Shown here in pieces: positions 1 to 64,000 of a stretch of DNA of 64,000 nt. A model generated the notes under the pieces. The model made no database searches, was not told the origin of the DNA, and was given only the letters and a program-made list of their open reading frames with translations. The stretch's first letter is position 1. Each line of letters begins with the position of its first letter. Both the position numbers and the translations under genes were made by a program. Source of the stretch: an uncultured Lachnospiraceae bacterium (GTDB lineage Bacteria; Bacillota; Clostridia; Lachnospirales; Lachnospiraceae); assembly GCA_949948715.1 (NCBI GenBank), contig CATLGW010000005.1, forward strand, positions 21,951-85,950, in the 5' to 3' direction.

Positions 1-1
1 A

Positions 2-1024
2 GACGGATGTATGATTCTGGCGCTGTTAGAGATCTATCAGGCCACGGGGGAGGAGAAGTACTATCGGTTTGCCGACGCTTTTATCGACGCCAGGGTGCTG
101 GAGGACGGCACGATCAAGAATTACTCCGTGGAGGAATACAACATTGACAATGTGAACGCGGGCAAGACCCTATTTGCGCTCTATGAGCTGAACGGGAAGG
201 AGAAATACAGAAAGGCCATCGATCTGATCTACAGTCAGGTTCGCAACCAGCCCCGTACCCAGGAGGGGAATTTCTGGCATAAGAAGATTTATCCCAACCA
301 GGTGTGGCTGGACGGTATGTATATGGGCCAGCCCTTCTACATGGAATATGAGACCAAGTTCAACGGTAAGAAGAATTACAACGATATTTTCAGGCAGTTC
401 GGGAATGTGATCAGATGTATGCGGGACCCGCAGACAGGGCTTTATTATCACGGCTACGACGCCTCCCGGAAAGTGTTCTGGTGCGACAAGGAGACGGGGC
501 TGTCCAGGAATTTCTGGCTCAGAGCGCTGGGCTGGTATTCCATGGCGCTTTTGGATACCCTGAACAAATGCGAGCCGGACGAGAGTTGTCAGGGGGAGTA
601 TGACCGCCTGAAGGAGGCGTTTTTGGATCTCATAGATTCCATGCTGAAGTTTCAGGACGAGAGCGGGATGTGGTATCAGCTTCCGGCTCTGGCCGGCAGG
701 GAGCCCAACTATCTGGAGACCAGCGGGAGCGCCATCATGGCTTACAGCCTCTTGAAGGGAGTGAGGCAGGGAGTTCTGCCCCAGAGCTACAGGGAGCATG
801 GTCTGAAGGCGTTTCAGGGCATCTGCGACCGGTATCTGAAGGAGACGGATGGACATCTGGGGCTGGGAGGCATCTGTCTGGTGGCAGGCTTGGGACCGGA
901 GGATAATCCCAGGAGGGACGGCAGCTTTGAATACTATATGTCGGAGCCCATTGTGGAGAACGACGCCAAGGGCGTGGGGCCGTTGCTTTTAGCGTACACG
1001 GAGCTGCGCAGGCTGCCCGGCTGA
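2..1024 (+). CDS. Unsaturated rhamnogalacturonyl/glucuronyl hydrolase, GH105 (5'-truncated by window edge)
   Basis: Cytosolic (alpha/alpha)6-barrel glycoside hydrolase of the YteR/YesR family. These enzymes hydrate and release the unsaturated uronic acid left on oligosaccharides by pectin lyases. The motif WLDGMYMGQPF carries the Asp that acts as general acid/base in YteR (Asp101 of the visible ORF, Asp143 in YteR), so about 40 residues lie upstream of the window. Later GH105 hallmarks are visible: FWLRALGWYSMALLDTL, then SGSAIMAYSLLKG near the C terminus. The frame stays open to base 2, so the first visible ATG is internal. The gene converges on csp and ends at a strong hairpin. Family assignment is firm; the exact substrate is inferred. 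Confidence 0.88.
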   Translation, partial: DGCMILALLEIYQATGEEKYYRFADAFIDARVLEDGTIKNYSVEEYNIDNVNAGKTLFALYELNGKEKYRKAIDLIYSQVRNQPRTQEGNFWHKKIYPNQVWLDGMYMGQPFYMEYETKFNGKKNYNDIFRQFGNVIRCMRDPQTGLYYHGYDASRKVFWCDKETGLSRNFWLRALGWYSMALLDTLNKCEPDESCQGEYDRLKEAFLDLIDSMLKFQDESGMWYQLPALAGREPNYLETSGSAIMAYSLLKGVRQGVLPQSYREHGLKAFQGICDRYLKETDGHLGLGGICLVAGLGPEDNPRRDGSFEYYMSEPIVENDAKGVGPLLLAYTELRRLPG

Positions 1025-1040
1025 GTCCTGGAGGAAATAA

Positions 1041-1077
1041 AATGACGCACCTGCGGCAAAGTCGCAGGTGCGTCATT
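1041..1077. terminator. Bidirectional hairpin terminator between GH105 and csp
   Basis: A perfect 15-bp stem (AATGACGCACCTGCG and its complement) closes a 7-nt loop. It is flanked by AAATAAA on one side and ATTATTTT on the other, so it has an A/T tract for either direction. It sits between two convergent genes. Confidence 0.85.
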
Positions 1078-1091
1078 ATTTTGGCTTTCGC

Positions 1092-1307
1092 TTAAGCAAC
1101 TACGGTAACATTGGTAGCGCGTACCTTGCTGCTGTTCTGAGGATCGGTCTCGGTGTCAAAGGTCACCTTCTGGCCCTCTTCCAGGGACTTGAAACCATCA
1201 GCATTGATAGCGGAGAAATGTACGAACACTTCCTCTCCGTTGGAATCATTGGTGATGAAACCATAACCCTTCTGTGCGTTAAACCACTTTACTGTACCGT
1301 TATTCAT
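1092..1307 (-). CDS. Cold-shock protein, CspA/CspB family
   Basis: A 71-residue single-domain OB-fold nucleic-acid chaperone of the usual family length. Both RNA-binding motifs are intact: RNP1 (KGYGFI) at about residues 13-18 and RNP2 (VFVHF) at about 27-31. The N terminus [16 protein letters not shown] is typical. The start is set by AAGGAGGT a few bases upstream of ATG. It is a single-gene unit with its own promoter and a leader of about 155 nt, the usual design for genes whose mRNA is cold-regulated. The protein melts RNA structure in the cytoplasm, in cold or in general growth. Which paralogue it is cannot be told. Confidence 0.97.
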
Positions 1308-1381
1308 GTAGGTACCTCCTTTTTATAATGCGGGAAAACCCTTTTTTAGTAAGCTGAATTCTAAAACGTTTGACAAAAAAA

Positions 1382-1437
1382 TCACATATTTTTGTAAACC
1401 ATCACAAAAATCAATAATGACTTACAAAAATATGTGA
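1382..1437 (-). promoter_or_regulatory. 16-bp inverted repeat in the csp mRNA leader
   Basis: TCACATATTTTTGTAA and its exact complement are separated by 24 nt inside the predicted 5' UTR of csp. The RNA could form a long A/U-rich hairpin whose stability would change strongly with temperature. The rest of the 293-bp csp upstream gap holds only the promoter and AT-rich sequence. Confidence 0.6.
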
Positions 1438-1468
1438 GTTCAATGACTTTCATTTAGAATACATTCTG

Positions 1469-1498
1469 AGTATAGCATTCTCTCCACGGAAATGTCAA
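1469..1498 (-). promoter_or_regulatory. Sigma-A promoter of csp
   Basis: Read on the minus strand: TTGACA, an 18-nt spacer, then TATACT. Transcription would start near 1462, giving a leader of about 155 nt that contains the inverted repeat. Confidence 0.8.
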
Positions 1499-1600
1499 CA
1501 TTTATTTTATGAAAAAGCAGGGTTTTATGCATATTTTTTTCAGACTTTGCAGAAAGTAGAAAAAGGTAGTTTAAGTCTGTTTGGATAGAGGAGAGAGAAA

Positions 1601-2476
1601 GTGTCGGATTGGTTTATGGCAGCGGCGTCAGGAATTGTGGCGATTATGGCGGGATTTTGGATCGGCCGGTGGAGCACTCCCCTGGAGGAGGGGATTTTGC
1701 AGGAAGAAGGGGAGAACGGGGGCGATTCCTCTCCCCGCGGGGAGCGCCCCGGGCAGAGGATTTCCGGGGAACGCCCCGGGCAGAGGATTTCCGGGAAGGG
1801 TTCCGGGCAGAGGATATCCGGGGAACGCCCCGGGCAGAGGATATCCGGGGAGCGCTCTGAGCAGAGGATTTCCGGGGAGCGCCCCGGGCAGAGGATTTCC
1901 GGGGAGCGCCCCGGGCAGAGAGTTTCCGGGGAGCGCTCCGGCCGGGAGGAGTCCCGGTGGGTGCGCGGCAGAGGCCGTCGGGACAGAGGGATCTATCTGG
2001 AGAACGGAAAGAAGCATATCGGCAGGGAAAAGAGAATCCCTCTGGGATGGGCCATCGGAAGCCCTGTGGAAGGGCAGGTCAGCACCTTTTACGAGGGCAG
2101 CCGAAAGGGGGCTTTAATCGACTCCGACAAGGGACAGGTGTACGCGCCCGCCTCCGGCAAGATCACCCGCCTGTATCCCATAGGAAACCGCATGACATTG
2201 TGCACGGACTCCGGAGTGGAGCTGCTTTTACAGGTGGGCGGTCCCCTGGACGAGCTGTGCAGCGTCTACTTCCGCCCCAGAGTGGTGCAGAATGAGATTG
2301 TGGGCAAGGGGAAGCTGCTTCTGGAGTATGACAGGGACGGGCTTCTGGGGGAAGGGGCTGACACCGGGGTGTCCATCAGCGTGGAGGCCGCGGAGGATAT
2401 GAGCAATATCACGGTCACAGGTCAGGAGAGCGTTAAGGTGGGGGAGGCCTTACTGTGGGTGCGGGAGTATCTGTGA
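1601..2476 (+). CDS. Membrane-anchored protein with degenerate PTS EIIA(Glc)-like domain and a tandem-repeat linker
   Basis: The 291-residue product has three parts: an N-terminal hydrophobic segment (about residues 5-22), a charged linker of seven nine-residue repeats (about 48-110), and a C-terminal domain (about 150-291) that resembles PTS EIIA of the glucose family (PF00358). The match runs through SPVEGQV, GQVYAPASGKI, DSGVELLLQVGG and ADTGVSISV. The EIIA phosphorylated His (normally ELLIHIG) is Gln here (ELLLQVG), and the second conserved His is also missing (GNRMTLC). It therefore cannot act as a normal phosphocarrier and may be a sensor or structural domain. The start is GTG behind GAGGAGAG. 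No PTS gene lies nearby. The fold call is by eye; the function is unknown. Confidence 0.72.
   Translation: MSDWFMAAASGIVAIMAGFWIGRWSTPLEEGILQEEGENGGDSSPRGERPGQRISGERPGQRISGKGSGQRISGERPGQRISGERSEQRISGERPGQRISGERPGQRVSGERSGREESRWVRGRGRRDRGIYLENGKKHIGREKRIPLGWAIGSPVEGQVSTFYEGSRKGALIDSDKGQVYAPASGKITRLYPIGNRMTLCTDSGVELLLQVGGPLDELCSVYFRPRVVQNEIVGKGKLLLEYDRDGLLGEGADTGVSISVEAAEDMSNITVTGQESVKVGEALLWVREYL
1742..1930 (+). repeat. 27-bp tandem repeat, 7 copies plus a decayed eighth
   Basis: The unit encodes ERPGQRISG, with variants KGSGQRISG, ERSEQRISG and ERPGQRVSG. Each 27-bp unit has a GC-rich half (GAGCGCCCCGGGCAGAGG) and ends TTTCCGGG or ATATCCGGG. The array lies in the linker of the IIA-like protein, and being a multiple of three it can change copy number without a frameshift. 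It is open in several other frames, which explains the overlapping shadow ORFs here. Confidence 0.9.
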
Positions 2477-2535
2477 GGGAGAAAAACGCCCTTCCAAAAA
2501 CGGTATTTGACGCATATGTTATTGTTTAAGCACAT

Positions 2536-2564
2536 TTGACTTTGACGTAGGTTTGTGAGACAAT
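2536..2564 (+). promoter_or_regulatory. Probable promoter of the GH43 gene
   Basis: TTGACT, a 17-nt spacer and GACAAT, about 35 nt upstream of the GH43 ribosome site. The -35 is good and the -10 only fair (4/6). Confidence 0.45.
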
Positions 2565-2604
2565 AGAAAAAAGCATCGTCAATTTTTGGAAAGGGAGGCC
2601 ATTT

Positions 2605-4149
2605 ATGGACAAGTCAAAAATTTCTAAAATGTGGATTGCCGATCAGGGGGACGGCACCTATACAAACCCGATTCTGTACACGGATTACTCGGATCCGGAC
2701 GCTATCCGCGTGGGGACAGATTACTTTATGATCGCATCCAGCTTCTGCAATACGCCGGCTGTGCCGCTTCTGCACTCAAAGGATCTGGTGAACTGGAAGG
2801 TTGTAAATTATATTATTGATAAGCTTCCCTTCCCCTATTATGATAAGCCCAAGCACGGGTGCGGTACCTGGGCGCCGTCCATCCGCTTCCACGAGGGCGT
2901 TTACTATGCGTTTATTCCCCTGCCCGACGAGGGGATTATGATGTGTAAGACCGAGGATCCCTTCGGGAAATGGAGCGAGCCCTCCTATGTGCGCAAGGTG
3001 GTGGGCTGGATCGACCCCTGCCCTCTGTGGGACGACGACGGGAAGGCTTATATGGCCACGGCCTTTGCCAGAAGCCGCATCGGATTTAAGAGTATGCTGT
3101 ATATGTCGCCCATCGAGCCGGATTGCTCCGGAGTGCTGGACGACGGCCGGTTCATCTACGACGGCCATGAGACCCAGCCCACCATAGAGGGTCCAAAGCT
3201 GTACAAGAGAAACGGCTATTATTACATATTTGCCCCGGCGGGGGGCGTGAAGCCGGGCTGGCAGACGGTTCTGCGCTCAAAGAATATCTACGGCCCCTAC
3301 GAGGAGCGTATCGTGATGCGCCAGGGGAACACATCGGTGAACGGCCCTCACCAGGGCGCATGGGTGGACACGCCAAGCGGCGAGGATTGGTTTATCCACT
3401 TCCAGGATGTGGGAAACGCGGGCCGCATTATCCATCTGCAGCCCATGCGCTGGGAGGACGACTGGCCCATCATCGGAGTCAACGATACGGAGGGCTGCGG
3501 CGAGCCTGTGATGCGATACAAAAAGCCTGACGTGGGCGGCGTCTTTCCCGTCGACGCGCCGGAGGACAGTGATTTCTTCGAGGGGGACAGGCTGGGACTG
3601 CAGTGGCAGTGGAACGCCAACTACAGGGAGGAATGGTATCATGTGGGCGGAGGGAAGCTGACGCTGTACTCTCAGATTTCCGATGAGGCGTCCCAGCTCT
3701 GCGATGTGAAGAATCTTCTGATCCAGAAATGGCCGGCCCCGGAGTTTCGGATCACCACCTGCCTCCATCTGGGGCAGATGAAGGACGGGGATGTGGCCGG
3801 GCTGGTATCTCAGTGCGGGCATTACACCGGTCTGATGGTTGTGAAGGAGGGGGACAGACTTGCCCTGCAGCAGCGCACCGGGCATTGGACCAAGGACGAC
3901 GAGGTGCGGGAGAAGCTGGGGGAGGTGACCCAGGATACGGTGTATCTGCGCATGACGGTAAAGGATTCCAAGACCGTGTCCTTTGAGATCGGACAGGATG
4001 AGGAGCATTTTGCCCCTGTGGGAAGCCCTGTGGAGGCCGCGCCGGGACGCTGGGTAGGTGTGAAAGCCGGATTGACCGTCTTTAATGAGAAGGGACAGAC
4101 GGGGGGCAGCATCCAGGCGGATTATTTCGTGTTTGAGTCCCTGGACTGA
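2605..4149 (+). CDS. Glycoside hydrolase family 43 (beta-xylosidase/alpha-arabinofuranosidase type)
   Basis: A 514-residue cytosolic enzyme without a signal peptide. Residues about 15-310 form the five-bladed GH43 propeller. The catalytic triad positions are visible: the base Asp in YSDPDAIRVG, the pKa-modulating Asp in WIDPCPLWDDDG, and the general acid Glu in TIEGPKLYKRNGYYY. A C-terminal beta-sandwich (about 330-514, the GH43 C2/DUF1349-like type) follows, giving the length usual for the GH43 beta-xylosidase subfamilies. The start follows GGGAGGCC. With the upstream GH105 it suggests intake of plant cell-wall fragments already cut outside the cell. Xylosidase versus arabinofuranosidase specificity cannot be read from sequence by eye. 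Confidence 0.88.
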   Translation: MDKSKISKMWIADQGDGTYTNPILYTDYSDPDAIRVGTDYFMIASSFCNTPAVPLLHSKDLVNWKVVNYIIDKLPFPYYDKPKHGCGTWAPSIRFHEGVYYAFIPLPDEGIMMCKTEDPFGKWSEPSYVRKVVGWIDPCPLWDDDGKAYMATAFARSRIGFKSMLYMSPIEPDCSGVLDDGRFIYDGHETQPTIEGPKLYKRNGYYYIFAPAGGVKPGWQTVLRSKNIYGPYEERIVMRQGNTSVNGPHQGAWVDTPSGEDWFIHFQDVGNAGRIIHLQPMRWEDDWPIIGVNDTEGCGEPVMRYKKPDVGGVFPVDAPEDSDFFEGDRLGLQWQWNANYREEWYHVGGGKLTLYSQISDEASQLCDVKNLLIQKWPAPEFRITTCLHLGQMKDGDVAGLVSQCGHYTGLMVVKEGDRLALQQRTGHWTKDDEVREKLGEVTQDTVYLRMTVKDSKTVSFEIGQDEEHFAPVGSPVEAAPGRWVGVKAGLTVFNEKGQTGGSIQADYFVFESLD

Positions 4150-4177
4150 GAGGAGGCAAAGGATTCGGAAATACCTC

Positions 4178-4206
4178 TTGCTTTTTCTCCTCCTGTCCGC
4201 TATAAT
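4178..4206 (+). promoter_or_regulatory. Promoter of the nrdDG transcript
   Basis: A perfect TATAAT is preceded at 17 nt by a weak TTGCTT. The sequence CAAGATATAG at the expected start site (4213-4222) resembles half of an NrdR box (CWATATWTWG type), but no second box is visible at the usual spacing, so NrdR control is only a guess. Confidence 0.5.
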
Positions 4207-4471
4207 GAGGTACAAGATATAGGAGTTGTTGAGATTTTTATCACTAAATCTAGTGCCTGTGCTTGGGAGGAATGGACGAGGGGTACGAACCGGAGGACTT
4301 TGCCCCGCGTATCCCGGATTTCACGGGCTGATTGGGGCTGTCGCAAGAAGCGCGCATACAACATAGGGAGAGTTAGGGTCTGAAAAGCTTTGATGTGTTG
4401 TGTGCTTTCCGCTTTTTGCGGCATTTCTCAATTTATTTAAGTCACGGCAAAGCCGTGACATGGAGGTTAGC
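4207..4471 (+). promoter_or_regulatory. Long, structured leader of nrdD (unidentified)
   Basis: About 260 nt of non-coding RNA would precede nrdD. Visible stems are GCCCC/GGGGC enclosing CCCG/CGGG around 4302-4340, CATACAACA pairing with TGTTGTGTG around 4356-4405, CCGC-TTTTT-GCGG, and a perfect GTCACGGC-AAA-GCCGTGAC stem (4441-4459) that ends just before the ribosome site. No cobalamin-box, T-box, purine or c-di-GMP consensus was recognised. The class is unknown. Confidence 0.45.
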
Positions 4472-6604
4472 ATGAGGATTCAAAAGCGAGACGGCCGGGT
4501 GGTTTCCTTCGAGGAGGAAAAGATAGTGGACGCTATCAACAAGGCCAACAATGAGGTGGAGAAAAGGGAGCGGGCTTCCCAGGAGCTGATCCGGGAGATT
4601 CTGGACATCGTGAGGAAGGACGGCTGGGACAAGGAGCAGCTCACCGTGGAGCATGTCCAGGATCTGATCGAGGAGTGTCTGGTGGAGCACAACAAATACG
4701 TTCTTGCCAAAAAATATATTCTGTACCGCTACCAGAGAAGTCTGCTCCGGAAGTCCAACACCACCGACGAATCCATCTTAAGGCTGATCCGCAATGAAAA
4801 CAAGGAGCTGGCGGAGGAAAATTCCAACAAGAACACCCGTCTGGCCTCCACTCAGCGGGATTATATCGCCGGGGAGGTGTCCCGGGATGTCACCAGGCGA
4901 CTGCTTCTGCCGGAGCACATCGCCCTGGCCCATGACAACGGGGTGATTCATTTTCACGACGCGGATTATTTTATACAGCCTATTTTCAACTGCTGCCTCA
5001 TCAACATTCAGGATATGCTGGACAACGGCACCTCCATCAACGGGAAGATGATCGAGTCGCCCAAGAGCTTTCAGGTGGCGTGTACCGTCACCACTCAGAT
5101 CATCGCTGCCGTGGCCAGCAATCAGTACGGCGGCCAGTCCGTGAATATCAGGCACTTAGGCAAGTATCTGCGGAAGAGCCGGGAGAAATTCAGAGAGCAG
5201 TTGGACAGGGAGTTTGGGGATTCCATGGATTCCGCCACCAAGGAGACGGTGGTGGGGCTGCGGGTGCAGGATGAGTTAAAGAGCGGCGTACAGACCATTC
5301 AGTACCAGATTAATACTCTGATGACCACCAACGGCCAGTCGCCCTTTGTCACCCTCTTTCTGCATATAGACGATGCCGATCCTTATGTGGAGGAGACGGT
5401 GCAGATTATTGAGGAGATATTGGAACAGCGCATCCGGGGGACGAAGAACGAAAAGGGAGTCTATGTGACCCCCGCCTTTCCCAAGCTGGTGTATGTGTTG
5501 GATGAAAATAACTGCCTGAAGGGCGGGAAATATGACCATGTGACCAGGTTGGCAGCCAGATGCTCCGCAAGGAGAATGTACCCCGATTATATCTCCGCCA
5601 GGAAAATGCGGGAGAATTACGAGGGCAATGTGTTTTCCTGCATGGGCTGCCGTTCCTTCCTGTCGCCCTGGAAGGATGCCCGGGGAAATTACAAATGGGA
5701 GGGCCGGTTCAATCAGGGCGTTGTGAGCCTGAATCTACCTCAGATCGGTATTCTGGCCAAGGGGGATGAGGAGAAGTTCTGGAAGCTTCTGGATGAGCGG
5801 CTGGAGCTGTGCCGCGAGGCGTTGATGTGCAGGCATAAGGCGCTCCAGGGCATTGTCTCCGATGTGAGCCCCATCCACTGGCAGTACGGCGCCATCGCCC
5901 GGCTGAAGAAGGGGGAGAGAATCGATCCCTATCTGGAGGGCGGGTACTCCACCCTCTCCCTGGGATATATCGGTCTGTATGAGACCACTTTCCTGATGAA
6001 GGGGATGAGTCATACGGCTCCCCAGGGAAAGGAGTTTGCCCTGAGGGTTATGGACCGCATGAAGGATGCCGCCGCCGGGTGGAAGGAGGAGACGGGGCTG
6101 GGATTTAGCCTCTACGGCACTCCGGCGGAGTCTCTGTGTTACCGCTTCGCCCGCATCGACCGGGAAAAGTTCGGGGATATCGAGAATGTGACGGACAAGG
6201 GCTACTACACCAATTCTTATCATGTGGATGTGAGGGAGCCCATAGACGCTTTCACAAAATTTACCTTTGAGAGCGAATTTCAGAATAAATCCTTGGGCGG
6301 GGCCATCTCCTATGTGGAGGTTCCCAATCTGACAAACAACCCGGAGGCCGTGGAGGAAGTGATTCGTTTTATCTACGACAATATTCAGTACGGGGAGTTT
6401 AACACCAAATCCGATTACTGCCATGTGTGCGGTTATGACGGGGAGATTCAGATCAACGACAACAACGAGTGGGAGTGTCCCCAGTGCCATAACAGGGATC
6501 ATTCCAGGATGAATGTCACCAGGAGGACCTGCGGCTATCTGGGAGAAAATTTCTGGAATTCGGGAAAGACGAAGGAGATCAAGGCGAGGGTGCTTCATCT
6601 ATGA
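4472..6604 (+). CDS. nrdD: Anaerobic ribonucleoside-triphosphate reductase, class III
   Basis: Reduces ribonucleoside triphosphates to deoxyribonucleotides without oxygen, using a glycyl radical. The start is the ATG after GGAGG (product 710 residues, beginning MRIQKRDGRVV); the longer ORF adds 24 non-homologous residues. An ATP-cone fills about residues 1-95. The catalytic barrel carries FNCCLINIQDML. The C terminus has the zinc site YCHVCGYDGE and ECPQCH, and the radical loop RRTCGYLGENFW with Gly at about 687, close to Gly681 of the E. coli enzyme. The stop overlaps nrdG by 4 bp (ATGA), so the two are translationally coupled. The ATP-cone implies allosteric activity control by ATP/dATP. 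Confidence 0.98.
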   Translation: MRIQKRDGRVVSFEEEKIVDAINKANNEVEKRERASQELIREILDIVRKDGWDKEQLTVEHVQDLIEECLVEHNKYVLAKKYILYRYQRSLLRKSNTTDESILRLIRNENKELAEENSNKNTRLASTQRDYIAGEVSRDVTRRLLLPEHIALAHDNGVIHFHDADYFIQPIFNCCLINIQDMLDNGTSINGKMIESPKSFQVACTVTTQIIAAVASNQYGGQSVNIRHLGKYLRKSREKFREQLDREFGDSMDSATKETVVGLRVQDELKSGVQTIQYQINTLMTTNGQSPFVTLFLHIDDADPYVEETVQIIEEILEQRIRGTKNEKGVYVTPAFPKLVYVLDENNCLKGGKYDHVTRLAARCSARRMYPDYISARKMRENYEGNVFSCMGCRSFLSPWKDARGNYKWEGRFNQGVVSLNLPQIGILAKGDEEKFWKLLDERLELCREALMCRHKALQGIVSDVSPIHWQYGAIARLKKGERIDPYLEGGYSTLSLGYIGLYETTFLMKGMSHTAPQGKEFALRVMDRMKDAAAGWKEETGLGFSLYGTPAESLCYRFARIDREKFGDIENVTDKGYYTNSYHVDVREPIDAFTKFTFESEFQNKSLGGAISYVEVPNLTNNPEAVEEVIRFIYDNIQYGEFNTKSDYCHVCGYDGEIQINDNNEWECPQCHNRDHSRMNVTRRTCGYLGENFWNSGKTKEIKARVLHL

Positions 6605-7125
6605 ATTATGCCGAAATCAAAAAGACCGATGTGGCCAACGGGCCGGGGATCCGGGTGTCGCTGTTTGTCAGCGGCTGTACCCATCGCTGCCCGGGCTGTT
6701 TTAATGCAGAGGCTTGGGATTTTAAATATGGAAGACCCTATACGGAGGAGACGGAGCGGGAGATTCTGGAGGCGCTTCGTCTCCCCTATGTCAGGGGCTT
6801 AAGCGTGCTGGGCGGGGAGCCCTGGGAGCCGGAAAATCTCCCGGAGGTGCTGAAGCTTTTAAGGCGCGTGCGCGCCCTTTGCCCGGGAAAGGACGTCTGG
6901 TGCTACACCGGCTATGACTATGAGCGGGATCTGCTCAGATGGGTGTCGGAGGGCCGCAGGGAGGCGGAGGAGATGCTTGGGCTGGTGGATGTGCTGGTGG
7001 ACGGGGAATTTGTGGAGGGGAAGAAAAACCTGCGGCTTTCCTTTCGGGGTTCGGAGAATCAGAGACTGATCGACGTCCCTTCCTCCCTGCGGGAGGGACG
7101 GACGGTTCTTTTATCGGTGGAATAG
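6601..7125 (+). CDS. nrdG: Anaerobic ribonucleotide reductase-activating radical SAM protein
   Basis: Generates the glycyl radical on NrdD with S-adenosylmethionine and a [4Fe-4S] cluster. The cluster-binding CX3CX2C is at residues 26-33 (CTHRCPGC), followed by the SAM-binding GGEPW motif near residue 74. At 174 residues it is a normal NrdG. The gene overlaps nrdD by ATGA and ends about 40 bp before the phosphatase gene. A short hairpin (GTCCGC-TCAGG-GCGGAC) lies in that gap. Confidence 0.97.
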   Translation: MNYAEIKKTDVANGPGIRVSLFVSGCTHRCPGCFNAEAWDFKYGRPYTEETEREILEALRLPYVRGLSVLGGEPWEPENLPEVLKLLRRVRALCPGKDVWCYTGYDYERDLLRWVSEGRREAEEMLGLVDVLVDGEFVEGKKNLRLSFRGSENQRLIDVPSSLREGRTVLLSVE

Positions 7126-7163
7126 GAGAAGTGTCCGCTCAGGGCGGACAGATGGGAGTGGAT

Positions 7164-8570
7164 ATGGCGGAATCAATGGCTGTGTCAAAATGTGGAAATG
7201 TGTTTCTGGAAAATGAAGCGGAGGCAAATAAATACGCTGCCAGATGTCTGACAGCCTGTGCCGCCGTGGGTGCGGCGGCGTGGCTGCTAAACATCCTGGG
7301 CATCTTTATTGTGCCGGGGATGATTATGAATATTGCCATGCCGGTAATGATTTTTTTCTATCTGTTTCCCACCCTTATCTGCAAGCTGACGGAGGGCAAG
7401 GGCAGATGGGTCAAATACGCGGTGCTGTTCTGCGGCACTGTGGGCGTTTTTATTCTCTCCGCCGCCATGCCCAAGCATGGGGTTCTGGCGTGGCTGCTGC
7501 CCCTGATGCTGAGCAGCCATTATTATTCCATCGGCTTCACCAGGCTTACCCTTGTGGTGTCCCAGCTTTTGTTATCCGCGTCGATTTACATAGGGATGTA
7601 TTTCGGGGAGTGGGATCAGATTCTTTTGAACGCCCCGTACTATGTCGGGGAGAGGGTGATAGACGGGAAGCTTCTTTTGGACAACACGCTGTTTATCATA
7701 GTGCCCCGGGCAGGTATCCTGCTGGGGCTCTCGGTAATCTGCACCACTCTGGCCAAGAGGACCCGGTCCCTCTTGGAAAAGCAGGCAAAGGACAGCGAGG
7801 AGCGCCAGCGCATCGAGACGGAGCTGGATGTGGCCAAGCGCATACAGGCGGATATGCTGCCCTGCATTTTCCCGGCCTTTCCGGGGCGGCAGGAGTTTGA
7901 AGTCTATGCCACCATGAATCCCGCCAAGGAGGTGGGAGGGGATTTCTATGATTTCTTTATGGTGGATGAAAGACATCTTGCCATCGTTGTGGCGGATGTG
8001 TCTGGCAAGGGGGTTCCCGCGGCCCTCTTTATGGTGATCGGGAAGACCCTCATCAAGGACCACACAAAGCCGGGAACCGGCCTGGGGGAGGTGTTTGCCG
8101 AGGTGAACGATCTGCTGTGCGAATCCAACAGCGAGGGACTGTTTATCACCGCCTTTGAGGGGGTTCTGGATTTGGTGACCGGGGAGTTTTCCTTTGTCAA
8201 CGCCGGGCATGAGATTCCCTTTATCTCCCGGGGCGGAATGGCCTATGAGCCCCACAAGATACGCCCGGGCTTCGTGCTGGCGGGAATGGAGGGCATGAAG
8301 TATGAGGTGGGACATTTCAGCCTGGAGCCCGGGGATAAGATTTTCCAGTATACCGACGGTGTGACGGAGGCCCAAAACAAAGGCGAAATGCTGTATGGGA
8401 TGGAGCGTCTGACCCGGGTGCTCTCGGCCTGCGGGGATAAGCCCCCGGCGAAGCTTCTGGCCGCCGTGAAGGAGGATATCGACGGGTTTGTGGGGGAGGC
8501 GCCCCAGTTTGACGATATCACCATGCTGTGTCTGGAGTACAGGGAGAGGATGGCCCCTGCAAAGGAATAG
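7164..8570 (+). CDS. Membrane PP2C-family serine phosphatase (SpoIIE/RsbU type)
   Basis: About 468 residues. Five or six hydrophobic segments occupy roughly the first 200 residues (for example LLNILGIFIVPGMIMNIAM and AILLGLSVICTTLA). A charged helical linker (RSLLEKQAKDSEERQRIETE) follows, then a PPM/SpoIIE phosphatase domain with AKEVGGDFYDFF, VVADVSGKGVPAALFM and the C-terminal FDDITMLCLE metal site. Such proteins dephosphorylate anti-anti-sigma factors or similar partners in response to membrane signals. The start at MAESMAVSK is chosen because GGGAG sits five bases upstream; an ATG four codons earlier is possible. The track ORF extends into nrdG out of frame. No partner kinase or anti-sigma antagonist gene is next to it. 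Confidence 0.88.
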   Translation: MAESMAVSKCGNVFLENEAEANKYAARCLTACAAVGAAAWLLNILGIFIVPGMIMNIAMPVMIFFYLFPTLICKLTEGKGRWVKYAVLFCGTVGVFILSAAMPKHGVLAWLLPLMLSSHYYSIGFTRLTLVVSQLLLSASIYIGMYFGEWDQILLNAPYYVGERVIDGKLLLDNTLFIIVPRAGILLGLSVICTTLAKRTRSLLEKQAKDSEERQRIETELDVAKRIQADMLPCIFPAFPGRQEFEVYATMNPAKEVGGDFYDFFMVDERHLAIVVADVSGKGVPAALFMVIGKTLIKDHTKPGTGLGEVFAEVNDLLCESNSEGLFITAFEGVLDLVTGEFSFVNAGHEIPFISRGGMAYEPHKIRPGFVLAGMEGMKYEVGHFSLEPGDKIFQYTDGVTEAQNKGEMLYGMERLTRVLSACGDKPPAKLLAAVKEDIDGFVGEAPQFDDITMLCLEYRERMAPAKE

Positions 8571-8575
8571 ATGTT

Positions 8576-8604
8576 TTGACAGGCCCTTTTTTGTGCGATA
8601 CAAT
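8576..8604 (+). promoter_or_regulatory. Sigma-A promoter of the restriction-modification locus
   Basis: Consensus TTGACA, 17-nt spacer, TACAAT, placed 32 bp upstream of the methylase start and just after the previous gene's stop. It would give a short leader and drive all four genes. Confidence 0.85.
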
Positions 8605-8635
8605 AGGGAAAGAAAACAACGGCAAGGGTGTGGAT

Positions 8636-10552
8636 ATGCGTTACCTGGGAAACAAGACAAAGCTGCTCCCCTTTATCGAGAGCGTGATGAAAAAATATCA
8701 TATCCAGGGTCAGGTGTTTGCGGATCTCTTTGCGGGCACGGGCTCCGTGGGGGATTTCTTTAAGGACAGGTATCATGTGGTGGCAAACGACTATATGCGT
8801 TTCTCCGGAGTGCTGTGCGCGGCGAAGCTTTGGAACAGGCGGCCCCCCGCCTTTACCAGGTTTAAGAGGCTGTATGGGTCGGAGCCCTTTTCCTGGCTGA
8901 ATGCCAGGGAGTACGGCCCCCGGGAGGATTTTTTTCTCTATGAGAACTACACGCCCCGGGGGGGACGGATGTATCTGACGGAGAAAAACGCGGCCAGGAT
9001 AGACGGGATGCGCCAGGACATTGAGGAATTTTACAGGGATAAGGATATAAAGGAGGAGGAATATGTGTTCCTTCTGGCCTCTCTACTGGAATCCGTGCTG
9101 AAGGTGTCCAACACCTCCGGCACCTACCAGGCTTATTTCAAGTTCTGGGAGCAGCGCTCCCTGAAGGACTTTGTGCTGGAGCCCCTGGAGATGAGGGAGG
9201 TGGCGGGCAGGGGATCCCTTAGGAGGGTCAACCGGATCTACAGCGAGGACTCCAACGCTCTGGTCCGCAGGATTTCCGGGGACATCGCCTACATAGACCC
9301 TCCCTACACCATCACCCAGTACGCCAATTCCTATCATCTTCTGGAGACCTTGGCCTGCAATGACAGGCCGGAGATCTTCGGGAAGACCGGGAGGCGCTCG
9401 TCCAGAGAGCTTTCGGGCTACTCCAATAAGCAGCAGGCCATCATAGAGTTTGAGGATCTGTTCCGGCAGCTTGACTTTGACCATGTGTTGGTGAGCTACA
9501 GCAATCAGTCCATTGTGCCCCTGGAGAAGCTGGTGGAGCTTGCCAGGCTTTTTGCCGTGGATCACGCGGTGTATGTGGAGACCAACGACTACAGGGAGTA
9601 TGCCACCAACAATTTGAGCGGCAAGGGGGCGGAGGAGGGACTGAAGGAGGCCTTGATCTATTTCAGAAAGGACCGCACCATTCACAAGTCCCCCCTAAAT
9701 TACTCCGGCAGCAAGGATAAGCTCCTGCCTCTGATCTATAAGCTTCTGCCCAAGCGGGTGAGTACCTTTGTGGACGCCATGGGGGGAGCCTTCAATGTGG
9801 GAGCCAATGTCCTTGCCACCGGGCGGGTGGTGTACAATGAATATAATCCTTACGTATACGGGATTGTGGATATGCTGGTGAACACTCCCAGGGAGGAACT
9901 CATCGGCCGGGTGGATCGTCTGGTGGCGGAGTACGGGCTTTGCAGGGAGAACAGGGAGGCCTACCTTGCGCTGCGGACGGCCTTCAATGAGAACAAGGCC
10001 CCCCTGTATCTGTTCACCCTTCAGATTCACGCCTTTCAGAATATGATTCGGTTCAACAGCCGGATGCAGATGAACACGCCTGTGGGCAACAATGAGTGGA
10101 ACGAGGGCACCAGGGACCGCATCCGGAATTTCCGGGTAAAGGCCCCGGAATATGAGATGCGCCTGGGTCCCTATGAGGAACTGCTGGAGGCGCTCCCGGA
10201 GGTTTTGGGACTTTCGGAAATCCCGGCGGATACGGTGTTTTATTTTGACCCTCCCTATTTTATCACCAACGCGGAGTACAACGACGGAAAACGGGGGCTG
10301 GAAGGATGGGACGCAGGTCAGGAGCGGGCGCTTTTGGACTTTTTGTCCGTACTCCATCAGCGGGGGTACCGCTTCCTGCTCTCCAATGTGCTGAAGCACA
10401 ACGGCAGGGAGCACGGGATGTTAAAGGAGTGGATTGCGGAAAACGGATTCCATGTGACCCAGATCGGCCGGACGGGCATCAAATATCCCCGGACGGAGGT
10501 GGTGGTGACCAATTACAGGCCTGTGGGAGCAAGAGAAGAGTTTCTGATTTGA
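8636..10552 (+). CDS. Fused two-domain adenine-N6 DNA methyltransferase (FokI-methylase-like, D12 class)
   Basis: A 638-residue protein with two complete D12/Dam-type methyltransferase modules in tandem. Module 1 begins MRYLGNKTKLLPFI, has the SAM motif DLFAGTG at about residues 31-36 and the catalytic DPPY at about 221. Module 2 begins NYSGSKDKLLPLI at about 357, has a modified SAM region (VDAMGGAFNVG) and DPPY at about 538. The layout and many block motifs recall M.FokI, in which each half methylates one strand of an asymmetric site. The start is the ATG right after the promoter; the longer track ORF begins inside the previous gene. It should protect host DNA from the McrBC-like genes downstream. 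Confidence 0.92.
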   Translation: MRYLGNKTKLLPFIESVMKKYHIQGQVFADLFAGTGSVGDFFKDRYHVVANDYMRFSGVLCAAKLWNRRPPAFTRFKRLYGSEPFSWLNAREYGPREDFFLYENYTPRGGRMYLTEKNAARIDGMRQDIEEFYRDKDIKEEEYVFLLASLLESVLKVSNTSGTYQAYFKFWEQRSLKDFVLEPLEMREVAGRGSLRRVNRIYSEDSNALVRRISGDIAYIDPPYTITQYANSYHLLETLACNDRPEIFGKTGRRSSRELSGYSNKQQAIIEFEDLFRQLDFDHVLVSYSNQSIVPLEKLVELARLFAVDHAVYVETNDYREYATNNLSGKGAEEGLKEALIYFRKDRTIHKSPLNYSGSKDKLLPLIYKLLPKRVSTFVDAMGGAFNVGANVLATGRVVYNEYNPYVYGIVDMLVNTPREELIGRVDRLVAEYGLCRENREAYLALRTAFNENKAPLYLFTLQIHAFQNMIRFNSRMQMNTPVGNNEWNEGTRDRIRNFRVKAPEYEMRLGPYEELLEALPEVLGLSEIPADTVFYFDPPYFITNAEYNDGKRGLEGWDAGQERALLDFLSVLHQRGYRFLLSNVLKHNGREHGMLKEWIAENGFHVTQIGRTGIKYPRTEVVVTNYRPVGAREEFLI

Positions 10553-10583
10553 GATTCCGCGAAGCGGAAGTCTGGAGGGGAAA

Positions 10584-11570
10584 ATGAAGCTGATGCTGGA
10601 CAATCGGAGGGATAACGGGTATCCGTCCGTCTTTGAGAAGGCGGATGTGACGCTGCCTGCGGGGGAGGACAGGAGGGCGTGGTTTGAGGAGCGGATTCTG
10701 GCGGCTCTCAACAGGTACAATCCCAGGCTGCAGGTGACGGAGGTGGTTTACGGGGATATCAGGGCTCGCTTTCCCTCCGCCAGGGCGGGCATCACCTCCG
10801 GCGTGATTTACCAGGAGCGGGAAATTGCGTTTGAGGAGATGGAAAATTACCGGATCAGGGGCTATGCCTCCTGGGTCGAGGGCGGCTCCTTTATAGCCGG
10901 GCGGATCAGGGCCTATGTCTATATGCCGCTGCCGGCAGTACAGGGAAAGAGCGAGGGCAGAAACACCCTGGTGGCTCAGACCTTGTTTCCCACGCTCATC
11001 GACTATATGGGGGAATATCTGGATTCCCCCGGCTATGAGCCCGCCAATCATCCTGTCTTTTTTGTAAATGTCAGAACGCAGGAGATCTCTGCCTCCAGCA
11101 CCAGGAAGGATTTGGCCTCTCTGGCTCTGGTGGGGATTCGCTATGTCGACGTTTTTGGGGAGGAGCGCAGGAGGCCTCTTTACTTAGAAGAAGTGCCCGG
11201 GGAGCTGAGGGAATTTCTGATGCAGTATGACGAGAGATTTCAGGCAAACTATGACCAGGGGGCAGAGCGTTATGAGAATCCGTATCTGCGCATCTTCTTT
11301 AGAGAAAAAAGGCTTATAATCAAAAGCGACGCAGCGGTGGAGAAGCTGGTCTTTAAGGAAGGGCTGTATGATTTCGGCGGCAGCGGGGAGAAATTCTATT
11401 GGATGAATATCTATCCCATGGCCATAGCGGCCTATGAGCAGGGATATCAGGTGGATATCACGGCCTACAGGGAGTTTGTGGAATATTATGAGGCGCGGTT
11501 TTCGCCCTACAGTGAGAAGATGGCAAGGTGCAGGACGCTGCTTCTCTACTTTGAGAAATATATGGTGTGA
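10584..11570 (+). CDS. Unknown protein of the restriction locus
   Basis: A 328-residue soluble protein not recognised as a known family. It lies 31 bp after the methylase and about 100 bp before the McrB-like gene, with a strong GGAGGGG ribosome site, so it belongs to the operon. It has no signal peptide, membrane segment or obvious nucleotide-binding loop. The middle (SGVIYQEREIAFEEMENYRI, then NHPVFFVNVRTQEISASSTR) looks like alternating beta/alpha structure and the C terminus is Tyr-rich and helical. The AAA+ partner lacks an N-terminal DNA-binding domain, so this protein could supply target recognition. That is inference only. Confidence 0.75.
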   Translation: MKLMLDNRRDNGYPSVFEKADVTLPAGEDRRAWFEERILAALNRYNPRLQVTEVVYGDIRARFPSARAGITSGVIYQEREIAFEEMENYRIRGYASWVEGGSFIAGRIRAYVYMPLPAVQGKSEGRNTLVAQTLFPTLIDYMGEYLDSPGYEPANHPVFFVNVRTQEISASSTRKDLASLALVGIRYVDVFGEERRRPLYLEEVPGELREFLMQYDERFQANYDQGAERYENPYLRIFFREKRLIIKSDAAVEKLVFKEGLYDFGGSGEKFYWMNIYPMAIAAYEQGYQVDITAYREFVEYYEARFSPYSEKMARCRTLLLYFEKYMV

Positions 11571-11669
11571 GGGAAGCCGGAAGGCGAACAAATCATTGCG
11601 CATATGATTTTTACAAGAGCCGGAGCATGGATACCGGAATGCAGGCTGCAGATAAAGGAGAGTGTGGAT

Positions 11670-12668
11670 ATGCACGAACAGAAAATTTATTTCGGAGCCC
11701 CCGGCACGGGGAAGAGCCATCTGATTCGGGAAAGATTACAAGGCATGAGAGGGGACAAAATTTTTCGGGTGACCATTCACCCGGAGTACGCCTACTCTGA
11801 CTTTGTGGGACAGCTTCTGCCGGAGAACAGGCGGGAGGGCGGCGTGCACTTCCCCTTCCGCCCGGGTCCCTTTACGGAGGCCCTGGCGGAGGCTTTCGCC
11901 GATTTCGCCCAGGATGTGTGCCTGGTGCTGGAGGAGCTCTCCCGGGGAAATGTGTCGGCTATCTTCGGCGATATCTTTCAGTTGTTAGACAGGGACGGGC
12001 ATTTTAGGAGCAAATACCCCGTGAGGAACAAGAATGTCGCCGACCGGATACCGGAGCTATCCACCGACGAGATTTGGCTGCCTTCCAATCTGAGCATCCT
12101 GTGCACCGTGAACATGAACGACCAGAACGTGTTTCCCATGGACACGGCTTTCAAGAGGCGTTTTGACTGGGAGTATGTGTCCGCGGAGCCGGCCAGGAAT
12201 CCGGAAACGGGGGAGGTTTTGGCGAGGCTCAATAACCCCGGGATTTCGGTGGCGGTGGACGGGGAGAGGGAGAATGACCTGGAAACCACCTGGCAGTCCT
12301 TCTATATGGCCCTGAACCGCTTTATCACCGACAGGAGAGAGGGGCTGGGCCGCAGCGAGGACAAGCAGGTGGGGCAGTTTTTCATTGACTTTGGGGACAG
12401 CCTTACGAAAAGCTCCCACTCTCATGACCCGCAGGAGACGCAGGGGGCAAAACAACGGGTGGACGAGCTGATCCGCAATAAGCTCCTTTTGTATCTGTGG
12501 CAGGATGTGCAGGGAAACTCCGCCTTTCAGGGCAGGGCCAGGCTGTTTGACGATTCCGTGAACAGCTATGATGATCTGTACGGCAGGTACGGCCGGGAGA
12601 GGGTCTTTGGGGAGGTTTTCCTGGAGCGATTTCTCAGGCCCCAGAGGGAGCGGTATCCCTATGTCTGA
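11670..12668 (+). CDS. McrB-like AAA+ GTPase/ATPase motor of a restriction complex
   Basis: A 332-residue AAA+ protein of the McrB clade. Walker A (GAPGTGKS) is at residues 9-16, a Walker B-like segment reads VCLVLEELSRGN, the McrB-type signature is TVNMNDQNVFPMDTAF and the arginine-finger region is KRRFDW. Walker B carries Glu in place of the first acidic Asp. The start MHEQKIYFG follows AAAGGAG; the 22 extra residues of the track ORF are not family-like. The protein begins almost at Walker A, so unlike E. coli McrB it has no N-terminal modified-DNA-binding domain. It should form a ring that powers the McrC-like nuclease downstream. Confidence 0.9.
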   Translation: MHEQKIYFGAPGTGKSHLIRERLQGMRGDKIFRVTIHPEYAYSDFVGQLLPENRREGGVHFPFRPGPFTEALAEAFADFAQDVCLVLEELSRGNVSAIFGDIFQLLDRDGHFRSKYPVRNKNVADRIPELSTDEIWLPSNLSILCTVNMNDQNVFPMDTAFKRRFDWEYVSAEPARNPETGEVLARLNNPGISVAVDGERENDLETTWQSFYMALNRFITDRREGLGRSEDKQVGQFFIDFGDSLTKSSHSHDPQETQGAKQRVDELIRNKLLLYLWQDVQGNSAFQGRARLFDDSVNSYDDLYGRYGRERVFGEVFLERFLRPQRERYPYV

Positions 12669-12765
12669 GAAGGGGTGCGGGAGAGGTTTTTATTCTGCAG
12701 GCTTTGCGCCGTGCAAGGCCTGAACCGTCGGCCGCTTTCAAAGGGCAGCGGCAGGGAGGATAGAG

Positions 12766-14092
12766 ATGATCATTGTCTGGGCCAACGACGGACAGCCCTG
12801 TGAAAAGAGAAGAATAGAGGAATTGGGATTTTCCATAAATCCTGCCAGGGATTTGAGAAGCGGACGCCCGGGGGAGATTTCTGTTTGGGGGGGAGGTCTT
12901 TGTCGGGGGAAGCGATTCCGGCCGGGAGCTTTCGGCTCCGGGGGATACCGCGGCATTGCAGGTTCGGGAGAACGCTTCCTGTGAGGTCTACGATTTTGTG
13001 GGTTTTCTCACCAATGAGGACAATGATTTGATGGCGGTGTTTCCCAAGCATTTTGCGGTGCAGAATCCGGAGGCGGACGCGGCCCTTTTATTCCGTGTGA
13101 TCAACCGGCACCGGCAGCGCAGACCGGATTGCTACATAGGGGAGAGGTACGGGGAGGCCTTTTCCTCCGACTATCCCTTTGCGGCCTTTTTCGGCATCTA
13201 TGAATATTACAGCAGATTCGGGCTGTATGTGCAAAGCAGGCAGTTTGTGAAGCCGGGCACGGGGGGAAGGGTAAGCTGGCGGGATACCCTGAGGCTGGCG
13301 GGAATATATCTGTCGGGGGAAGAGCCGGTCCTTTACCCCTTGTACCACAGGACAAAATACGTGTTCTCCGATTTCCTGACGGAGTGCATGATCTTTGCCA
13401 TCGACTATACCCTGGAGAAGTTCGGGTGTTTTCTGGGGCTGCCCCGGACGGGGAGGGCGTTTCCCGAGACGGATTTTCTAAGTGAGAGGGAAGCCGTGAC
13501 GGAGACGCTGATACGCCTGAGAGAGGGGGAGTTTCGGGATGAGCAGCGGGGGCTTTTTGATCACTTGATCGCCTATTTTTCCTCGATTCGGGAGGGAGGC
13601 GGCTTCTATTTCAAATTCTACGGTTTTTCTTCCGTGTGGGAGGATATGGTGCGGGAATATCTCAACCGGAATTTCAGCAGGGCTACGGAACAGGGGATGG
13701 TCTTTGACAGAAGGAGGGCGGCGGGGCTTACCTTTGAGAAGACGGCCTTTTGTGTAAATCTGGCGGCGCCGGGTCAGAGGATAGAGCCGGACGCTTACGC
13801 CGTGTGGGGGGAGGAACAGTATATCCTGGACGCCAAGTATTACACGGCAGTGGGCGGACTGGATTACAAGCAGACGGTATACCATATGTTCCTGTGCGGT
13901 ATGAAAAGGGGAGCGGATGGTGAAAATCCGCTCTTTCGAAGGACGCACACGGCCCTGGTACTGCCGGGTAGGAAGCGGGAAAGCAGGCTGCATTTAAAAC
14001 CGGATCCCCGCTTCGGCAGGGGCCTGGAGGGCGTGAGGATATGGGAGGAATACCTGGATATCCGGGAGGTAATGGAGGACTACGACAGATAG
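12766..14092 (+). pseudogene. LlaJI/McrC-like restriction nuclease subunit, frameshifted at a G7 tract
   Basis: The main reading frame (product from about 12857 to the stop) matches the LlaJI-type McrC family, with a C-terminal PD-(D/E)XK nuclease core: IEPDAYAVWG, then ILDAKYY. The natural start is the ATG at 12766, which has an excellent GGGAGGA site. That frame (MIIVWANDGQPCEKRR...) runs into a run of seven G at 12887-12893 and then loses homology, while the nuclease frame opens after a stop at 12854. Deleting one G would join them into one protein of about 441 residues reading ISVWGGEVFVGG across the join. The gene is either off by slipped-strand change, a sequencing error, or restarted at TTG 12956. 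Confidence 0.85.
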
Positions 14093-14127
14093 CCCCGGGC
14101 AAAAAGCGGGGTTCATTGGCGAACGAA

Positions 14128-15549
14128 TCACCGGGTCGTTCCCGGAGGCAGCATGGCGCACAGGGCCTGGTAGATTTCCAGGGTGGCCTCCTCGGTGTAG
14201 CCGCTGAAATAGTAGACATTGCTTTCCGTCTCAATCCGCAGGAAGGCCTCGGCCATGGGATTTAAGCATTTTTCCACTCTGCCCTCGGCGCTGTTTCGGA
14301 AGGTTCCCTTCTCCAGGGTGCTCATGTTGGTGCCGTGGACCTTGGAGCCCTTGGGCAGCTCCGTGCAGAGAGCAGCCGAGAGGATGGAGTCCAAGGGGAC
14401 GGCGTACTCCGTGTTCAGATGCTCCGCCACCAGCGTCTCTCCCTGCAGGGTCAGGTTTAGGGGGGTAAATTCCTCCAGAAGGAGCCATACGCAGGACAGG
14501 GGGATGGCCAAGAGCGCCAGGACGGTGAGGGCGCTGAAGGTCTTGCCTATGGGGGTGGCCATATTCACGGTGGTTCCCAGGCCCACTCTTTTCTCCACTA
14601 TGGCGCGGCGGTCCCCGGGGTTGTAGTACAATATGCCGCCGATCCAGCCTTTTTCCTCCTGTTCCTCCAGAAGCGGGTCCCGTTTATCCGCGTACAGCCG
14701 CTTCAGCTTTTCCTTCCTGGCTCCCAGGAGGCAGGTAAAGGCCAGGGAGATGAGACAGAGAGTAATGCTTCCCAGCATACAGAGCCAGAAGCCGGTCCGG
14801 TCCGAGGGATGGGGACGCAGGAAATAGAACAGCAGGACGGCTGTGAACCCGGTCATGAGGCAGCAGTTTGCCAGCCAGAACCTTTTCCAGAGCTTCTTGT
14901 TGGCCCGGGAGAAGTTTACGTTCACATCGCTGTCCCTGCTGATGACCTGGGCTTTCATGCGGTCCGTCCACAGGGCGCAGCCCATAAGAAACAGATTGAA
15001 AGCGGCGTAGACCGCGATGATTACCCCGTAGGACCAGAGTCTCTGTCCGTGGAGGCAAAGGAGCGCGCAGGCGGCCAGGCCCAGATTCAGGGCGGCCAGG
15101 GGCAAAAGCTCTCCGGGGCGCAGGGTGCGTATATGGCCCGCCTCCCGGATCTCGTAAAAGCTGGGGGTCTCGCATTCCGAAGGGACGGCCCGGGACTGCT
15201 TGATTGCCTTCACCCGGTTAAAACTCTGGGCGTAGGGCAGACAGCACACCCCGATCAGGGCCAGGGTCCAGATCATCCAGACGGTGAGGGAGACGGAGGT
15301 ATAGGGGATGAGCGGGGTGGCCAGGGGGATCAGGGCCATGACTGCCAGAATCCGCTTCATTTTCTTTTTGTAGGTCTGAATGATTTCTTCTTTCTCCTGG
15401 TCGGTGAGCCATTCCCGGGAGATCCGGATTCCGAACAGAGAACCCTTCTGCTCTTCCAGGGCGGCCATCTGGAAGAAATACAGGATGGGGAGCACGGGGT
15501 ACAGCCCCACGAACATAATGACGGTCAGTATGATATTTGTTTCTTGCAT
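14128..15549 (-). CDS. Multi-spanning membrane protein with DUF5808 and a PH-like C-terminal domain
   Basis: A 473-residue integral membrane protein. Paired hydrophobic helices occur near residues 8-28, 67-105, 150-195 and 230-280. The DUF5808 signature GWIGGILYYNPGDRRAIVEKR is at about 310-335. Two further hydrophobic helices follow, then a soluble beta-rich C-terminal domain of bacterial PH type (about 370-473). It lies 25 bp after the GntR regulator on the same strand, a common pairing of YtrA-type repressors with DUF1648/DUF5808 membrane proteins. The molecular role is unknown. Expression is probably set by that repressor. Confidence 0.8.
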   Translation of the reverse strand: MQETNIILTVIMFVGLYPVLPILYFFQMAALEEQKGSLFGIRISREWLTDQEKEEIIQTYKKKMKRILAVMALIPLATPLIPYTSVSLTVWMIWTLALIGVCCLPYAQSFNRVKAIKQSRAVPSECETPSFYEIREAGHIRTLRPGELLPLAALNLGLAACALLCLHGQRLWSYGVIIAVYAAFNLFLMGCALWTDRMKAQVISRDSDVNVNFSRANKKLWKRFWLANCCLMTGFTAVLLFYFLRPHPSDRTGFWLCMLGSITLCLISLAFTCLLGARKEKLKRLYADKRDPLLEEQEEKGWIGGILYYNPGDRRAIVEKRVGLGTTVNMATPIGKTFSALTVLALLAIPLSCVWLLLEEFTPLNLTLQGETLVAEHLNTEYAVPLDSILSAALCTELPKGSKVHGTNMSTLEKGTFRNSAEGRVEKCLNPMAEAFLRIETESNVYYFSGYTEEATLEIYQALCAMLPPGTTR

Positions 15550-15574
15550 TGTGACTCCTTTCTGCGGTCCGGGG

Positions 15575-15943
15575 CTATGGGTAGAGCTCTCTGCAGAGAC
15601 TTGCGAATTCTTCCCCGGTCATTCCGCTTACCTTGGCTTCCGAAATAATCTGCTTTAAGAGCTCCCTGCTCTGGGCGGAAAGCCCCCTGACCTGGGAGAA
15701 ATCCTCCCGCACTCGGGCGCCGTTTCGCCTGTCCGCCAGAATGTAGCCCTCCTGCTTCAGGGCCTGGTAGGCCTTGCTGACGGTCATGGCGTTGATGCCG
15801 ATCTCGTCCGCCAGGGCCCGAACCGTGGGCAGCGGCTCGCCGGGACTTAAGCTTCCGTCCGAGATGCCCTGTATGATTTGATTGCGTATCTGTTGATAGA
15901 TGGGAATGTCCGAGGACTCCCGAATTGCGATGATCAAAGGCAT
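15575..15943 (-). CDS. GntR-family (YtrA subfamily) transcriptional repressor
   Basis: A 122-residue regulator with the winged-helix GntR domain (SDIPIYQQIRNQIIQGI ... LPTVRALADEIGINAMTVSKAY) and only a short helical tail, as in YtrA members. The ATG at 15943 has AGGAGG only one base away. A TTG two codons later (protein MIIAIRESSDIP...) would be ideally spaced and matches the usual family N terminus, so it may be the real start. The upstream 19-bp inverted repeat is the likely autoregulatory operator. The long ORF in the track is a shadow of the divergent GH13 gene. Confidence 0.93.
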   Translation of the reverse strand: MPLIIAIRESSDIPIYQQIRNQIIQGISDGSLSPGEPLPTVRALADEIGINAMTVSKAYQALKQEGYILADRRNGARVREDFSQVRGLSAQSRELLKQIISEAKVSGMTGEEFASLCRELYP

Positions 15944-15970
15944 TCCTCCTCTCTGTGCCGGTAACGGCGC

Positions 15971-16015
15971 TTTTGTATTATTTGTATTAATTAGAATAAT
16001 ACAAATAATACAAAA
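15971..16015. promoter_or_regulatory. Probable GntR/YtrA operator: perfect 19-bp inverted repeat
   Basis: TTTTGTATTATTTGTATTA and its exact complement are separated by 7 nt. Each arm also contains a direct repeat of TTGTATTA, so the whole site holds four copies of the same octamer. It lies about 30 bp upstream of the GntR gene and about 40 bp from the divergent GH13 promoter. Confidence 0.8.
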
Positions 16016-16037
16016 TGTCAAGGGGGAAAGGAACGGA

Positions 16038-16065
16038 TTGTATTTTCGACGGTTGATGATATAAT
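16038..16065 (+). promoter_or_regulatory. Promoter of the GH13 isomaltase gene
   Basis: TTGTAT, a 16-nt spacer and a perfect TATAAT. Transcription would start near 16072, leaving a leader of about 60 nt. Confidence 0.6.
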
Positions 16066-16132
16066 GAGAGGAAGAGCGGAGCTCATCGGCACAGGGGCGA
16101 ATGCGGAATATAAAAAGGAGGAATAGGTTCAC

Positions 16133-17788
16133 ATGACGGAAAGCAAATCTCTTCCCTGGTGGAAGGAAGCGGTGGTTTACCAGATCTATCCCAGAAGTTT
16201 TCAAGACAGCGACGGCGACGGGGTGGGCGATCTCAAGGGAATCACGGACAGGCTTGACTATTTGAAGGAGCTGGGCATCGACGTGATCTGGCTCTCGCCG
16301 GTGTACCGGTCTCCCAATGCGGACAACGGCTACGACATCTCCGACTACCGGGCCATACAGGAGGAATTCGGCGGCATGGAGGATTTTGACAGGCTGCTGG
16401 AAAAAGCCCACGGGCTGGGGATTCGGATTATGATGGATCTGGTGGTGAACCACACCTCCGACGAGCATTTTTGGTTTGCGGAGAGCCGGAAAGGGAAGGA
16501 CAATCCCTACCGGGACTATTATATCTGGAGAGAGGGAAGGGCGGGAGGCCCTCCCAACGACTGGAAGGCCTCCTTCGGGGGTTCGGCCTGGGAGTACGAT
16601 GAAATTACGGGTATGTACTATCTCCACTCCTTCCACAAAAAGCAGCCGGACTTAAATTGGGAGAACGAAGCCGTGCGTCATGCCGTCTACGATATGATGC
16701 GCTGGTGGTTTGACAAGGGGATTGACGGCTTCCGCATGGATGTGATCAGCATGATTTCCAAGGACTGGAGGTATTTTGACCGGCATCCAAAGGACGGAAG
16801 TCTGTGGGAGTTTTCCGTGAACGGCCCCAGGGTCCATGAGTTCCTGCAGGAGATGAACAAAGAGGTGCTCTCCCGGTACGACTGCATAACCGTGGGGGAG
16901 ACCGCGGGCGTCACCATAGAGGAGGCGAAGCGCTACGCCGGGGAGACTGGGGGAGAGCTGAATATGGTCTTCCAGTTTGAGCATGTCTGTCTGGGGGACG
17001 GCAGGTTTGGGAAATGGAACGATACCCCGGTGGATTTGCGGGAATTCAAGGCCGTCATGGGAAAGTGGCAGACCCTTCTTGCGGGGAAGGCCTGGAACAG
17101 CCTTTACCTGGGCAATCACGACCAGCCTCGCTCCGTCTCCCGTTTTGGGGACGACAGGCCGGAATATCGCGAGCTGTCCGCCAAGATGCTGGCCCTGTGC
17201 CTGCATTTTATGCAGGGCACTCCCTATATCTACCAGGGGGAGGAGCTGGGAATGACCAATCCTTATTTTGAGAGACTGGAGGATTACAGAGACGTGGAGA
17301 GCCTGAACGCTTACCGCGAGCTGACGGAGGCGGGGCTTGTGGACGGGAAGGATATGCTTCGCTATATCGGGCAAAAGAGCAGGGACAACGCCAGGACTCC
17401 CATGCAGTGGGACGCCGGGGAGAATGCCGGATTTACCGGGGGAACTCCATGGATCGGCTTAAATCCCAATTACGGGCAGGTAAACGCCGAGGTTCAGAGA
17501 CGGGATCCGGATTCCGTGTTTCATTTCTATCGGAAGCTCATCCGGCTTCGGAAGGAGCACGAGATTATCATCCGCGGTTCCTTCCGGGATCTTTCCCCCG
17601 AGGATGAGAGCGTCTATGCCTACGAGAGGGAATATCGGGGGAAGCGGGTGAGGGTCCTGTGCAATTTCACGGACCGGACGGTCCCCTGTGAATGGAAGCT
17701 TTTGGATTCCGAAAGGCTGCTGATTCAAAACCGCGAGAACACGGAGAAGACCCTTCTGCCCTATGAGGCCCTGGCCTTTTGGGTGTGA
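16133..17788 (+). CDS. Oligo-1,6-glucosidase / alpha-glucosidase, GH13
   Basis: A 551-residue cytosolic enzyme of normal length for the GH13 oligo-1,6-glucosidase group. The four GH13 regions are intact: DLVVNHTSDEH, the nucleophile Asp203 in GFRMDVIS, the acid/base Glu256 in TVGETAGV and the third Asp in LGNHDQPR. The residue after the nucleophile is Val; in this group Val at that position goes with alpha-1,6 specificity (isomaltose, panose), while Thr/Ala goes with alpha-1,4. AGGAGG precedes the start. It has its own promoter opposite the GntR gene and converges on lacI with only a few bases between stops. Confidence 0.92.
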   Translation: MTESKSLPWWKEAVVYQIYPRSFQDSDGDGVGDLKGITDRLDYLKELGIDVIWLSPVYRSPNADNGYDISDYRAIQEEFGGMEDFDRLLEKAHGLGIRIMMDLVVNHTSDEHFWFAESRKGKDNPYRDYYIWREGRAGGPPNDWKASFGGSAWEYDEITGMYYLHSFHKKQPDLNWENEAVRHAVYDMMRWWFDKGIDGFRMDVISMISKDWRYFDRHPKDGSLWEFSVNGPRVHEFLQEMNKEVLSRYDCITVGETAGVTIEEAKRYAGETGGELNMVFQFEHVCLGDGRFGKWNDTPVDLREFKAVMGKWQTLLAGKAWNSLYLGNHDQPRSVSRFGDDRPEYRELSAKMLALCLHFMQGTPYIYQGEELGMTNPYFERLEDYRDVESLNAYRELTEAGLVDGKDMLRYIGQKSRDNARTPMQWDAGENAGFTGGTPWIGLNPNYGQVNAEVQRRDPDSVFHFYRKLIRLRKEHEIIIRGSFRDLSPEDESVYAYEREYRGKRVRVLCNFTDRTVPCEWKLLDSERLLIQNRENTEKTLLPYEALAFWV

Positions 17789-17795
17789 GAGCCCG

Positions 17796-18827
17796 TCATT
17801 TCTCTGTGGTCTCCCTCCGGAAGAAGACAGGCGGTATCACCTTGTGGACGGGATTTTCTAAGGCGGCGGGCCTTCTTTTCTTCTGCTCGTTCATCTGCTC
17901 CACCAGAAGGCTTACCGCCTCAAATGCCAGCTTGTCGACCTGCTGCCCCATGGTGCTGATGGGCAGCACCGCCTCCCTGGATATGGGGGAGTTGTCAAAT
18001 CCGATGATCAGATAATCCTCCGGCAGACGGCCGTATTTGCGCACCAGAAGATTTAAGAGAACATTTGCGTGGGTGTCGCTGGAGAGGAAGATTCCCTTCT
18101 TAAGGCCGGCGTAGGCGGTCTCCAGGTGCTCAAACAGGGAGGAGATCTGCGCCTCGGCGGACTCGTAGGAAATGCCCAGCTCTCGGATGAGGATCTCGTG
18201 CTTCAGGTCATGCTCCGTGCAGAAATCGGAAAACGCCCGGATGCGCCCGTAGGCGGGAACCTCCTTCGGGGTGGGGGTGTTGATATGGATCAGAACGTCG
18301 CAGCGGTGCCTGGACAGTAGGCTTGTGGCCTGGTAGCCGCCCATGTAGTTGTCCGTGTTCACGCTGCTCACATATTCGTCCTCCCTCTCGATGGTCACGA
18401 TGGGGATGGGAAGCTTTGCCAGTTCCAGGGAGGGCATGGTATGGCTCAATATAATCATGCCCTCGATCTTGTAGGCCAGAAGTTCTCTGATGTACTGTCT
18501 CTCTGTCTCCTCATTCTCATTTCCGATAAACACAAGGAATTTGTATCCGAAGGTCTCATAGGTGGCCAGAATCCGGTTGAGGATCTCCGAATAAAAGTGG
18601 TGGTACAGATCCGGTATGATGATTCCCACGAACTCGGTTTTGCCGTTGGCCAGGATTCGGGCCACCTTGTTCTCCTTGTAATTGAGCTTGACCAAAGCCT
18701 CCGATATGATCTGCTGATTCTCCAGGGTGAGAGAGTCGGGATTGTTGAAATACCGGGATATGGTAGTCTTGGAAAAATTTGTGTATTTTGCAATGTCGTC
18801 AAAGGTTACGTTTTTTTTCTGTGCCAT
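17796..18827 (-). CDS. LacI-family repressor of the raffinose/sucrose operon
   Basis: A 343-residue regulator with the LacI helix-turn-helix at residues about 6-28 (TFDDIAKYTNFSKTTISRYF), a hinge helix (NKVARILANGKTEFVG) and a periplasmic-binding-like sugar domain with late motif IIGFDNSPISREAVLP. It is transcribed away from the ABC-transporter operon, and the shared intergenic region holds an 18-bp palindrome typical of LacI operators. It probably releases that operon in the presence of a raffinose- or sucrose-type sugar. The effector is inferred from neighbours. Confidence 0.94.
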   Translation of the reverse strand: MAQKKNVTFDDIAKYTNFSKTTISRYFNNPDSLTLENQQIISEALVKLNYKENKVARILANGKTEFVGIIIPDLYHHFYSEILNRILATYETFGYKFLVFIGNENEETERQYIRELLAYKIEGMIILSHTMPSLELAKLPIPIVTIEREDEYVSSVNTDNYMGGYQATSLLSRHRCDVLIHINTPTPKEVPAYGRIRAFSDFCTEHDLKHEILIRELGISYESAEAQISSLFEHLETAYAGLKKGIFLSSDTHANVLLNLLVRKYGRLPEDYLIIGFDNSPISREAVLPISTMGQQVDKLAFEAVSLLVEQMNEQKKRRPAALENPVHKVIPPVFFRRETTEK

Positions 18828-18931
18828 AATTGCCGTGCCTTTCTCCGGTCAACGGCATTAGATTTTAATGTCGTCGACGATATATCCTGCTTTCATCATA
18901 GCAAAACAGAAAATAAATGGCAAGACGGAAT

Positions 18932-18955
18932 CGGTTAAGTGACCGGTTTTGCAAC
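18932..18955. promoter_or_regulatory. Secondary LacI-type operator (imperfect)
   Basis: AAGTGACCGGTTTTGC shares the ACCGGTT core with the main operator and lies on the lacI side of the divergent region. A separate 10-bp palindrome TCGTCGACGA lies nearer lacI (about 18872-18882). Confidence 0.4.
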
Positions 18956-19012
18956 ATTTGCATAATTTGCGGCTCCCGAAATCAGCGTTTTTCACAAAAA
19001 TAAAGTTCCCCG

Positions 19013-19046
19013 TTGACGTATTTTACCCTAAATGTTACCATATACT
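19013..19046 (+). promoter_or_regulatory. Promoter of the sugar ABC operon
   Basis: TTGACG is followed at 17 nt by TACCAT; a better -10 (TATACT) sits five bases later at non-ideal spacing. Either choice puts the start site at or just before the perfect LacI palindrome. Confidence 0.5.
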
Positions 19047-19050
19047 TACA

Positions 19051-19068
19051 AAAGTAACCGGTTACTTT
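19051..19068. promoter_or_regulatory. LacI-family operator, perfect 18-bp palindrome
   Basis: AAAGTAACCGGTTACTTT is fully symmetric around a central CG step, the usual form of LacI-family sites. A further half site ACCGGTTGCG follows directly. The position at the predicted transcription start would block initiation. Confidence 0.8.
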
Positions 19069-19117
19069 ACCGGTTGCGAAAAAGGTAGGAAAAAGTAGAT
19101 ATGAGGAGGAAAGAGCA

Positions 19118-20488
19118 ATGAAAAGAAAAGCGGTATCACGCATTTCGCTGGGACTTTCACTGGCGCTTCTGTCAACCGCGCTGTCAGGGTGCACCTTCGG
19201 TTTCGCAAGTGATCCGGACGACCCCAACGAGGCGGTAAAGGAAGAAACCATCGACACCTCGGTGGACACCTTCCAGTATGACAGCTCTCTGGAGGGGACT
19301 CAGATCACGCTGTTAAACACAAAGGCGGAAATCCAGGTGGCCCTTGAGAAGGTGGGAGCTGTCTTTGAGGAGCGGTCGGGAGTCCATGTGGAGGTCATGC
19401 CGGTGACGGACGGAGATTCGCCCTACACCAAGATGGTCAGCCTGTACAATTCGGGGAATCCCCCTACTTTGTCCATCCTGGACACCACGGATGTAATAGC
19501 CCTGGCCCAGGAGAAGGCGGCAGACCTGTCGGAGGAGGCCTGGATCGCGGAGGCGGAGGGGTATCTCACGGAGGTAAACGGAAAGGTCTACAGTCTGCCT
19601 CTGTGTATTGAGGGCAGAGGAATTATCTACAACAAGACCGTCATCGAGGAGACGCTGGGAGAGCCCTTTGATCCGGCTTCCATCTCCACCCTGGAGGAGT
19701 TTGAGGCTCTGCTTAAGAGACTGGCAGCGGCGGGAATGGAGAGGCCTCTTTCCCTGGCGAAGGAGGACTGGTCCCTGGGGGCCCATCAGCTCCAGTACAT
19801 CTACGAGACCTATGACGGCACCTCCGAGGGAGCCCGGGAAGTGATCGAGCAGATCAAGGCAGGGGAGCTTGACCTGGCAGGCTATGACCGTTTGAACGAG
19901 TTTCTCAATGCCTTTGACATTTTGAAGCAGTACAATGTGTCCGCCAAGGATCCTCTGGGGGCGGATTACGACGAGATGGCCATCGATCTGGCGGACGGCA
20001 AGACGGCCCTGTGGTTCAACGGGAACTGGGCGTGGCCGAACCTGGCGGAGGCGGGGGCCGAGACCGAGGACGAATACGGCTTCCTGCCCTATTTCCTGAA
20101 CAATGATCCCACGGATTTTGCCAATCAGATGATTCAGGGCTCTCCCTCCAAGCAGGTGATGCTGGACGGGCAGATGGCCACGGAGAAGCAGCAGGCCGCC
20201 GCCAAGGAGTTTTTAAACTGGCTGGTCTACAGTGAGATCGGACAGCAGATGTTAGCCAGGACCTGCAATATCATTCCGCCCTTTCAGAACAACCCTTACG
20301 AGCCGGCGGACCCCCTTAGCCGGGATATCTATGAGAAGGTGCATCAGGGAATGGCGTTCAACGCTTCCGCCATTGTGCCCAACGACCACTGGGCCATTTT
20401 GGGGGCGGCCATGCAGAAATACCTGGCGGGCCGCAGTGACAGGCAGGAGCTCACGGAATCCATCCAGGCCTATTGGGATGAGCAGTAA
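19118..20488 (+). CDS. Sugar ABC transporter substrate-binding lipoprotein
   Basis: A 456-residue extracellular solute-binding protein of the carbohydrate cluster (SBP family 1). The N terminus is a lipoprotein signal peptide with lipobox LSGC (Cys near residue 25), so the mature protein is tethered to the outer face of the membrane. The mature part shows the usual two-lobe layout, with WFNGNWAWPNL in the C-terminal half. The start follows GAGGAGGAAAG. It is the first gene of the operon; two permeases follow. No ATPase gene is present, so a shared MsmK/MsiK-type ATPase encoded elsewhere is expected. Raffinose/sucrose-type oligosaccharides are inferred from the enzymes downstream. Confidence 0.93.
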   Translation: MKRKAVSRISLGLSLALLSTALSGCTFGFASDPDDPNEAVKEETIDTSVDTFQYDSSLEGTQITLLNTKAEIQVALEKVGAVFEERSGVHVEVMPVTDGDSPYTKMVSLYNSGNPPTLSILDTTDVIALAQEKAADLSEEAWIAEAEGYLTEVNGKVYSLPLCIEGRGIIYNKTVIEETLGEPFDPASISTLEEFEALLKRLAAAGMERPLSLAKEDWSLGAHQLQYIYETYDGTSEGAREVIEQIKAGELDLAGYDRLNEFLNAFDILKQYNVSAKDPLGADYDEMAIDLADGKTALWFNGNWAWPNLAEAGAETEDEYGFLPYFLNNDPTDFANQMIQGSPSKQVMLDGQMATEKQQAAAKEFLNWLVYSEIGQQMLARTCNIIPPFQNNPYEPADPLSRDIYEKVHQGMAFNASAIVPNDHWAILGAAMQKYLAGRSDRQELTESIQAYWDEQ

Positions 20489-20516
20489 AAGCTTGAGCAT
20501 CTGCCCGGACAGCGCC

Positions 20517-20559
20517 CAGAACAATGACCGGCTATGCCTTTCAGCCGGGCCATGTTCTG
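20517..20559 (+). terminator. Intercistronic hairpin between binding protein and permease genes
   Basis: CAGAACA...CCGGCT pairs with AGCCGG...TGTTCTG with a small internal loop. There is no U tract, so it is better read as an mRNA-stabilising or partial-attenuation element that favours the binding protein over the permeases. Confidence 0.5.
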
Positions 20560-20615
20560 CCAGGCAAGGCGCAGGAAGGGAAGATGCGGAACTATATTAG
20601 TAGGAGGATAAGGAT

Positions 20616-21488
20616 ATGAAATCAAAAAGTAATGGGAAGGATTTCTGCATATTTGCATTGCCCGGGCTGTTCTGCTTTCTGGCGGTTCTCATCGTTCCCT
20701 TTCTCTACGGCGTGTATCTGACGCTCACGGACTGGAACGGCGTATCCCAGGAGAAAAACTTTACGGGGCTTAAAAATTTTGCGGCGGTGATGCGGGACGG
20801 TCAGTTTTGGAGCTCGCTGCTTCTGACCTTTAAATATGTGATCTTTGTGGTGGTGATCGTGAATGTGCTTGCCTTCGGAATCGCATGGCTTCTGACCCGG
20901 GGCATGAAAGGGCAGAACTTTTTCCGGGCCGGGTTTTTTACTCCGAACCTGATCGGAGGCATTGTGCTGGGATATATCTGGCAGTTTGTGTTTTCCAGAG
21001 TGTTCGTGAGCATAGGCGAGGCCACGGGATGGAGTATGTTCGAGGCCTCCTGGCTCTCGGATCCGGGAAAGGCCTTCGCGGCCTTGGTGCTGGTGAGTGT
21101 GTGGCAGCTTTCCGGGTACATGATACTGATCTATGTGGCAGGGTTCATGGGGCTCTCCGAGGATGTGATGGAGGCGGCCAGCATAGACGGGGCGGCGGGT
21201 TTGGTCAAGCTGAAGAATATAATCATGCCCCTGATGATGTCCTCCATCACCATCTGTCTGTTTTTGACCCTCTCCCGGGCGTTCATGGTGTATGACGTGA
21301 ACCTTTCCCTCACCGGGGGGGCGCCCTACGGAACCACGGAGATGGCGGCCATGCATGTGTATGAGAAGGCCTTCACCTCCAGGCAGTTCGGGGTAGGCCA
21401 GGCGGAGGCCCTGATTTTGTTTGTGATTACCGCGTGCATCAGCGGACTTCAGGTATATCTGACCAAGAGAAAGGAGGTCGAGGCGTAA
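20616..21488 (+). CDS. Sugar ABC transporter permease (MalF/UgpA type)
   Basis: A 290-residue inner-membrane permease with six predicted helices, beginning with FCIFALPGLFCFLAVLIVPF. The cytoplasmic EAA loop that docks the ATPase reads EAASIDGAAGLVKLKNIIMP. The start follows AGGAGGATAAGGAT. The stop overlaps the next permease by one base (TAATG). It forms the translocation pore with the following gene. Confidence 0.95.
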   Translation: MKSKSNGKDFCIFALPGLFCFLAVLIVPFLYGVYLTLTDWNGVSQEKNFTGLKNFAAVMRDGQFWSSLLLTFKYVIFVVVIVNVLAFGIAWLLTRGMKGQNFFRAGFFTPNLIGGIVLGYIWQFVFSRVFVSIGEATGWSMFEASWLSDPGKAFAALVLVSVWQLSGYMILIYVAGFMGLSEDVMEAASIDGAAGLVKLKNIIMPLMMSSITICLFLTLSRAFMVYDVNLSLTGGAPYGTTEMAAMHVYEKAFTSRQFGVGQAEALILFVITACISGLQVYLTKRKEVEA

Positions 21489-22348
21489 TGGCACAGACAC
21501 AGGTGGGTGGAAACAGGAAAAAAGCCGGCAATCTGCTGTCCTTCTTAATTTTGATCGCGGTGTTTATCGCGTTCATGTTCCCCTTCGTCATGGTGGTGAT
21601 CAACTCCTTAAAGCAGAAGAGGGACATTATCAAAAGCCCCTTCTCCTGGCTTTTCACCATCAAGGGACTGTCCTTCGACAACTTTGTCAAGGCCTTTACC
21701 CAGATGGATTTCCTCAATGCGTTTATGAATTCTCTGATCGTCACCGTCTCGTCTACGGTGCTGGTGACGGTGCTGGCCTCCATGCTGGCGTACTATATTG
21801 TCCGTCACAAAAATAAGCTGTCCCAGGTGATGTTCGCCCTGATGGTGGCGTCCATGATCATACCCTTCCAGGCGATCATGATCCCCCTGGTGAGCATATA
21901 CGGGGGCACCTTGAACATACTGAACCACAGACTGACGCTGATTTTCATGCACACCGGATTCTCCATGGCCATGTCCGTGTTTATGTTCCACGGATTTATC
22001 AACGGAAATATTCCCATCGCCCTGGAGGAGGCGGCTTACATCGACGGCTGCACCCATGTGCAGACTTATTTCGGAATTGTGTTCCCGTTGCTCAAACCCA
22101 TTATCTCCACCATGGTGATCTTAAACGCGCTGGCTTTCTGGAATGACTTCCTGCTGCCGTCGCTGGTGCTGACGGACAAAAAGCTTTTGACGCTGCCTCT
22201 GTCCACCTACAGCTTTTACGGGACCTATTCCGCGGATTACGGCACCATTATGGCAGGGCTTCTGCTGTGCGTCATTCCCATTCTGGTGCTGTATGTGGTG
22301 CTGCAGAAGCAGATTATCAACGGCGTGGTAGCGGGCGCGGTGAAATAA
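21488..22348 (+). CDS. Sugar ABC transporter permease (MalG/UgpE type)
   Basis: A 286-residue permease, partner of the preceding one. It has six hydrophobic segments and the EAA loop EEAAYIDGCTHVQTYFGIVFP. The start is the ATG in TAATG, giving MAQTQVGGN; the track ORF adds 18 out-of-gene residues. It ends eleven bases before the GH32 gene. Confidence 0.95.
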   Translation: MAQTQVGGNRKKAGNLLSFLILIAVFIAFMFPFVMVVINSLKQKRDIIKSPFSWLFTIKGLSFDNFVKAFTQMDFLNAFMNSLIVTVSSTVLVTVLASMLAYYIVRHKNKLSQVMFALMVASMIIPFQAIMIPLVSIYGGTLNILNHRLTLIFMHTGFSMAMSVFMFHGFINGNIPIALEEAAYIDGCTHVQTYFGIVFPLLKPIISTMVILNALAFWNDFLLPSLVLTDKKLLTLPLSTYSFYGTYSADYGTIMAGLLLCVIPILVLYVVLQKQIINGVVAGAVK

Positions 22349-22359
22349 GGGAGAAAACT

Positions 22360-23685
22360 ATGAGGAAAAACACACTGCATTTGAAGGCCCCGGGGAACTG
22401 GCTCAACGACCCCAACGGATTTATCTATTATAAAGGGAAATACCATCTGTTCTACCAGCATTTTCCCTATGCGCCTGTGTGGGGAACCATGCACTGGGGC
22501 CATGCGGTGAGCGAGGATCTGGTGCACTGGGAGCATCAGGACATCGCGCTGTTTCCCACGAAGGAGTACGACAAAAACGGAGTTTTCTCGGGCAGCGCCC
22601 TGGAGAAGGAGGGCAGGCTCTTCCTCTACTACTCGGCGGTGCGGTATCTGGAGACGGACCGGGAGGATATCCACAGAGCGGTGAAGGACCGCTACGAGAC
22701 CAGCCAGGCCATGCTGATTTCGGAGGACGGACTCCACTTTGACAACTGGGGAGCCAAGAGGCAGATACTTCCTGTGAGCCGGGACGAGGCCCTGGCCCAC
22801 AGGACCCACACCAGGGACCCGAAGGTGTGGCGGGAGGGAGAGTGCTATTATATGGCCCTGGGCAGCACCTTCTTGGAAAAGGAGGGGCGGGTGCTCTTTT
22901 ACCGAAGCTTGGACGGGGAGCGCTGGGAGTATGCCAGCCAGTGCAGGGACGAGAGGCTGGGGCGAATTGTGGAATGCCCGGATGTGTTCAGACTGGGGGA
23001 CAGAGATGTCTTTCTGGCCTCCCTCATGTATGTCGGCAGGGCGCAGGAGGGGTATGAGCATCTGTCGGTCTGCGGTTTGGCGGAATTTGACAGAAAAACC
23101 TGTGAGCTGACGCTGCCCGGGGAACTGAGGCTTGTGGATTACGGGAAGGATCTGTATGCTCCCCAGACCGCCCTGGACGAGGACGGCAGACGGGTGATGA
23201 TAGGATGGATGCGGATGCCCGGGGCCGTGGAGGGAGAGGAGAAGCCCTGGAACGGGATGATGTGTCTCCCCAGGGTGGTGGAGGAAAAGGACGGGCATAT
23301 TTTCTTCCGGGTACATCCTCAGGCGGACCGGGCCTTTTCCGAAAAATGTCAGGAGAGCAGGCTGCTGCCGGGGGACGCTCCCTGTCGGATACGGACGACT
23401 CTGGGGGAGGGGGAAAGCCTGGATATCGGCGGCTTTCTCATCCGGATGGAGGAGGGCTGTGTGAGGACGGACAGGAGCAGGGTGTTTCGGGGATTTTCCG
23501 GGGCAGCCCTGGACTGCGCCGCCCCAAAGAGCCCGGGGCGCTGCAGCCTGGATATCTTCGTGGATCCCAATTTGATCGAAGTTTTCATCAACGACGGGGA
23601 ATATGTGATCAGCAATGTGGTGTACGGCCTGGGAAATCACATTGCCGGGAATATAAATGAAATTTGTACGGAAAATAAGAAATAG
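22360..23685 (+). CDS. Beta-fructosidase / sucrose(-6-phosphate) hydrolase, GH32
   Basis: A 441-residue cytosolic GH32 enzyme that cleaves fructose from sucrose-type sugars. The nucleophile Asp is in WLNDPNGF (about residue 17), the transition-state Asp in HTRDPKVW and the acid/base Glu in ECPDVF (about residue 207). The C-terminal beta-sandwich ends with the common DPNLIEVFINDGE. The start ATG follows AAGGGAG; the longer ORF overlaps the permease. The transporter is ABC rather than PTS, so the likely substrate is unphosphorylated sucrose or raffinose. Confidence 0.94.
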   Translation: MRKNTLHLKAPGNWLNDPNGFIYYKGKYHLFYQHFPYAPVWGTMHWGHAVSEDLVHWEHQDIALFPTKEYDKNGVFSGSALEKEGRLFLYYSAVRYLETDREDIHRAVKDRYETSQAMLISEDGLHFDNWGAKRQILPVSRDEALAHRTHTRDPKVWREGECYYMALGSTFLEKEGRVLFYRSLDGERWEYASQCRDERLGRIVECPDVFRLGDRDVFLASLMYVGRAQEGYEHLSVCGLAEFDRKTCELTLPGELRLVDYGKDLYAPQTALDEDGRRVMIGWMRMPGAVEGEEKPWNGMMCLPRVVEEKDGHIFFRVHPQADRAFSEKCQESRLLPGDAPCRIRTTLGEGESLDIGGFLIRMEEGCVRTDRSRVFRGFSGAALDCAAPKSPGRCSLDIFVDPNLIEVFINDGEYVISNVVYGLGNHIAGNINEICTENKK

Positions 23686-23734
23686 AGCCGCAGCCAAATT
23701 GCGGGAGAGAACGGGCGGGACAAGGAGAGAAAAA

Positions 23735-25909
23735 ATGGCGATTATATTTGATGAGGAGAGGCAGGTATTTTCACTGCACACGAAGAACACCACCTATCAG
23801 ATGATGGCGGACCGATATGGGTATCTGCTGCATTTGTATTACGGAAAAAGGGTGGATGACCCCATGGAGTATATGCTCACCTATTTTGACAGGGGTTTTT
23901 CCGGCAATCCCTATGATGCCGGCAGGGACCGAACCTATTCCCTGGATGTGCTGCCCCAGGAGTTTCCCGTGCTGGGTGTCGGGGATTACCGAAGCGCGGC
24001 TTTTAAGGTCCGGGAAGAGAACGGATGTTACGGATGTGACCTGCGCTATAAAGGGCACCGCGTATTAAATGAAAAGTACAGACTGCCGGGCCTGCCGGCA
24101 GTATATGGAGAGCAGATACAGACCTTGGAAATCCTGCTGGAGGATGAGCGCCTGGGGCTGGAGGTGACGCTTCTGTACGGCGTGATTGAGGAATGCGATA
24201 TACTCACCAGGAGCGTCAAAATTCAAAATGTCTCGGGAGAGCGGGTTTATCTGGAAAAGGTATCCAGCGCCTGCCTGGATTTCCTCTACGGAAGATATGA
24301 TTTTCTCACATTTTATGGCAGACACGCCATGGAGCGGAATAGACAGCGGATGCCTGTGGCTCACGGAAAGCAGTCTGTGGGAAGTACCAGGGGATGCTCC
24401 GGCCATCAGTACAATCCCTTTGTGATCCTGGCCCACTCCGATGCCACGGAGAGCGCCGGGGAATGCTACGGGGTCTCCTTTGTGTACAGCGGAAGCTTCA
24501 CCGCGGAGGTGGAGGCGGATCAGTTTAACCAGATCCGTCTAATCATGGGAATTTCCGAGGAACAGTTTTCCTATCCCCTGGAACGGGGAGAGACCTTCTA
24601 TGCTCCGGAGGCGGCGCTGTCCTACTCCGCGGAGGGGCTTGGGGAGTTGTCCCATCATTTTCACCGGTGCATCAGGGAGCATATCTGCCGGGGAAAATAC
24701 AAGGATCAGGTGAGGCCGGTTTTGGTGAACAGTTGGGAGGCCTGCTACTTTGACTTCGACGGGGACGCCATTGTGAGGCTGGCAAAGCAGGCGGCGCAGC
24801 TTGGGATAGAGCTGGTGGTGATGGACGACGGCTGGTTTGGCCGCAGGGAGGACGACAATTCCTCTCTGGGAGACTGGGATGTGAACGAGGGAAAGCTGGG
24901 CTGTTCCCTTCAGGAGCTGTCGAAAAGAATCCATGAGACGGGTCTGCAGTTTGGGATTTGGATTGAGCCGGAGATGGTTTCCGAGGACAGCGAGCTGTAC
25001 CGCAGACATCCGGAGTGGGCCATGCAGATACCGGGGAAGCCTCCGGTGAGAGGCCGCAATCAGCTTGTGCTGGACTTTGCCAATCCCGAGGTGGTGGGCT
25101 ACATCTATGAGAAGATAAGAGATGTTTTGATACAGGGTAATGTGGAATATGTAAAATGGGACATGAACCGCTCTCTTGCGGATGTCTTCTCGGGGAGAGC
25201 GGACTGGCAGGGCAAGGTTCTGTATGATTATATGCTGGGTGTGTATTCTCTGCTGGAGCGGCTGACGGCGGAATTCCCGGATGTATTGTGGGAGGGCTGT
25301 TCCGGGGGAGGCGGACGGTTTGACATGGGAATGCTTTTTTACACACCCCAGATTTGGTGCAGTGACAACACGGATGCGATTGACCGGGTGCGCATTCAAT
25401 ATGGGACCTCCTTCGGATATCCATTGTCCGCCATGGGCTCCCATGTGTCCGCCGTGCCCAACCATCAGACGGGGAGAGTCACGGATATGCGTACCAGAGG
25501 CGTGGTGGCCATGACGGGAGCCTTTGGATACGAGCTGGATCTGGGGAAGCTGGACGAAGAGGAAAAGAGACAGGTGCGGGAGCAGGTGGCCATGTATCAC
25601 AAGGTGGCTCCCCTGCTCTTACACGGGCGATATTACAGGCTGAGCGATCCCTTCACGGATGCGCTGGGGGCCTGGATGGTGGTGGATGAGGAGAAAAAGC
25701 ATGCGCTGTGCAGCGTGGTATGCCTGGAAAATCACGCCAATATGCCGGTGGCCTACGTGAGACTGCAGGGACTTTCAAGGAACGGTAAATACCGGGATCA
25801 GGAGACGGGGAAGGTGTACTCCGGCGCGGCGCTGATGTCCTGCGGCATACCGGTATTGACGGAATTTGGCGAGTACCGGTCCTGGCAGATTCTCCTGGAG
25901 AAAATGTGA
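23735..25909 (+). CDS. Alpha-galactosidase, GH36
   Basis: A 724-residue cytosolic enzyme, the normal length for bacterial GH36. It hydrolyses alpha-1,6-galactosides such as raffinose, stachyose and melibiose. The N-terminal beta-sandwich (to about residue 320) precedes the barrel. Key motifs are DDGWFG, the nucleophile in YVKWDMNR (about residue 476), CSGGGGRFD and the acid/base Asp in WCSDNTDAIDR (about 544). The start is the ATG 6 bp after AAGGAGA; the track ORF adds 26 residues that overlap the GH32 3' end. Product sucrose would feed the GH32 or amylosucrase-like enzyme. Confidence 0.96.
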   Translation: MAIIFDEERQVFSLHTKNTTYQMMADRYGYLLHLYYGKRVDDPMEYMLTYFDRGFSGNPYDAGRDRTYSLDVLPQEFPVLGVGDYRSAAFKVREENGCYGCDLRYKGHRVLNEKYRLPGLPAVYGEQIQTLEILLEDERLGLEVTLLYGVIEECDILTRSVKIQNVSGERVYLEKVSSACLDFLYGRYDFLTFYGRHAMERNRQRMPVAHGKQSVGSTRGCSGHQYNPFVILAHSDATESAGECYGVSFVYSGSFTAEVEADQFNQIRLIMGISEEQFSYPLERGETFYAPEAALSYSAEGLGELSHHFHRCIREHICRGKYKDQVRPVLVNSWEACYFDFDGDAIVRLAKQAAQLGIELVVMDDGWFGRREDDNSSLGDWDVNEGKLGCSLQELSKRIHETGLQFGIWIEPEMVSEDSELYRRHPEWAMQIPGKPPVRGRNQLVLDFANPEVVGYIYEKIRDVLIQGNVEYVKWDMNRSLADVFSGRADWQGKVLYDYMLGVYSLLERLTAEFPDVLWEGCSGGGGRFDMGMLFYTPQIWCSDNTDAIDRVRIQYGTSFGYPLSAMGSHVSAVPNHQTGRVTDMRTRGVVAMTGAFGYELDLGKLDEEEKRQVREQVAMYHKVAPLLLHGRYYRLSDPFTDALGAWMVVDEEKKHALCSVVCLENHANMPVAYVRLQGLSRNGKYRDQETGKVYSGAALMSCGIPVLTEFGEYRSWQILLEKM

Positions 25910-25927
25910 ATCGGAGGTAAGTAAGCG

Positions 25928-26893
25928 ATGAAAAAATATGATGTGGTGGCGCTGGGGGAATTGTTGATGGACATGACGGACAACGGGGTGTCCGCCCAGG
26001 GGAATACGCTGTTTGAGGCCAATCCCGGCGGGGCGCCCTGCAATGTCCTCGCCCTGCTTGCCGGTCTGTCACATCGGACCGCCTTCATCGGCAAGGTGGG
26101 GGAGGATCTGTTCGGAAGGAAGCTTAAGGGGGCCCTGGAGGAGCTGGGGATCGACTCCTCGGGCCTGTGTGTGGACCCGAAGTGCAGAACCACCTTGGCC
26201 TTTGTGGAGACAAAGGCGGACGGGGACAGGGACTTTTCCTTTTACAGAAATCCCGGCGCGGATATGATGCTTGAGAAGAGTGATATTCGGGAAGAACTGC
26301 TGTGCGAGACACAGATCTTTCACTTCGGCACCTTGTCCATGACCCATGAGGGGGTGAGGGAGGCCACCCGCCATGCGGCGGAGTGCGCCAAGGCCCGGGG
26401 AGCGCTTATCTCCTTTGATCCCAATATCAGGGAGCCTTTGTGGGATTCCATGGAGGAGGCCAGGAAACAGACGGAGTACGGACTCGGAATCTGCGATATT
26501 TTGAAAATTTCCGACAACGAGATTACCTGGCTCACGGGGGAGGAGGATTACGACAGGGGTGTGGAGTGGATCCGGGAGAGGTATTATGTCCCTCTCATAC
26601 TTGTCTCCATGGGAAAGGCCGGGAGCCGGGCATATTATAAGGATCTGGCGGTGGAGCGGCCGGCGTTTCTTCAGGAGGGAACCATAGAGACCACGGGAGC
26701 GGGAGACACCTTTATGGGCTGCATGCTTCATGGGGTGCTGCGCACGGGACTGGAGGGGCTGACGGAGGAGTCTCTGGGGGAGATGCTTACCTTTGCCAAC
26801 GCCGCGGCCTCTTTGGTAACCACCAGGAAGGGGGCGCTGCGGGTGATGCCGAAGGAGCAGGAAATCCGGAAGGTGGTGAGCAGCCGTGGGTAA
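25928..26893 (+). CDS. Fructokinase, PfkB/ribokinase family
   Basis: A 321-residue cytosolic sugar kinase. The N-terminal glycine-rich motif (NPGGAPCNVLALLAGL) and C-terminal anion-hole/catalytic motif TTGAGDTFMGCMLHG (Asp near residue 260) are intact. In this operon it should phosphorylate fructose released by GH32 or amylosucrase to fructose-6-phosphate. The gene overlaps the next start by 8 bp. Confidence 0.92.
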   Translation: MKKYDVVALGELLMDMTDNGVSAQGNTLFEANPGGAPCNVLALLAGLSHRTAFIGKVGEDLFGRKLKGALEELGIDSSGLCVDPKCRTTLAFVETKADGDRDFSFYRNPGADMMLEKSDIREELLCETQIFHFGTLSMTHEGVREATRHAAECAKARGALISFDPNIREPLWDSMEEARKQTEYGLGICDILKISDNEITWLTGEEDYDRGVEWIRERYYVPLILVSMGKAGSRAYYKDLAVERPAFLQEGTIETTGAGDTFMGCMLHGVLRTGLEGLTEESLGEMLTFANAAASLVTTRKGALRVMPKEQEIRKVVSSRG

Positions 26894-28715
26894 GGAGAAG
26901 GAAGATTTCACAAAGAGGCTTGAGAGACATCACGACGAGCTGCGCTGGCTCTATATGGAGCTGTATGGGAACGGATCCATGTTTGCGGAGCTGTGTGATC
27001 AGATGGGCCGTTTTTACCGGGAGCGCAGGGAGGCGCTTAGGGAGAGGGACGCCCGCAGGGAGGCTGACCCTGGCTGGTACAGAAAGAACGATATGTTGGG
27101 AATGATGTTCTATATCGACAATTTCGCGGGCCATTTAAAGGGAGTGGAGGAAAAGCTGGAATATATTGAGCGCTGCAGCGTGAATTATATCCATCTGATG
27201 CCCTTTCTGGACACGGTGGAGGGCCGTTCCGACGGCGGGTACGCGGTGAAGGATTTCAGAAAGGTGCAGGAGAAGCTGGGGTCCATGGAGGATCTGGAAA
27301 GCCTGACGGAGGCCTGCCATAAGAGAGAGATCAATGTCTGCATGGATTTTGTGATGAACCATACCTCCGAGGACCACGAGTGGGCCAGAAGGGCCAGGCG
27401 GGGGGAGGGAGAGTACATGAGCCGGTACTTTTTCTTCGACAACTGGGAGGAGCCCTCCCGGTATGAGAGAACGGTTCCCCAGGTCTTTCCCACAACGGCC
27501 CCGGGAAACTTTACTTATCTGGCCGATGCCGGTCACTATGTCATGACCTCCTTTTATCCCTATCAGTGGGATTTGAACTACAGGAACCCCAGGGTTTTTA
27601 ATGAGATGATGTACAATTTTCTGTATCTGGCCAACAGGGGCGTTGACATCATCCGCATCGATGCGGTGCCTTATATCTGGAAGGAGCTGGGCACTCAGTG
27701 TCGAAACCTCCCCCAGGTCCACACCATTGTGCGCATGATGCGTATGATCAGTGAGGTGGTCTGCCCCTCCGTCCTTCTGCTGGGGGAGGTGGTAATGGAG
27801 CCGGAGAAGGTGGCTCCCTATTTCGGCACGGTGGAGAAGCCGGAATGTCATATGCTCTACAATGTCACCACCATGGCCACTACCTGGCACACGGTGGCCA
27901 CCAGGGATGCGGGGCTTTTGAAACGGCAGCTCGACACGGTGAGCGCCCTTCCCAAGGAATACCTCTTCTTAAATTACCTTCGGTGCCACGACGATATCGG
28001 CTGGGGGCTGGACTATAAGGCTCTGGCCAAGGAAGGAATCGGGGAGCGCTCCCACAAGCAGTACCTGAACGATTATTTCCAGGGATTGGCGGGGGAGAGC
28101 AGCAGCAGAGGAGAACTCTACAATGCCGACCCCGTCACCGGGGACGCCAGGTTCTGCGGGACCACCGCCTCCATGTGCGGCATTGAGAAGGCGGGATTTG
28201 AGAAGGATCCGGAGGCCATGGAGCGGGCCCTTCGGCTGGACCTGATGCTTCACGCCTATATGTTCATGCAGTCGGGGATTCCGGTGCTGTACAGCGGGGA
28301 TGAGATCGGTCAGATCAATGATTACAGCTATAAGGAGGATCCCTTAAAGGCGGCGGACTCCCGATATCTTCACCGGGGAAAAATGAACTGGGAGCTGGTG
28401 GAAAATATCAAAAAGCCGGGGACGGTGGAGGCGGAAATTTTTTCCGGACTCAAAAAGCTTCTGCAGATCCGCAGGTCGGAGAGCGTGTTTGTTTCCCATG
28501 CGGATATGCGCACGATTGAGACGGGGGACCGCTCCGTGCTGTGTATCGGCAGGTATTACGGGGGAGAGACGGTGATCGGGCTGTTTAATTTCAGCGAGGC
28601 CGACAGACAGATTCGGCTGGGCCAGGGGGAGTGCACGGAGCTTGTCACCGGCAGGAAAATACGGACGGAAGAGCTGAAACTGGCGGGATATGGTTTTTAC
28701 TATCTGAAGAAATAA
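26886..28715 (+). CDS. Amylosucrase-like GH13 (subfamily 4) enzyme
   Basis: A 609-residue GH13 enzyme resembling amylosucrase or sucrose hydrolase. An N-terminal helical domain (about 1-85) precedes the barrel, as in Neisseria amylosucrase. Catalytic regions are DFVMNHTSEDHEWA, the nucleophile in IRIDAVPYIWK, the acid/base Glu in LLGEVVMEP and CHDDIGWGL, which corresponds to the SHDDIGW region of amylosucrases. It would convert sucrose to fructose plus alpha-1,4-glucan, or simply hydrolyse it. The start is a GTG overlapping the kinase gene. There is no signal peptide, so any glucan would be intracellular. Sucrose phosphorylase is less likely given length and motifs. Confidence 0.85.
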   Translation: MGKEKEDFTKRLERHHDELRWLYMELYGNGSMFAELCDQMGRFYRERREALRERDARREADPGWYRKNDMLGMMFYIDNFAGHLKGVEEKLEYIERCSVNYIHLMPFLDTVEGRSDGGYAVKDFRKVQEKLGSMEDLESLTEACHKREINVCMDFVMNHTSEDHEWARRARRGEGEYMSRYFFFDNWEEPSRYERTVPQVFPTTAPGNFTYLADAGHYVMTSFYPYQWDLNYRNPRVFNEMMYNFLYLANRGVDIIRIDAVPYIWKELGTQCRNLPQVHTIVRMMRMISEVVCPSVLLLGEVVMEPEKVAPYFGTVEKPECHMLYNVTTMATTWHTVATRDAGLLKRQLDTVSALPKEYLFLNYLRCHDDIGWGLDYKALAKEGIGERSHKQYLNDYFQGLAGESSSRGELYNADPVTGDARFCGTTASMCGIEKAGFEKDPEAMERALRLDLMLHAYMFMQSGIPVLYSGDEIGQINDYSYKEDPLKAADSRYLHRGKMNWELVENIKKPGTVEAEIFSGLKKLLQIRRSESVFVSHADMRTIETGDRSVLCIGRYYGGETVIGLFNFSEADRQIRLGQGECTELVTGRKIRTEELKLAGYGFYYLKK

Positions 28716-28787
28716 TGTTGCCCCGTGACAGGGAAATTGGGCGGATGATCTGAGAGAGCTATGATCTCACCGCTTTGGCAAAGAAAA

Positions 28788-28828
28788 AGGGACGGCCGCG
28801 CTGGTGTCTGGCGCGGCTGCCCTTTTTT
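28788..28828 (+). terminator. Rho-independent terminator of the sugar operon
   Basis: A GGGaCgGCCGCGC stem with GCGCGGCtGcCC, a 9-nt loop and a run of six T. It lies about 75 bp after the amylosucrase-like gene. Confidence 0.88.
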
Positions 28829-28910
28829 GCGAGATGCATCGGCTTAGGGAGGAAAGGCCCGGGCCGGCACACCTGCGCGCTGATTTTGAGGTGATCCGTG
28901 GGCGGAGGTA

Positions 28911-31361
28911 TTAACTGTAATAAATGACAAAATTGCCGATTTCCGTGTCCCACAGCAGGGACAGGTCGTTGGTGACGCCGTTGTCCAGCTTGCCTCTTTT
29001 TAACAGGAAATTCATGGCTGTGACGCTGTGAACGGAGGTTTCCTCCAGGGGGATACCCCGGAAGGACAGCTCCTTTTGATCCTCCGGTCCGGGCCCCGGC
29101 TGTATGGTTTTTACCCTCAGATCCGCCGTGCGCCGTTTAAAGTGCAGGGCGATCTCCACCTGATACCGGCCCTCGCCCGAAAGTCCCAGATCCACCGCCC
29201 GGGTGCCCTCGTACTCATGGAAGCCGTCGCCGGTCAGATAGGCGGTGTCCGTCTCGTCGTAATTGCCTGTGACAAAGCCGATATGGCCGTTGCAGGAGGT
29301 CTTCATGGAGAACAGTCTGTCATCCCCGCCGTAAAACTCGATTTCCGTGCAGTTTCTTTTGTCGGGGATGCCCGGATGCCATTCGAAGGCCACGGTCATG
29401 CACCGAGGGTCTATCTCCGGAGCCTGGGGAAATTCCTTGCGGACAAAGCGTTCCCCCGAGGCCTCCACATATAGGCGGAGACTTCGTCTGCCCTTTTCGT
29501 CCATCCGGCAGGAGAGCAGGTCCCTGTTTTTCCCTGTGACGCCCCAGGGAGCGGTCTTTAGGGGTTCCCGCCCAAAATCCTCCCGGACCAAAAATCGAGC
29601 CTGGGGCTTGAGGGAGGAGACGGCGGCCTCCAGGGCGTGAAGGGCGGCGGAAATATGGGACCGGTCCGCCTGACAGCCCAGGGCGCTTTCCGCCTCCCCC
29701 AGGGCTTTCGCCAGGGCTTCCCAGGAGGCCGGGGCGAAGGCGTGCTCCGGGTAGTAAGAGCTGTGCAGCTTTTCCGTAAGCTCCCGCAGCAGATAGGCGT
29801 CGTCAGGGGCAAAGACAGGCACATCCACGGGTTCGGACAGCGGGCCGTCCCCGTTTACCCCGCCGCAGGCCACGAAATACTGACAGGCCTTGTCCCCGGA
29901 GGCCTCCAGAGTGGCCCGCATCTTAGGCCCTGTCATGCCTGCGGACACATAGGCCGTGGGGGAGGCCGTCAGTACGGGGGCGGCCTCAGGGCTGTCTTTT
30001 CGGAAAATGCGAAAGCAGGTAATCAGGTTTTCGGGCAGATAGAGGGAATCCTCATGGATCTCCCAGGACACAGTGACGCTGTCCCGGGTCCTGGCGGCGA
30101 TGCGAAGCCCCTCCGGCCGCACGCCGGGCGGCTGGTCGCACACAGGAAGTCTGAGGATATGCCCGCTGAAAGAGTATCCCTCCAGACCGGCGATGGCGTT
30201 TGCCACAAGCTGGGCGGCCACGATGCCCCCGACCCGTTTTAAGTGAACGCCGTCCACCGTCAGATCTAAGGGGCTGCGGGCCTTCAGGTATTCCTGCCAG
30301 AGGCGCAGAAGCTCCACATAGGGCAGGCGGTATTCCTCTGCCAGGGCGGCGATCCGCTCCACATATTCGGGGGCGGAGCCGGTGCCGGAGCTTAAGACTA
30401 CCTTCAGGCCGAAGGCCTGGCAGCATTCCAGGAGATAGCGCAGCCTTTCCTCAAACTCTCCGGCATCGCTGAAGCGTCTGCCGGGGGCGTTGTCGTTGAT
30501 GCCGCTCTCGATGATCACCGCGTCGCCGGGGTGGCTTCGAAGGAAAAAGTCGTTGAAGAAGCCCTCGTAGAGATAGCTCTTTAAGGAGCTGCCGGCCACG
30601 GCGCTGTTATCCAGCATAAGCTCCCGGTCCGTAAATTTCCCCATGGAGAAATCCTCGCCCCAGCCTGTCCGCTCCGGGATGGGAGCCCAGGGGCCGCCGT
30701 CCTGGGGAGGGTACTTGGCCAGGGTGGAATCTCCGATAAAACGGAGGGTGGGCCGGGGGGAGGGCTGTGAAATCTGTTCCTTCCGGGTGACGGAGATCTC
30801 CCTTAGATAGAAAACTCCGGATTCCCCGCTGTCCTTAAGCCAGGTGGTGAGCTGTATTTTCAGCCGTCCCTTGGGGACGGCCGTCAGGCAGAGGCTTTCC
30901 CTTGTACCGCCTGCCTGAGTCCAGACCCAGTCCTTCTCCAGGGGCTCCGCGTAAGAGGTGGGGATGCCTCCCTCAAACCAGCGGACCGCATAGAGATTGC
31001 CCTGGAGGCAGGCTCCGTTTACCGCCCGCTGCCGCCCGTCGGTGACCTGCAGCAGGCGGACCTCATATACTCCCGGGGGTACATCCAGGGTGAAGGAGGG
31101 GTATTCCCATTCCACCCGGGTCAGGTTCCCCTCCCGGTCCCGGGATTCCCTTCGGGCGTTGGTGCCGGCCACATAGCCGGGGCCGTCAAAAAGGCGCACC
31201 TTTTCCCGGGCCTCCCAGCCGAAGCCGGAGAGGGGGCTGTACAGGGTGGCGGAGGAGACGGGAAAGACCGGGTTTTCCGGCTCCCGTTCCCCGGGGGAGC
31301 CGAAGCGGAAGGTGAGGGTGTCCCCCTCGGAAAGAATTTGTGTGATTGGGGCTGTTTTCAT
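28911..31361 (-). CDS. SGNH/GDSL esterase with FN3 and jelly-roll-like modules (rhamnogalacturonan acetylesterase type)
   Basis: An 816-residue multidomain protein. The N-terminal beta-rich module (about 1-200) resembles those before YxiM/RhgT-like esterases. The SGNH core (about 203-390) has block I FIGDSTLAKYPP, the block III Asn in ESGINDNAPG and the Asp-His pair in VDGVHLKRVGG, as in CE12 acetylesterases. A fibronectin type III module (about 395-525) and a C-terminal laminin/jelly-roll-like module (about 600-816) follow. No signal peptide is visible, so it may act in the cytosol on imported pectin fragments. It starts 24 bp after the dus stop on the same strand with an AGAGGAA site. Deacetylation is inferred from family. 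Confidence 0.83.
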   Translation of the reverse strand: MKTAPITQILSEGDTLTFRFGSPGEREPENPVFPVSSATLYSPLSGFGWEAREKVRLFDGPGYVAGTNARRESRDREGNLTRVEWEYPSFTLDVPPGVYEVRLLQVTDGRQRAVNGACLQGNLYAVRWFEGGIPTSYAEPLEKDWVWTQAGGTRESLCLTAVPKGRLKIQLTTWLKDSGESGVFYLREISVTRKEQISQPSPRPTLRFIGDSTLAKYPPQDGGPWAPIPERTGWGEDFSMGKFTDRELMLDNSAVAGSSLKSYLYEGFFNDFFLRSHPGDAVIIESGINDNAPGRRFSDAGEFEERLRYLLECCQAFGLKVVLSSGTGSAPEYVERIAALAEEYRLPYVELLRLWQEYLKARSPLDLTVDGVHLKRVGGIVAAQLVANAIAGLEGYSFSGHILRLPVCDQPPGVRPEGLRIAARTRDSVTVSWEIHEDSLYLPENLITCFRIFRKDSPEAAPVLTASPTAYVSAGMTGPKMRATLEASGDKACQYFVACGGVNGDGPLSEPVDVPVFAPDDAYLLRELTEKLHSSYYPEHAFAPASWEALAKALGEAESALGCQADRSHISAALHALEAAVSSLKPQARFLVREDFGREPLKTAPWGVTGKNRDLLSCRMDEKGRRSLRLYVEASGERFVRKEFPQAPEIDPRCMTVAFEWHPGIPDKRNCTEIEFYGGDDRLFSMKTSCNGHIGFVTGNYDETDTAYLTGDGFHEYEGTRAVDLGLSGEGRYQVEIALHFKRRTADLRVKTIQPGPGPEDQKELSFRGIPLEETSVHSVTAMNFLLKRGKLDNGVTNDLSLLWDTEIGNFVIYYS

Positions 31362-31385
31362 GGCAATTCCTCTTTTCTTATATTA

Positions 31386-32423
31386 TTATCCCAATATTTC
31401 CTTGACTGCGGCCCGGTATCCGGGCAGATCGGCGGCCTTTCGTATCTGTTTCAGAGCTTTGCCGCATTGAGGGAAGGAATCGCCCCAATAGCTCCAGAGC
31501 TCCTTCATTTTGAATAGAGTGTTCCGGTCTCCGGACATGACCTCCTGATAGCCACCAAAAAGTTCCTCATGAAAGGCGCGCAGAACTTTCGTCTGGGAAG
31601 ATGAGTCCGGGGCGGCCGCCGGGAGGTTCCCTGCCGAGGCCGCAAGCTGCCTTGTCAGAAGGGGGTTTTTCAGAACGCCTCTGCCAAGCATTACCCTTCC
31701 GATCTGGGGGAATCGCTCCCGGAGGGTCTCAAAGTCCGCCGGGCTGTGGATATCGCCGTTATAGCAAAAGGGGGTGGGACTGCCCTTTTTCGCCAGGCAG
31801 GTCAGGGCGGCAGCCGCAGCCTCAGGTCGGACCGGGTTTCGGTAAAAATCCTGCTGCAGACGGGGATGGAGGATCAGTTCCTCCAAGGGATATTCTGTGA
31901 AGAGGGCTGACAGTCTCTCCCACTCCGCCGTGTCCTCCACGCCGATCCGGGTCTTGATGGAGATGCGCAGGGGGCATCTGTCAAATATTTCATCCAGGAA
32001 GGCCTCTAGCCGCTCCGGGAAGCCGAGAAACCCTGCGCCCCGCCCCTTGGAAGCCACCGTGCCGGAGGGACAGCCCAGGTTCAGGTTCACATGGGTGTAG
32101 CCCATCTGTCCCAGGCTGTCCGCCACGGCCAGGAAATCCTCGGTTCGGTTGGAAAGAATCTGCGGGATCAGCCGGGGGCGGGCCGGATTCTGCGCTTCAC
32201 TGTCCCCGGCCTGATGCCCGGCCTTGCCGTCGTTTTCTTCCTCCCCCAGCACAAATGCCCGGTTGTGCTCCGGCAGCACGTCCTGCAGTTGTCTGTGTCC
32301 AAAGCCCGCGCCGGCGATAAAGGGGGTATAGTACCGCTCCATGCCTCCGAAGTGTCTGGCGTAGGCGTTGCGGTAGATATATCCCGTGATCCCCTCCATG
32401 GGGGCCAGCTCAAAAATTATCAT
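31386..32423 (-). CDS. tRNA-dihydrouridine synthase
   Basis: A 345-residue FMN-dependent enzyme that reduces uridine to dihydrouridine in tRNA. The N-terminal APMEGITGYIYRNA, the catalytic Cys in LNLGCPSGTVASKGRGAG and the FMN-phosphate region YNGDIHSPAD ... VMLGRGVLKNP are intact. The insert EEENDGKAGHQAGDSEAQNP around residues 60-80 is longer than in most Dus proteins. It precedes the esterase gene on the minus strand. Confidence 0.93.
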   Translation of the reverse strand: MIIFELAPMEGITGYIYRNAYARHFGGMERYYTPFIAGAGFGHRQLQDVLPEHNRAFVLGEEENDGKAGHQAGDSEAQNPARPRLIPQILSNRTEDFLAVADSLGQMGYTHVNLNLGCPSGTVASKGRGAGFLGFPERLEAFLDEIFDRCPLRISIKTRIGVEDTAEWERLSALFTEYPLEELILHPRLQQDFYRNPVRPEAAAAALTCLAKKGSPTPFCYNGDIHSPADFETLRERFPQIGRVMLGRGVLKNPLLTRQLAASAGNLPAAAPDSSSQTKVLRAFHEELFGGYQEVMSGDRNTLFKMKELWSYWGDSFPQCGKALKQIRKAADLPGYRAAVKEILG

Positions 32424-32516
32424 ATGTTATATTGCCTTTCATATATAGGTTGCCGCAGTGCGGATTTATTAGCATTATATATGAATTTAACGGATGCTGC
32501 CAGAAAAATTTTAATT

Positions 32517-32550
32517 TTGCAACTTTTTGACATCCTAATTTATCTATAAG
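32517..32550 (+). promoter_or_regulatory. Possible ECF-type promoter of the sigV operon
   Basis: TGCAACTTTTT resembles the AAC-centred -35 of ECF sigma promoters and sits about 50 bp before the sigma gene. The matching -10 is not clear (TTATCTA region). Autoregulation is typical for SigV-type factors. Confidence 0.3.
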
Positions 32551-32573
32551 TTAAAAGGAGGAGAGGAGTTGAT

Positions 32574-33071
32574 TTGTTGAAAGAGGAGCTTTATGACAAG
32601 CTGGTTGCCTACATTGTGGAGAACCAGAACAAATTTTACCGTTTGGCTTACAGCTATGTAAAGAATCAGGATGACGCTCTGGACGTGGTGCAAAATGCGG
32701 TCTGTAAAGCGCTGGAGCATTATGGTGATTTGAGAAATGAGCAGGCAATCAAAACATGGTTTTATAAGATCGTGCTCAATGAGTGCTTTGCCCTCCTAAG
32801 GGCAAAAAATCGGATGGTTTTAACAGATGAAGACAGTTGTTGTGAAACGCCCTACGAGGAAACGGGTTTTCAATCCCACGATGATTTATACGCTGAAATT
32901 AATCGGATGGAGAACGATGTTCAAAACATAATTAAACTGAGGTTTTTCGAGGAATTACAGCTCAGTGAAATTGCCGGGATTTTGAAAATGAATTTAAACA
33001 CGGTAAAGGCAAAATTGTATCGTGGCTTAAAGACTTTGAGGGTGGCAATCGGAGAGGAGGGAGGAGTATGA
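32574..33071 (+). CDS. ECF RNA polymerase sigma factor, SigV-like
   Basis: A 165-residue ECF sigma factor. Region 2 (FYRLAYSYVKNQDDALDVVQNAV) binds the -10 element and region 4 (FEELQLSEIAGILKMNLNTVKAKLYRGLK) the -35. The start is TTG behind AAAAGGAGGAGAGG. The stop overlaps the next gene by ATGA. The downstream RsiV-like membrane protein suggests the SigV/lysozyme-response type of control. This stretch is more AT-rich than the sugar genes. Confidence 0.93.
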   Translation: MLKEELYDKLVAYIVENQNKFYRLAYSYVKNQDDALDVVQNAVCKALEHYGDLRNEQAIKTWFYKIVLNECFALLRAKNRMVLTDEDSCCETPYEETGFQSHDDLYAEINRMENDVQNIIKLRFFEELQLSEIAGILKMNLNTVKAKLYRGLKTLRVAIGEEGGV

Positions 33072-33940
33072 GACGTATGGCGCAGGCAAAGCAAAAGTAT
33101 GACAGCATTCCGATACCCGGAGAGCTGTCGGAGAGGGTTATGCAGGAGGTAGAGAAAGCAAATATCCAAAGGAGCGGAAAAAAGAAAAGGATGAGGAGGA
33201 TACAGCGTATGAGAAGAGCGGTTGTGGCAGCGGCGTCAGCGGCGGCGGTCCTGTTTATGGTGGGAGTCAACACCAGTGAGGTTTTTGCAAGGGAAATGAG
33301 TGACGTTCCGGTGCTTGGAGCGATAGCCCGTATCGTTACCTTCCGTTCCTATGATACGGAGACGGAAGATATGAATATTTCCGTGGAAATACCCGGCGTT
33401 GAGATGATCTCGGAAGAATTGTCGGGGCTGGAAGACAAGATAAATGAAGAAATCCACGGTTTCTGTGAGCAGTATGCGGAGGGGGCAGTGGAGAGGGCTG
33501 AGGAATATAAAAAAGCTTTTTTGGAAACCGGAGGCACGCAAGAAGAATGGGCAGAGCACCATATTGCGATCAAGGTATGGTATGAGGTTAAATCCTACAC
33601 GGACCGGTATCTGTCTCTGGCGGTGGCAGGGTCCGAGAACTGGAGCAACGCGTATCATGAGACCAAGTATTATAACCTGGATTTAAGAGAGGGCAAGTGG
33701 GTAACCCTTGAGGATATTTTGGGCGAGGATTACGCCCGGATTGCCGGGAAGAGTATCCTGCAGCAAACGGAGCAGAGAGAGAAGGAGACGGGCTTGGAAT
33801 TTTGGACCGACCAATGGGACGGGGTAGACGAAAGTACTAAGTTTTATATAAACGATGCCGGGAATCCCGTGATCGTGTTTGAAAAATACGAGATAGCGCC
33901 GGGAGCTGCAGGCGAACAGGAATTCGAGATTGTAAAATAA
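33068..33940 (+). CDS. RsiV-like membrane anti-sigma factor (DUF3298)
   Basis: A 290-residue type II membrane protein. The cytosolic N terminus (about 1-50) would bind the sigma factor, one membrane helix (VVAAASAAAVLFMVGV) follows, and the extracellular part (about 75-290) matches the DUF3298/RsiV layout (YYNLDLREGKWVTLEDIL and FYINDAGNPVIVFEKYEIAPGA). In Bacillus subtilis the RsiV outer domain binds lysozyme and is then cleaved, freeing SigV. The ATGA overlap with the sigma gene fits 1:1 synthesis. Lysozyme as ligand here is inferred from the family. Confidence 0.88.
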   Translation: MRRMAQAKQKYDSIPIPGELSERVMQEVEKANIQRSGKKKRMRRIQRMRRAVVAAASAAAVLFMVGVNTSEVFAREMSDVPVLGAIARIVTFRSYDTETEDMNISVEIPGVEMISEELSGLEDKINEEIHGFCEQYAEGAVERAEEYKKAFLETGGTQEEWAEHHIAIKVWYEVKSYTDRYLSLAVAGSENWSNAYHETKYYNLDLREGKWVTLEDILGEDYARIAGKSILQQTEQREKETGLEFWTDQWDGVDESTKFYINDAGNPVIVFEKYEIAPGAAGEQEFEIVK

Positions 33941-33968
33941 TAATTAAGATGAAAAGAGGAATCACAGG

Positions 33969-34550
33969 ATGAAAAAGAGATGGGTATCGGTAATTGCCAC
34001 AGTCATTATGCTGTCGATGACAGGGTGCGGTCAAAAGGAGGGTCAGGAAAGCAGTTCTGGACACAGCAGCCCCGAGCAGGTCCGTGATTCTGCCTTTGAA
34101 ACAGGGCAGATTGAATCTTCCCCGGCGGCCGGAGCGGAAATAAGCACCGGACAGCAGGATCCTGCAAATCCGCCTGCGGCAAATTCGGAGGAAAAGAAGT
34201 GGTATGAGGACAACTTTGCCGTGGACAACGAGGCGGCAGCGGAATACGGAAACCTGATAAAGGAGGCTGTGGCGGAAAAGAATCTCGAAAAACTGGCTGA
34301 TTTGACAGGATTTCCGGTTTACGTAGGTTTTTCCGACGGCGGACTGGTCGTGGAAACGAGGGAGGATTTTATTGCTCTGGGCGGGGAGCGGATTTTTACG
34401 GATGAGATGGTGAGTTCCATAGACGGCGCTGACGTCACAGGACTGATGCCCAGCATGGCTGGCTTCACCATGTATGACGGAGACGGGGCCCCCAATATTA
34501 TTTTCGGTGTGCGGGACGGAAGTCTGGCTATAAGCGGGATAAATTATTAG
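33969..34550 (+). CDS. Small lipoprotein of the sigV operon, unknown function
   Basis: A 193-residue secreted lipoprotein. The signal peptide ends in lipobox MTGC. A Ser/Glu/Pro-rich linker (about 22-75) leads to a compact C-terminal domain (about 80-193) with AVAEKNLEKLADLTGFPVYVGF and late DGAPNIIFGVRDGSLAI. It lies 28 bp after the anti-sigma gene, so it is probably induced with the stress regulon at the cell surface. No known family was recognised. Confidence 0.75.
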   Translation: MKKRWVSVIATVIMLSMTGCGQKEGQESSSGHSSPEQVRDSAFETGQIESSPAAGAEISTGQQDPANPPAANSEEKKWYEDNFAVDNEAAAEYGNLIKEAVAEKNLEKLADLTGFPVYVGFSDGGLVVETREDFIALGGERIFTDEMVSSIDGADVTGLMPSMAGFTMYDGDGAPNIIFGVRDGSLAISGINY

Positions 34551-34561
34551 GGTCTGGAGGG

Positions 34562-34620
34562 GATACGGCAGTTCGGTTTGATGTGCGGCACATTATTCCG
34601 AATTGCCGTATCTGATTTTT
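34562..34620 (+). terminator. Terminator of the sigV operon
   Basis: GATACGGCA-GTTCGG pairs with CCGAAT-TGCCGTATC (15 bp including one G-U) and is followed by GATTTTT. Confidence 0.8.
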
Positions 34621-34658
34621 GTGTGGGAATGGACTGCGGAAAGGTCGAGTTGCACAAT

Positions 34659-34683
34659 AAAACGCGCGGAAACTGCGCGTTTT
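34659..34683. terminator. Second hairpin, bidirectional terminator form
   Basis: AAAACGCGC and GCGCGTTTT flank a 7-nt loop, giving a 9-bp stem with an A tract on one side and a T tract on the other. It insulates carD from the sigV operon. Confidence 0.6.
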
Positions 34684-34714
34684 ACACAAAGTTTATATGG
34701 AACACAAAAATAGA

Positions 34715-34744
34715 CTGACATTTGTCGGTTTATTTTGTTATAAT
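34715..34744 (+). promoter_or_regulatory. Promoter of the CarD-family gene
   Basis: CTGACA, 18-nt spacer, perfect TATAAT. Confidence 0.7.
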
Positions 34745-34824
34745 ATGGATAGAATAGTATTAAAATACAGTGGGGCAATACCGCTTTCACTGTCGGCTGC
34801 TTAGATGCGGAAAGGAATAGTCGA

Positions 34825-35367
34825 GTGTTTGAAAAGGGCGAGTATGTAGTGTGTGGAAACAAAGGGGTGTGCCGGGTGGAGGACATCACTACCTTGAATA
34901 TTTCCGGCGTGGAAAAGGAGCGGGAGTACTATATTCTGAAACCTGTGTATGTGAACGGGAGCACGGTGTATGTGCCGGTGGACGCGGCCGGGGAATCCAT
35001 ACGCCCTGTGCTGAGCAGGGAAGAAGCAAGGGAGTTAATCAGGGTGATACCCGAGATTCCCCTGATCACAATATCCAACGATAAGCTTTTGGAGCAGGAA
35101 TACCGTGTCTGTATGCGGTCCAACAACTGCGAGGAGTGGGTGAGGATTATCAAGACCGTCCACCTGAGGAAGCAAAAGCGCATCGAGGCGGGGAGGAAGG
35201 TGACCGCGGTGGATGCCAAATACTTCCGTCTGGCGGAGGACAGCCTCTACGGAGAGCTGGCGGTGGCCCTGGGAATACCCAAGGAGGAGGTGCAGGACTT
35301 TATCGCCGGCGAAATCTCCGTCTCAGAAAAAACACTTTACATTCCCGGGAAAGAGTACTATAATTAG
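34825..35367 (+). CDS. CarD-family transcription regulator
   Basis: A 180-residue protein. The N-terminal CarD/TRCF RNA-polymerase-interaction domain (about 1-65) begins FEKGEYVVCGNKGVCRVEDI, and a helical C-terminal domain (about 70-180) follows. CarD proteins bind the polymerase beta lobe and stabilise open complexes at promoters. The start is GTG eight bases after AAAGGA. Only about 20 bp separate it from the thrS T-box, so read-through into thrS is possible. Confidence 0.88.
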   Translation: MFEKGEYVVCGNKGVCRVEDITTLNISGVEKEREYYILKPVYVNGSTVYVPVDAAGESIRPVLSREEARELIRVIPEIPLITISNDKLLEQEYRVCMRSNNCEEWVRIIKTVHLRKQKRIEAGRKVTAVDAKYFRLAEDSLYGELAVALGIPKEEVQDFIAGEISVSEKTLYIPGKEYYN

Positions 35368-35385
35368 AAAAAAGTTTCAGGCAAT

Positions 35386-35638
35386 AGAGAAAGCGTTGAT
35401 GAGAACAGTAGGCAGGGGAAGATAACAGAGAGGATTGCCGTTTTCCCGCGGGGAGCGGGGGCGTGCTGGGAGCAATCCTGTCGGAAGCTGTCGAAGACCG
35501 TCTCGGAGTGGCTTTAATACAGCCCGGATGCTCCCGTTACGAGCGAATGAAGGCGGCGGCCGGTTTTTGGGCCGCAAGAAGGGTGGAACCGCGTATATTA
35601 CGTCCCTTGCAAGCAGGATATTGCAAGGGACTTTTTTT
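35386..35638 (+). promoter_or_regulatory. T-box riboswitch controlling thrS
   Basis: The T-box consensus AAGGGTGGAACCGCG is near its 3' end and pairs with the NCCA end of uncharged tRNA. It is followed by a terminator hairpin GTCCCTTGCAA/TTGCAAGGGAC (35602-35631) and seven T. The start region GAGAAAGCGTTGATGAGAACAGTA is typical of stem I. A candidate specifier ACC (Thr) lies at about 35497. Uncharged tRNA-Thr should allow read-through into thrS. Confidence 0.93.
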
Positions 35639-35671
35639 GTGTAAATTTATATCAGAAAGGAAGCGGAGAAT

Positions 35672-37633
35672 ATGAAAATTACCTTGAAGGACGGCTCTGT
35701 GAAGGAGTACGGGGAAGCGAAAAGCGTGTATGAGATCGCACTGGACATCAGCGAGGGACTGGCGAGAGCCGCCTGCTGCGGAAAAGTGGACGGAAAGGCG
35801 GTGGACCTGCGCACGGTGATCGATCAGGACTGCGAGCTGACCATCTGCACGGCGGAGGACGAGGACGGGCTTCGCACTCTGCGCCACACCGCCTCCCATG
35901 TTCTGGCGGAGGCGGTAAAGCACCTGTTCCCCGACGCCAAGGTTACCATCGGTCCCAGCATCGACACGGGATTTTATTATGATTTCGACCACGCGCCTTT
36001 CTCCAGGGAGGATCTGGACGCCCTGGAGGCCGAGATGAAGAAGATTATCAAGAAGGGGGCAAAGCTGGAAAGATTCACCCTCCCCAGGCAGGAGGCCATC
36101 CGGTATATGGAGGAGAGGCAGGAGCCCTATAAGGCGGAGCTGATCCGGGATCTCCCCGAGGACGCCGAGATCTCCTTCTACAGCCAGGGAGATTTCGTGG
36201 ATCTCTGCGCCGGGCCTCATCTGATGAGTACCAAGGGAATCAAGGCCTTTAAGCTGACCTCCTCCTCCATGGCTTATTGGAGGGGAAAGTCGGAGAATGC
36301 CATGCTGCAGCGCATTTACGGCACGGCTTTCCCCAAAAAGGAGCAGCTTGAGGAATATCTGGCATATTGGGAGAATGTGAAGAACCGGGATCACAATAAG
36401 CTGGGCCGGGAGATGGAGCTGTTTACCACGGTGGACGTGGTGGGACAGGGACTGCCCCTGCTGATGCCCAAGGGGGCGAAGATCGTCCAGACCCTGCAGC
36501 GGTGGATCGAGGACCTGGAGGACAACGAGTGGGGTTATGTGCGCACCAAGACGCCCCTGATGGCAAAGAGCGACCTCTACAAGCTCTCCGGCCACTGGGA
36601 TCATTATACGGACGGTATGTTTGTGCTGGGCGATGAGGCGAAGGACAAGGAAGTGCTGGCTCTGCGCCCCATGACCTGTCCCTTCCAGTACTTTGTGTAC
36701 AAGGCGGGACAGCATTCCTACAGGGATTTGCCCCTGCGCTACAGCGAGACCTCCACTCTGTTTCGAAACGAGGACTCCGGCGAGATGCACGGTCTGACGA
36801 GAGTCCGTCAGTTCACCATCTCCGAGGGTCATCTCATCGTGAGGCCGGACCAGATGGTGGAGGAGTTCAAGGGCTGCCTGGCCCTGGCAAAGTATTGCCT
36901 GGGGGTTTTGGGGGTGGGGGAGGATGTGACCTACCGTCTCTCCAAATGGGATCCGAATGACCGTGAAAAATATATCGGTGATCCGGATGTGTGGGAGGAG
37001 ACCCAGGATCATATCCGCAGGATTTTGCAGGAGCTTCAGATTCCCTTCTACGAGGAGGAGGGGGAAGCGGCCTTCTACGGGCCCAAGGTGGATATCCAGG
37101 CCAGGAACGTGTACGGCAAGGAAGACACCATGATCACCATCCAGTGGGACGCGCTCTTGGCGGAGCAGTTTGATATGTACTATATCGATCAGGACGGCGA
37201 GAAGAAGCGGCCCTACATTATCCATCGGACCTCCATGGGCTGCTATGAGCGGACGCTGGCCTGGCTCATCGAGAAATACGAGGGCAAATTCCCCACCTGG
37301 CTGTGTCCCGAGCAGGTGAGAGTGCTGCCCATCTCCGAGAAGTATGCCGACTATGCGGCGCAGGTGGAGGCTTCCCTGAAAAAGAACGGCATTCTGGCGT
37401 CGACGGACAGCCGTTCCGAAAAGATCGGCTTTAAGATCAGAGAGGCCAGGATGGACCGGATTCCCTATATGCTGATCGTGGGCCAGAAGGAGGCGGAGGA
37501 TGGCGTGGTCTCCGTCAGAAGCCGCTTTGCGGGGGATGAGGGGCAGAAGCCTCTGGAGGAGTTTATCGGACAGATCTCTCAGGAGATCCGGACAAAGGAG
37601 ATTCGCAGGGAGCTTCCCCAGGAGAACGCATAG
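35672..37633 (+). CDS. thrS: Threonyl-tRNA synthetase
   Basis: A 653-residue class II synthetase of standard domain order: TGS (1-61), the N2 editing/SAD domain with HTASHVLAEAVKHLFP and a late C-H pair (DLCAGPHL), the catalytic core with class II motifs (RPMTCPFQYFVYK; SETSTLFRNEDSGEMHGLTRVRQF; HRTSMGCYERTLAWLIE), and the C-terminal anticodon-binding domain. The zinc-binding Cys is in MTCPFQ. AGGAAGCGGAG precedes the ATG. It is controlled by the T-box. Confidence 0.98.
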   Translation: MKITLKDGSVKEYGEAKSVYEIALDISEGLARAACCGKVDGKAVDLRTVIDQDCELTICTAEDEDGLRTLRHTASHVLAEAVKHLFPDAKVTIGPSIDTGFYYDFDHAPFSREDLDALEAEMKKIIKKGAKLERFTLPRQEAIRYMEERQEPYKAELIRDLPEDAEISFYSQGDFVDLCAGPHLMSTKGIKAFKLTSSSMAYWRGKSENAMLQRIYGTAFPKKEQLEEYLAYWENVKNRDHNKLGREMELFTTVDVVGQGLPLLMPKGAKIVQTLQRWIEDLEDNEWGYVRTKTPLMAKSDLYKLSGHWDHYTDGMFVLGDEAKDKEVLALRPMTCPFQYFVYKAGQHSYRDLPLRYSETSTLFRNEDSGEMHGLTRVRQFTISEGHLIVRPDQMVEEFKGCLALAKYCLGVLGVGEDVTYRLSKWDPNDREKYIGDPDVWEETQDHIRRILQELQIPFYEEEGEAAFYGPKVDIQARNVYGKEDTMITIQWDALLAEQFDMYYIDQDGEKKRPYIIHRTSMGCYERTLAWLIEKYEGKFPTWLCPEQVRVLPISEKYADYAAQVEASLKKNGILASTDSRSEKIGFKIREARMDRIPYMLIVGQKEAEDGVVSVRSRFAGDEGQKPLEEFIGQISQEIRTKEIRRELPQENA

Positions 37634-37770
37634 GGCGGCAGCCCCGGTAATTTCATAAATTTTAGGATACAGAGCCGTATAAACGCTCCGGGCCCGGGGC
37701 AGACTATCTCTGCACCCTGTCCATACAGGCGCTGCCCTTAAGTGGAACAAGGTGCGGAAGGAGGGCTTGT

Positions 37771-38091
37771 ATGGCTGAATTGAAATGCGCAGTGGAAAAC
37801 TGCAGCTACAACCAGGACTGCCTGTGCTGCAAGGGCGATATCATGGTGGGAGGCAGGCATGCCTGCGAATGTGAGGGAACCTGCTGCGAGAGCTTTGCCA
37901 GACAAAAGGAGGGCATGGACTCTTTCACCAGCTCCCTGTCACACCCCAGCAGAACCATCAGCATCGACTGCGAGGCGGTGAAATGTATCTACAACAGCAA
38001 TTACAAATGTGTGGCTGACCATGTGGACATCAGGGGCTGCGGCGCCTGTGACTGTGAGGAGACAGCCTGTGCGACCTTCAAGGAGCGGTAA
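37771..38091 (+). CDS. Cys-rich protein with two DUF1540 modules
   Basis: A 106-residue protein with two similar Cys-rich modules: about residues 5-45 (CAVENCSYNQDCLCCKGDI ... CESF) and about 67-104 (CEAVKCIYNSNYKCVADHV ... CATF). The pattern matches DUF1540, often found once or twice in small clostridial proteins and probably metal-binding. GAAGGAGG precedes the ATG. The 137 bp between thrS and this gene shows no clear terminator or promoter. Function unknown. Confidence 0.85.
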   Translation: MAELKCAVENCSYNQDCLCCKGDIMVGGRHACECEGTCCESFARQKEGMDSFTSSLSHPSRTISIDCEAVKCIYNSNYKCVADHVDIRGCGACDCEETACATFKER

Positions 38092-38097
38092 GGGGTG

Positions 38098-38130
38098 GGC
38101 AGGACAGTGTGCGGACGCTGTCCTGCCTTT
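38098..38130 (+). terminator. Terminator after the DUF1540 gene
   Basis: GGCAGGACAG pairs with CTGTCCTGCC (10 bp) around a 10-nt loop and ends in a short TTT. Confidence 0.7.
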
Positions 38131-38211
38131 CTCAAAGGGGGCGGCAGGCCTAAACCTCGGGAGGGACGGTCTGAGCTGTTTCAAAACATTGCACAGTTGT
38201 AAAAATAGTGG

Positions 38212-38240
38212 TTGACACGGCTCTATTTTTATGCTAATCT
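38212..38240 (+). promoter_or_regulatory. Promoter of the infC-rpmI-rplT operon
   Basis: TTGACA, 17-nt spacer, TAATCT with a preceding TG (extended -10 like). It gives a leader of about 180 nt before infC. Confidence 0.6.
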
Positions 38241-38246
38241 ATATCA

Positions 38247-38404
38247 GTGTGTGAAGAACACCAATAACAAGCAGAGTATCCACTCTCACCTTGGGGCAAT
38301 CGGGCTGGCAGGGTTGATATCCTTTCTTCCATACAGACTGCACATGGGGGGCTGTATTTGGGTGAAAATGCGATGTGGATAGTTATGCTATCCGCTTTTT
38401 TATT
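38247..38404 (+). promoter_or_regulatory. L20-type autoregulatory leader with terminator
   Basis: The leader ends in a terminator GTGGATAG-TTATG-CTATCCGC followed by TTTTTTATTTTT (38375-38407), just before the infC ribosome site. Attenuation leaders upstream of infC-rpmI-rplT in Firmicutes sense free ribosomal protein L20 and terminate when it is in excess. Position and terminator support the call; the L20-binding structure was not modelled. Confidence 0.75.
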
Positions 38405-38426
38405 TTTCTTATGGAGGTGCAGGAAC

Positions 38427-38933
38427 ATTAGCGATTTAATGATTAACGAACAAATCAGGGACAAAGAGATCCGTCTGGTGGGCGAGGGCGGACAGCAGCT
38501 TGGCATTATGTCCTCCCGGGAGGCAATGAAGCTTGCCGAGGACGCGGGGCTGGATTTGGTGAAGATTGCGCCCACAGCCAATCCTCCCGTCTGCAAGATT
38601 GTCGATTATGGGAAGTACAAGTACGAGCAGCTCCGCAGGGAGAAGGAAGCGAGGAAGAAGCAGCGCACGGTGGAGCTCAAGGAGATCCGGCTGTCACCCA
38701 ATATCGACACCAACGATTTGAACACCAAGATTTCCGCGGCCAGGAAGTTTCTGTCCAAGGGCGACAAAGTGAAAATCACCCTGCGTTTCCGGGGCAGAGA
38801 GATGGCACATATGAATAACAGCAGACATATTCTCGACGATATCGCCGAGAGCCTGTCCGATATCGCCGTTGTGGATAAGCCGCCCAAGGTGGAGGGCAGG
38901 AGCATGACCATGTTTTTAACTGAAAAGCGGTAA
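38427..38933 (+). CDS. infC: Translation initiation factor IF-3 (AUU start)
   Basis: A 168-residue IF-3, which binds 30S subunits and checks the initiator codon. The real start is ATT at 38427: it follows GGAGGTGCAGGAAC at proper spacing and gives (M)SDLMINEQIRDKEIRLV, which aligns with the Bacillus N terminus. The ATG at 38439 lies too far from the ribosome site and the ORF-track start lies inside the leader terminator. A rare AUU start in infC is a known autoregulation device, since IF-3 discriminates against it. The N and C domains (to about 75 and 85-168) are complete. Confidence 0.96.
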   Translation: MSDLMINEQIRDKEIRLVGEGGQQLGIMSSREAMKLAEDAGLDLVKIAPTANPPVCKIVDYGKYKYEQLRREKEARKKQRTVELKEIRLSPNIDTNDLNTKISAARKFLSKGDKVKITLRFRGREMAHMNNSRHILDDIAESLSDIAVVDKPPKVEGRSMTMFLTEKR

Positions 38934-38979
38934 TCGCGTAAGTTAAAATAGACTATGATAAGTTTAGGAGGAAACCGTT

Positions 38980-39177
38980 ATGCCAAAAATGAAGTCAAGC
39001 AAATCAGCAGCTAAGCGTTTCAAATTGACCGGAACCGGTAAGTTAAAGAGAGCGAAAGCGTACAAGAGCCATATTCTGACGAAAAAGAGCACCAAGAGAA
39101 AGCGCAATCTCAGGAAATCGACGATCACTGATGCAACCAATGTAAAGAACATGAAGAAGATTTTACCTTATCTGTAA
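38980..39177 (+). CDS. rpmI: Ribosomal protein L35 (bL35)
   Basis: A 65-residue basic protein starting [21 protein letters not shown], a typical bL35. AGGAGG precedes it. Second gene of the infC operon. Confidence 0.97.
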
Positions 39178-39202
39178 TTTCTGGCAAGGAGGAGAGTAGA
39201 CA

Positions 39203-39559
39203 ATGGCAAGAGTGAAAGGTGGCTTACATGCCAAAAAGAGACATAATAGAGTATTGAAGCTTGCGAAAGGCTACAGAGGAGCCAGAAGTAAGCAGTACAG
39301 AGTGGCCAAGCAGTCTGTTATGAGAGCGCTGACCAGCTCCTATGCGGGCAGGAAGGAGAGGAAGCGTCAGTTCAGAAATCTGTGGATTGCACGTATCAAT
39401 GCGGCGGCCCGTCTCAACGGTTTATCCTACAGCAGATTCATGTACGGCCTGAAGCTGGCGGAGATTGACATCAACAGGAAGATGCTGGCTGAATTGGCGG
39501 TGAATGACGCGGAAGGGTTTAAGACGCTGGCGGAGCTTGCAAAGGCAAAGCTGGCATAA
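39203..39559 (+). CDS. rplT: Ribosomal protein L20 (bL20)
   Basis: A 118-residue 23S rRNA-binding assembly protein. The N-terminal tail [20 protein letters not shown] and the globular C domain ([13 protein letters not shown]) are standard. Free L20 probably represses the operon via the leader. Confidence 0.98.
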
Positions 39560-39565
39560 GTGTAG

Positions 39566-39599
39566 AGAGGGAGTGCTGCGGCACTCTCCCTTTTATTTT
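39566..39599 (+). terminator. Terminator of the infC operon
   Basis: GAGGGAGTGC-TGCG-GCACTCTCCC with one bulge or wobble, followed by TTTTATTTT. Confidence 0.8.
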
Positions 39600-39651
39600 C
39601 AGGGAAGCGTCCGGAGATTCCTCCGGGGCTACGGACTTGTGGGAGAATCAG

Positions 39652-40446
39652 ATGATAGGAGACAAGAAGGCAATCTTTTTTGACATAGACGGAACCCTGA
39701 TGGCGGACGCTTTCTCACCAATGCCCGGGAGCGCCGTGGAAGCCGTCAGAAGGGCCAGGGAGAACGGGCACCTGTGCTTTATCGACACGGGGCGCACCTG
39801 GCGGCTGGTGAGAGGAATCTTTGACGGGCAGGCGGAATTTGACGGATATCTGCTGGGATGCGGGACCATGATCCTGTATCAGGGTGAAGTGCTGGCGCAC
39901 AGCAGCTTTTCTCCCGGACTGTCGCAGCGCATCCTGGGCGCGCTGGAGCGGTATCGGATTGACGCCATATTGGAGGGGCCCCGGGAAGTTTTCTGCAGGA
40001 CAGCGGAGGAGATATACTCCGATTATTTCAGGAAGTACGCCGAAAAGTACAGACGGTTGAACTTTCCGGATTATACCGGCGCCGAGGGGGAGTATGACAA
40101 ACTCTTTGCCAGAGGTGACACAGCGGCGGATATGGAGCGGTTTCGGGAGGAGTTTCGGGAGGAGCTGGAATTCATCGACAGGGGAAAAGGCTTTTACGAG
40201 ATTCTGCCCAAGGGCTGTTCCAAGGCCGCGGCTATCCGATTTATCGCGGAACATCTGGGAATTCCCATGGAGAACACGGCTGCCATCGGCGACGGCAACA
40301 ACGACCTTCCGATGTTGGCCTGCGCCCACAGGGCTGTGGCCATGGGCAATTCCACGCCGGAGGTGTTAAGGATGGCGGATTATGTCACGGGCACGGTGGA
40401 GGAAGACGGCATCAGGGACGCTCTGCAGTGGCTGGGCGTTTTGTAG
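39652..40446 (+). CDS. HAD-superfamily phosphatase, Cof type (IIB)
   Basis: A 264-residue cytosolic phosphatase. HAD motif 1 is FFDIDGTL, motif 2 lies in CFIDTGRTW, the motif 3 Lys is in PKGCSKAAAI and motif 4 is IGDGNNDLPML. Cof-type enzymes hydrolyse small sugar phosphates or nucleotides. The start ATG has GGGAGAA just upstream; the track ORF begins five codons earlier at GTG. Confidence 0.92.
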   Translation: MIGDKKAIFFDIDGTLMADAFSPMPGSAVEAVRRARENGHLCFIDTGRTWRLVRGIFDGQAEFDGYLLGCGTMILYQGEVLAHSSFSPGLSQRILGALERYRIDAILEGPREVFCRTAEEIYSDYFRKYAEKYRRLNFPDYTGAEGEYDKLFARGDTAADMERFREEFREELEFIDRGKGFYEILPKGCSKAAAIRFIAEHLGIPMENTAAIGDGNNDLPMLACAHRAVAMGNSTPEVLRMADYVTGTVEEDGIRDALQWLGVL

Positions 40447-40460
40447 GAGGACGGCAGGGG

Positions 40461-40703
40461 ATGAACAAAAATCCGAATCTGATCTTAAAGCTTTTAAGCG
40501 CAAAAAATGAATTTAAGAGGAATCATCCGAAATTTGAGGCCTTTGTCCGCAGGGTGCTCTTAGACGGGAAGGGAATCACGGAGGGCACGGTGGTGGAGAT
40601 CACCGTCACGCGCCCGGGGGAGGAACCCATCACCTCCAATCTGCGGATCAAACAGTCGGATATGGAGCTGGTGGAGGCAATCAGCGAGGCGTACAAAGTT
40701 TAA
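40461..40703 (+). CDS. Small protein of unknown function
   Basis: An 80-residue soluble protein, likely cotranscribed with the HAD gene, whose stop lies 15 bp upstream. The start MNKNPNLILKLLSAK is chosen for the AGGAGG about 10 bp ahead. A helical N-terminal part (KNEFKRNHPKFEAFVRRVL) is followed by a short beta segment (TVVEITVTRPGEEPITSNLRI) and a terminal helix. Not recognised. Confidence 0.75.
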   Translation: MNKNPNLILKLLSAKNEFKRNHPKFEAFVRRVLLDGKGITEGTVVEITVTRPGEEPITSNLRIKQSDMELVEAISEAYKV

Positions 40704-40710
40704 AAATGCA

Positions 40711-40739
40711 TTGAACAACCGATTCTTTTTAGGTATAAT
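40711..40739 (+). promoter_or_regulatory. Promoter of the M60-like protease gene
   Basis: TTGAAC, 17-nt spacer, perfect TATAAT, about 60 bp upstream of the start codon. Confidence 0.8.
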
Positions 40740-40797
40740 TGTAGCAACTATGCTATACAGAATTTTCCATGTTTAATGAGGCAGGGAGGAAGGACAT

Positions 40798-43700
40798 ATG
40801 AAAAGGACAATTGCGCTTTTACTGACGGCAGCGCTTACAATGTGTGCGGGTATACCCACCCACGCCGCCGGCAGGGGCACAGGGGGGCAGACCCGGACGG
40901 AAGCTGCGGAGGGATTGGGGCAGGTGGATGTCTCCATAGGAGCGGCCCTCAAGCTGAACAGTCCTGTGGAGTTTTCCGTCAGGCTGACGGACGCACAAAA
41001 CAAGACCTTGACGGATACATACGTCCTGGGGGACGGCAGCAGCGAAGGGGGCAGGAGAAGTTTTGAGGGGCTGGCCAGGGGAGAGTACACTCTTACTGTG
41101 TCCGCCAGAGGCTTTGCCGATTATACCCAGAAAATTTCTGTGGAGGATAAGGCCTATGCCGTGAATCTGACCACGGGTTTTTTGAGCGGGGTAAATTATG
41201 AGGCCGGCGCCGCCCACCCGGGGGTGCTTTTGATCGGGGACGTCAACGGCGACGGCAGGATTGATATGGCGGACCGGACGGAGTTAGTGGATGCCATCGA
41301 CGGGGCCGTGTCCCCCGGCAGAGCGGGCTCCTGCACGGATTTGAACGGAGACGGGGCGGTGAACCTGGTGGATTTGGATTACTTTGCCAGGGGCTATAAT
41401 GTGACCAAGGATACCCTGGCTCAGATCGAGAGATTTGTTCCGGCGGCAGCCATTACGCCTCAGGGCGCGGCCGGCACCAGGGTGGAAGGGGATTTGGGAG
41501 AACTTTTAAGGAACAAATCTTCCGTGACCCTGACGCCCGCCGGCGGCGGAGCCATCTCCCAGGAGTCCCCTGTTTCGCTGGAGTTTTCCTTCAGTGACTC
41601 CGGGGCGGCCGCCATGGCGGACGGAATCATTATAGAGACGGGAGGAGACAATCCCATCGGCAAGGCTTTGGTGGAGGTCTCCTACACGGACGGAAGCGGT
41701 GCGCTTCACGAGGAAAAGATTCCCGTGGCGGATGTGCATTACTTGCTGAACAGCTCCCAGGTGCGGGTGGAGAGGGACGGACAGGGCAATATCCAGATCC
41801 ATCTCGGCTCCCAGGTGGCGGTAAAAAAGGTGACGCTGACCATTGTGGGAATGCAGAAGAACAATAACCTGGCGGAGATCTCCAAGGTGGAGTTTGTCAA
41901 CGGCATGGAGGAGCGGATTCCGGAGCCTGAGATGGATATTCCCACCAATTTAAGCGCCTCTGTGGGAAGCAAGCGAATCAGCCTGACCTGGGATGCTTGC
42001 GTCAATGTCACGGGCTATGAGGTCCTCATAAAGCAGGGGGACACTCAGGAGATCGTTTCCACAGTCAGGAATGCGCTGGACATCACCTCCTTTGGCGGCA
42101 AGGAGCTGACCAATTATCTGGAATACAGGATCAGGGTGCAGTCTGTCAACGGCACCTGGAGCAGCGGCTACGGGGAAGAGGTGACCGCGGTTCCCAAGCC
42201 TAACGGCAAGCCGGATAAGCCGGACAATGTGAAGGCTGTGGGAAAGCATCAGAGTATCGTGGTATCCTGGAAGAATATGAAGGACACCGTCTCCTACAAT
42301 CTTTATTACAAGGAGAGCAGCGCCGGGGAATACACCAAGATTGAGGGGATCGAGGGCAGCAGCTATACCCTGGAGGGGCTGAAGGAGCTGACGGAATACA
42401 CGGTCTATGTGACGGGTGTGAACGAGTTTGGCGAGAGCGATCCCTCTCTCTCGGCAGCGGCCACTACCACGGATATGAATCCCGCCGTGATGCCCAAATA
42501 CAACCTGATCAATGTGGGTGAACCGGGCAAGGCAGGAGCCCATATTGAAAGCACCACTATGTGGGGCAGCATGAAGGACAGCCCCTTGGACACCCAGTCG
42601 GGCACCGCATGGGGGACTGTGGACCATAATCCCGCGTCCTATTATCTGCGGAGCACGTGGGATGACGGAGGCTTCAATCCCATGGGCAAGCACGGGCTTG
42701 TGTATGAGTTTGACCAGTCCTACAAGATAGATACCATCGCTTTCCAGGAGGCGGTACCCCAGAGTCCGGCGTATTCCTACGTGAAGGTGCGCTACTGGGA
42801 TGAGAACGGAACACAGACGGATGTGGCCGGGAGCAAGATTTCTCTCCAGCAGAAGCAGGATGGAGACGGCCGTATCTATTATGTGCTGAAGCTCTCGGAG
42901 CCGATCAATGCCAAAAAGATACAGTTTGGTTTGGCCCGGTATGTGGCTTCGGGCACCGTGACCGTATCGGAGGTTTATTTCTACTATTATGACACTTTGA
43001 TGGAGGAGATCATGTCTCTCTATGCGGATGATCTTCACACGGTTCTCAAGGCCGGCGTGACGCAGGCCACCATAGACGGGCTGCGGGTAAAGATCAATAC
43101 CGTGGATGAGGTGAGCGGAGAGTATCATCCCGACAGGGAGCTTTTGGAGCGTGAGCTGCAGACGGCGGAGGCGATCCTGCACGATGCCGGATTGAAGGAT
43201 TCCGTGGAGATTCACGGGGGAATCAGTACAAATGATGTGGGCAGAGGCTTTGGCGGACTGAACGCATGGCAGCCCCTGGGAATTGTGGCGGCGGCCCAGG
43301 AAGAACTCATGGTTTATGTGGGGCACGGCTCCAAGAAAACCGGGCAGGACACGGAGCTCCAGTTGGTGGCTACGCAGTATCATGCGGAGGCAAGTGCTTT
43401 CAGCTCCACCGTGGTAAAGCTGAAGGTGGGCGCCAATAAGGTAACGATTCCCAAGATATGGACTACCACGGGATTTGAGTCCGGCGGCGCGCTGTATGTA
43501 CAGTATACGGGAGGCAACCCTGACGACAGATACGCGGTGCGAGTCAGCGGGGGCGTACAGGTTCCCGTCCTGGATCTGTATCAGGTGACGGACGAAAGCG
43601 AGAGGCTTGCGCGGGCGGAGGCCTATGTGACCGAGCTTGAGAGCTATGTGAGCCGGATGCAGGAGAACCATGGGCAGTTCCATCAAAATTCCGGAAATTC

Positions 43701-45942
43701 TCTGGTGGCCTACAGTTACGACGAGAGGAACTGTATTCTGGGAGCGTCAGACATCCTGCTTGATACCATGATGCTCTCCCTGCCGGCAAATCAGATCTTA
43801 AGCGGCGCGGGAAGCGGAAGCGCCCAGGAGAAGGCCCGGAAGATTTTGAATTCCATGGACTCCATGGAGGACATGATGTACCTGTTCTATCAGCACAAGG
43901 GATTGAACCGAAGTGCGGCGGAGGCGCAGAATCAGATACCCAAGGGGCATTTGAACATCCGCTATCAGAGAATGTTCTCGGGTGCGTTTATGTACGCCTC
44001 GGGCAACCACATCGGCATTGAATGGCCGGAGACTGCGGGAATGGTGAGTTCGTCGCCGGTTGTGGCCGACAGCGAGGGCAGATATCAAAGCGGCGCTTAT
44101 TTCGGCTGGGGCATTGCCCATGAGATCGGACACTGTATCAATCAGGGGACCTATGCGGTAGCCGAGGTCACCAACAACTATTTCGCGGTGCTGGCCCAGG
44201 CGAAGGACCGAAACGACAGTGTACGTTTCAAGTACGAGGAGGTCTACAAAAAGGTTACGTCGGGTGCAAGGGGCTCCGCCTCCAATGTGTTCACTCAGCT
44301 TGGTATGTACTGGCAGCTTCACCTGGCCTATGACAGAGGATATAATTACAAAACCTACGCGGGTCATGAGGAGCAGCTTGCGAACCTGTTCTTCGCCAGA
44401 GTGGATACCTACGCAAGAAATGTGCAGGCAGCTCCGGCTCCGGGCGGCGTTGCTCTGACCCTTGCAGGGGACAGGGATCAGGATTTGATGCGTCTGTCCT
44501 GTGCGGCGGCGGAGAAGAATGTTTTGGAGTTCTTTGAGAGATGGGGGAAGACTCCCGACAGCGGCACCCGCAGTTACGCGGAGCAGTTTGCCACGGAGAC
44601 CCGGGCCATCTGCTATGTGAACGACGATGCCCGAGTGTACACTCTCCAGGGAGGAAGCAGCAGTCTGGGGACCCAGGGCGATGTGGAAGCTGTGGGCGAC
44701 GATACAGGGGCTTTCGTGAACCCGGGGATCGCCAACCAGGTGGACTTCACCTTAAGCTCCAAGGGTATTCCCCAGGAGGATGTGCTGGGGTATGAGATCG
44801 TGCGCTGCACCTTCTCCGGAGGCGAGATTCAGAAGGAGCCTGTGGGATTTGCCACGGGAAATACCTTCAGCGATGTGATTTACTCCATGAATAACCGCAC
44901 GGTTTTCTATGAGATCACATTGATTGACAAGTATTTGAACCGTTCCGCGGTAAAGACTTTGGAGACCATTAAGATTTCCCATGACGGGAGCCTTGACAAG
45001 ACCTTCTGGACGGCTGTCACGCAGAACCTGGCTTGCGAGGACGACGCGTTGATTTCGGGTAATAAGGATTCCCTCTGCACACCGGGAGCGGAGGAGGCTT
45101 CCGAAAAGGTGATCGGCATCAGAAAGGCTCTGGACAACGACGCGGGTACCGTTTACACGGCGACGGCGGACGGCAACGGAGAGATTACCCTGGAATTCAA
45201 CAAGACCCTCACGGTCAGCGGCTTCAAATTTACGGCCGGAGACGGAAGCGCCAGGGGCGGATACGAGATTTCAGTCCGCAGCGCAGGAGAGTGGATCAAG
45301 GTCGCGGAGGGAAGCTTTGCGCCGACGGCTGTGAATACCGTATACTTTGCAAATGAGGACGGAAGGTATGTGAGCACCTACAGCACGGATGCCCTGAAGC
45401 TGGTTCTGAGGGATCAGGGAGGCGCGGTGTCCATCGCGGAGCTGGATGTGCTGGGTGTGACGGGCGATAACGTGGACTTCAGGTATGCGGACGACGGAAC
45501 GGCGGCCATAGGGCGGCTGACTCAGGATTACCGGTACGGCGAGGGAGAAGGTGATGTGATTCCTGCGGGTTCCATTGTGTTTACGGGTATGTACAAGGGA
45601 AATCCGGCTTACAATGCGGTGATTCTTTACGACCAGAGCGGAAATATCGTGGGCGGAATGGATGAGACCGGGAATCTGAAGGCTCAGCAGATCATCCTGG
45701 CAGATGTGCCGGATCAGGGAGAGATACAGAATGTTTCGGACGGCACCTGGATTTATTGGATAGAACCGTCCCAGCAGACGGATATGACCGGAACGGAGCG
45801 GGTGAGGGCGGAGCTTTACCGCGTCAACAACGCCCTGACCAACGAAGGGCAGAGGCTTGTCAGCGACTCCCTGTTTATGGCTATGCCCGCGCCGGATGCA
45901 TTGCCGGATATTACCCTGGGCGGCGGCGCAGTGCAAGAATAG
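40798..45942 (+). CDS. Secreted M60-like zinc metallopeptidase with dockerin and FN3 modules
   Basis: A 1714-residue exported protein with signal peptide MKRTIALLLTAALTMCAGIPTHA. In order: a beta-rich module (about 30-140); a dockerin type I with two calcium loops, GDVNGDGRIDMADR and DLNGDGAVNLVDLDYF (about 145-200); a second binding-type module (about 225-370); two FN3 domains (about 380-557); a further beta module; then a gluzincin M60-like domain with HEIGH at 1108-1112 and the third ligand Glu1123 (HEXXHX10E). The C-terminal part (about 1480-1615) resembles a discoidin module. M60 enzymes cleave mucins and other O-glycoproteins. The dockerin implies docking to a cohesin. AGGGAGGAAGG precedes the ATG. 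Confidence 0.88.
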   Translation: MKRTIALLLTAALTMCAGIPTHAAGRGTGGQTRTEAAEGLGQVDVSIGAALKLNSPVEFSVRLTDAQNKTLTDTYVLGDGSSEGGRRSFEGLARGEYTLTVSARGFADYTQKISVEDKAYAVNLTTGFLSGVNYEAGAAHPGVLLIGDVNGDGRIDMADRTELVDAIDGAVSPGRAGSCTDLNGDGAVNLVDLDYFARGYNVTKDTLAQIERFVPAAAITPQGAAGTRVEGDLGELLRNKSSVTLTPAGGGAISQESPVSLEFSFSDSGAAAMADGIIIETGGDNPIGKALVEVSYTDGSGALHEEKIPVADVHYLLNSSQVRVERDGQGNIQIHLGSQVAVKKVTLTIVGMQKNNNLAEISKVEFVNGMEERIPEPEMDIPTNLSASVGSKRISLTWDACVNVTGYEVLIKQGDTQEIVSTVRNALDITSFGGKELTNYLEYRIRVQSVNGTWSSGYGEEVTAVPKPNGKPDKPDNVKAVGKHQSIVVSWKNMKDTVSYNLYYKESSAGEYTKIEGIEGSSYTLEGLKELTEYTVYVTGVNEFGESDPSLSAAATTTDMNPAVMPKYNLINVGEPGKAGAHIESTTMWGSMKDSPLDTQSGTAWGTVDHNPASYYLRSTWDDGGFNPMGKHGLVYEFDQSYKIDTIAFQEAVPQSPAYSYVKVRYWDENGTQTDVAGSKISLQQKQDGDGRIYYVLKLSEPINAKKIQFGLARYVASGTVTVSEVYFYYYDTLMEEIMSLYADDLHTVLKAGVTQATIDGLRVKINTVDEVSGEYHPDRELLERELQTAEAILHDAGLKDSVEIHGGISTNDVGRGFGGLNAWQPLGIVAAAQEELMVYVGHGSKKTGQDTELQLVATQYHAEASAFSSTVVKLKVGANKVTIPKIWTTTGFESGGALYVQYTGGNPDDRYAVRVSGGVQVPVLDLYQVTDESERLARAEAYVTELESYVSRMQENHGQFHQNSGNSLVAYSYDERNCILGASDILLDTMMLSLPANQILSGAGSGSAQEKARKILNSMDSMEDMMYLFYQHKGLNRSAAEAQNQIPKGHLNIRYQRMFSGAFMYASGNHIGIEWPETAGMVSSSPVVADSEGRYQSGAYFGWGIAHEIGHCINQGTYAVAEVTNNYFAVLAQAKDRNDSVRFKYEEVYKKVTSGARGSASNVFTQLGMYWQLHLAYDRGYNYKTYAGHEEQLANLFFARVDTYARNVQAAPAPGGVALTLAGDRDQDLMRLSCAAAEKNVLEFFERWGKTPDSGTRSYAEQFATETRAICYVNDDARVYTLQGGSSSLGTQGDVEAVGDDTGAFVNPGIANQVDFTLSSKGIPQEDVLGYEIVRCTFSGGEIQKEPVGFATGNTFSDVIYSMNNRTVFYEITLIDKYLNRSAVKTLETIKISHDGSLDKTFWTAVTQNLACEDDALISGNKDSLCTPGAEEASEKVIGIRKALDNDAGTVYTATADGNGEITLEFNKTLTVSGFKFTAGDGSARGGYEISVRSAGEWIKVAEGSFAPTAVNTVYFANEDGRYVSTYSTDALKLVLRDQGGAVSIAELDVLGVTGDNVDFRYADDGTAAIGRLTQDYRYGEGEGDVIPAGSIVFTGMYKGNPAYNAVILYDQSGNIVGGMDETGNLKAQQIILADVPDQGEIQNVSDGTWIYWIEPSQQTDMTGTERVRAELYRVNNALTNEGQRLVSDSLFMAMPAPDALPDITLGGGAVQE

Positions 45943-45979
45943 AGACAGTGTCCGCCGCGGCGGACGAAAGGTGGCATAC

Positions 45980-46996
45980 ATGAGGAAATATTTGATTCAT
46001 ATGATCGCGGGGATCTTTATGCTGGCAGTGTTTTTGCCCATGCAGGTCTCGGCGGAAAGCGGTGAGCTTAAGCTGGACGGAAACGGTATGGTGACATTTG
46101 TTTCCAAAGAAGCGGCGGGGGAGGGGAGCACCTCCCTTGCCTTCAGCCTGTCTGTGGAGGCGGCGGAAGGATCCACAGTGGAATTTCAGTTCGGGGAGAA
46201 CAATGCCAAGGTGGCGGAATTCCGTTACCATGAGGCGGAGGGAAAGCTGAATATTTATATGGCGGGGACTGAGGCGCTCATCCCGGAGGAGTCCGGCTCC
46301 CTGACCGTGGGAAGAGTTGTGGTACTCGACGGGGGCGGGAACAGCGCTGCCGCCACGGTGGGCGTGGTGCCGGGGTCTGTGCAGTATGTCTCCGGGGCGG
46401 AGCTGAAAAGTCCGGAGGATTTAAAGCTTCCGGAGGCGGTGCAGATGGGAGCTGCGACCGGAGGCAAGCCGGGAGATGACAATTCCGGAGGAAACGATTC
46501 TGCGGGACACGATGAGGACGACAAGGACGACGAGGATGAGGAAGATACCCCCATAGCATCTCAGCCCGGCAATAACGGGCAGGGGAGCTCCTCGGGCAAG
46601 CCCGGGAGCGGCGGAACCGGCAGTTCGGGAAGACCCGGCAGCGGAACCGGAAGCGGCACAGTCAAGCCGGGGAGCAATAAACCTGGGAGCGGCGGGAACG
46701 GCAGTTCAAGCAATGGGGGAAGCACGGGGGAAAGCGGCGGCCCAAGCAAGCCTGAAAGCTCCGCCGGTAAAGAGGATTCCCCCTCGTCGGAGGGCATAAC
46801 GGGCAGCGACACCCCCGACAGGACTCCTGAGGAAACCGTTCCCGTGATCGGAGGAGATGTCAGGAAAGAGGACAGCGCGGGAGCCGGCAGAATGACCTGG
46901 ATCTATGTTGTGGCGGCGGTAGCGGCTTTGCTGGCCCTGGCCGTGGTCGCATTGGCGGTTATAGAAGTGAGAAAGCATCGGAGGGATTCTCTGTAA
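45980..46996 (+). CDS. Membrane-anchored surface protein with possible cohesin-like head and Gly/Ser-rich stalk
   Basis: A 338-residue protein with a signal peptide (MRKYLIHMIAGIFMLAVFLPMQVSA), a globular domain (about 26-150), an acidic segment, a long Gly/Ser/Pro-rich stalk (about 190-300), and a C-terminal membrane helix (WIYVVAAVAALLALAVVALAVI) with a basic tail. The head segment AEFRYHEAEGKLNIYMAG and the following strands resemble cohesin-fold strands, which would suit the dockerin of the upstream protease; this is by eye only. It starts 37 bp after the protease stop behind AAAGGTGG, so it is probably in the same operon. It would hold a partner at the outer face of the membrane. Confidence 0.78.
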   Translation: MRKYLIHMIAGIFMLAVFLPMQVSAESGELKLDGNGMVTFVSKEAAGEGSTSLAFSLSVEAAEGSTVEFQFGENNAKVAEFRYHEAEGKLNIYMAGTEALIPEESGSLTVGRVVVLDGGGNSAAATVGVVPGSVQYVSGAELKSPEDLKLPEAVQMGAATGGKPGDDNSGGNDSAGHDEDDKDDEDEEDTPIASQPGNNGQGSSSGKPGSGGTGSSGRPGSGTGSGTVKPGSNKPGSGGNGSSSNGGSTGESGGPSKPESSAGKEDSPSSEGITGSDTPDRTPEETVPVIGGDVRKEDSAGAGRMTWIYVVAAVAALLALAVVALAVIEVRKHRRDSL

Positions 46997-47036
46997 GGGG
47001 AAGAGGTAAAATAATCAGGAAAAGCACTAAAAACCC

Positions 47037-47066
47037 TTTACAGTTTCTGGTAATTTGTGCTATAGT
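47037..47066 (+). promoter_or_regulatory. Promoter of the FliD-C-like gene
   Basis: TTTACA, 18-nt spacer, TATAGT; the ribosome site AGGAGG lies about 60 bp further on. Confidence 0.65.
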
Positions 47067-47133
47067 AGAGGTGAAATAGAGGCATGGAGGCCGATTTTCG
47101 GACTGACGGATACAGTCGACAAGGAGGTAGCTT

Positions 47134-47928
47134 ATGAGCATAAATATTCCGATGAAAAACGATTATTCTTTCTTATTTTCCGGTTTGGGCGGCAATAAGG
47201 GTTCTTCCCTGAGCAGTCTCCTGGCTGATTATGCCAGCATCAAGAACGGCACCTACGGCAAGCTGATGAAGGCATACTTCAACGAAAACAGCAGCGAGTC
47301 CGTTAAGGAAGCCACGAAGGATGCCCTTTCCGAGAGGAAAAACAGGAATGCCAGCAGCTTAAGCAAGGCCGAGACCAAGGCATACACTGCGGTGCAGGAG
47401 GCCACAGACGACTTAAAGGAGTCTGCGGACGCACTGCTTAAGACGGGAACCAAATCTCTGTTCAATAAAAAGGACATCACCACCAAGGATGAGAATGGGG
47501 TGGAGAGCACGACAAAGGGCTATGACACCAATGCGATCTACAATGCGGTGAACAGCTTCGTGCAGGATTACAATTCCGTGGTAAAGGCGGCGGCATCCGG
47601 AGATGTGGACAATAACTCTCTCACCAACCGCGTCAATCATATGCAGAATACCACGGCCATCAATTCCAAAGCTTTGGCAGAGGTGGGTATCACGGTGAAC
47701 AAGGACAAAACCCTTTCTCTTGACAAGGATACCTTCCAAAAGGCAGATATGGGTAAGGTTCAAAATCTGTTCAACGGAACCGGATCCTACGGCTACAGCG
47801 TGTCGTCGTCTGCGTCCATGATCAACCATACGGCAGACTATGCGCTCTCTAAGGCCAATACTTACACAGGCGCGGGAAGCTATCATAATGCGTTTAACGC
47901 AGGAAATATGTTTAACAGCTATTTCTGA
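47134..47928 (+). CDS. Protein resembling the C-terminal part of flagellar cap protein FliD
   Basis: A 264-residue protein without signal peptide. The second half (AIYNAVNSFVQDYNSVVKAA ... MQNTTAINSKALAEVGITVNKDKTLSLDKDTFQ) looks like the C-terminal coiled coil and loop of FliD-type proteins. The N-terminal half is Ser/Lys/Ala-rich and helical. No flagellar gene lies in the window, and the short form may be an independent family. AGGAGGTAGCTT precedes the ATG. Family call tentative. Confidence 0.65.
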   Translation: MSINIPMKNDYSFLFSGLGGNKGSSLSSLLADYASIKNGTYGKLMKAYFNENSSESVKEATKDALSERKNRNASSLSKAETKAYTAVQEATDDLKESADALLKTGTKSLFNKKDITTKDENGVESTTKGYDTNAIYNAVNSFVQDYNSVVKAAASGDVDNNSLTNRVNHMQNTTAINSKALAEVGITVNKDKTLSLDKDTFQKADMGKVQNLFNGTGSYGYSVSSSASMINHTADYALSKANTYTGAGSYHNAFNAGNMFNSYF

Positions 47929-47961
47929 CGGTTGGCGGCCGGAATAATACAGGATTCTTTG

Positions 47962-47998
47962 ACGGCACTGAGGGCAAAAGAGTCTTCGGTGCCGTTTT
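47962..47998 (+). terminator. Terminator after the FliD-C-like gene
   Basis: ACGGCAC...GTGCCGT stem extended by wobble pairs, followed by TTTT. The remaining gap up to the tRNA promoter holds nothing else recognised. Confidence 0.65.
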
Positions 47999-48155
47999 CG
48001 CTGTGTGCAGCAAGTATGGCACAGTTGATATGCAGGGTCTGGCAAATTGCGGCACTCTAAGTAAACGAAAAGCCAGTATATATGAGGGTTGGAGGATCAC
48101 GGAGCAAGTCAAAAATAAAAGGTACAAAAAATTTCAAAAAACTTCAAAATATATA

Positions 48156-48184
48156 TTGACTTTTTGAAAGATATCCCTTATAAT
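48156..48184 (+). promoter_or_regulatory. Promoter of tRNA-Leu
   Basis: TTGACT, 17-nt spacer, perfect TATAAT, ending 11 bp before the tRNA. Confidence 0.85.
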
Positions 48185-48195
48185 AAGTTTTGTTC

Positions 48196-48279
48196 GCAGG
48201 AATGGCGGAATTGGCAGACGCGCACGGTTCAGGTCCGTGTGGTAGCAATACCATGAGAGTTCAAGTCTCTTTTCCTGCA
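48196..48279 (+). tRNA. tRNA-Leu (anticodon CAG)
   Basis: The acceptor arms GCAGGAA and TTCCTGC pair fully. The anticodon arm is CACGG-TTCAGGT-CCGTG, giving anticodon CAG (leucine CUG). A long variable arm (TGGTAGCAATACCA) makes it a class II tRNA, and the T arm is GAGAGTTCAAGTCTC. CCA is not encoded. The 3' half adjoins prophage genes, so it is a likely attachment site. Confidence 0.96.
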
Positions 48280-48287
48280 GCTTACAG

Positions 48288-48330
48288 CGCGAGATCGAAT
48301 CATCATGATTCAGGTCCCGCGTTGTTTTTT
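48288..48330 (+). terminator. Terminator downstream of tRNA-Leu
   Basis: CGCGAGATCGAATCA pairs with TGATTCAGGTCCCGCG (one bulge), followed by TTGTTTTTT. It ends the tRNA transcript and separates it from the convergent phage genes. Confidence 0.85.
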
Positions 48331-48338
48331 GATTTGTG

Positions 48339-49514
48339 TCATTTTGATTCCAGGGCTTGTATCCTTTCTTCCAATGCTTCGATCCTTTTTTCCTGTAGCT
48401 GAATCATTTTTGTGTTTAACGCGATAAATTCGTCATATCTCAAAGAATACTCATATATGGGATTGCCCTTCTCATCAATTACCTTTGTTTCTTTACGTTT
48501 TCCGTTTTGGTCCCGGGAAACGATGATTTTTTGATCTTTACAAAGGCCGGCAAATTCCAGAGAAGACATGCCAAGTCGTTTCATGGCGTCTTCCACATCC
48601 TGGCTGATGAAGCCGATATGAGTTCTGCCGGAGGTTCCCTTCTTAAACTTAAAAGATACTGGGTTTAATAAGCGGAAGAGCCCGACATAGTTTTCATCTA
48701 GTGGTATAATATTCTCTTTTTCATTTTTGTCTGATGTCTGTATCATACCGTTGGAAGCATAGATATTTTCCCATTTATCGTAGGGTGTCCCCAAATCTAC
48801 ATTTTTACTGCCAAATCTGGAGCCATAAAAACTGTTGTAGTTGATACCAAAGAGTGTTTTGCTATAATAATGAGAGTTTCCGCACAACATATCAGTATCA
48901 TATGCATCTACCAGGTAGATTTCCCAGGGATCTCCGTCTACTAAGGCACTATGTACTATGCCGTTTGCAAAGTATTCGGTAAAACTGGATCTGCTGTCTC
49001 CAGGTACGATATTTTTTATGACAGAAGCATCATTCACAATTTGGGAGGCAGTGATATATTGAAAGCTTCTGGCAGGGTCGTTCCAGAAGTTTTTTTCATA
49101 ATCCGAAACAAACCTGTGGCTGCTGTTCTGCGAGATCATATCTGCAGGGTGCGTGGGGGGATGAGTGTATACGGTATCTGCATCCTCCCTCCAGGCAGGA
49201 TTTCCCGCGGAATCTGTTTTCCACACTTTATTCGCCTGCCCCTTACCGGAAGCGACGTAACCCTCGCTGGACGAGGAATTCGCTTTCCAGGTATTGTGGT
49301 CGGTAATCTTAAAACCGCTGTCGTTTACTAGCTGGCTTGTTTTTGTTGGAATGGGCGGTTTGTTTTTGATAAAAGCGCCCGAGTTGATGTCTGCAATGTT
49401 CCAATCTGATTGAACGATTTTGTCCTCCAACTCGTCCCTCGTAACAAATAATGTTTTTAGTTTTTCAAAAAACTGCGACAGTCTTTCAAGATTTAAGTAG
49501 TTGTCTCTGAACAT
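48339..49514 (-). CDS. Phage tail fibre with C-terminal S74 intramolecular chaperone
   Basis: A 391-residue protein ending in a peptidase_S74 domain: [20 protein letters not shown] (the autocleavage SDxxxK region), then [14 protein letters not shown] and a terminal trimeric coiled coil ([19 protein letters not shown]). Such domains help the fibre trimerise and then cleave themselves off. The N terminus [18 protein letters not shown] is a tail-attachment type. The start follows AAAGGAGAAGCC; the track ORF adds 35 residues. It is the last gene of the tail module, next to the tRNA. The fibre decides host binding. Confidence 0.9.
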
Positions 49515-49566
49515 GGCTTCTCCTTTCCCATATATGATAAGAGATCTTGTGTTTTTCACTTTCAGC

Positions 49567-49667
49567 TCTTGCAAAAGCCGTAGATGCAGACTTTTGCAAG
49601 GCTTACGGTGAAATTTCAAACGCTGTGGACTGTTAAAGGGGACGCCGCAAAAGGAGCGGCCCCGGGT
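49567..49667 (-). terminator. Intergenic hairpins between fibre genes
   Basis: A perfect 10-bp repeat CTTGCAAAAG/CTTTTGCAAG (49567-49600) and, on the minus strand, a GGGGcCGC...GCGgcgtCCCC stem with TTT (49637-49667). The second could terminate or attenuate the tail transcript before the fibre gene. Confidence 0.45.
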
Positions 49668-49673
49668 TTAGCG

Positions 49674-49940
49674 TTATGAAACAAAAAGTGCATTGATTTC
49701 CGCCTCGGTAATGGGCGTAAAGGCGGTAGACAGGATGGCTTCGGTCTGCCCGTCCGTATAGGTCCTGGCGTTCTCAAGGGCCTGACTGGCCTTTGCCGAC
49801 GCATCCAGGGCTGCGGCGGAAACGGTTTTCGATTCGCTGGCGCTGATGTCGGCGGAAAGCTTTGCCTTTACCAAGGAGTCGTAGAACTGTAGGCCCTCCA
49901 TGTCTAAGTATTGTGTATTCGCGTTTGTCTCTGTGGTCAT
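49674..49940 (-). CDS. Small phage tail/fibre-associated protein
   Basis: An 88-residue protein starting MTTETNANTQYLDMEGLQFY behind GGGAGGTG. An Ala/Ser-rich coiled coil (about 28-65) leads to a C terminus ITEAEINALFVS, a motif seen at the ends of other small fibre-connecting proteins in such phages. The track ORF start lies far upstream in another gene. The exact role is not known. Confidence 0.75.
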   Translation of the reverse strand: MTTETNANTQYLDMEGLQFYDSLVKAKLSADISASESKTVSAAALDASAKASQALENARTYTDGQTEAILSTAFTPITEAEINALFVS

Positions 49941-49963
49941 AAAGCACCTCCCTTCTTTCGCTT

Positions 49964-50290
49964 TCATGCAGGAAACAGATCCTGGATGGAGGAAGGGGGA
50001 ATGGGCTCTATCCTGTTTTCTTCCCCCTCTCCGGGGGTCCCGGACGAGGAAGCGGCCTTTCGTCTGACCCATTGATCCGTGTCTTTTCCCAGCAGCCAGA
50101 CAGACCAGTCCTCCTGGCACAGGCATTGTGACCCGGGACTGCATTTGCTGCTGCTGACGTTGTCAGACGGTTGGAGAAGTCCTTCCTTTGCTGCGGTTGG
50201 CAGATTTTTCACGTCCGACAGATAATCGCACATGAAAAAGCGCCACAATAAATCGCTCTTATTTCCGGCTGTATGGATCCAATAAGCCAT
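49964..50290 (-). CDS. Small phage structural protein
   Basis: A 108-residue product starting MAYWIHTAGNKSD, chosen because GGAGGTG lies just upstream. It contains YLSDVKNLPTAAKEG and a SS...GSQCLCQEDWSVWLLGKDTDQWV beta-hairpin type segment that is frequent in small phage head/tail decoration proteins. It lies between the Gly-rich protein and the 88-residue protein. Confidence 0.7.
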   Translation of the reverse strand: MAYWIHTAGNKSDLLWRFFMCDYLSDVKNLPTAAKEGLLQPSDNVSSSKCSPGSQCLCQEDWSVWLLGKDTDQWVRRKAASSSGTPGEGEENRIEPIPPSSIQDLFPA

Positions 50291-50295
50291 AAAAT

Positions 50296-51441
50296 TCACC
50301 TCCCCCTGTCAAATACCGTCACATTGTCGGCAATAACCTTTGTACAGTCTGTTTGATTGAAAATCACTTTCTGCACCCGAACGCCGTTAAAGTAGATATT
50401 TGACAAAAGACTGGGCTTCACAAAGGTGATTTTTGCGTAGGGAGCATAGAGCTGCCGCTTTCTCTCGATGCCGGAGGCGAACATTTGCCCGTACAATGAG
50501 CTGTCCCCGTACCGGCAGGAGGGGCCTGCAGTGGTCCCTCCCTCCGGGCAGCCGCCGAAATAGCTGGAGCCGCCTGCTCCGGCCTGATAAGGGGATAAGC
50601 CAAATTGGGGTGTACTTTCGCCATTACCGGCTCCTCCGTACCAGCCGGCCCCTCCTGCCGCCCCCAGAGAGTCGGCGCTTTTTCCGAATGAGCCGCAGTG
50701 AGGGGCAGTATGGTTTTCACCGCTATAGAATATATCTTCGATATTTCCCGTGTCCTCGTTTTCCACCGTTCGAAAACTCCAGAAGTATCCGCCGCAGTCC
50801 TGGTGGCCGCCCATGGTGTTGCGTCTGGCGGGACATTCTTCCGGATTCTTTATTCCGGCTGTGTCGGGAAGGTACACGGGACTTCCTCCGTCCAATCCTC
50901 CTCCGGGGAAGCCGTGGTGGGCTTCCAGCATATAAGAAAAACCGCCTCCTCCTCCGGCTCCTGCAATGAGTATTTCAGACTTATGGTCCTCATAATTCCG
51001 GAGGAGCCCTCTGTTTGAATTGAGGGCTATGTGGGTGGCGCCTCCGCCGCCTCCGTAGTGATGGCTGCCCAGCCATCCGTCTTGATTATTATTACCGGTT
51101 CCGCCGGTCCCGCCGCCGTTATACCCGCCAATTTCATTATTGGCATTTCCTCCCACACAGATATAAAGCGTATCTCCCTTTTTCAGGTTCACGTTTCCCC
51201 AAGCGTAACCTCCGGGCGCTCCCTCCGAATAAGTGTCGATTTCCTCATCATCGGCATCGCCCTTATCGTGAGAGGCGGAATCGCCGCCGACTCCGCCCCT
51301 CACTTCCAGCTTGTATATTCCGCTCTGGGGTACCTCCCAGGGTATGACGCTGTCTGTGCAGGTGAATTTAACCAGGTAATCGGAATTTCCTCCGTCCACG
51401 GTATCGTTTGTGAGACTGTCTGTAGGATCTGTAGTAGCCAT
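50296..51441 (-). CDS. Glycine-rich phage tail protein (ALK-like Gly-rich fold)
   Basis: A 381-residue protein. The middle (about 60-330) is extremely Gly-rich with NGGGTGGTGNNNQDGWLG, HYGGGGGATHIAL and AGAGGGGGFSYML, the pattern of the ALK/LTK-type glycine-rich domain (PF12810) of surface proteins. The N and C ends are ordinary beta-rich sequence (KFTCTDSVIPWEVPQSGIYK; NIYFNGVRVQKVIFNQTDC). The poly-Gly helix bundle may form a stable spike. Its place among fibre genes suggests receptor contact. Confidence 0.82.
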   Translation of the reverse strand: MATTDPTDSLTNDTVDGGNSDYLVKFTCTDSVIPWEVPQSGIYKLEVRGGVGGDSASHDKGDADDEEIDTYSEGAPGGYAWGNVNLKKGDTLYICVGGNANNEIGGYNGGGTGGTGNNNQDGWLGSHHYGGGGGATHIALNSNRGLLRNYEDHKSEILIAGAGGGGGFSYMLEAHHGFPGGGLDGGSPVYLPDTAGIKNPEECPARRNTMGGHQDCGGYFWSFRTVENEDTGNIEDIFYSGENHTAPHCGSFGKSADSLGAAGGAGWYGGAGNGESTPQFGLSPYQAGAGGSSYFGGCPEGGTTAGPSCRYGDSSLYGQMFASGIERKRQLYAPYAKITFVKPSLLSNIYFNGVRVQKVIFNQTDCTKVIADNVTVFDRGR

Positions 51442-51472
51442 AGTCGTTCTGTCCTTTCTTTGAAATCCTGGT

Positions 51473-51871
51473 TCAGTGTGTTGTGATATGGAGAGTGTCT
51501 CCGTCCAAAACCATGGTCGCCTGGGTTCCCATCTGTCCGGTGATGGAGGTGATCTGGTTTTGGACGGTTGTGACCTGGCCCACCAGGGAGGAGACCTGGT
51601 CCAGGGTGGCCGAGGCCTGGTTTTGCACCGTGGTGATCTGTGCCTGCAGATTACTGCCGGCCCCTGCCGACAGCGCGGTGGTGGCGCTCTGGGAGGTCAG
51701 GGAGCCGGTGATGCCGTCGATGGCTCCCAGCTTCTCCTGGGCGGTTTTTCCGTCGTCGAATTCCACGTCGGATGCCTTGGTCCAAAATGAAATACGCTGC
51801 CATATTTTGTTTGCCGCGTCAATACATTTCCTGAATTTTCTGCCTGTTACAATCGTTTCGTTAAGTGCCAT
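51473..51871 (-). CDS. Phage coiled-coil structural protein
   Basis: A 132-residue protein. The N-terminal region IVTGRKFRKCIDAANKIWQRISFWTKASDVEFDDGKTAQEKLGAI is the type found on tail connector proteins. A long Gln/Thr/Ser coiled coil (about 60-115, AQITTVQNQASATLDQVSSL) and a short beta tail (TMVLDGDTLHITTH) follow. It probably trimerises as a stalk for the Gly-rich protein. Confidence 0.75.
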   Translation of the reverse strand: MALNETIVTGRKFRKCIDAANKIWQRISFWTKASDVEFDDGKTAQEKLGAIDGITGSLTSQSATTALSAGAGSNLQAQITTVQNQASATLDQVSSLVGQVTTVQNQITSITGQMGTQATMVLDGDTLHITTH

Positions 51872-51896
51872 TGAAATCTCCTTTCTCTGTGTCGGC

Positions 51897-52214
51897 TTAC
51901 AGCCATATGGTTTCCTGGTTGAAGGAGTCGGGTTCGGAATCCGCCTCCTCTGTCACTGTAAAGTATTTTTTCTTTTCCTTTCCCTGCAGATAGGTCTGCA
52001 GACTGTAGATGCGGTTTTCTATGGCGTTGAAATAATCGGCGGCGTACCCGGGGAAGCCTTCCTGCCCACGGAAAAGGTCATGGGCCGCATCGTACTGTCC
52101 CCGATCTGTCAGAGCGCCGTATTCTTCCGCCGTCGGCAGCTTCTCAAGGTCGACGTCCTGAAAGAAAATCAGGGGATCAATCTGTTCGGGATAGTGGGAG
52201 TCCGGTATAAACAA
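51897..52214 (-). CDS. Small phage protein, paralogue of the next upstream gene
   Basis: A 105-residue product if it starts at TTG behind GGGAGGTGAATGCA, eight bases from the previous gene's stop region. The first ATG is out of frame and the track's start lies within the upstream gene. LTDRGQYDAAHDLF ... YFNAIENRIYSLQTYLQGK ... ETIWL matches the layout of the upstream 108-residue protein, so the two are tandem duplicates. Function unknown. Confidence 0.72.
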   Translation of the reverse strand: MFIPDSHYPEQIDPLIFFQDVDLEKLPTAEEYGALTDRGQYDAAHDLFRGQEGFPGYAADYFNAIENRIYSLQTYLQGKEKKKYFTVTEEADSEPDSFNQETIWL

Positions 52215-52219
52215 TGCAT

Positions 52220-52546
52220 TCACCTCCCGCTGATCCAGATATCCTCCGTCTGGCAATCGGGCTCAGTCTCGCCGAAATAGACGGATTGCTGGATTTGCTT
52301 TGCGTATTTCTGTGTGTTGTAAATTTCTTCTTCCCATGTCCGGAAGGTTATGGCGTCCACCACATAGGGTGACAGCTCATCCTCGTGTTCCCGGAGGATG
52401 TCCGCCGCCTGCCGGTACAATCCCTGCGCCCGCAGGGCGTTGATCCGGTTGATCAGCGGAGCCGCCGTGTCGTCCACGTTTTTGTAATGGCGCTTTGTGA
52501 TTTTCCGGGAAGGAAAATTGCTGAATTCATTTTCGTATTCTGTCAT
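52220..52546 (-). CDS. Small phage protein, first of a tandem paralogous pair
   Basis: A 108-residue helical protein: INALRAQGLYRQAADILREH ... VVDAITFRTWEEEIYNTQKY ... TEDIWISGR. The downstream neighbour repeats the same order. Proteins of this kind sit after baseplate genes in clostridial phages. Start MTEYENEF behind AAAGGTGAACAGG. Confidence 0.72.
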   Translation of the reverse strand: MTEYENEFSNFPSRKITKRHYKNVDDTAAPLINRINALRAQGLYRQAADILREHEDELSPYVVDAITFRTWEEEIYNTQKYAKQIQQSVYFGETEPDCQTEDIWISGR

Positions 52547-52600
52547 AATTCCTGTTCACCTTTCTTTTGTTTTTTGCCGCCAAAGCCGCGGCAGGGGCAG

Positions 52601-54262
52601 TCACCCTTCATACAGGGGATAAAAGCGGTACATAGTGATGGTGGATGTGAAGCTTGCAAAGTCATGGGACACGGAGCGGATGATATATTGCCTCACCCTG
52701 TCGGCATCCCTGGGCTGATAGGAAACCTTCTTGTTTACATCCAAAAAGGGCAGGAGGGCGGTGGTGACGGTGACGGCATCTGTCAGCCGACAGTTTTTCC
52801 GGTTCTCCCAACTTGCCCTGTCGGCAGCCAGACTGTCGGAGGTGATGGACTCATATTCGCCTCCGGTTTTCACATCCAGTATTTCCCCCAGCCGCTCCAC
52901 TGTGAAAGGAGAGTCTGGGACGACCGTCATGTCCACGCGCTGGCAGTTGTAAAACTTTTGAAAATATTCCCTCGAGTACAGCTCATAGGAATTTCCTTCC
53001 GGATCAGTCACGAGTCTGCCGCTCTTTTTCCCGTCCGTCAGGACATTGACTGCGTGGACCTGCCATTCCCCCAACAAATACGCCCGGATGACATCCTGTC
53101 CGTCTACCCTCCTTTTCTTGATTCTGAAAGCGTATACATGGCCGGGTTTAAGCTCCCCGGCCTTGATCGGCTCCTCGTCCGCCTCGCCGAATATCCCCAC
53201 GGCTCCCAGGCCGTTGATGTCGATCTGCGCGTTTGCAGCGTTGGTGTGAGGAATTTTCAGAGCAATGGTATCTTGGTTGCAATACTCCGATTCATATCCG
53301 GGGACATTGCCGCAATAGATGTTGTCAAGGAGCGAGCATTCCTCGCTGTAGAAATCCGCCTCAATGGTTTTTCCCCACACCTCGCAGATGTTTCTCACCG
53401 TCGTCATGTCCACGGAGGCGTTTTCCGATATCAGCACCCGTTTCAGAAAGCTGTTGTCCAGATACAGCTCATCCTCGTAACACAGGGGTGTGAGCTGGCA
53501 GACAAAGGTGTTTGTCTCCTTTTCAAAAAACATCTCATAATTGGGATACAGGTCGCGGAAGGTGGTCAGGATGGAGAGGACGCTGCTTCCGGAGGAAAAT
53601 TCCTGGTCATAGGGGATGGCGTTCCAGGTCACATTTTCTTCCCGGTATTGCTGCCAGTCATCGTTATACTCCGGAAGCCCCCTGTGCTCGCCCATATCGT
53701 CGATGCGGAAGTCCCGGATCCCGGCCAGATCCCGCAATATGCCGATGACGGCATCGCGGATGGTGTTGTATCTGATTACCTGTCCCGTCTCCCCATCCTC
53801 CTCATAGGCCGGGAAACGGACAGTCAATGCGCCCAACTGTCCGTTTTTGGTGCCGTCAAGCTTTTTCATAAAATCGCTGCAGTTGACCGTCAGCGTGTCG
53901 CCTGCCCCGTCCCGAACGCCGGCGGCGTCCGTGTAGACGTAATATCCCAGGGGATAGTATTTGTATTGCCCGGCGTTTGCGTGATACAGGCCCAGGGATA
54001 TGCGGAGATCTTTGTTGAGCCAGACCAGGCTGTCCTCTGCCAATTTGGCTTCTTCCCTCCTTGTGGGCCGCAGCTCCAGCTTTGCCGTGCGCCGTATGTC
54101 TGATTCACCGGATATGGATACGCTGCCTCCCGTCAATCCGCCTTCGAGGACTCCCATTACCCGTTTGTCTGAGTCCAGCACCTCAATTTTAAGCTTCATG
54201 GCGGGGGCCGCCGACTGTCTGAGAACAATCAGCAAATCTTCCTGTGTGATTTTGTCTGCCAT
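52601..54262 (-). CDS. Phage tail/baseplate protein, DUF5048-like
   Basis: A 553-residue protein starting MADKITQEDLL; the start overlaps the previous stop as TAATG. The N terminus (MKLKIEVLDSDKRVMGVLEG) and the following WLNKDLRISLGLY ... YYPLGYYVYTDA layout is that of DUF5048-type phage proteins, which fill the position of a baseplate hub or tail spike. The C-terminal part ends RQYIIRSVSHDFASFTSTITMYRFYPLYEG. No catalytic motif seen. Confidence 0.8.
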   Translation of the reverse strand: MADKITQEDLLIVLRQSAAPAMKLKIEVLDSDKRVMGVLEGGLTGGSVSISGESDIRRTAKLELRPTRREEAKLAEDSLVWLNKDLRISLGLYHANAGQYKYYPLGYYVYTDAAGVRDGAGDTLTVNCSDFMKKLDGTKNGQLGALTVRFPAYEEDGETGQVIRYNTIRDAVIGILRDLAGIRDFRIDDMGEHRGLPEYNDDWQQYREENVTWNAIPYDQEFSSGSSVLSILTTFRDLYPNYEMFFEKETNTFVCQLTPLCYEDELYLDNSFLKRVLISENASVDMTTVRNICEVWGKTIEADFYSEECSLLDNIYCGNVPGYESEYCNQDTIALKIPHTNAANAQIDINGLGAVGIFGEADEEPIKAGELKPGHVYAFRIKKRRVDGQDVIRAYLLGEWQVHAVNVLTDGKKSGRLVTDPEGNSYELYSREYFQKFYNCQRVDMTVVPDSPFTVERLGEILDVKTGGEYESITSDSLAADRASWENRKNCRLTDAVTVTTALLPFLDVNKKVSYQPRDADRVRQYIIRSVSHDFASFTSTITMYRFYPLYEG

Positions 54263-55191
54263 TATACACCCCACCATTCTGACTCCACCTGGGACAGACC
54301 CAAATAGTACAGGTCCTCCTCCGAGTCCACGCTTCCCACTTCCACCCAGGACCAGGACATGGCCCTGTCGTTGTAGGCATTGTCCGCAGAGTCCGAGGGA
54401 TTGGGCGTCACCTGAATCAGCCAGAGCCTCCCGTCCGGCAGCTTTAAGATCTTCGGAATGCCGTCGCAGATGAAATCCATGAATTCCCTTTGATATTTGA
54501 CCCGAGGATAATCGTAGCGTTCATCGTAGGCCGGCTCGCAGCCGTCTCCCTCCGCCAGGGGGACAAAGGAGCCCTGGCAGGTTCCGGTGTCGTAGTTGGC
54601 CAGGGAATTCCTGACGAAGATGGGGTATCTGCCGTTTAGCAGCTCCACCGTGGAGGAGGGGATATTGCGGGTAGTGTCGCAGTGTCCGTCCGTGATCTCG
54701 GTTCCCCACACCACATTTCCCTCCACCAAAAAGAGTTTGGAAAATTTGGAACAGGCTGTGGTGGTGGCATAGTTCCCTTCAAGCCCAAACAGTACGGGGA
54801 CAATGGCGTACTCCACAGACTGTCCGGACGCCACAAGGTAATCCGGACAGTTGATCACGAAATCCGCCAGAGTCCGGATCTCCTTCACCGCTATGGTTTT
54901 CCACCGGAAATTGCCCTCCGTTCTGCTCTTTAAAATGATGTGGGAGGTATTGTCCAAATCCCAGTCCACATTGCCCGCATTGGTGGTATCGTTGAATTTC
55001 GCCCACAGTATGGTGTCAAAATCCCATTCCTTCGGAAACGCGCCGGTCAACTCGAAGTCCGTTGCCTTGGTGATATACAAGTCGTCGTATATTCCGTTTT
55101 TCAGTTCCACGTAATTGATGTTTTCCACGCCGGTGGGAGTGGGGGCATACGCCAGCCCGTCACCGACAAAATTGCTTCCGCACAGAAACAT
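54262..55191 (-). CDS. Phage tail protein, unknown
   Basis: A 309-residue protein starting MFLCGSNFVGDGL behind GGGAGGTGA. It is beta-rich with a Gly/Asn/Trp-rich C terminus and no recognised enzyme motif. The order between the 407-residue and DUF5048-like proteins points to the distal tail. Confidence 0.75.
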   Translation of the reverse strand: MFLCGSNFVGDGLAYAPTPTGVENINYVELKNGIYDDLYITKATDFELTGAFPKEWDFDTILWAKFNDTTNAGNVDWDLDNTSHIILKSRTEGNFRWKTIAVKEIRTLADFVINCPDYLVASGQSVEYAIVPVLFGLEGNYATTTACSKFSKLFLVEGNVVWGTEITDGHCDTTRNIPSSTVELLNGRYPIFVRNSLANYDTGTCQGSFVPLAEGDGCEPAYDERYDYPRVKYQREFMDFICDGIPKILKLPDGRLWLIQVTPNPSDSADNAYNDRAMSWSWVEVGSVDSEEDLYYLGLSQVESEWWGV

Positions 55192-55195
55192 AGCT

Positions 55196-56419
55196 TTAAT
55201 CACCTCCCAGCCATAAATCATTTAGCAGGGTATGCAGGGGTTCTGCCGCGTCTAAGCGGGCGGCGTAGGAATCCCTGCCCACCATGTAGGTGGTACCCTC
55301 CGTGTCAATCCAATCGTCGTTGTCGTGGGTCAGGCTCCTGTCCGGACGCTCTGTGCCATACCAGAGATCACCCTGGGGGGCGCCGTAAATCTCCGTGAAT
55401 ACTTTGAGCTGATACACATTGTTTTTTCTTCTGACGGCCACCGTGAGTATATCCGTGTTGTCAAAGGTCTGGGGAGCGGAATATAATAAGCAGCTCCCCG
55501 CGCCGCCCGGCACCAGCAGTCTGAAGCGCAGGGTTTTGTCGTTGTAGATGCGGGAACTCAGGGTCAGCTCCTCGCTGCCGTTTCTCATTTTGAGGAGTTG
55601 GGCAGTCTGCCAGAGGTTCTTTCCCCGAAGCAGCAGAGTGAAATCATCCCTGATCAGGAAGCCGCTGTCATAGTAGAGGGTTTTGTCCCTTAAGTCGATC
55701 ATGCCGTCGATATATTCGAAGCTGTCAGTCCCGTTGTACTGGATGATGACCAGATTGCTGGCAACCTGAATGCATCCCTGGGAGGGGACAGGAGTGGCGT
55801 AGATGCGGGCATAGACGTTGGGATTTTCATATTTTACAGTGATACCAACGTACCCGGTGTCCAGCTCCATGCCGTTTGCGGTGACGCCCGCGCATCGGAT
55901 AAAGTAGGCGGTATTGTTGTCCAGGCCCTGATAGGCATAGCTTAAGGCGCCGCCTGTCATCTCGCCGCTTTCCCGCAGCAGCTTTTTCGAGGCGTCATAC
56001 AAGTAGAAGACGCATTTTCCCATATCCTCCCAGTCGGGAGAGTAGTAGTGAACCGACGCGGTAAAGGAGGAATTCTCAATTACGGCGTTGTCCGGAAGGT
56101 TCTCGAAATAAAAATCCGGCGTCCCAAAGGTGTAGAACAGCGTCCTGTCGGACAGGGGGGACGGCTCGTCCGCCTCATTGAACACCTGGGCCTGCATCAC
56201 ATATCTGCGCCCGTTTGTGAGCGTGCGTGCGGGAATGGTGTGCCGGAGCACATAGGAGAGCGCTTTGCGGTCATACACAAGCGCATTCGTCTCATTGTCA
56301 TATATGATGACTCTGTTGGCACAGGCACGGCTGCCGGTCCAGGAAATTCCGATTTCCCAATCCCTGTCGGCGTCAAAGGGAATTATTTTTTTTATCAGTG
56401 GTTTAGTTATTTGAATCAC
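55196..56419 (-). CDS. Phage tail protein with FN3-like repeats
   Basis: A 407-residue protein. Residues about 10-95 (WEIGISWTGSRACANRVIIYDNETNALVYD) and about 100-195 look like FN3-type beta sandwiches; the C-terminal part (about 210-407) resembles a concanavalin/laminin-type lectin fold (FEYIDGMIDLRDKTLYYDSG). The GTG start overlaps the upstream stop by 4 bp. A carbohydrate-binding role is inferred. Confidence 0.75.
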   Translation of the reverse strand: MIQITKPLIKKIIPFDADRDWEIGISWTGSRACANRVIIYDNETNALVYDRKALSYVLRHTIPARTLTNGRRYVMQAQVFNEADEPSPLSDRTLFYTFGTPDFYFENLPDNAVIENSSFTASVHYYSPDWEDMGKCVFYLYDASKKLLRESGEMTGGALSYAYQGLDNNTAYFIRCAGVTANGMELDTGYVGITVKYENPNVYARIYATPVPSQGCIQVASNLVIIQYNGTDSFEYIDGMIDLRDKTLYYDSGFLIRDDFTLLLRGKNLWQTAQLLKMRNGSEELTLSSRIYNDKTLRFRLLVPGGAGSCLLYSAPQTFDNTDILTVAVRRKNNVYQLKVFTEIYGAPQGDLWYGTERPDRSLTHDNDDWIDTEGTTYMVGRDSYAARLDAAEPLHTLLNDLWLGGD

Positions 56420-56697
56420 CCTCTCTCTGGTTTATATTTTTCCGCCACGCCGCATATGTGGAGGGAACCCAGGTTTCCCATGGGTTCCTTCACATATACG
56501 GGCTGGCCGACTCTCAGCGCGACGTTGGGAATGCAGCATGGCACGGTCCGCTTGTTACCGGTTTCGTCCAGAATCACATATCCCTTTTTGTCAATTTCCG
56601 TGACGACGGAACGATAGGTCTTGTCCGCTTTCAGTCGGCTGATCTTTCTGTCGATGGCCAGCTTCAATGAATTTAACAGTTCTGTCCTAAAATCCAT
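56416..56697 (-). CDS. Small phage baseplate-type protein
   Basis: A 93-residue protein. YRSVVTEIDKKGYVILDETGNKRTVPCCIPNVALRVGQPVYVKEPMG is a small beta-barrel (OB-like) sequence as seen in baseplate gpV/gp5-like small proteins. AAAGGAAGGAAAT precedes the ATG. Confidence 0.72.
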   Translation of the reverse strand: MDFRTELLNSLKLAIDRKISRLKADKTYRSVVTEIDKKGYVILDETGNKRTVPCCIPNVALRVGQPVYVKEPMGNLGSLHICGVAEKYKPERG

Positions 56698-56714
56698 ATT
56701 TCCTTCCTTTCCTG

Positions 56715-59700
56715 TTATCCGATGCGGATCTGCTGATCCACAAAGTTGTGAAAACCGCTGAACTGTCGGTTCAGGGCTATCCCCACCTCCTTCATCACCT
56801 CCCTGCTGGTCACCCCTGGACAGGTAATGTTGATGCTGTCCACATGGACGCTGGGCCGGATATTCTTTTGATTGACGATGCTGCCGTGGTCGATCTGCCG
56901 CACAAGCTCCCGCATCTGGGTGCCGTGCTCGTACAGGGACCGGGGGGAGATGGGCGGCACCACCTTCCCCTCCGGGGTGAGGATTTTAAAGCCGCCCACC
57001 GCTCCGTCGGCGTAGGCTCTGCCCCGCCCGGAGAGGTGTCCCTTCTCCAGGAGCTGTACCGACTGTTCATGGCTGAAGACGATGTCCCCCTTTTTGACCG
57101 GGAACATCTCGGGGCCGTCGTTTCCCACGGTGAAGAAGCGGCCGTCCCTCACGATGATTTCGTAGCCCTCCTCCCCCACCAATGCGCGCCTTTGGGTGGA
57201 CTGTACGGGCCAGCTTCCGGATGCCAGGGCGCGGCCTTTTATGGGTTTGCTTTTGCCGGGGTCCGGGCTGTGCTCTTTGGTTTCCGGCCCCATGGCCCCC
57301 ACGGCGGCCCCTATGGCGGTCTCGGAAGCAATCCCGGGGAGTCCTCCCGTAGTCTCGATGTGTACGGTGATGGTGCAGTCCGCCGTCATGCCGTTCAAAT
57401 CTTCCATGGCCTTTTGGACGTTCACCACCTGATCCCTGGCTCCGGATACCGCCTCGTCCAGGTTCTCAAAGCTGCCGATGGTCCCTTCCCCTCCGGGTTC
57501 TCCCAGAGTTTCCTGTGTGGTCTCCCCCAGGGAAACCACGGAGCCGGAGAGGCTGCTCTCGGCCGCAGAGTCCCGGAGGTTTTTATGTTTTCCGGAGGAT
57601 TCGCCTCCCACGGCCTGGGCTGTGAGGTTCACGGCGGTTTTCAGGGAGCCGAAGGAGCCGATGGCGGTTCCGTCTCCCTGGGCCTCGGGCTCTCCGATGA
57701 CTGCCCCGGCGGTGTCTCTCATCTGGGAGAGGGCCCCGGTGAGGGAGCCGCTTCCCCCGCTGGGGGAGCCTGTCTGACTCTGGAAGCTGCCCTGGGAGGA
57801 GCCGTTCTCACCGCTGCCGTTTCCTGCGCCCGGCCCGGCCAGGGCACAGGAGGTCTCGCCCACCGCATTTTTCAGACCGGTGAACTGTCTCAGGACGCCG
57901 CCCTGGGTATCGCTGTCAAGGGACCATTGGTTTACGGCCGCCAGGGCTTCCCCGACACCGCTCAGAGCGTCGGCGTATTCCCGGGCGGAGTCGGTGCAGG
58001 AGCCAAGATCCTCCCGGGCAGTGCCTGCCGCCTGGGATACGCAGGAGAGCAGCAGCGCGTTGCCGTCGTACAGGTCGGTAAGGATGGCCAGGTATTCCCC
58101 CTTAAGCTGAGAGAAGGCCTCCTCCGACAGGTTTAACACCTGGTCGGGGGAGATGCCAAGCTGTTCCAGGGCGGAGAGGATCTTTGCCTGTTCCTCCACC
58201 TTTCCCAGCTCCTCCCAGCGGGCTTTGTACTCCTCCAGTGAGCGGATGAGGCCGTCCCAGTATTTTTCCGCTTCCCGGATCAGATTCTCATAGGAGGCCC
58301 GGGTCTGTTCCATCTGTTCCTCCAAAAGGCTGGTCTGCTGTTCCAGGGCCTCCCCCTGTTTTTCAAGCTGCCTGATGTCTTCTTCCACCAGGCGGATGTC
58401 TTCTTCCTTTCCGGCAACGGTCTGTTCCAGCCGGGCGTCCTCCAGCTTCTGCCTGGCGTCCTGCAGACCGGAGAGGTCCTGGACGTAGTGCATCCCCTTC
58501 TCTTTGCTGTAGCTCAGGACGGTGTGCTGGCTCTGCATCCGTTCCAGGTCGTACTTGGCCTTCTGCAGGCTGATTTCCCGTTTCCTGGCCTCGTTGGCCT
58601 CCTTAATGGCGTCGATCTCGTCCCGGATGCCCGCTATGGTCTCCTCCCTGGATTTTACCTGTTCCTCCAGAAGCTCCTTCTGGTCTTCCAGTTGTTCCTT
58701 CTGGGCTTCCAGGGCGGATACGGCGGCGTCCCGCTCCTCCTCCAGGGCGGACACGGCGGCTTCCTTTTGTTCCTCGTAGGAGGAGATCTGCTGATCCAGC
58801 AGGGAGGAGGCGGCGCTTATGGCGGACTCGTAGAGGGTTTTCATGCCCTGGAGGTACTGGAGCTCATATTTTTCGTATTCCTTCAGGTATTTCTTTTTGT
58901 CCCGGAAGTAGTCCTGATACAGGACCCGTAAGCCTTCCAGGTATTCTTTCTCCGTGAGGGTGTGGCTGTCCCGCAGGCGCTCCAGCTCTCCCAGCTCCTC
59001 CTCAAAGGCTTCCAGGTAGGCGTCGCCGGCCTCCGCTCCGGCCTGGGAGGCTGCCTCTTTTACATTCGGAAAGCCAAACTCCACCTCCTGCAGACTTGCG
59101 CCCATCTGGGACAGCAGGTCTTTTAAGGCGGTCTGGGCGTCGATCTCCCCTCCGGCCAGGCGGTCCGTCAGGGAGGCGGCCAGGGCAGCGGCAGCGGTGT
59201 CGCCGTAAGCTTCGGCCAGTTCCTTCAGGTTTTGTATTTTCTGTTCCGAGGTGAGGGAATTATGTCCCAAGGCAATCTCGGCGGCGGTGAGGCGGTAGAT
59301 CTGCTGTCTGGTCAGGCCGGCGGCCATACCCTCCTCCAGCAGGGCGGCGTAGAGGCCCTCCTCCTTCTGGGTCAGGTCATGGGAGGAAAGGAGGGCCCGG
59401 GCCTTGGCCTGGGCCAGGGCGTAATCCGCCACGGCGGCGGCGTTGGTCACCCCCATAGTTTCCAGAAGCTGCTCCGTCAGGTCTCTGGTCCCCTGGGTCA
59501 TGCCCTCCGTGGCCCCGGAGGCGTGGAGGAGGGTGGAGGCGAAGTCGTTGAAGGCCTGTCCGGCCTGCTCCTTGGTGACGTCGGCATCCGCCAGGACGGT
59601 GGAGAGGCGGTCGACGGCGGCGGTGTCTATGTGGATGTCCGCGCCCTCCAGGCGGTTCAGCTCCTCCAGGGAGGACATGACAGCCTCCAGCATGGGGATG

Positions 59701-61214
59701 TCCAGGGCCCCGGGATCGAAGCCGTCCTCGGAAAAGATGCTTTGGTAGGCCGTTTTCAAGGCGTCGAAGGCGGGCTTTAAGCGGTCGTTCAGCCGGTCAA
59801 TGACTTGGGACGGGGTGAGGGCGGAAGCGGCGGCGTGGGTGGCTGCAGCCTGCTGCTCGGCCAGGGCCGCAATTCCCTTGTAAAACGCCTCGAACTTGCC
59901 GGCCTCCGTCTCCGCCAGGATCTCGCTTTCCCGGATCGCTTCGCTCAATTTGGGGAAGGCTTCCAGGGCCTCCGGTGTGAGCTTTCCGGCCTGGTACAGC
60001 GCGACGAGCTCCTGTTTGGTCTTTTCAATTCCCTCTGAGTGGAAGATATCGGAAATCTCCATGTCGTTCCACGCATCCTGGTCCAGATATTCATAGATCA
60101 GTTTCATGGAATCATATATTTTTTTATAGCTGTTAAGAATGTCCTGGTCGGAGGAAGACAGGATTTCTACGCCGTTTTCTTGTTTCTCCACGATCCTGCG
60201 GTACTCGTCCTCCATGGCAAGACGCTTTTCCATGAGATCGTTGATGCTGGCCTCCAGCAGATTGGAGTAGTCCTCCACGTCTTCGGCGTAACCCTCCGCG
60301 TCCTGTTTGTACCAGGCGGCATCAGTGTCCTGGCCCTGGCGCAAGGCTTCCTCATACTGTTGGTAGGCTTCGTTGTAGAGCTCTTTCGCATTAATATACG
60401 TCACCAGGTTGTCTATGATGTTGTCTTTTTCGTTGTTCCACAGAGGTGTTTCGTTAAGGCTCTGTTCCAGGTTTTCTTCGGAAATGTTATATCTTCCAAA
60501 CTGTGTCTGGTAAGCGTTCACCGCTTTTTCGGCGGCTTCCCTGGAAGCGGCGGCCGCCTTCCGCTCCGCGATGTCCTGCTGAAGCAGGAGCTCTTTGGTG
60601 ATGTCCTGCAGCCTGGCAAGCTCTCCCTCCTCCACAATGGTCAGGGGGCCCTTTGCTTGCAGCTCGTCTATCCTCTGGCTGTGGCTGGCCAGTTCGGAAT
60701 TGATGTTCTCCAGATTGGACTTTGCGGATTGGTATTCGGAAAACGCGTCGCCCATGGCTTCGTTTGCCCTTTCCACCCTGTGGATCCAGTTGTCGATGCC
60801 TGTGGCGGCAAGTTCGATTACCTTGGCGACGGCCATCATGGCAAGCATATTTCCTGCCACGGCGAGGGCTTTGAACGCGGCTGCCCCAAGCTTAGTGGAG
60901 AGGGACATTCCCTCCACCGCCTCTTGAAAGCCCTTGGTGGTCATAGCGCCGTTTTTGCAGGTCTTGGCGTAGGCCATGATTCGGTCGTCCACCTCTCCCA
61001 TTGATTCTTTTACCGCTTCGGCGCTCAAGGTAGATGAATTAAAATAATTTGTAAATCTTTGAAATTGATTTAAGACCTCTGGATTTAAGATGGTTTTCGC
61101 CCTGTCGTTTGACAAGAAGGTGTCTATGACCCCGGAGGGACCGCTGATCCCTCCTTGCCGAAACGATTGGAACAGGTTCGTGACCTTCCCCTGCAATTCG
61201 CCGAGGGTCTTGCC
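56715..61214 (-). pseudogene. Tail tape-measure protein, C-terminal part (interrupted gene)
   Basis: About 1500 residues of the tape measure. It contains long helical stretches (for example EQLEDQKELLEEQVKSREET), two hydrophobic segments (KALAVAGNMLAMMAVAKVIELA), and a C-terminal region with VGEEGYEIIVRDGRFFTV, typical of siphophage tape measures. The frame continues upstream but runs into an insertion at 61215 that carries an opposite-strand gene. Removing the insert and one GGCAAG copy fuses this part in frame to the N-terminal ORF as ...CLENADRGK|TLGELQGKV. As it stands this part has no good start of its own. Confidence 0.88.
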
Positions 61215-61311
61215 AAAGAGGACTATTTCGTTGTGTTTTGCAGTGATAATCGTACTGATAAGTAGGTGTGGCACAGAGCCGCTTGTGGTGACGGCATTTA
61301 CCTTCGCAGTA

Positions 61312-61340
61312 GTGACAGACTGCCCCCTTTGTGCTAAAAT
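61312..61340 (+). promoter_or_regulatory. Promoter of the inserted zinc-ribbon gene
   Basis: GTGACA, 17-nt spacer, TAAAAT, about 28 bp before the start codon and opposite to the phage late direction. Confidence 0.75.
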
Positions 61341-61368
61341 AGTATAAAAAATAAAGGGGGAGAACCAT

Positions 61369-61860
61369 ATGGCCTTAATTACATGTCCCGAATGCGGGAA
61401 GGAAGTAAGCGATAAGTGCAGAGCCTGCATACACTGCGGATTTCCTCTTATTAACACCAAGTGCGACATCAATGGCGTAGTGTATGATTTTGAGAATGAA
61501 TTGCGGGTCGCCTTGCGTTTTAAAATGGAAGAATACATAGGTGCTGTTGGGATGATCCGGAAAAAGACGAAGCTAGATATGGAAGATGCCTGTAGGTTAC
61601 TTGATATCATCCGGGAAATACAGGCCATCCCTGCGAGCTATAAACCCTTGTACCCCTGTGAGGACCGTTCAAAATATTGTTATAGTGATACCAACGACGA
61701 CAACAGCGTCAGCAGCAGCGTCGAGTGCCCCTACTGTCACGGAAGGAACACCAGAAAGATCTCCGATGTCTCCAAGCTGGCAAATACGGCCTTTTTCGGG
61801 CTCCTGGGCACGAAACGCTATAAAGAGTGGCATTGCAATAACTGCGATTCCGACTTCTGA
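61369..61860 (+). CDS. Double zinc-ribbon protein (phage moron cargo)
   Basis: A 163-residue protein. An N-terminal zinc ribbon (CPECGKEVSDKCRACIHCG) and a C-terminal one (CPYCHGRNTRK ... WHCNNCDSDF) flank a central domain (about 30-95, DINGVVYDFENELRVALRFK). Zinc-ribbon proteins ending in a WHCNNCxSxF-like motif are common in Firmicute prophages and plasmids, with unknown role. GGGGGAG precedes the ATG. It is expressed from its own promoter against the tail operon, so it is likely made in the lysogen. Confidence 0.85.
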   Translation: MALITCPECGKEVSDKCRACIHCGFPLINTKCDINGVVYDFENELRVALRFKMEEYIGAVGMIRKKTKLDMEDACRLLDIIREIQAIPASYKPLYPCEDRSKYCYSDTNDDNSVSSSVECPYCHGRNTRKISDVSKLANTAFFGLLGTKRYKEWHCNNCDSDF

Positions 61861-61898
61861 CGGGAAAGCAGGGTTTATAAAAGGGCAGTCTTTGCTTA

Positions 61899-61933
61899 GG
61901 GGCGTCCACGGCTTTTTGCCGGGGACGCCCTTT
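61899..61933 (+). terminator. Terminator of the zinc-ribbon gene
   Basis: GGGCGTCC pairs with GGACGCCC; an inner CGGC-TTTTT-GCCG stem closes the loop and TTTCT follows. It completes an autonomous promoter-gene-terminator unit. Confidence 0.8.
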
Positions 61934-62246
61934 CTCCGTTTCTTCCACATGGGGCCAGGAGAGCTCCCCGCCTGGTTTTGCCGCCAGGAAACGGCCAGTA
62001 CCGAGCGCATCTTACCGGGGCGTCGTTGCAGACAGCCCCGGCCGCCTGTTGTCGCTGCAGTGAGGGCTTTTCTCAAAGAGAACTGTCCCTACGGACCATG
62101 GGAGCGTCACGTTGTTACGATTCCGTCCCTGTCGCCAGGGAGGAAGTGTAGTGATGCGCCGCCGTTACGCGGCCGTTGTACCCATTTCCCCGTATATTGA
62201 GGCTTCGTTTCTGCCTGTGTATCTCACAGGCAGCGGCAAGAAAACT

Positions 62247-63425
62247 TCAGTATCCCAAAGAACACTTGCCGCGGTCGGCATTTTCAAGACAACGAAAAAG
62301 GCCAGACATTTTAGGCCTACCGACGTTTTTCAGACCGGAGAGCAGTCCTGCTCCCAGTCCCAGGGAGCTTAGAGGTCCCAGGGCCTTCGTGAGTCCGTTT
62401 ACCAGAGAGAGGAGGCCGTTTAAGGCGTCCAGGGCGACGGTGACCGCTTCGGAGTCCAGCAGGTTTCCCATGGTGTCCGTCCAGGTGTTGGACAGACGGC
62501 CCAGGGAGCCCTCCCAGGAGTCCGCCGTCTTTGCCGCCAGCGTTTGCATGGCTCCCGCGCCGTCCGCATATTCCCGGAGCATCTCCTCATATAAACCGTA
62601 ATTTTCAAGAAGGGCTTTCAGGGCCTCAGAGGAGGAGCCTTCGCCCAGGGAGTTTAACAGTGCTGATCTTCTCTGGTCTCCGGGGGCAAGGCCTGCGTAG
62701 ACCTCCGCCAGCTCCTTTAACACCTCCATGGGGTCCCGCAGGGAGGCGACGCCGTTTCTTGTCTCCTTCAGGGAGACGTTCAGGGCCAGACAGGCCTCCC
62801 GGTATTGCCAGAGCCCTTCGCCGTCCACGCCGTTTTCCGCGTCCTTCACCTGCCGGATGTTTGACAGGATGGCCTGGAAGGCCCGGGCCGCCTGGTCCCC
62901 GTCCTGTCCGGTGGCTGCCATCATAGCGCCCAGGGCCGCGGCGGTCTCTCCGGCCTCCACGCCCAGGGAGGCGGCGGTTTCTCCGGCGGCAGTGCAGGCC
63001 CTTGTCAGCTCCGCCATGTCAAGGGCGTTCCGGCTGGCGATTTGGCTGGCGCCGTCCAGGATTTCCCGCAGTTTTTCCACGTCGCCGCCCAGGAGGTAGG
63101 CGTGGTTGGCGGCGTTAAGGTACTGGTCTGCCAGCGCGGCGGTGACACCCGCCGCGGTCTGCAGCTCCAGGGACAGCCCGGCGACGGCGGAGGCGTTTTC
63201 ATAGCCCGCCTTTGCCGCCGCCCGGTAGCTTTCCAGGTAGTCCGACGCCGCCTTGCCGTATCTGGCGGCGGCATCCACCGCGTCGTCTCCGATTTTTGTC
63301 AGGTCGGCCCTGGTCAGGAGGGCGTTGTCCTTGCCGATCTGCGTCAGGAGGGTGTCCACCTTCTGAAGCTCGGGTATGGCCTCCGTCGCCTTTTTCTGGA
63401 GCAGACTTAGAATGTTTTTACTCAT
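62247..63425 (-). CDS. Tail tape-measure protein, N-terminal part (TP901 core)
   Basis: A 392-residue ORF with the TP901-type tape-measure core: Ala-rich helices, NALDMAELTRACTAAGETAASLGVEAGETAAALGAMMAATGQ and LGRLSNTWTDTMGNLL. It reads GLKNVGRPKMSGL...LENADRGK and then runs into insert DNA (CSLGY, stop). The start is behind AAAGGAGAAC. Tape measures set tail length and extend through the membrane during DNA injection. A truncated core alone is unlikely to work. Confidence 0.9.
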   Translation of the reverse strand: MSKNILSLLQKKATEAIPELQKVDTLLTQIGKDNALLTRADLTKIGDDAVDAAARYGKAASDYLESYRAAAKAGYENASAVAGLSLELQTAAGVTAALADQYLNAANHAYLLGGDVEKLREILDGASQIASRNALDMAELTRACTAAGETAASLGVEAGETAAALGAMMAATGQDGDQAARAFQAILSNIRQVKDAENGVDGEGLWQYREACLALNVSLKETRNGVASLRDPMEVLKELAEVYAGLAPGDQRRSALLNSLGEGSSSEALKALLENYGLYEEMLREYADGAGAMQTLAAKTADSWEGSLGRLSNTWTDTMGNLLDSEAVTVALDALNGLLSLVNGLTKALGPLSSLGLGAGLLSGLKNVGRPKMSGLFRCLENADRGKCSLGY

Positions 63426-63470
63426 TTACAGTAGTTCTCCTTTCGTGAGGTATTTGGGGTTACAGGTCCC

Positions 63471-63674
63471 TCATTCCTCCGGGCGGACCGTCCTGGCCAG
63501 CTCGGCCATGAGGGCCTTCTGGAGCTCGTCCGCGGGAACGTCCTTTAGGGCCAGGTACATTTTCCGAAGAAATCCCAGCGTTTCCGCGCGGTTTTCGAGG
63601 AAGGCAGCGGCCGCGCCGTAGAGCGCCGCCTTGACCTTCCACTGGTTTCTTTTCATTTTCAGGTAAGTGATCAT
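63471..63674 (-). CDS. Small phage protein upstream of the tape measure
   Basis: A 67-residue basic/Ala-rich helical protein (MKRNQWKVKAALYGAAAAFLENRAETLGFLRKMYLALKDV). Its position just before the tape measure is where tail-assembly chaperones usually lie, but it is short and not recognisably one. AGGAGGAAAAACT precedes the ATG. Confidence 0.7.
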   Translation of the reverse strand: MITYLKMKRNQWKVKAALYGAAAAFLENRAETLGFLRKMYLALKDVPADELQKALMAELARTVRPEE

Positions 63675-63893
63675 AGTTTTTCCTCCTGTGTGTTGTGTTT
63701 TAGATAGATTGCTTCCACTATCCCTATAGGAAAAATCCGGTTGGGGAGGAAGGGGCTTCTCTAACCTTGATTTTCCTGGGGTTATGGGGTGTTCTTTTTT
63801 GGGGGCAAATCAAACATGGTGATGAGATGGCTTGCTGCGTTTTTCTTTCTGGTCTTTTCGGTGGCACAGAGCCGCTAGTATAACGTTCGCCAA
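63675..63893. other. Non-coding gap upstream of the tail genes
   Basis: 219 bp with no supported ORF, promoter or terminator. It contains a second copy of GTGGCACAGAGCCGCT (63852-63867) that also occurs inside the moron insert. Confidence 0.5.
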
Positions 63894-64000
63894 TTAACTG
63901 GACTTTTTAATTGGTAGTGTATCTACAATGACTTCCTCTGATACATTGATATCATCAAGGTTATATTTCCAGTGGAATACCACTGGCTCTGCGTTGATCT
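63894..64000 (-). CDS. C-terminal end of an unidentified gene (partial)
   Basis: An open minus-strand frame enters from the right edge and ends at TAA: ...EPVVFHWKYNLDDINVSEEV ... IKKSS. At 34 visible residues it is below the track cutoff. Amino-acid composition looks coding and the frame has no stop to the edge, but the family cannot be told. Confidence 0.4.
   Translation of the reverse strand, partial: INAEPVVFHWKYNLDDINVSEEVIVDTLPIKKSS

What the first reader, a model, noticed from the sequence alone, without database searches (positions are those of the whole stretch)
61209..62270. A zinc-ribbon moron with its own promoter and terminator splits the tape-measure gene; excision restores the frame exactly
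CTTGCC flanks the insert as a direct 6-bp repeat. The two tape-measure halves are in the same frame, the N-half reads LENADRGK up to the repeat and the C-half reads GKTLGELQ from it, and removal of 1056 bp joins them without loss. The cargo is on the opposite strand with a clear promoter, ribosome site and terminator. The insertion should disable the phage tail while keeping the cargo active, or be removed during induction.
Basis: seen in the sequence. Interest (0 to 1): 0.65.

Follow-up and report, generated by a model that had tools for sequence, protein, structure and literature searches.

The report
Phage tail gene intron hiding antisense cargo
The DNA that splits this prophage's tail-length gene is a self-splicing type of RNA intron (group I), removed from the message rather than from the DNA, and in related gut-bacteria prophages introns at the same spot repeatedly carry backwards-facing zinc-binding genes or known anti-phage defence genes, so it looks like a shelter for protective cargo.

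Summary
The insert is real, but it is a group I intron, not a moron bounded by CTTGCC. True boundaries are 61251-62318 (1068 bp): exon 1 ends GGT (62319), exon 2 starts ATT (61250), and the joined protein reads KNVG|IITAKHNEIVLFGKTLGELQ. The evidence is comparative. Exon 1 pairs with an internal guide sequence in 42 of 45 locus records over seven exon variants, with U.G replaced by C.A in ten; P2, P3, P4, P6a and P8 covary; intron lengths are often not multiples of three. Rfam does not recognise it. Dozens of Clostridia prophages are interrupted at the same codon. In 34 of 79 locus records the intron carries zinc-ribbon genes of the window's family: 42 genes, all antisense. Sister introns carry Septu (PtuA), Kiwa (KwaA), TIR, NsnA/NsnB or RelA/SpoT genes. 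Best reading: late mRNA splices the tape measure intact, while the cargo is expressed antisense in the lysogen, probably as superinfection exclusion or defence. Splicing and function are untested. An antisense endonuclease in a phage group I intron is known (LittleE); defence cargo in tape-measure introns I did not find reported.

The parts
62319..63425 (-). Tape-measure exon 1, ends ...GLKNVG (GGT)
   Evidence: PhageMin_Tail, PHROGs; end set by homologues and IGS pairing
61251..62318 (-). Group I intron (1068 nt), insert proper
   Evidence: Exon pairing, covariation, relatives
62274..62285 (-). Internal guide sequence: P10 strand GAAAAT (62285-62280) and P1 strand GCCGAC (62279-62274)
   Evidence: Complementary to exon 2 (5 of 6) and exon 1 (6 of 6); covaries in relatives
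62233..62272 (-).
   Evidence: Covaries over six introns
62044..62203 (-). P3 (GCCU 62203-62200 / AGGC 62047-62044) enclosing P4 (ACGG 62193-62190 / CCGU 62094-62091)
   Evidence: Covary over six introns
61993..62125 (-). Catalytic core modelled as R1: P6 62090-62063, P7 62056-62053/62007-62004, P8 62041-62035/62021-62015
   Evidence: 143 bits
56715..61250 (-). Tape-measure exon 2, starts IITAKHNEIVLFGKTLGELQ
   Evidence: Open frame, P10 pairing, homology
61369..61860 (+). Antisense cargo gene, 163-aa protein with a zinc ribbon at each end
   Evidence: Pfam Zn_Ribbon_1; family of 42 antisense genes in tape-measure introns
61312..61340 (+). Promoter-like site of the cargo (GTGACA-17-TAAAAT)
   Evidence: Consensus scan, 1 found against 0.7 expected
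61900..61933 (+). Terminator-like hairpin of the cargo; T-run only in the plus direction
   Evidence: Read from the sequence

Best explanation
The insert is a group I intron in the prophage tape-measure gene whose peripheral region carries an independently expressed gene on the opposite strand. In the lysogen, late genes are silent and the antisense zinc-ribbon gene is read from its own promoter and stopped by its own terminator before it runs into the ribozyme core. After induction, late transcription passes through the intron, the RNA splices itself out (guanosine attack after exon 1 GGU, joining to exon 2 AUU), and full-length tape measure KNVG|IITAKH... is made. The cargo most likely protects the lysogen from other phages (superinfection exclusion or defence). 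Shown comparatively: site, boundaries, ribozyme helices, antisense orientation, recurrence. Inferred: splicing in vivo, lysogenic expression, protective function. Confidence about 0.93 for the intron and about 0.5 for a protective cargo.
For: Exon 1 and guide sequence covary: 42 of 45 locus records pair over at least 6 positions, seven exon hexamers, U.G replaced by C.A in ten records. P10: exon 2 AUAUUC faces guide GAAUAU, and in-frame exons are found that way. P3, P4, P2, P8 and P6a covary; 0 of 500 shuffles reach the covariation score. Intron-less homologues continue K(N/D)xG|ITQ at the junction. Inserts of different sequence classes sit at the same codon in dozens of prophages. Lengths in 7 of 13 are not multiples of 3, so only splicing can join those halves. 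Cargo family: 42 of 42 genes antisense, up to 3 tandem paralogues at this site (L119, L202) and about 12 in L214. Sense cargo in sister introns: PtuA E 2.6e-129, KwaA 9.5e-16, NsnB 6.8e-62, NsnA 3.6e-31 to 2.1e-61, ThsB TIR 8e-9, RelA_SpoT 2e-16. Other antisense cargo includes lipoproteins and membrane proteins. Outside tape measures the zinc-ribbon family sits beside a repressor/ImmA-like pair (L210) or beside a lipoprotein gene near an integrase (L207).
Against: Rfam, including its group I intron model, gives no hit at E up to 10 in the window insert or E up to 0.1-1 in relatives. No RNA evidence of splicing. P10 of the window has one mismatch. P7 and P6 do not vary, so they carry no covariation evidence. 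The zinc-ribbon protein has no PADLOC hit and no informative fold match (mean pLDDT 75, best PDB E 0.97). Cargo and tape-measure similarity are only weakly correlated (Mantel r 0.11, p 0.03), which does not favour a tape-measure-specific target. The NsnA-like GmrSD_N proteins could be intron-mobility nucleases rather than defence.
Confidence: 0.85

Rival explanations
1. The insert is a DNA element removed precisely from the chromosome on induction, like the intervening elements in sporulation genes, restoring the tape measure.
For: An in-frame, exactly removable insert in a late gene.
Against: No recombinase in the insert, no repeat at the true ends, RNA-structure covariation along the insert, exon-guide pairing.
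Confidence: 0.03
2. The prophage is dead: a moron insertion destroyed the tape measure and only the cargo is maintained.
For: The halves are separate ORFs; no splicing was measured.
Against: Same codon interrupted in dozens of divergent prophages with both exons kept open and homologous; exon-guide compensation shows selection for splicing.
Confidence: 0.05
3. The two halves are translated as two separate polypeptides that assemble together.
For: Each half is an open frame.
Against: Exon 2 has no start site at its beginning in relatives such as L020, where the first Met is over 100 codons in; intron-less homologues are single chains.
Confidence: 0.03
4. The intron is as described, but the antisense zinc-ribbon protein serves intron mobility (an unrecognised homing endonuclease or its helper) rather than protecting the lysogen.
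For: Antisense homing endonuclease in LittleE (PMC3706429); zinc fingers occur in some homing endonucleases (my knowledge); the family also sits next to intron-less tape measures.
Against: No nuclease domain; tandem paralogues, up to about 12, are unlike a homing gene; family members occur at non-tape-measure sites by a repressor or integrase.
Confidence: 0.15

Closest known systems
Group I intron in the major capsid gene of mycobacteriophage LittleE with a leftward-transcribed homing endonuclease (PMC3706429)
   Same: Temperate phage structural gene, U before and G at the end of the intron, antisense gene inside, splicing shown there by RT-PCR
   Different: There the cargo is a homing endonuclease in a capsid gene; here it is a zinc-ribbon gene in a tape measure, recurrent across prophages and sometimes multiplied in tandem
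Group I introns of Bastillevirinae and T4-like phages (PMC11878797, PMC2988022)
   Same: Self-splicing intron with a gene in a peripheral loop
   Different: The intron genes described in the passages I read are endonucleases; the Bastillevirinae paper does not mention tape measure or antisense
Ltp of phage TP-J34, HK97 gp15 and SNIPE: proteins acting on DNA entry or on the tape measure (PMC3952083, PMC13190303)
   Same: Prophage- or host-encoded protection at the stage of phage DNA injection; antisense cargo of sister introns includes lipoproteins and membrane proteins
   Different: No sequence relationship shown; the target of the zinc-ribbon proteins is unknown
Defence genes carried at fixed prophage sites (PMC9519451)
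   Same: Prophage-borne anti-phage genes
   Different: Here the site is inside an essential late gene and is made tolerable by RNA splicing

Membership tests
Group I intron | 5' splice site after U paired with G of an internal guide sequence (P1) | tested here: met
   GUCGGU/GCCGAC; 42 of 45 locus records, seven exon variants, C.A substitution in ten
Group I intron | Intron ends in G; guide sequence also pairs with exon 2 (P10) | tested here: met
   Ends CAGUACG|; 5 of 6 P10 pairs in the window, 6 of 6 in several relatives
Group I intron | P3-P7 pseudoknot with P4, P6 and P8 in the standard order | tested here: met
   P3, P4, P8 covary; P7 AGCG/CGCU and P6 AGGG/CCCU present but invariant
Group I intron | Guanosine-dependent self-splicing that joins the exons | not testable with these tools
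   No RNA data
Group II intron | GUGYG...AY ends, domain V, reverse transcriptase | tested here: not met
   Starts AGGCC and ends ACG; no Rfam hit; no reverse transcriptase gene in the insert
Insertion sequence / transposon | Terminal inverted repeats, target-site duplication, transposase | tested here: not met
   No transposase or repeats at the true ends
Homing endonuclease (the cargo) | Recognisable nuclease domain | tested here: not met
   Only zinc-ribbon and unknown-function hits
Described superinfection-exclusion or defence family (the cargo) | Sequence match to a described defence protein | tested here: not met
   No PADLOC hit for the zinc-ribbon protein; the works-like claim rests on context only

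The most novel reading that the evidence does not exclude
Tape-measure group I introns of Clostridia prophages are a dedicated niche for anti-phage cargo: splicing hides defence and exclusion genes inside an essential late gene, antisense orientation lets them be expressed in the lysogen, and tandem copies of zinc-ribbon genes diversify there, possibly against the tape measures of rival phages.
Probability: 0.35. Interest if true: 0.87.

Novelty: new variant of a known kind. Interest (0 to 1): 0.76.

Why it matters
Self-splicing introns in phages are usually explained as selfish elements with homing nucleases. A recurrent tape-measure intron that carries antisense zinc-ribbon genes or recognised defence genes would be a second reason for phages to keep introns: separately regulated room for cargo inside an essential gene. 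It also warns annotators that many 'split' or 'disrupted' tape measures in gut prophages may be intact after splicing, since Rfam does not see these introns. The zinc-ribbon family becomes a concrete, testable candidate for a new prophage-encoded protection family.

Tried and rejected
Rfam for the window insert and relatives: no hit, even at E 10 for the window. CTTGCC repeat as boundary: rejected by homologues and by the guide sequence. A permissive P1 scan over many possible splice positions gave mostly noise and was replaced by a test with exon 1 fixed by protein alignment. Structure prediction of the cargo (mean pLDDT 75) and PDB searches by fold or sequence gave only generic zinc-ribbon matches. 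Mantel test of cargo against tape-measure similarity: weak. Profile alignment A2 could not be used on genome contigs, so a DNA pattern from the core was used instead. Papers: no report of defence cargo in tape-measure introns found with the searches run; the library is open-access only.

Full report
What is there. The window lies in a 54-contig genome (67% complete) and its right end is a contig end. A prophage tape-measure gene runs on the minus strand. The N-half (62319-63425) matches PhageMin_Tail and tape-measure PHROGs. The C-half runs to 56715 and is homologous over more than 800 residues to an uninterrupted tape measure elsewhere in the same genome (L030). Between them is a plus-strand gene for a 163-residue protein with a zinc ribbon at each end, a promoter-like site and a terminator-like hairpin.

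Where the insert ends. In relatives found in family- and order-level genomes and viral contigs, the tape-measure reading frame stops just after the same residues, K-N-x-G. Uninterrupted homologues read KNVG|ITQ (L028) and KDYG|ITQ (L030, L132) there. Exon 2 in relatives begins G|ATATTCAAAACA (IFKT..). In the window this gives exon 1 ending GGT at 62319 and exon 2 starting ATTATCACTGC at 61250: an insert of 1068 bp and a joined protein ..GLKNVG|IITAKHNEIVLFGKTLGELQ...

Why it is a group I intron. The last six bases of exon 1 pair with an internal guide sequence 28-45 nt into the intron, with U.G at the splice site. In the window-type introns, 42 of 45 locus records keep the pairing (some records are the same prophage in two collections, so the independent number is lower, roughly 40). 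Seven exon hexamers occur and each is compensated in the guide: GTCGGT/GCCGAC, ATCGGT/GCCGAT, GCTGGT/GCCAGC, GGCGGT/GCCGCC, GTTGGT/GCCAAC, TTCGGT/GCCGAA and GTCGGC/ACCGAC. The last has C.A in place of U.G, a substitution that I know from the group I literature to be isosteric (L023, L024 and L032 add three more hexamers). The preceding bases GAAUAU pair with exon 2 AUAUUC (P10). P3 covaries fully among six introns (GCCU/AGGC, GGAG/CUCC, GGUG/CACC, GAGA/UCUC, CAGG/CCUG), as does P4 (ACGG/CCGU, GCUG/CAGC, GCGG/CCGC). P2, P6a and P8 covary (score 0.440 against 0.134 in shuffles, 0 of 500 reaching it; sliding the partners destroys it). The folding energy is 5 SD below shuffles. Rfam sees nothing, so this is a divergent member; I rely on anatomy and covariation, not on the library.

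Splicing rather than reading through or DNA excision. In 13 introns with both exons located, lengths are 776-4624 nt and 7 are not multiples of three, yet the exon phases are conserved. There is no recombinase. Splicing itself was not observed.

Recurrence and cargo. A pattern from the ribozyme core found 21 viral and 33 genome stretches. Those that carry a recognisable tape measure have the intron at the same place, mostly in Lachnospiraceae and other Clostridia. A covariance model of the core hits only tape-measure introns in 299 family genomes. Different intron classes occupy the same codon, and class-2 introns also occur at other tape-measure positions (L211-L213). In 79 tape-measure intron locus records, 34 carry a gene ending in the window's zinc-ribbon domain (CPYC.S.N..KIS......FG..S.K..K..C..C...F/W). 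There are 42 such genes, all antisense and none sense. L202 and L119 have three tandem copies and L186, the closest relative of the window's gene, has two. L214, in a single-contig genome, has an 8.9-kb interruption with about a dozen antisense paralogues; its tape-measure assignment rests on gene order and is less firm. A faecal phage record, MT837120, appears to show the same layout. Other antisense cargo includes lipoproteins (L111, L174, L182), membrane proteins (L026, L204) and a helicase resembling GajB (L196).

Sense-strand cargo in sister introns is informative. PADLOC finds PtuA of Septu (L138, E 2.6e-129), KwaA of Kiwa (L136, E 9.5e-16), NsnA (L135, L171, L173, L201), NsnB (L128), a ThsB-like TIR protein (L193) and a weaker hit for a RelA/SpoT-domain protein (L118); Pfam adds a HEPN protein in L173. 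These proteins were chosen by eye, not sampled without bias; of ten further sense ORFs scanned, four hit. For several of these loci exon 2 was not located, so some sense ORFs may lie beyond the intron. Outside tape measures, the zinc-ribbon family sits beside a repressor/ImmA-like pair (L210) and beside a lipoprotein gene near an integrase (L207). In intron-less relatives similar zinc-ribbon genes sit just upstream of the tape measure in the sense direction (L027, L028, L030).

Mechanism. Most likely the intron lets a late gene tolerate a cargo cassette. In the lysogen the antisense promoter expresses the cargo, and its terminator, which has a T-run only in that direction, ends transcription before the core. 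After induction the late transcript splices. The antisense layout separates lysogenic from lytic expression. Protection of the lysogen is the best guess for the cargo because of the company it keeps. The idea that it acts on incoming tape measures has precedents for other proteins (Ltp, cited in PMC3952083; SNIPE, PMC13190303), but the weak correlation between cargo and tape measure does not favour it.

Known relatives. LittleE's capsid intron has an antisense endonuclease gene and is spliced (PMC3706429). I found no paper on tape-measure introns carrying zinc-ribbon or defence genes in the open-access library searched. A Clostridium clostridioforme prophage (LM41 phi2) annotated with two tape-measure ORFs is nevertheless released from cells (PMC11318856); whether that split is an intron was not checked.

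Noticed in passing
61268-61286 and 63861-63879: A 19-nt near-identical repeat GTGGCACAGAGCCGCTWGT, once in the intron just before exon 2 and upstream of the cargo promoter, once between the upstream tail gene and the tape measure; its 13-nt core has no other copy in the loci fetched.
   Followed up: partly
1711-1968: A GC-rich tandem repeat with a 27-bp period (CGGGGARCGCCCCGGGCAGAGGATTTC).
   Followed up: no
L030 (G000 contig 21): A second prophage in the same genome has an intron-less tape measure with three tandem, nearly identical sense zinc-ribbon genes and a fourth type directly upstream.
   Followed up: partly
L214 3716-11311: Run of about a dozen antisense zinc-ribbon paralogues inside a probable tape-measure gene, in two N-terminal types with varied C-terminal zinc ribbons.
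   Followed up: partly
L182 (1593-2967 nt after exon 1) and L207 6051-7219: A zinc-ribbon gene paired with a lipoprotein gene in the same orientation, once downstream of a tape-measure exon 1 and once near an integrase: possible two-gene unit.
   Followed up: no
L047, L124, L173 intron cargo: BRO/ANT antirepressor-like genes on the sense strand in or next to tape-measure introns (L047 confirmed by Pfam; the others by similarity).
   Followed up: no
window right end 64000: The window ends at the contig end, so the rest of this prophage upstream of the tail genes is missing.
   Followed up: yes
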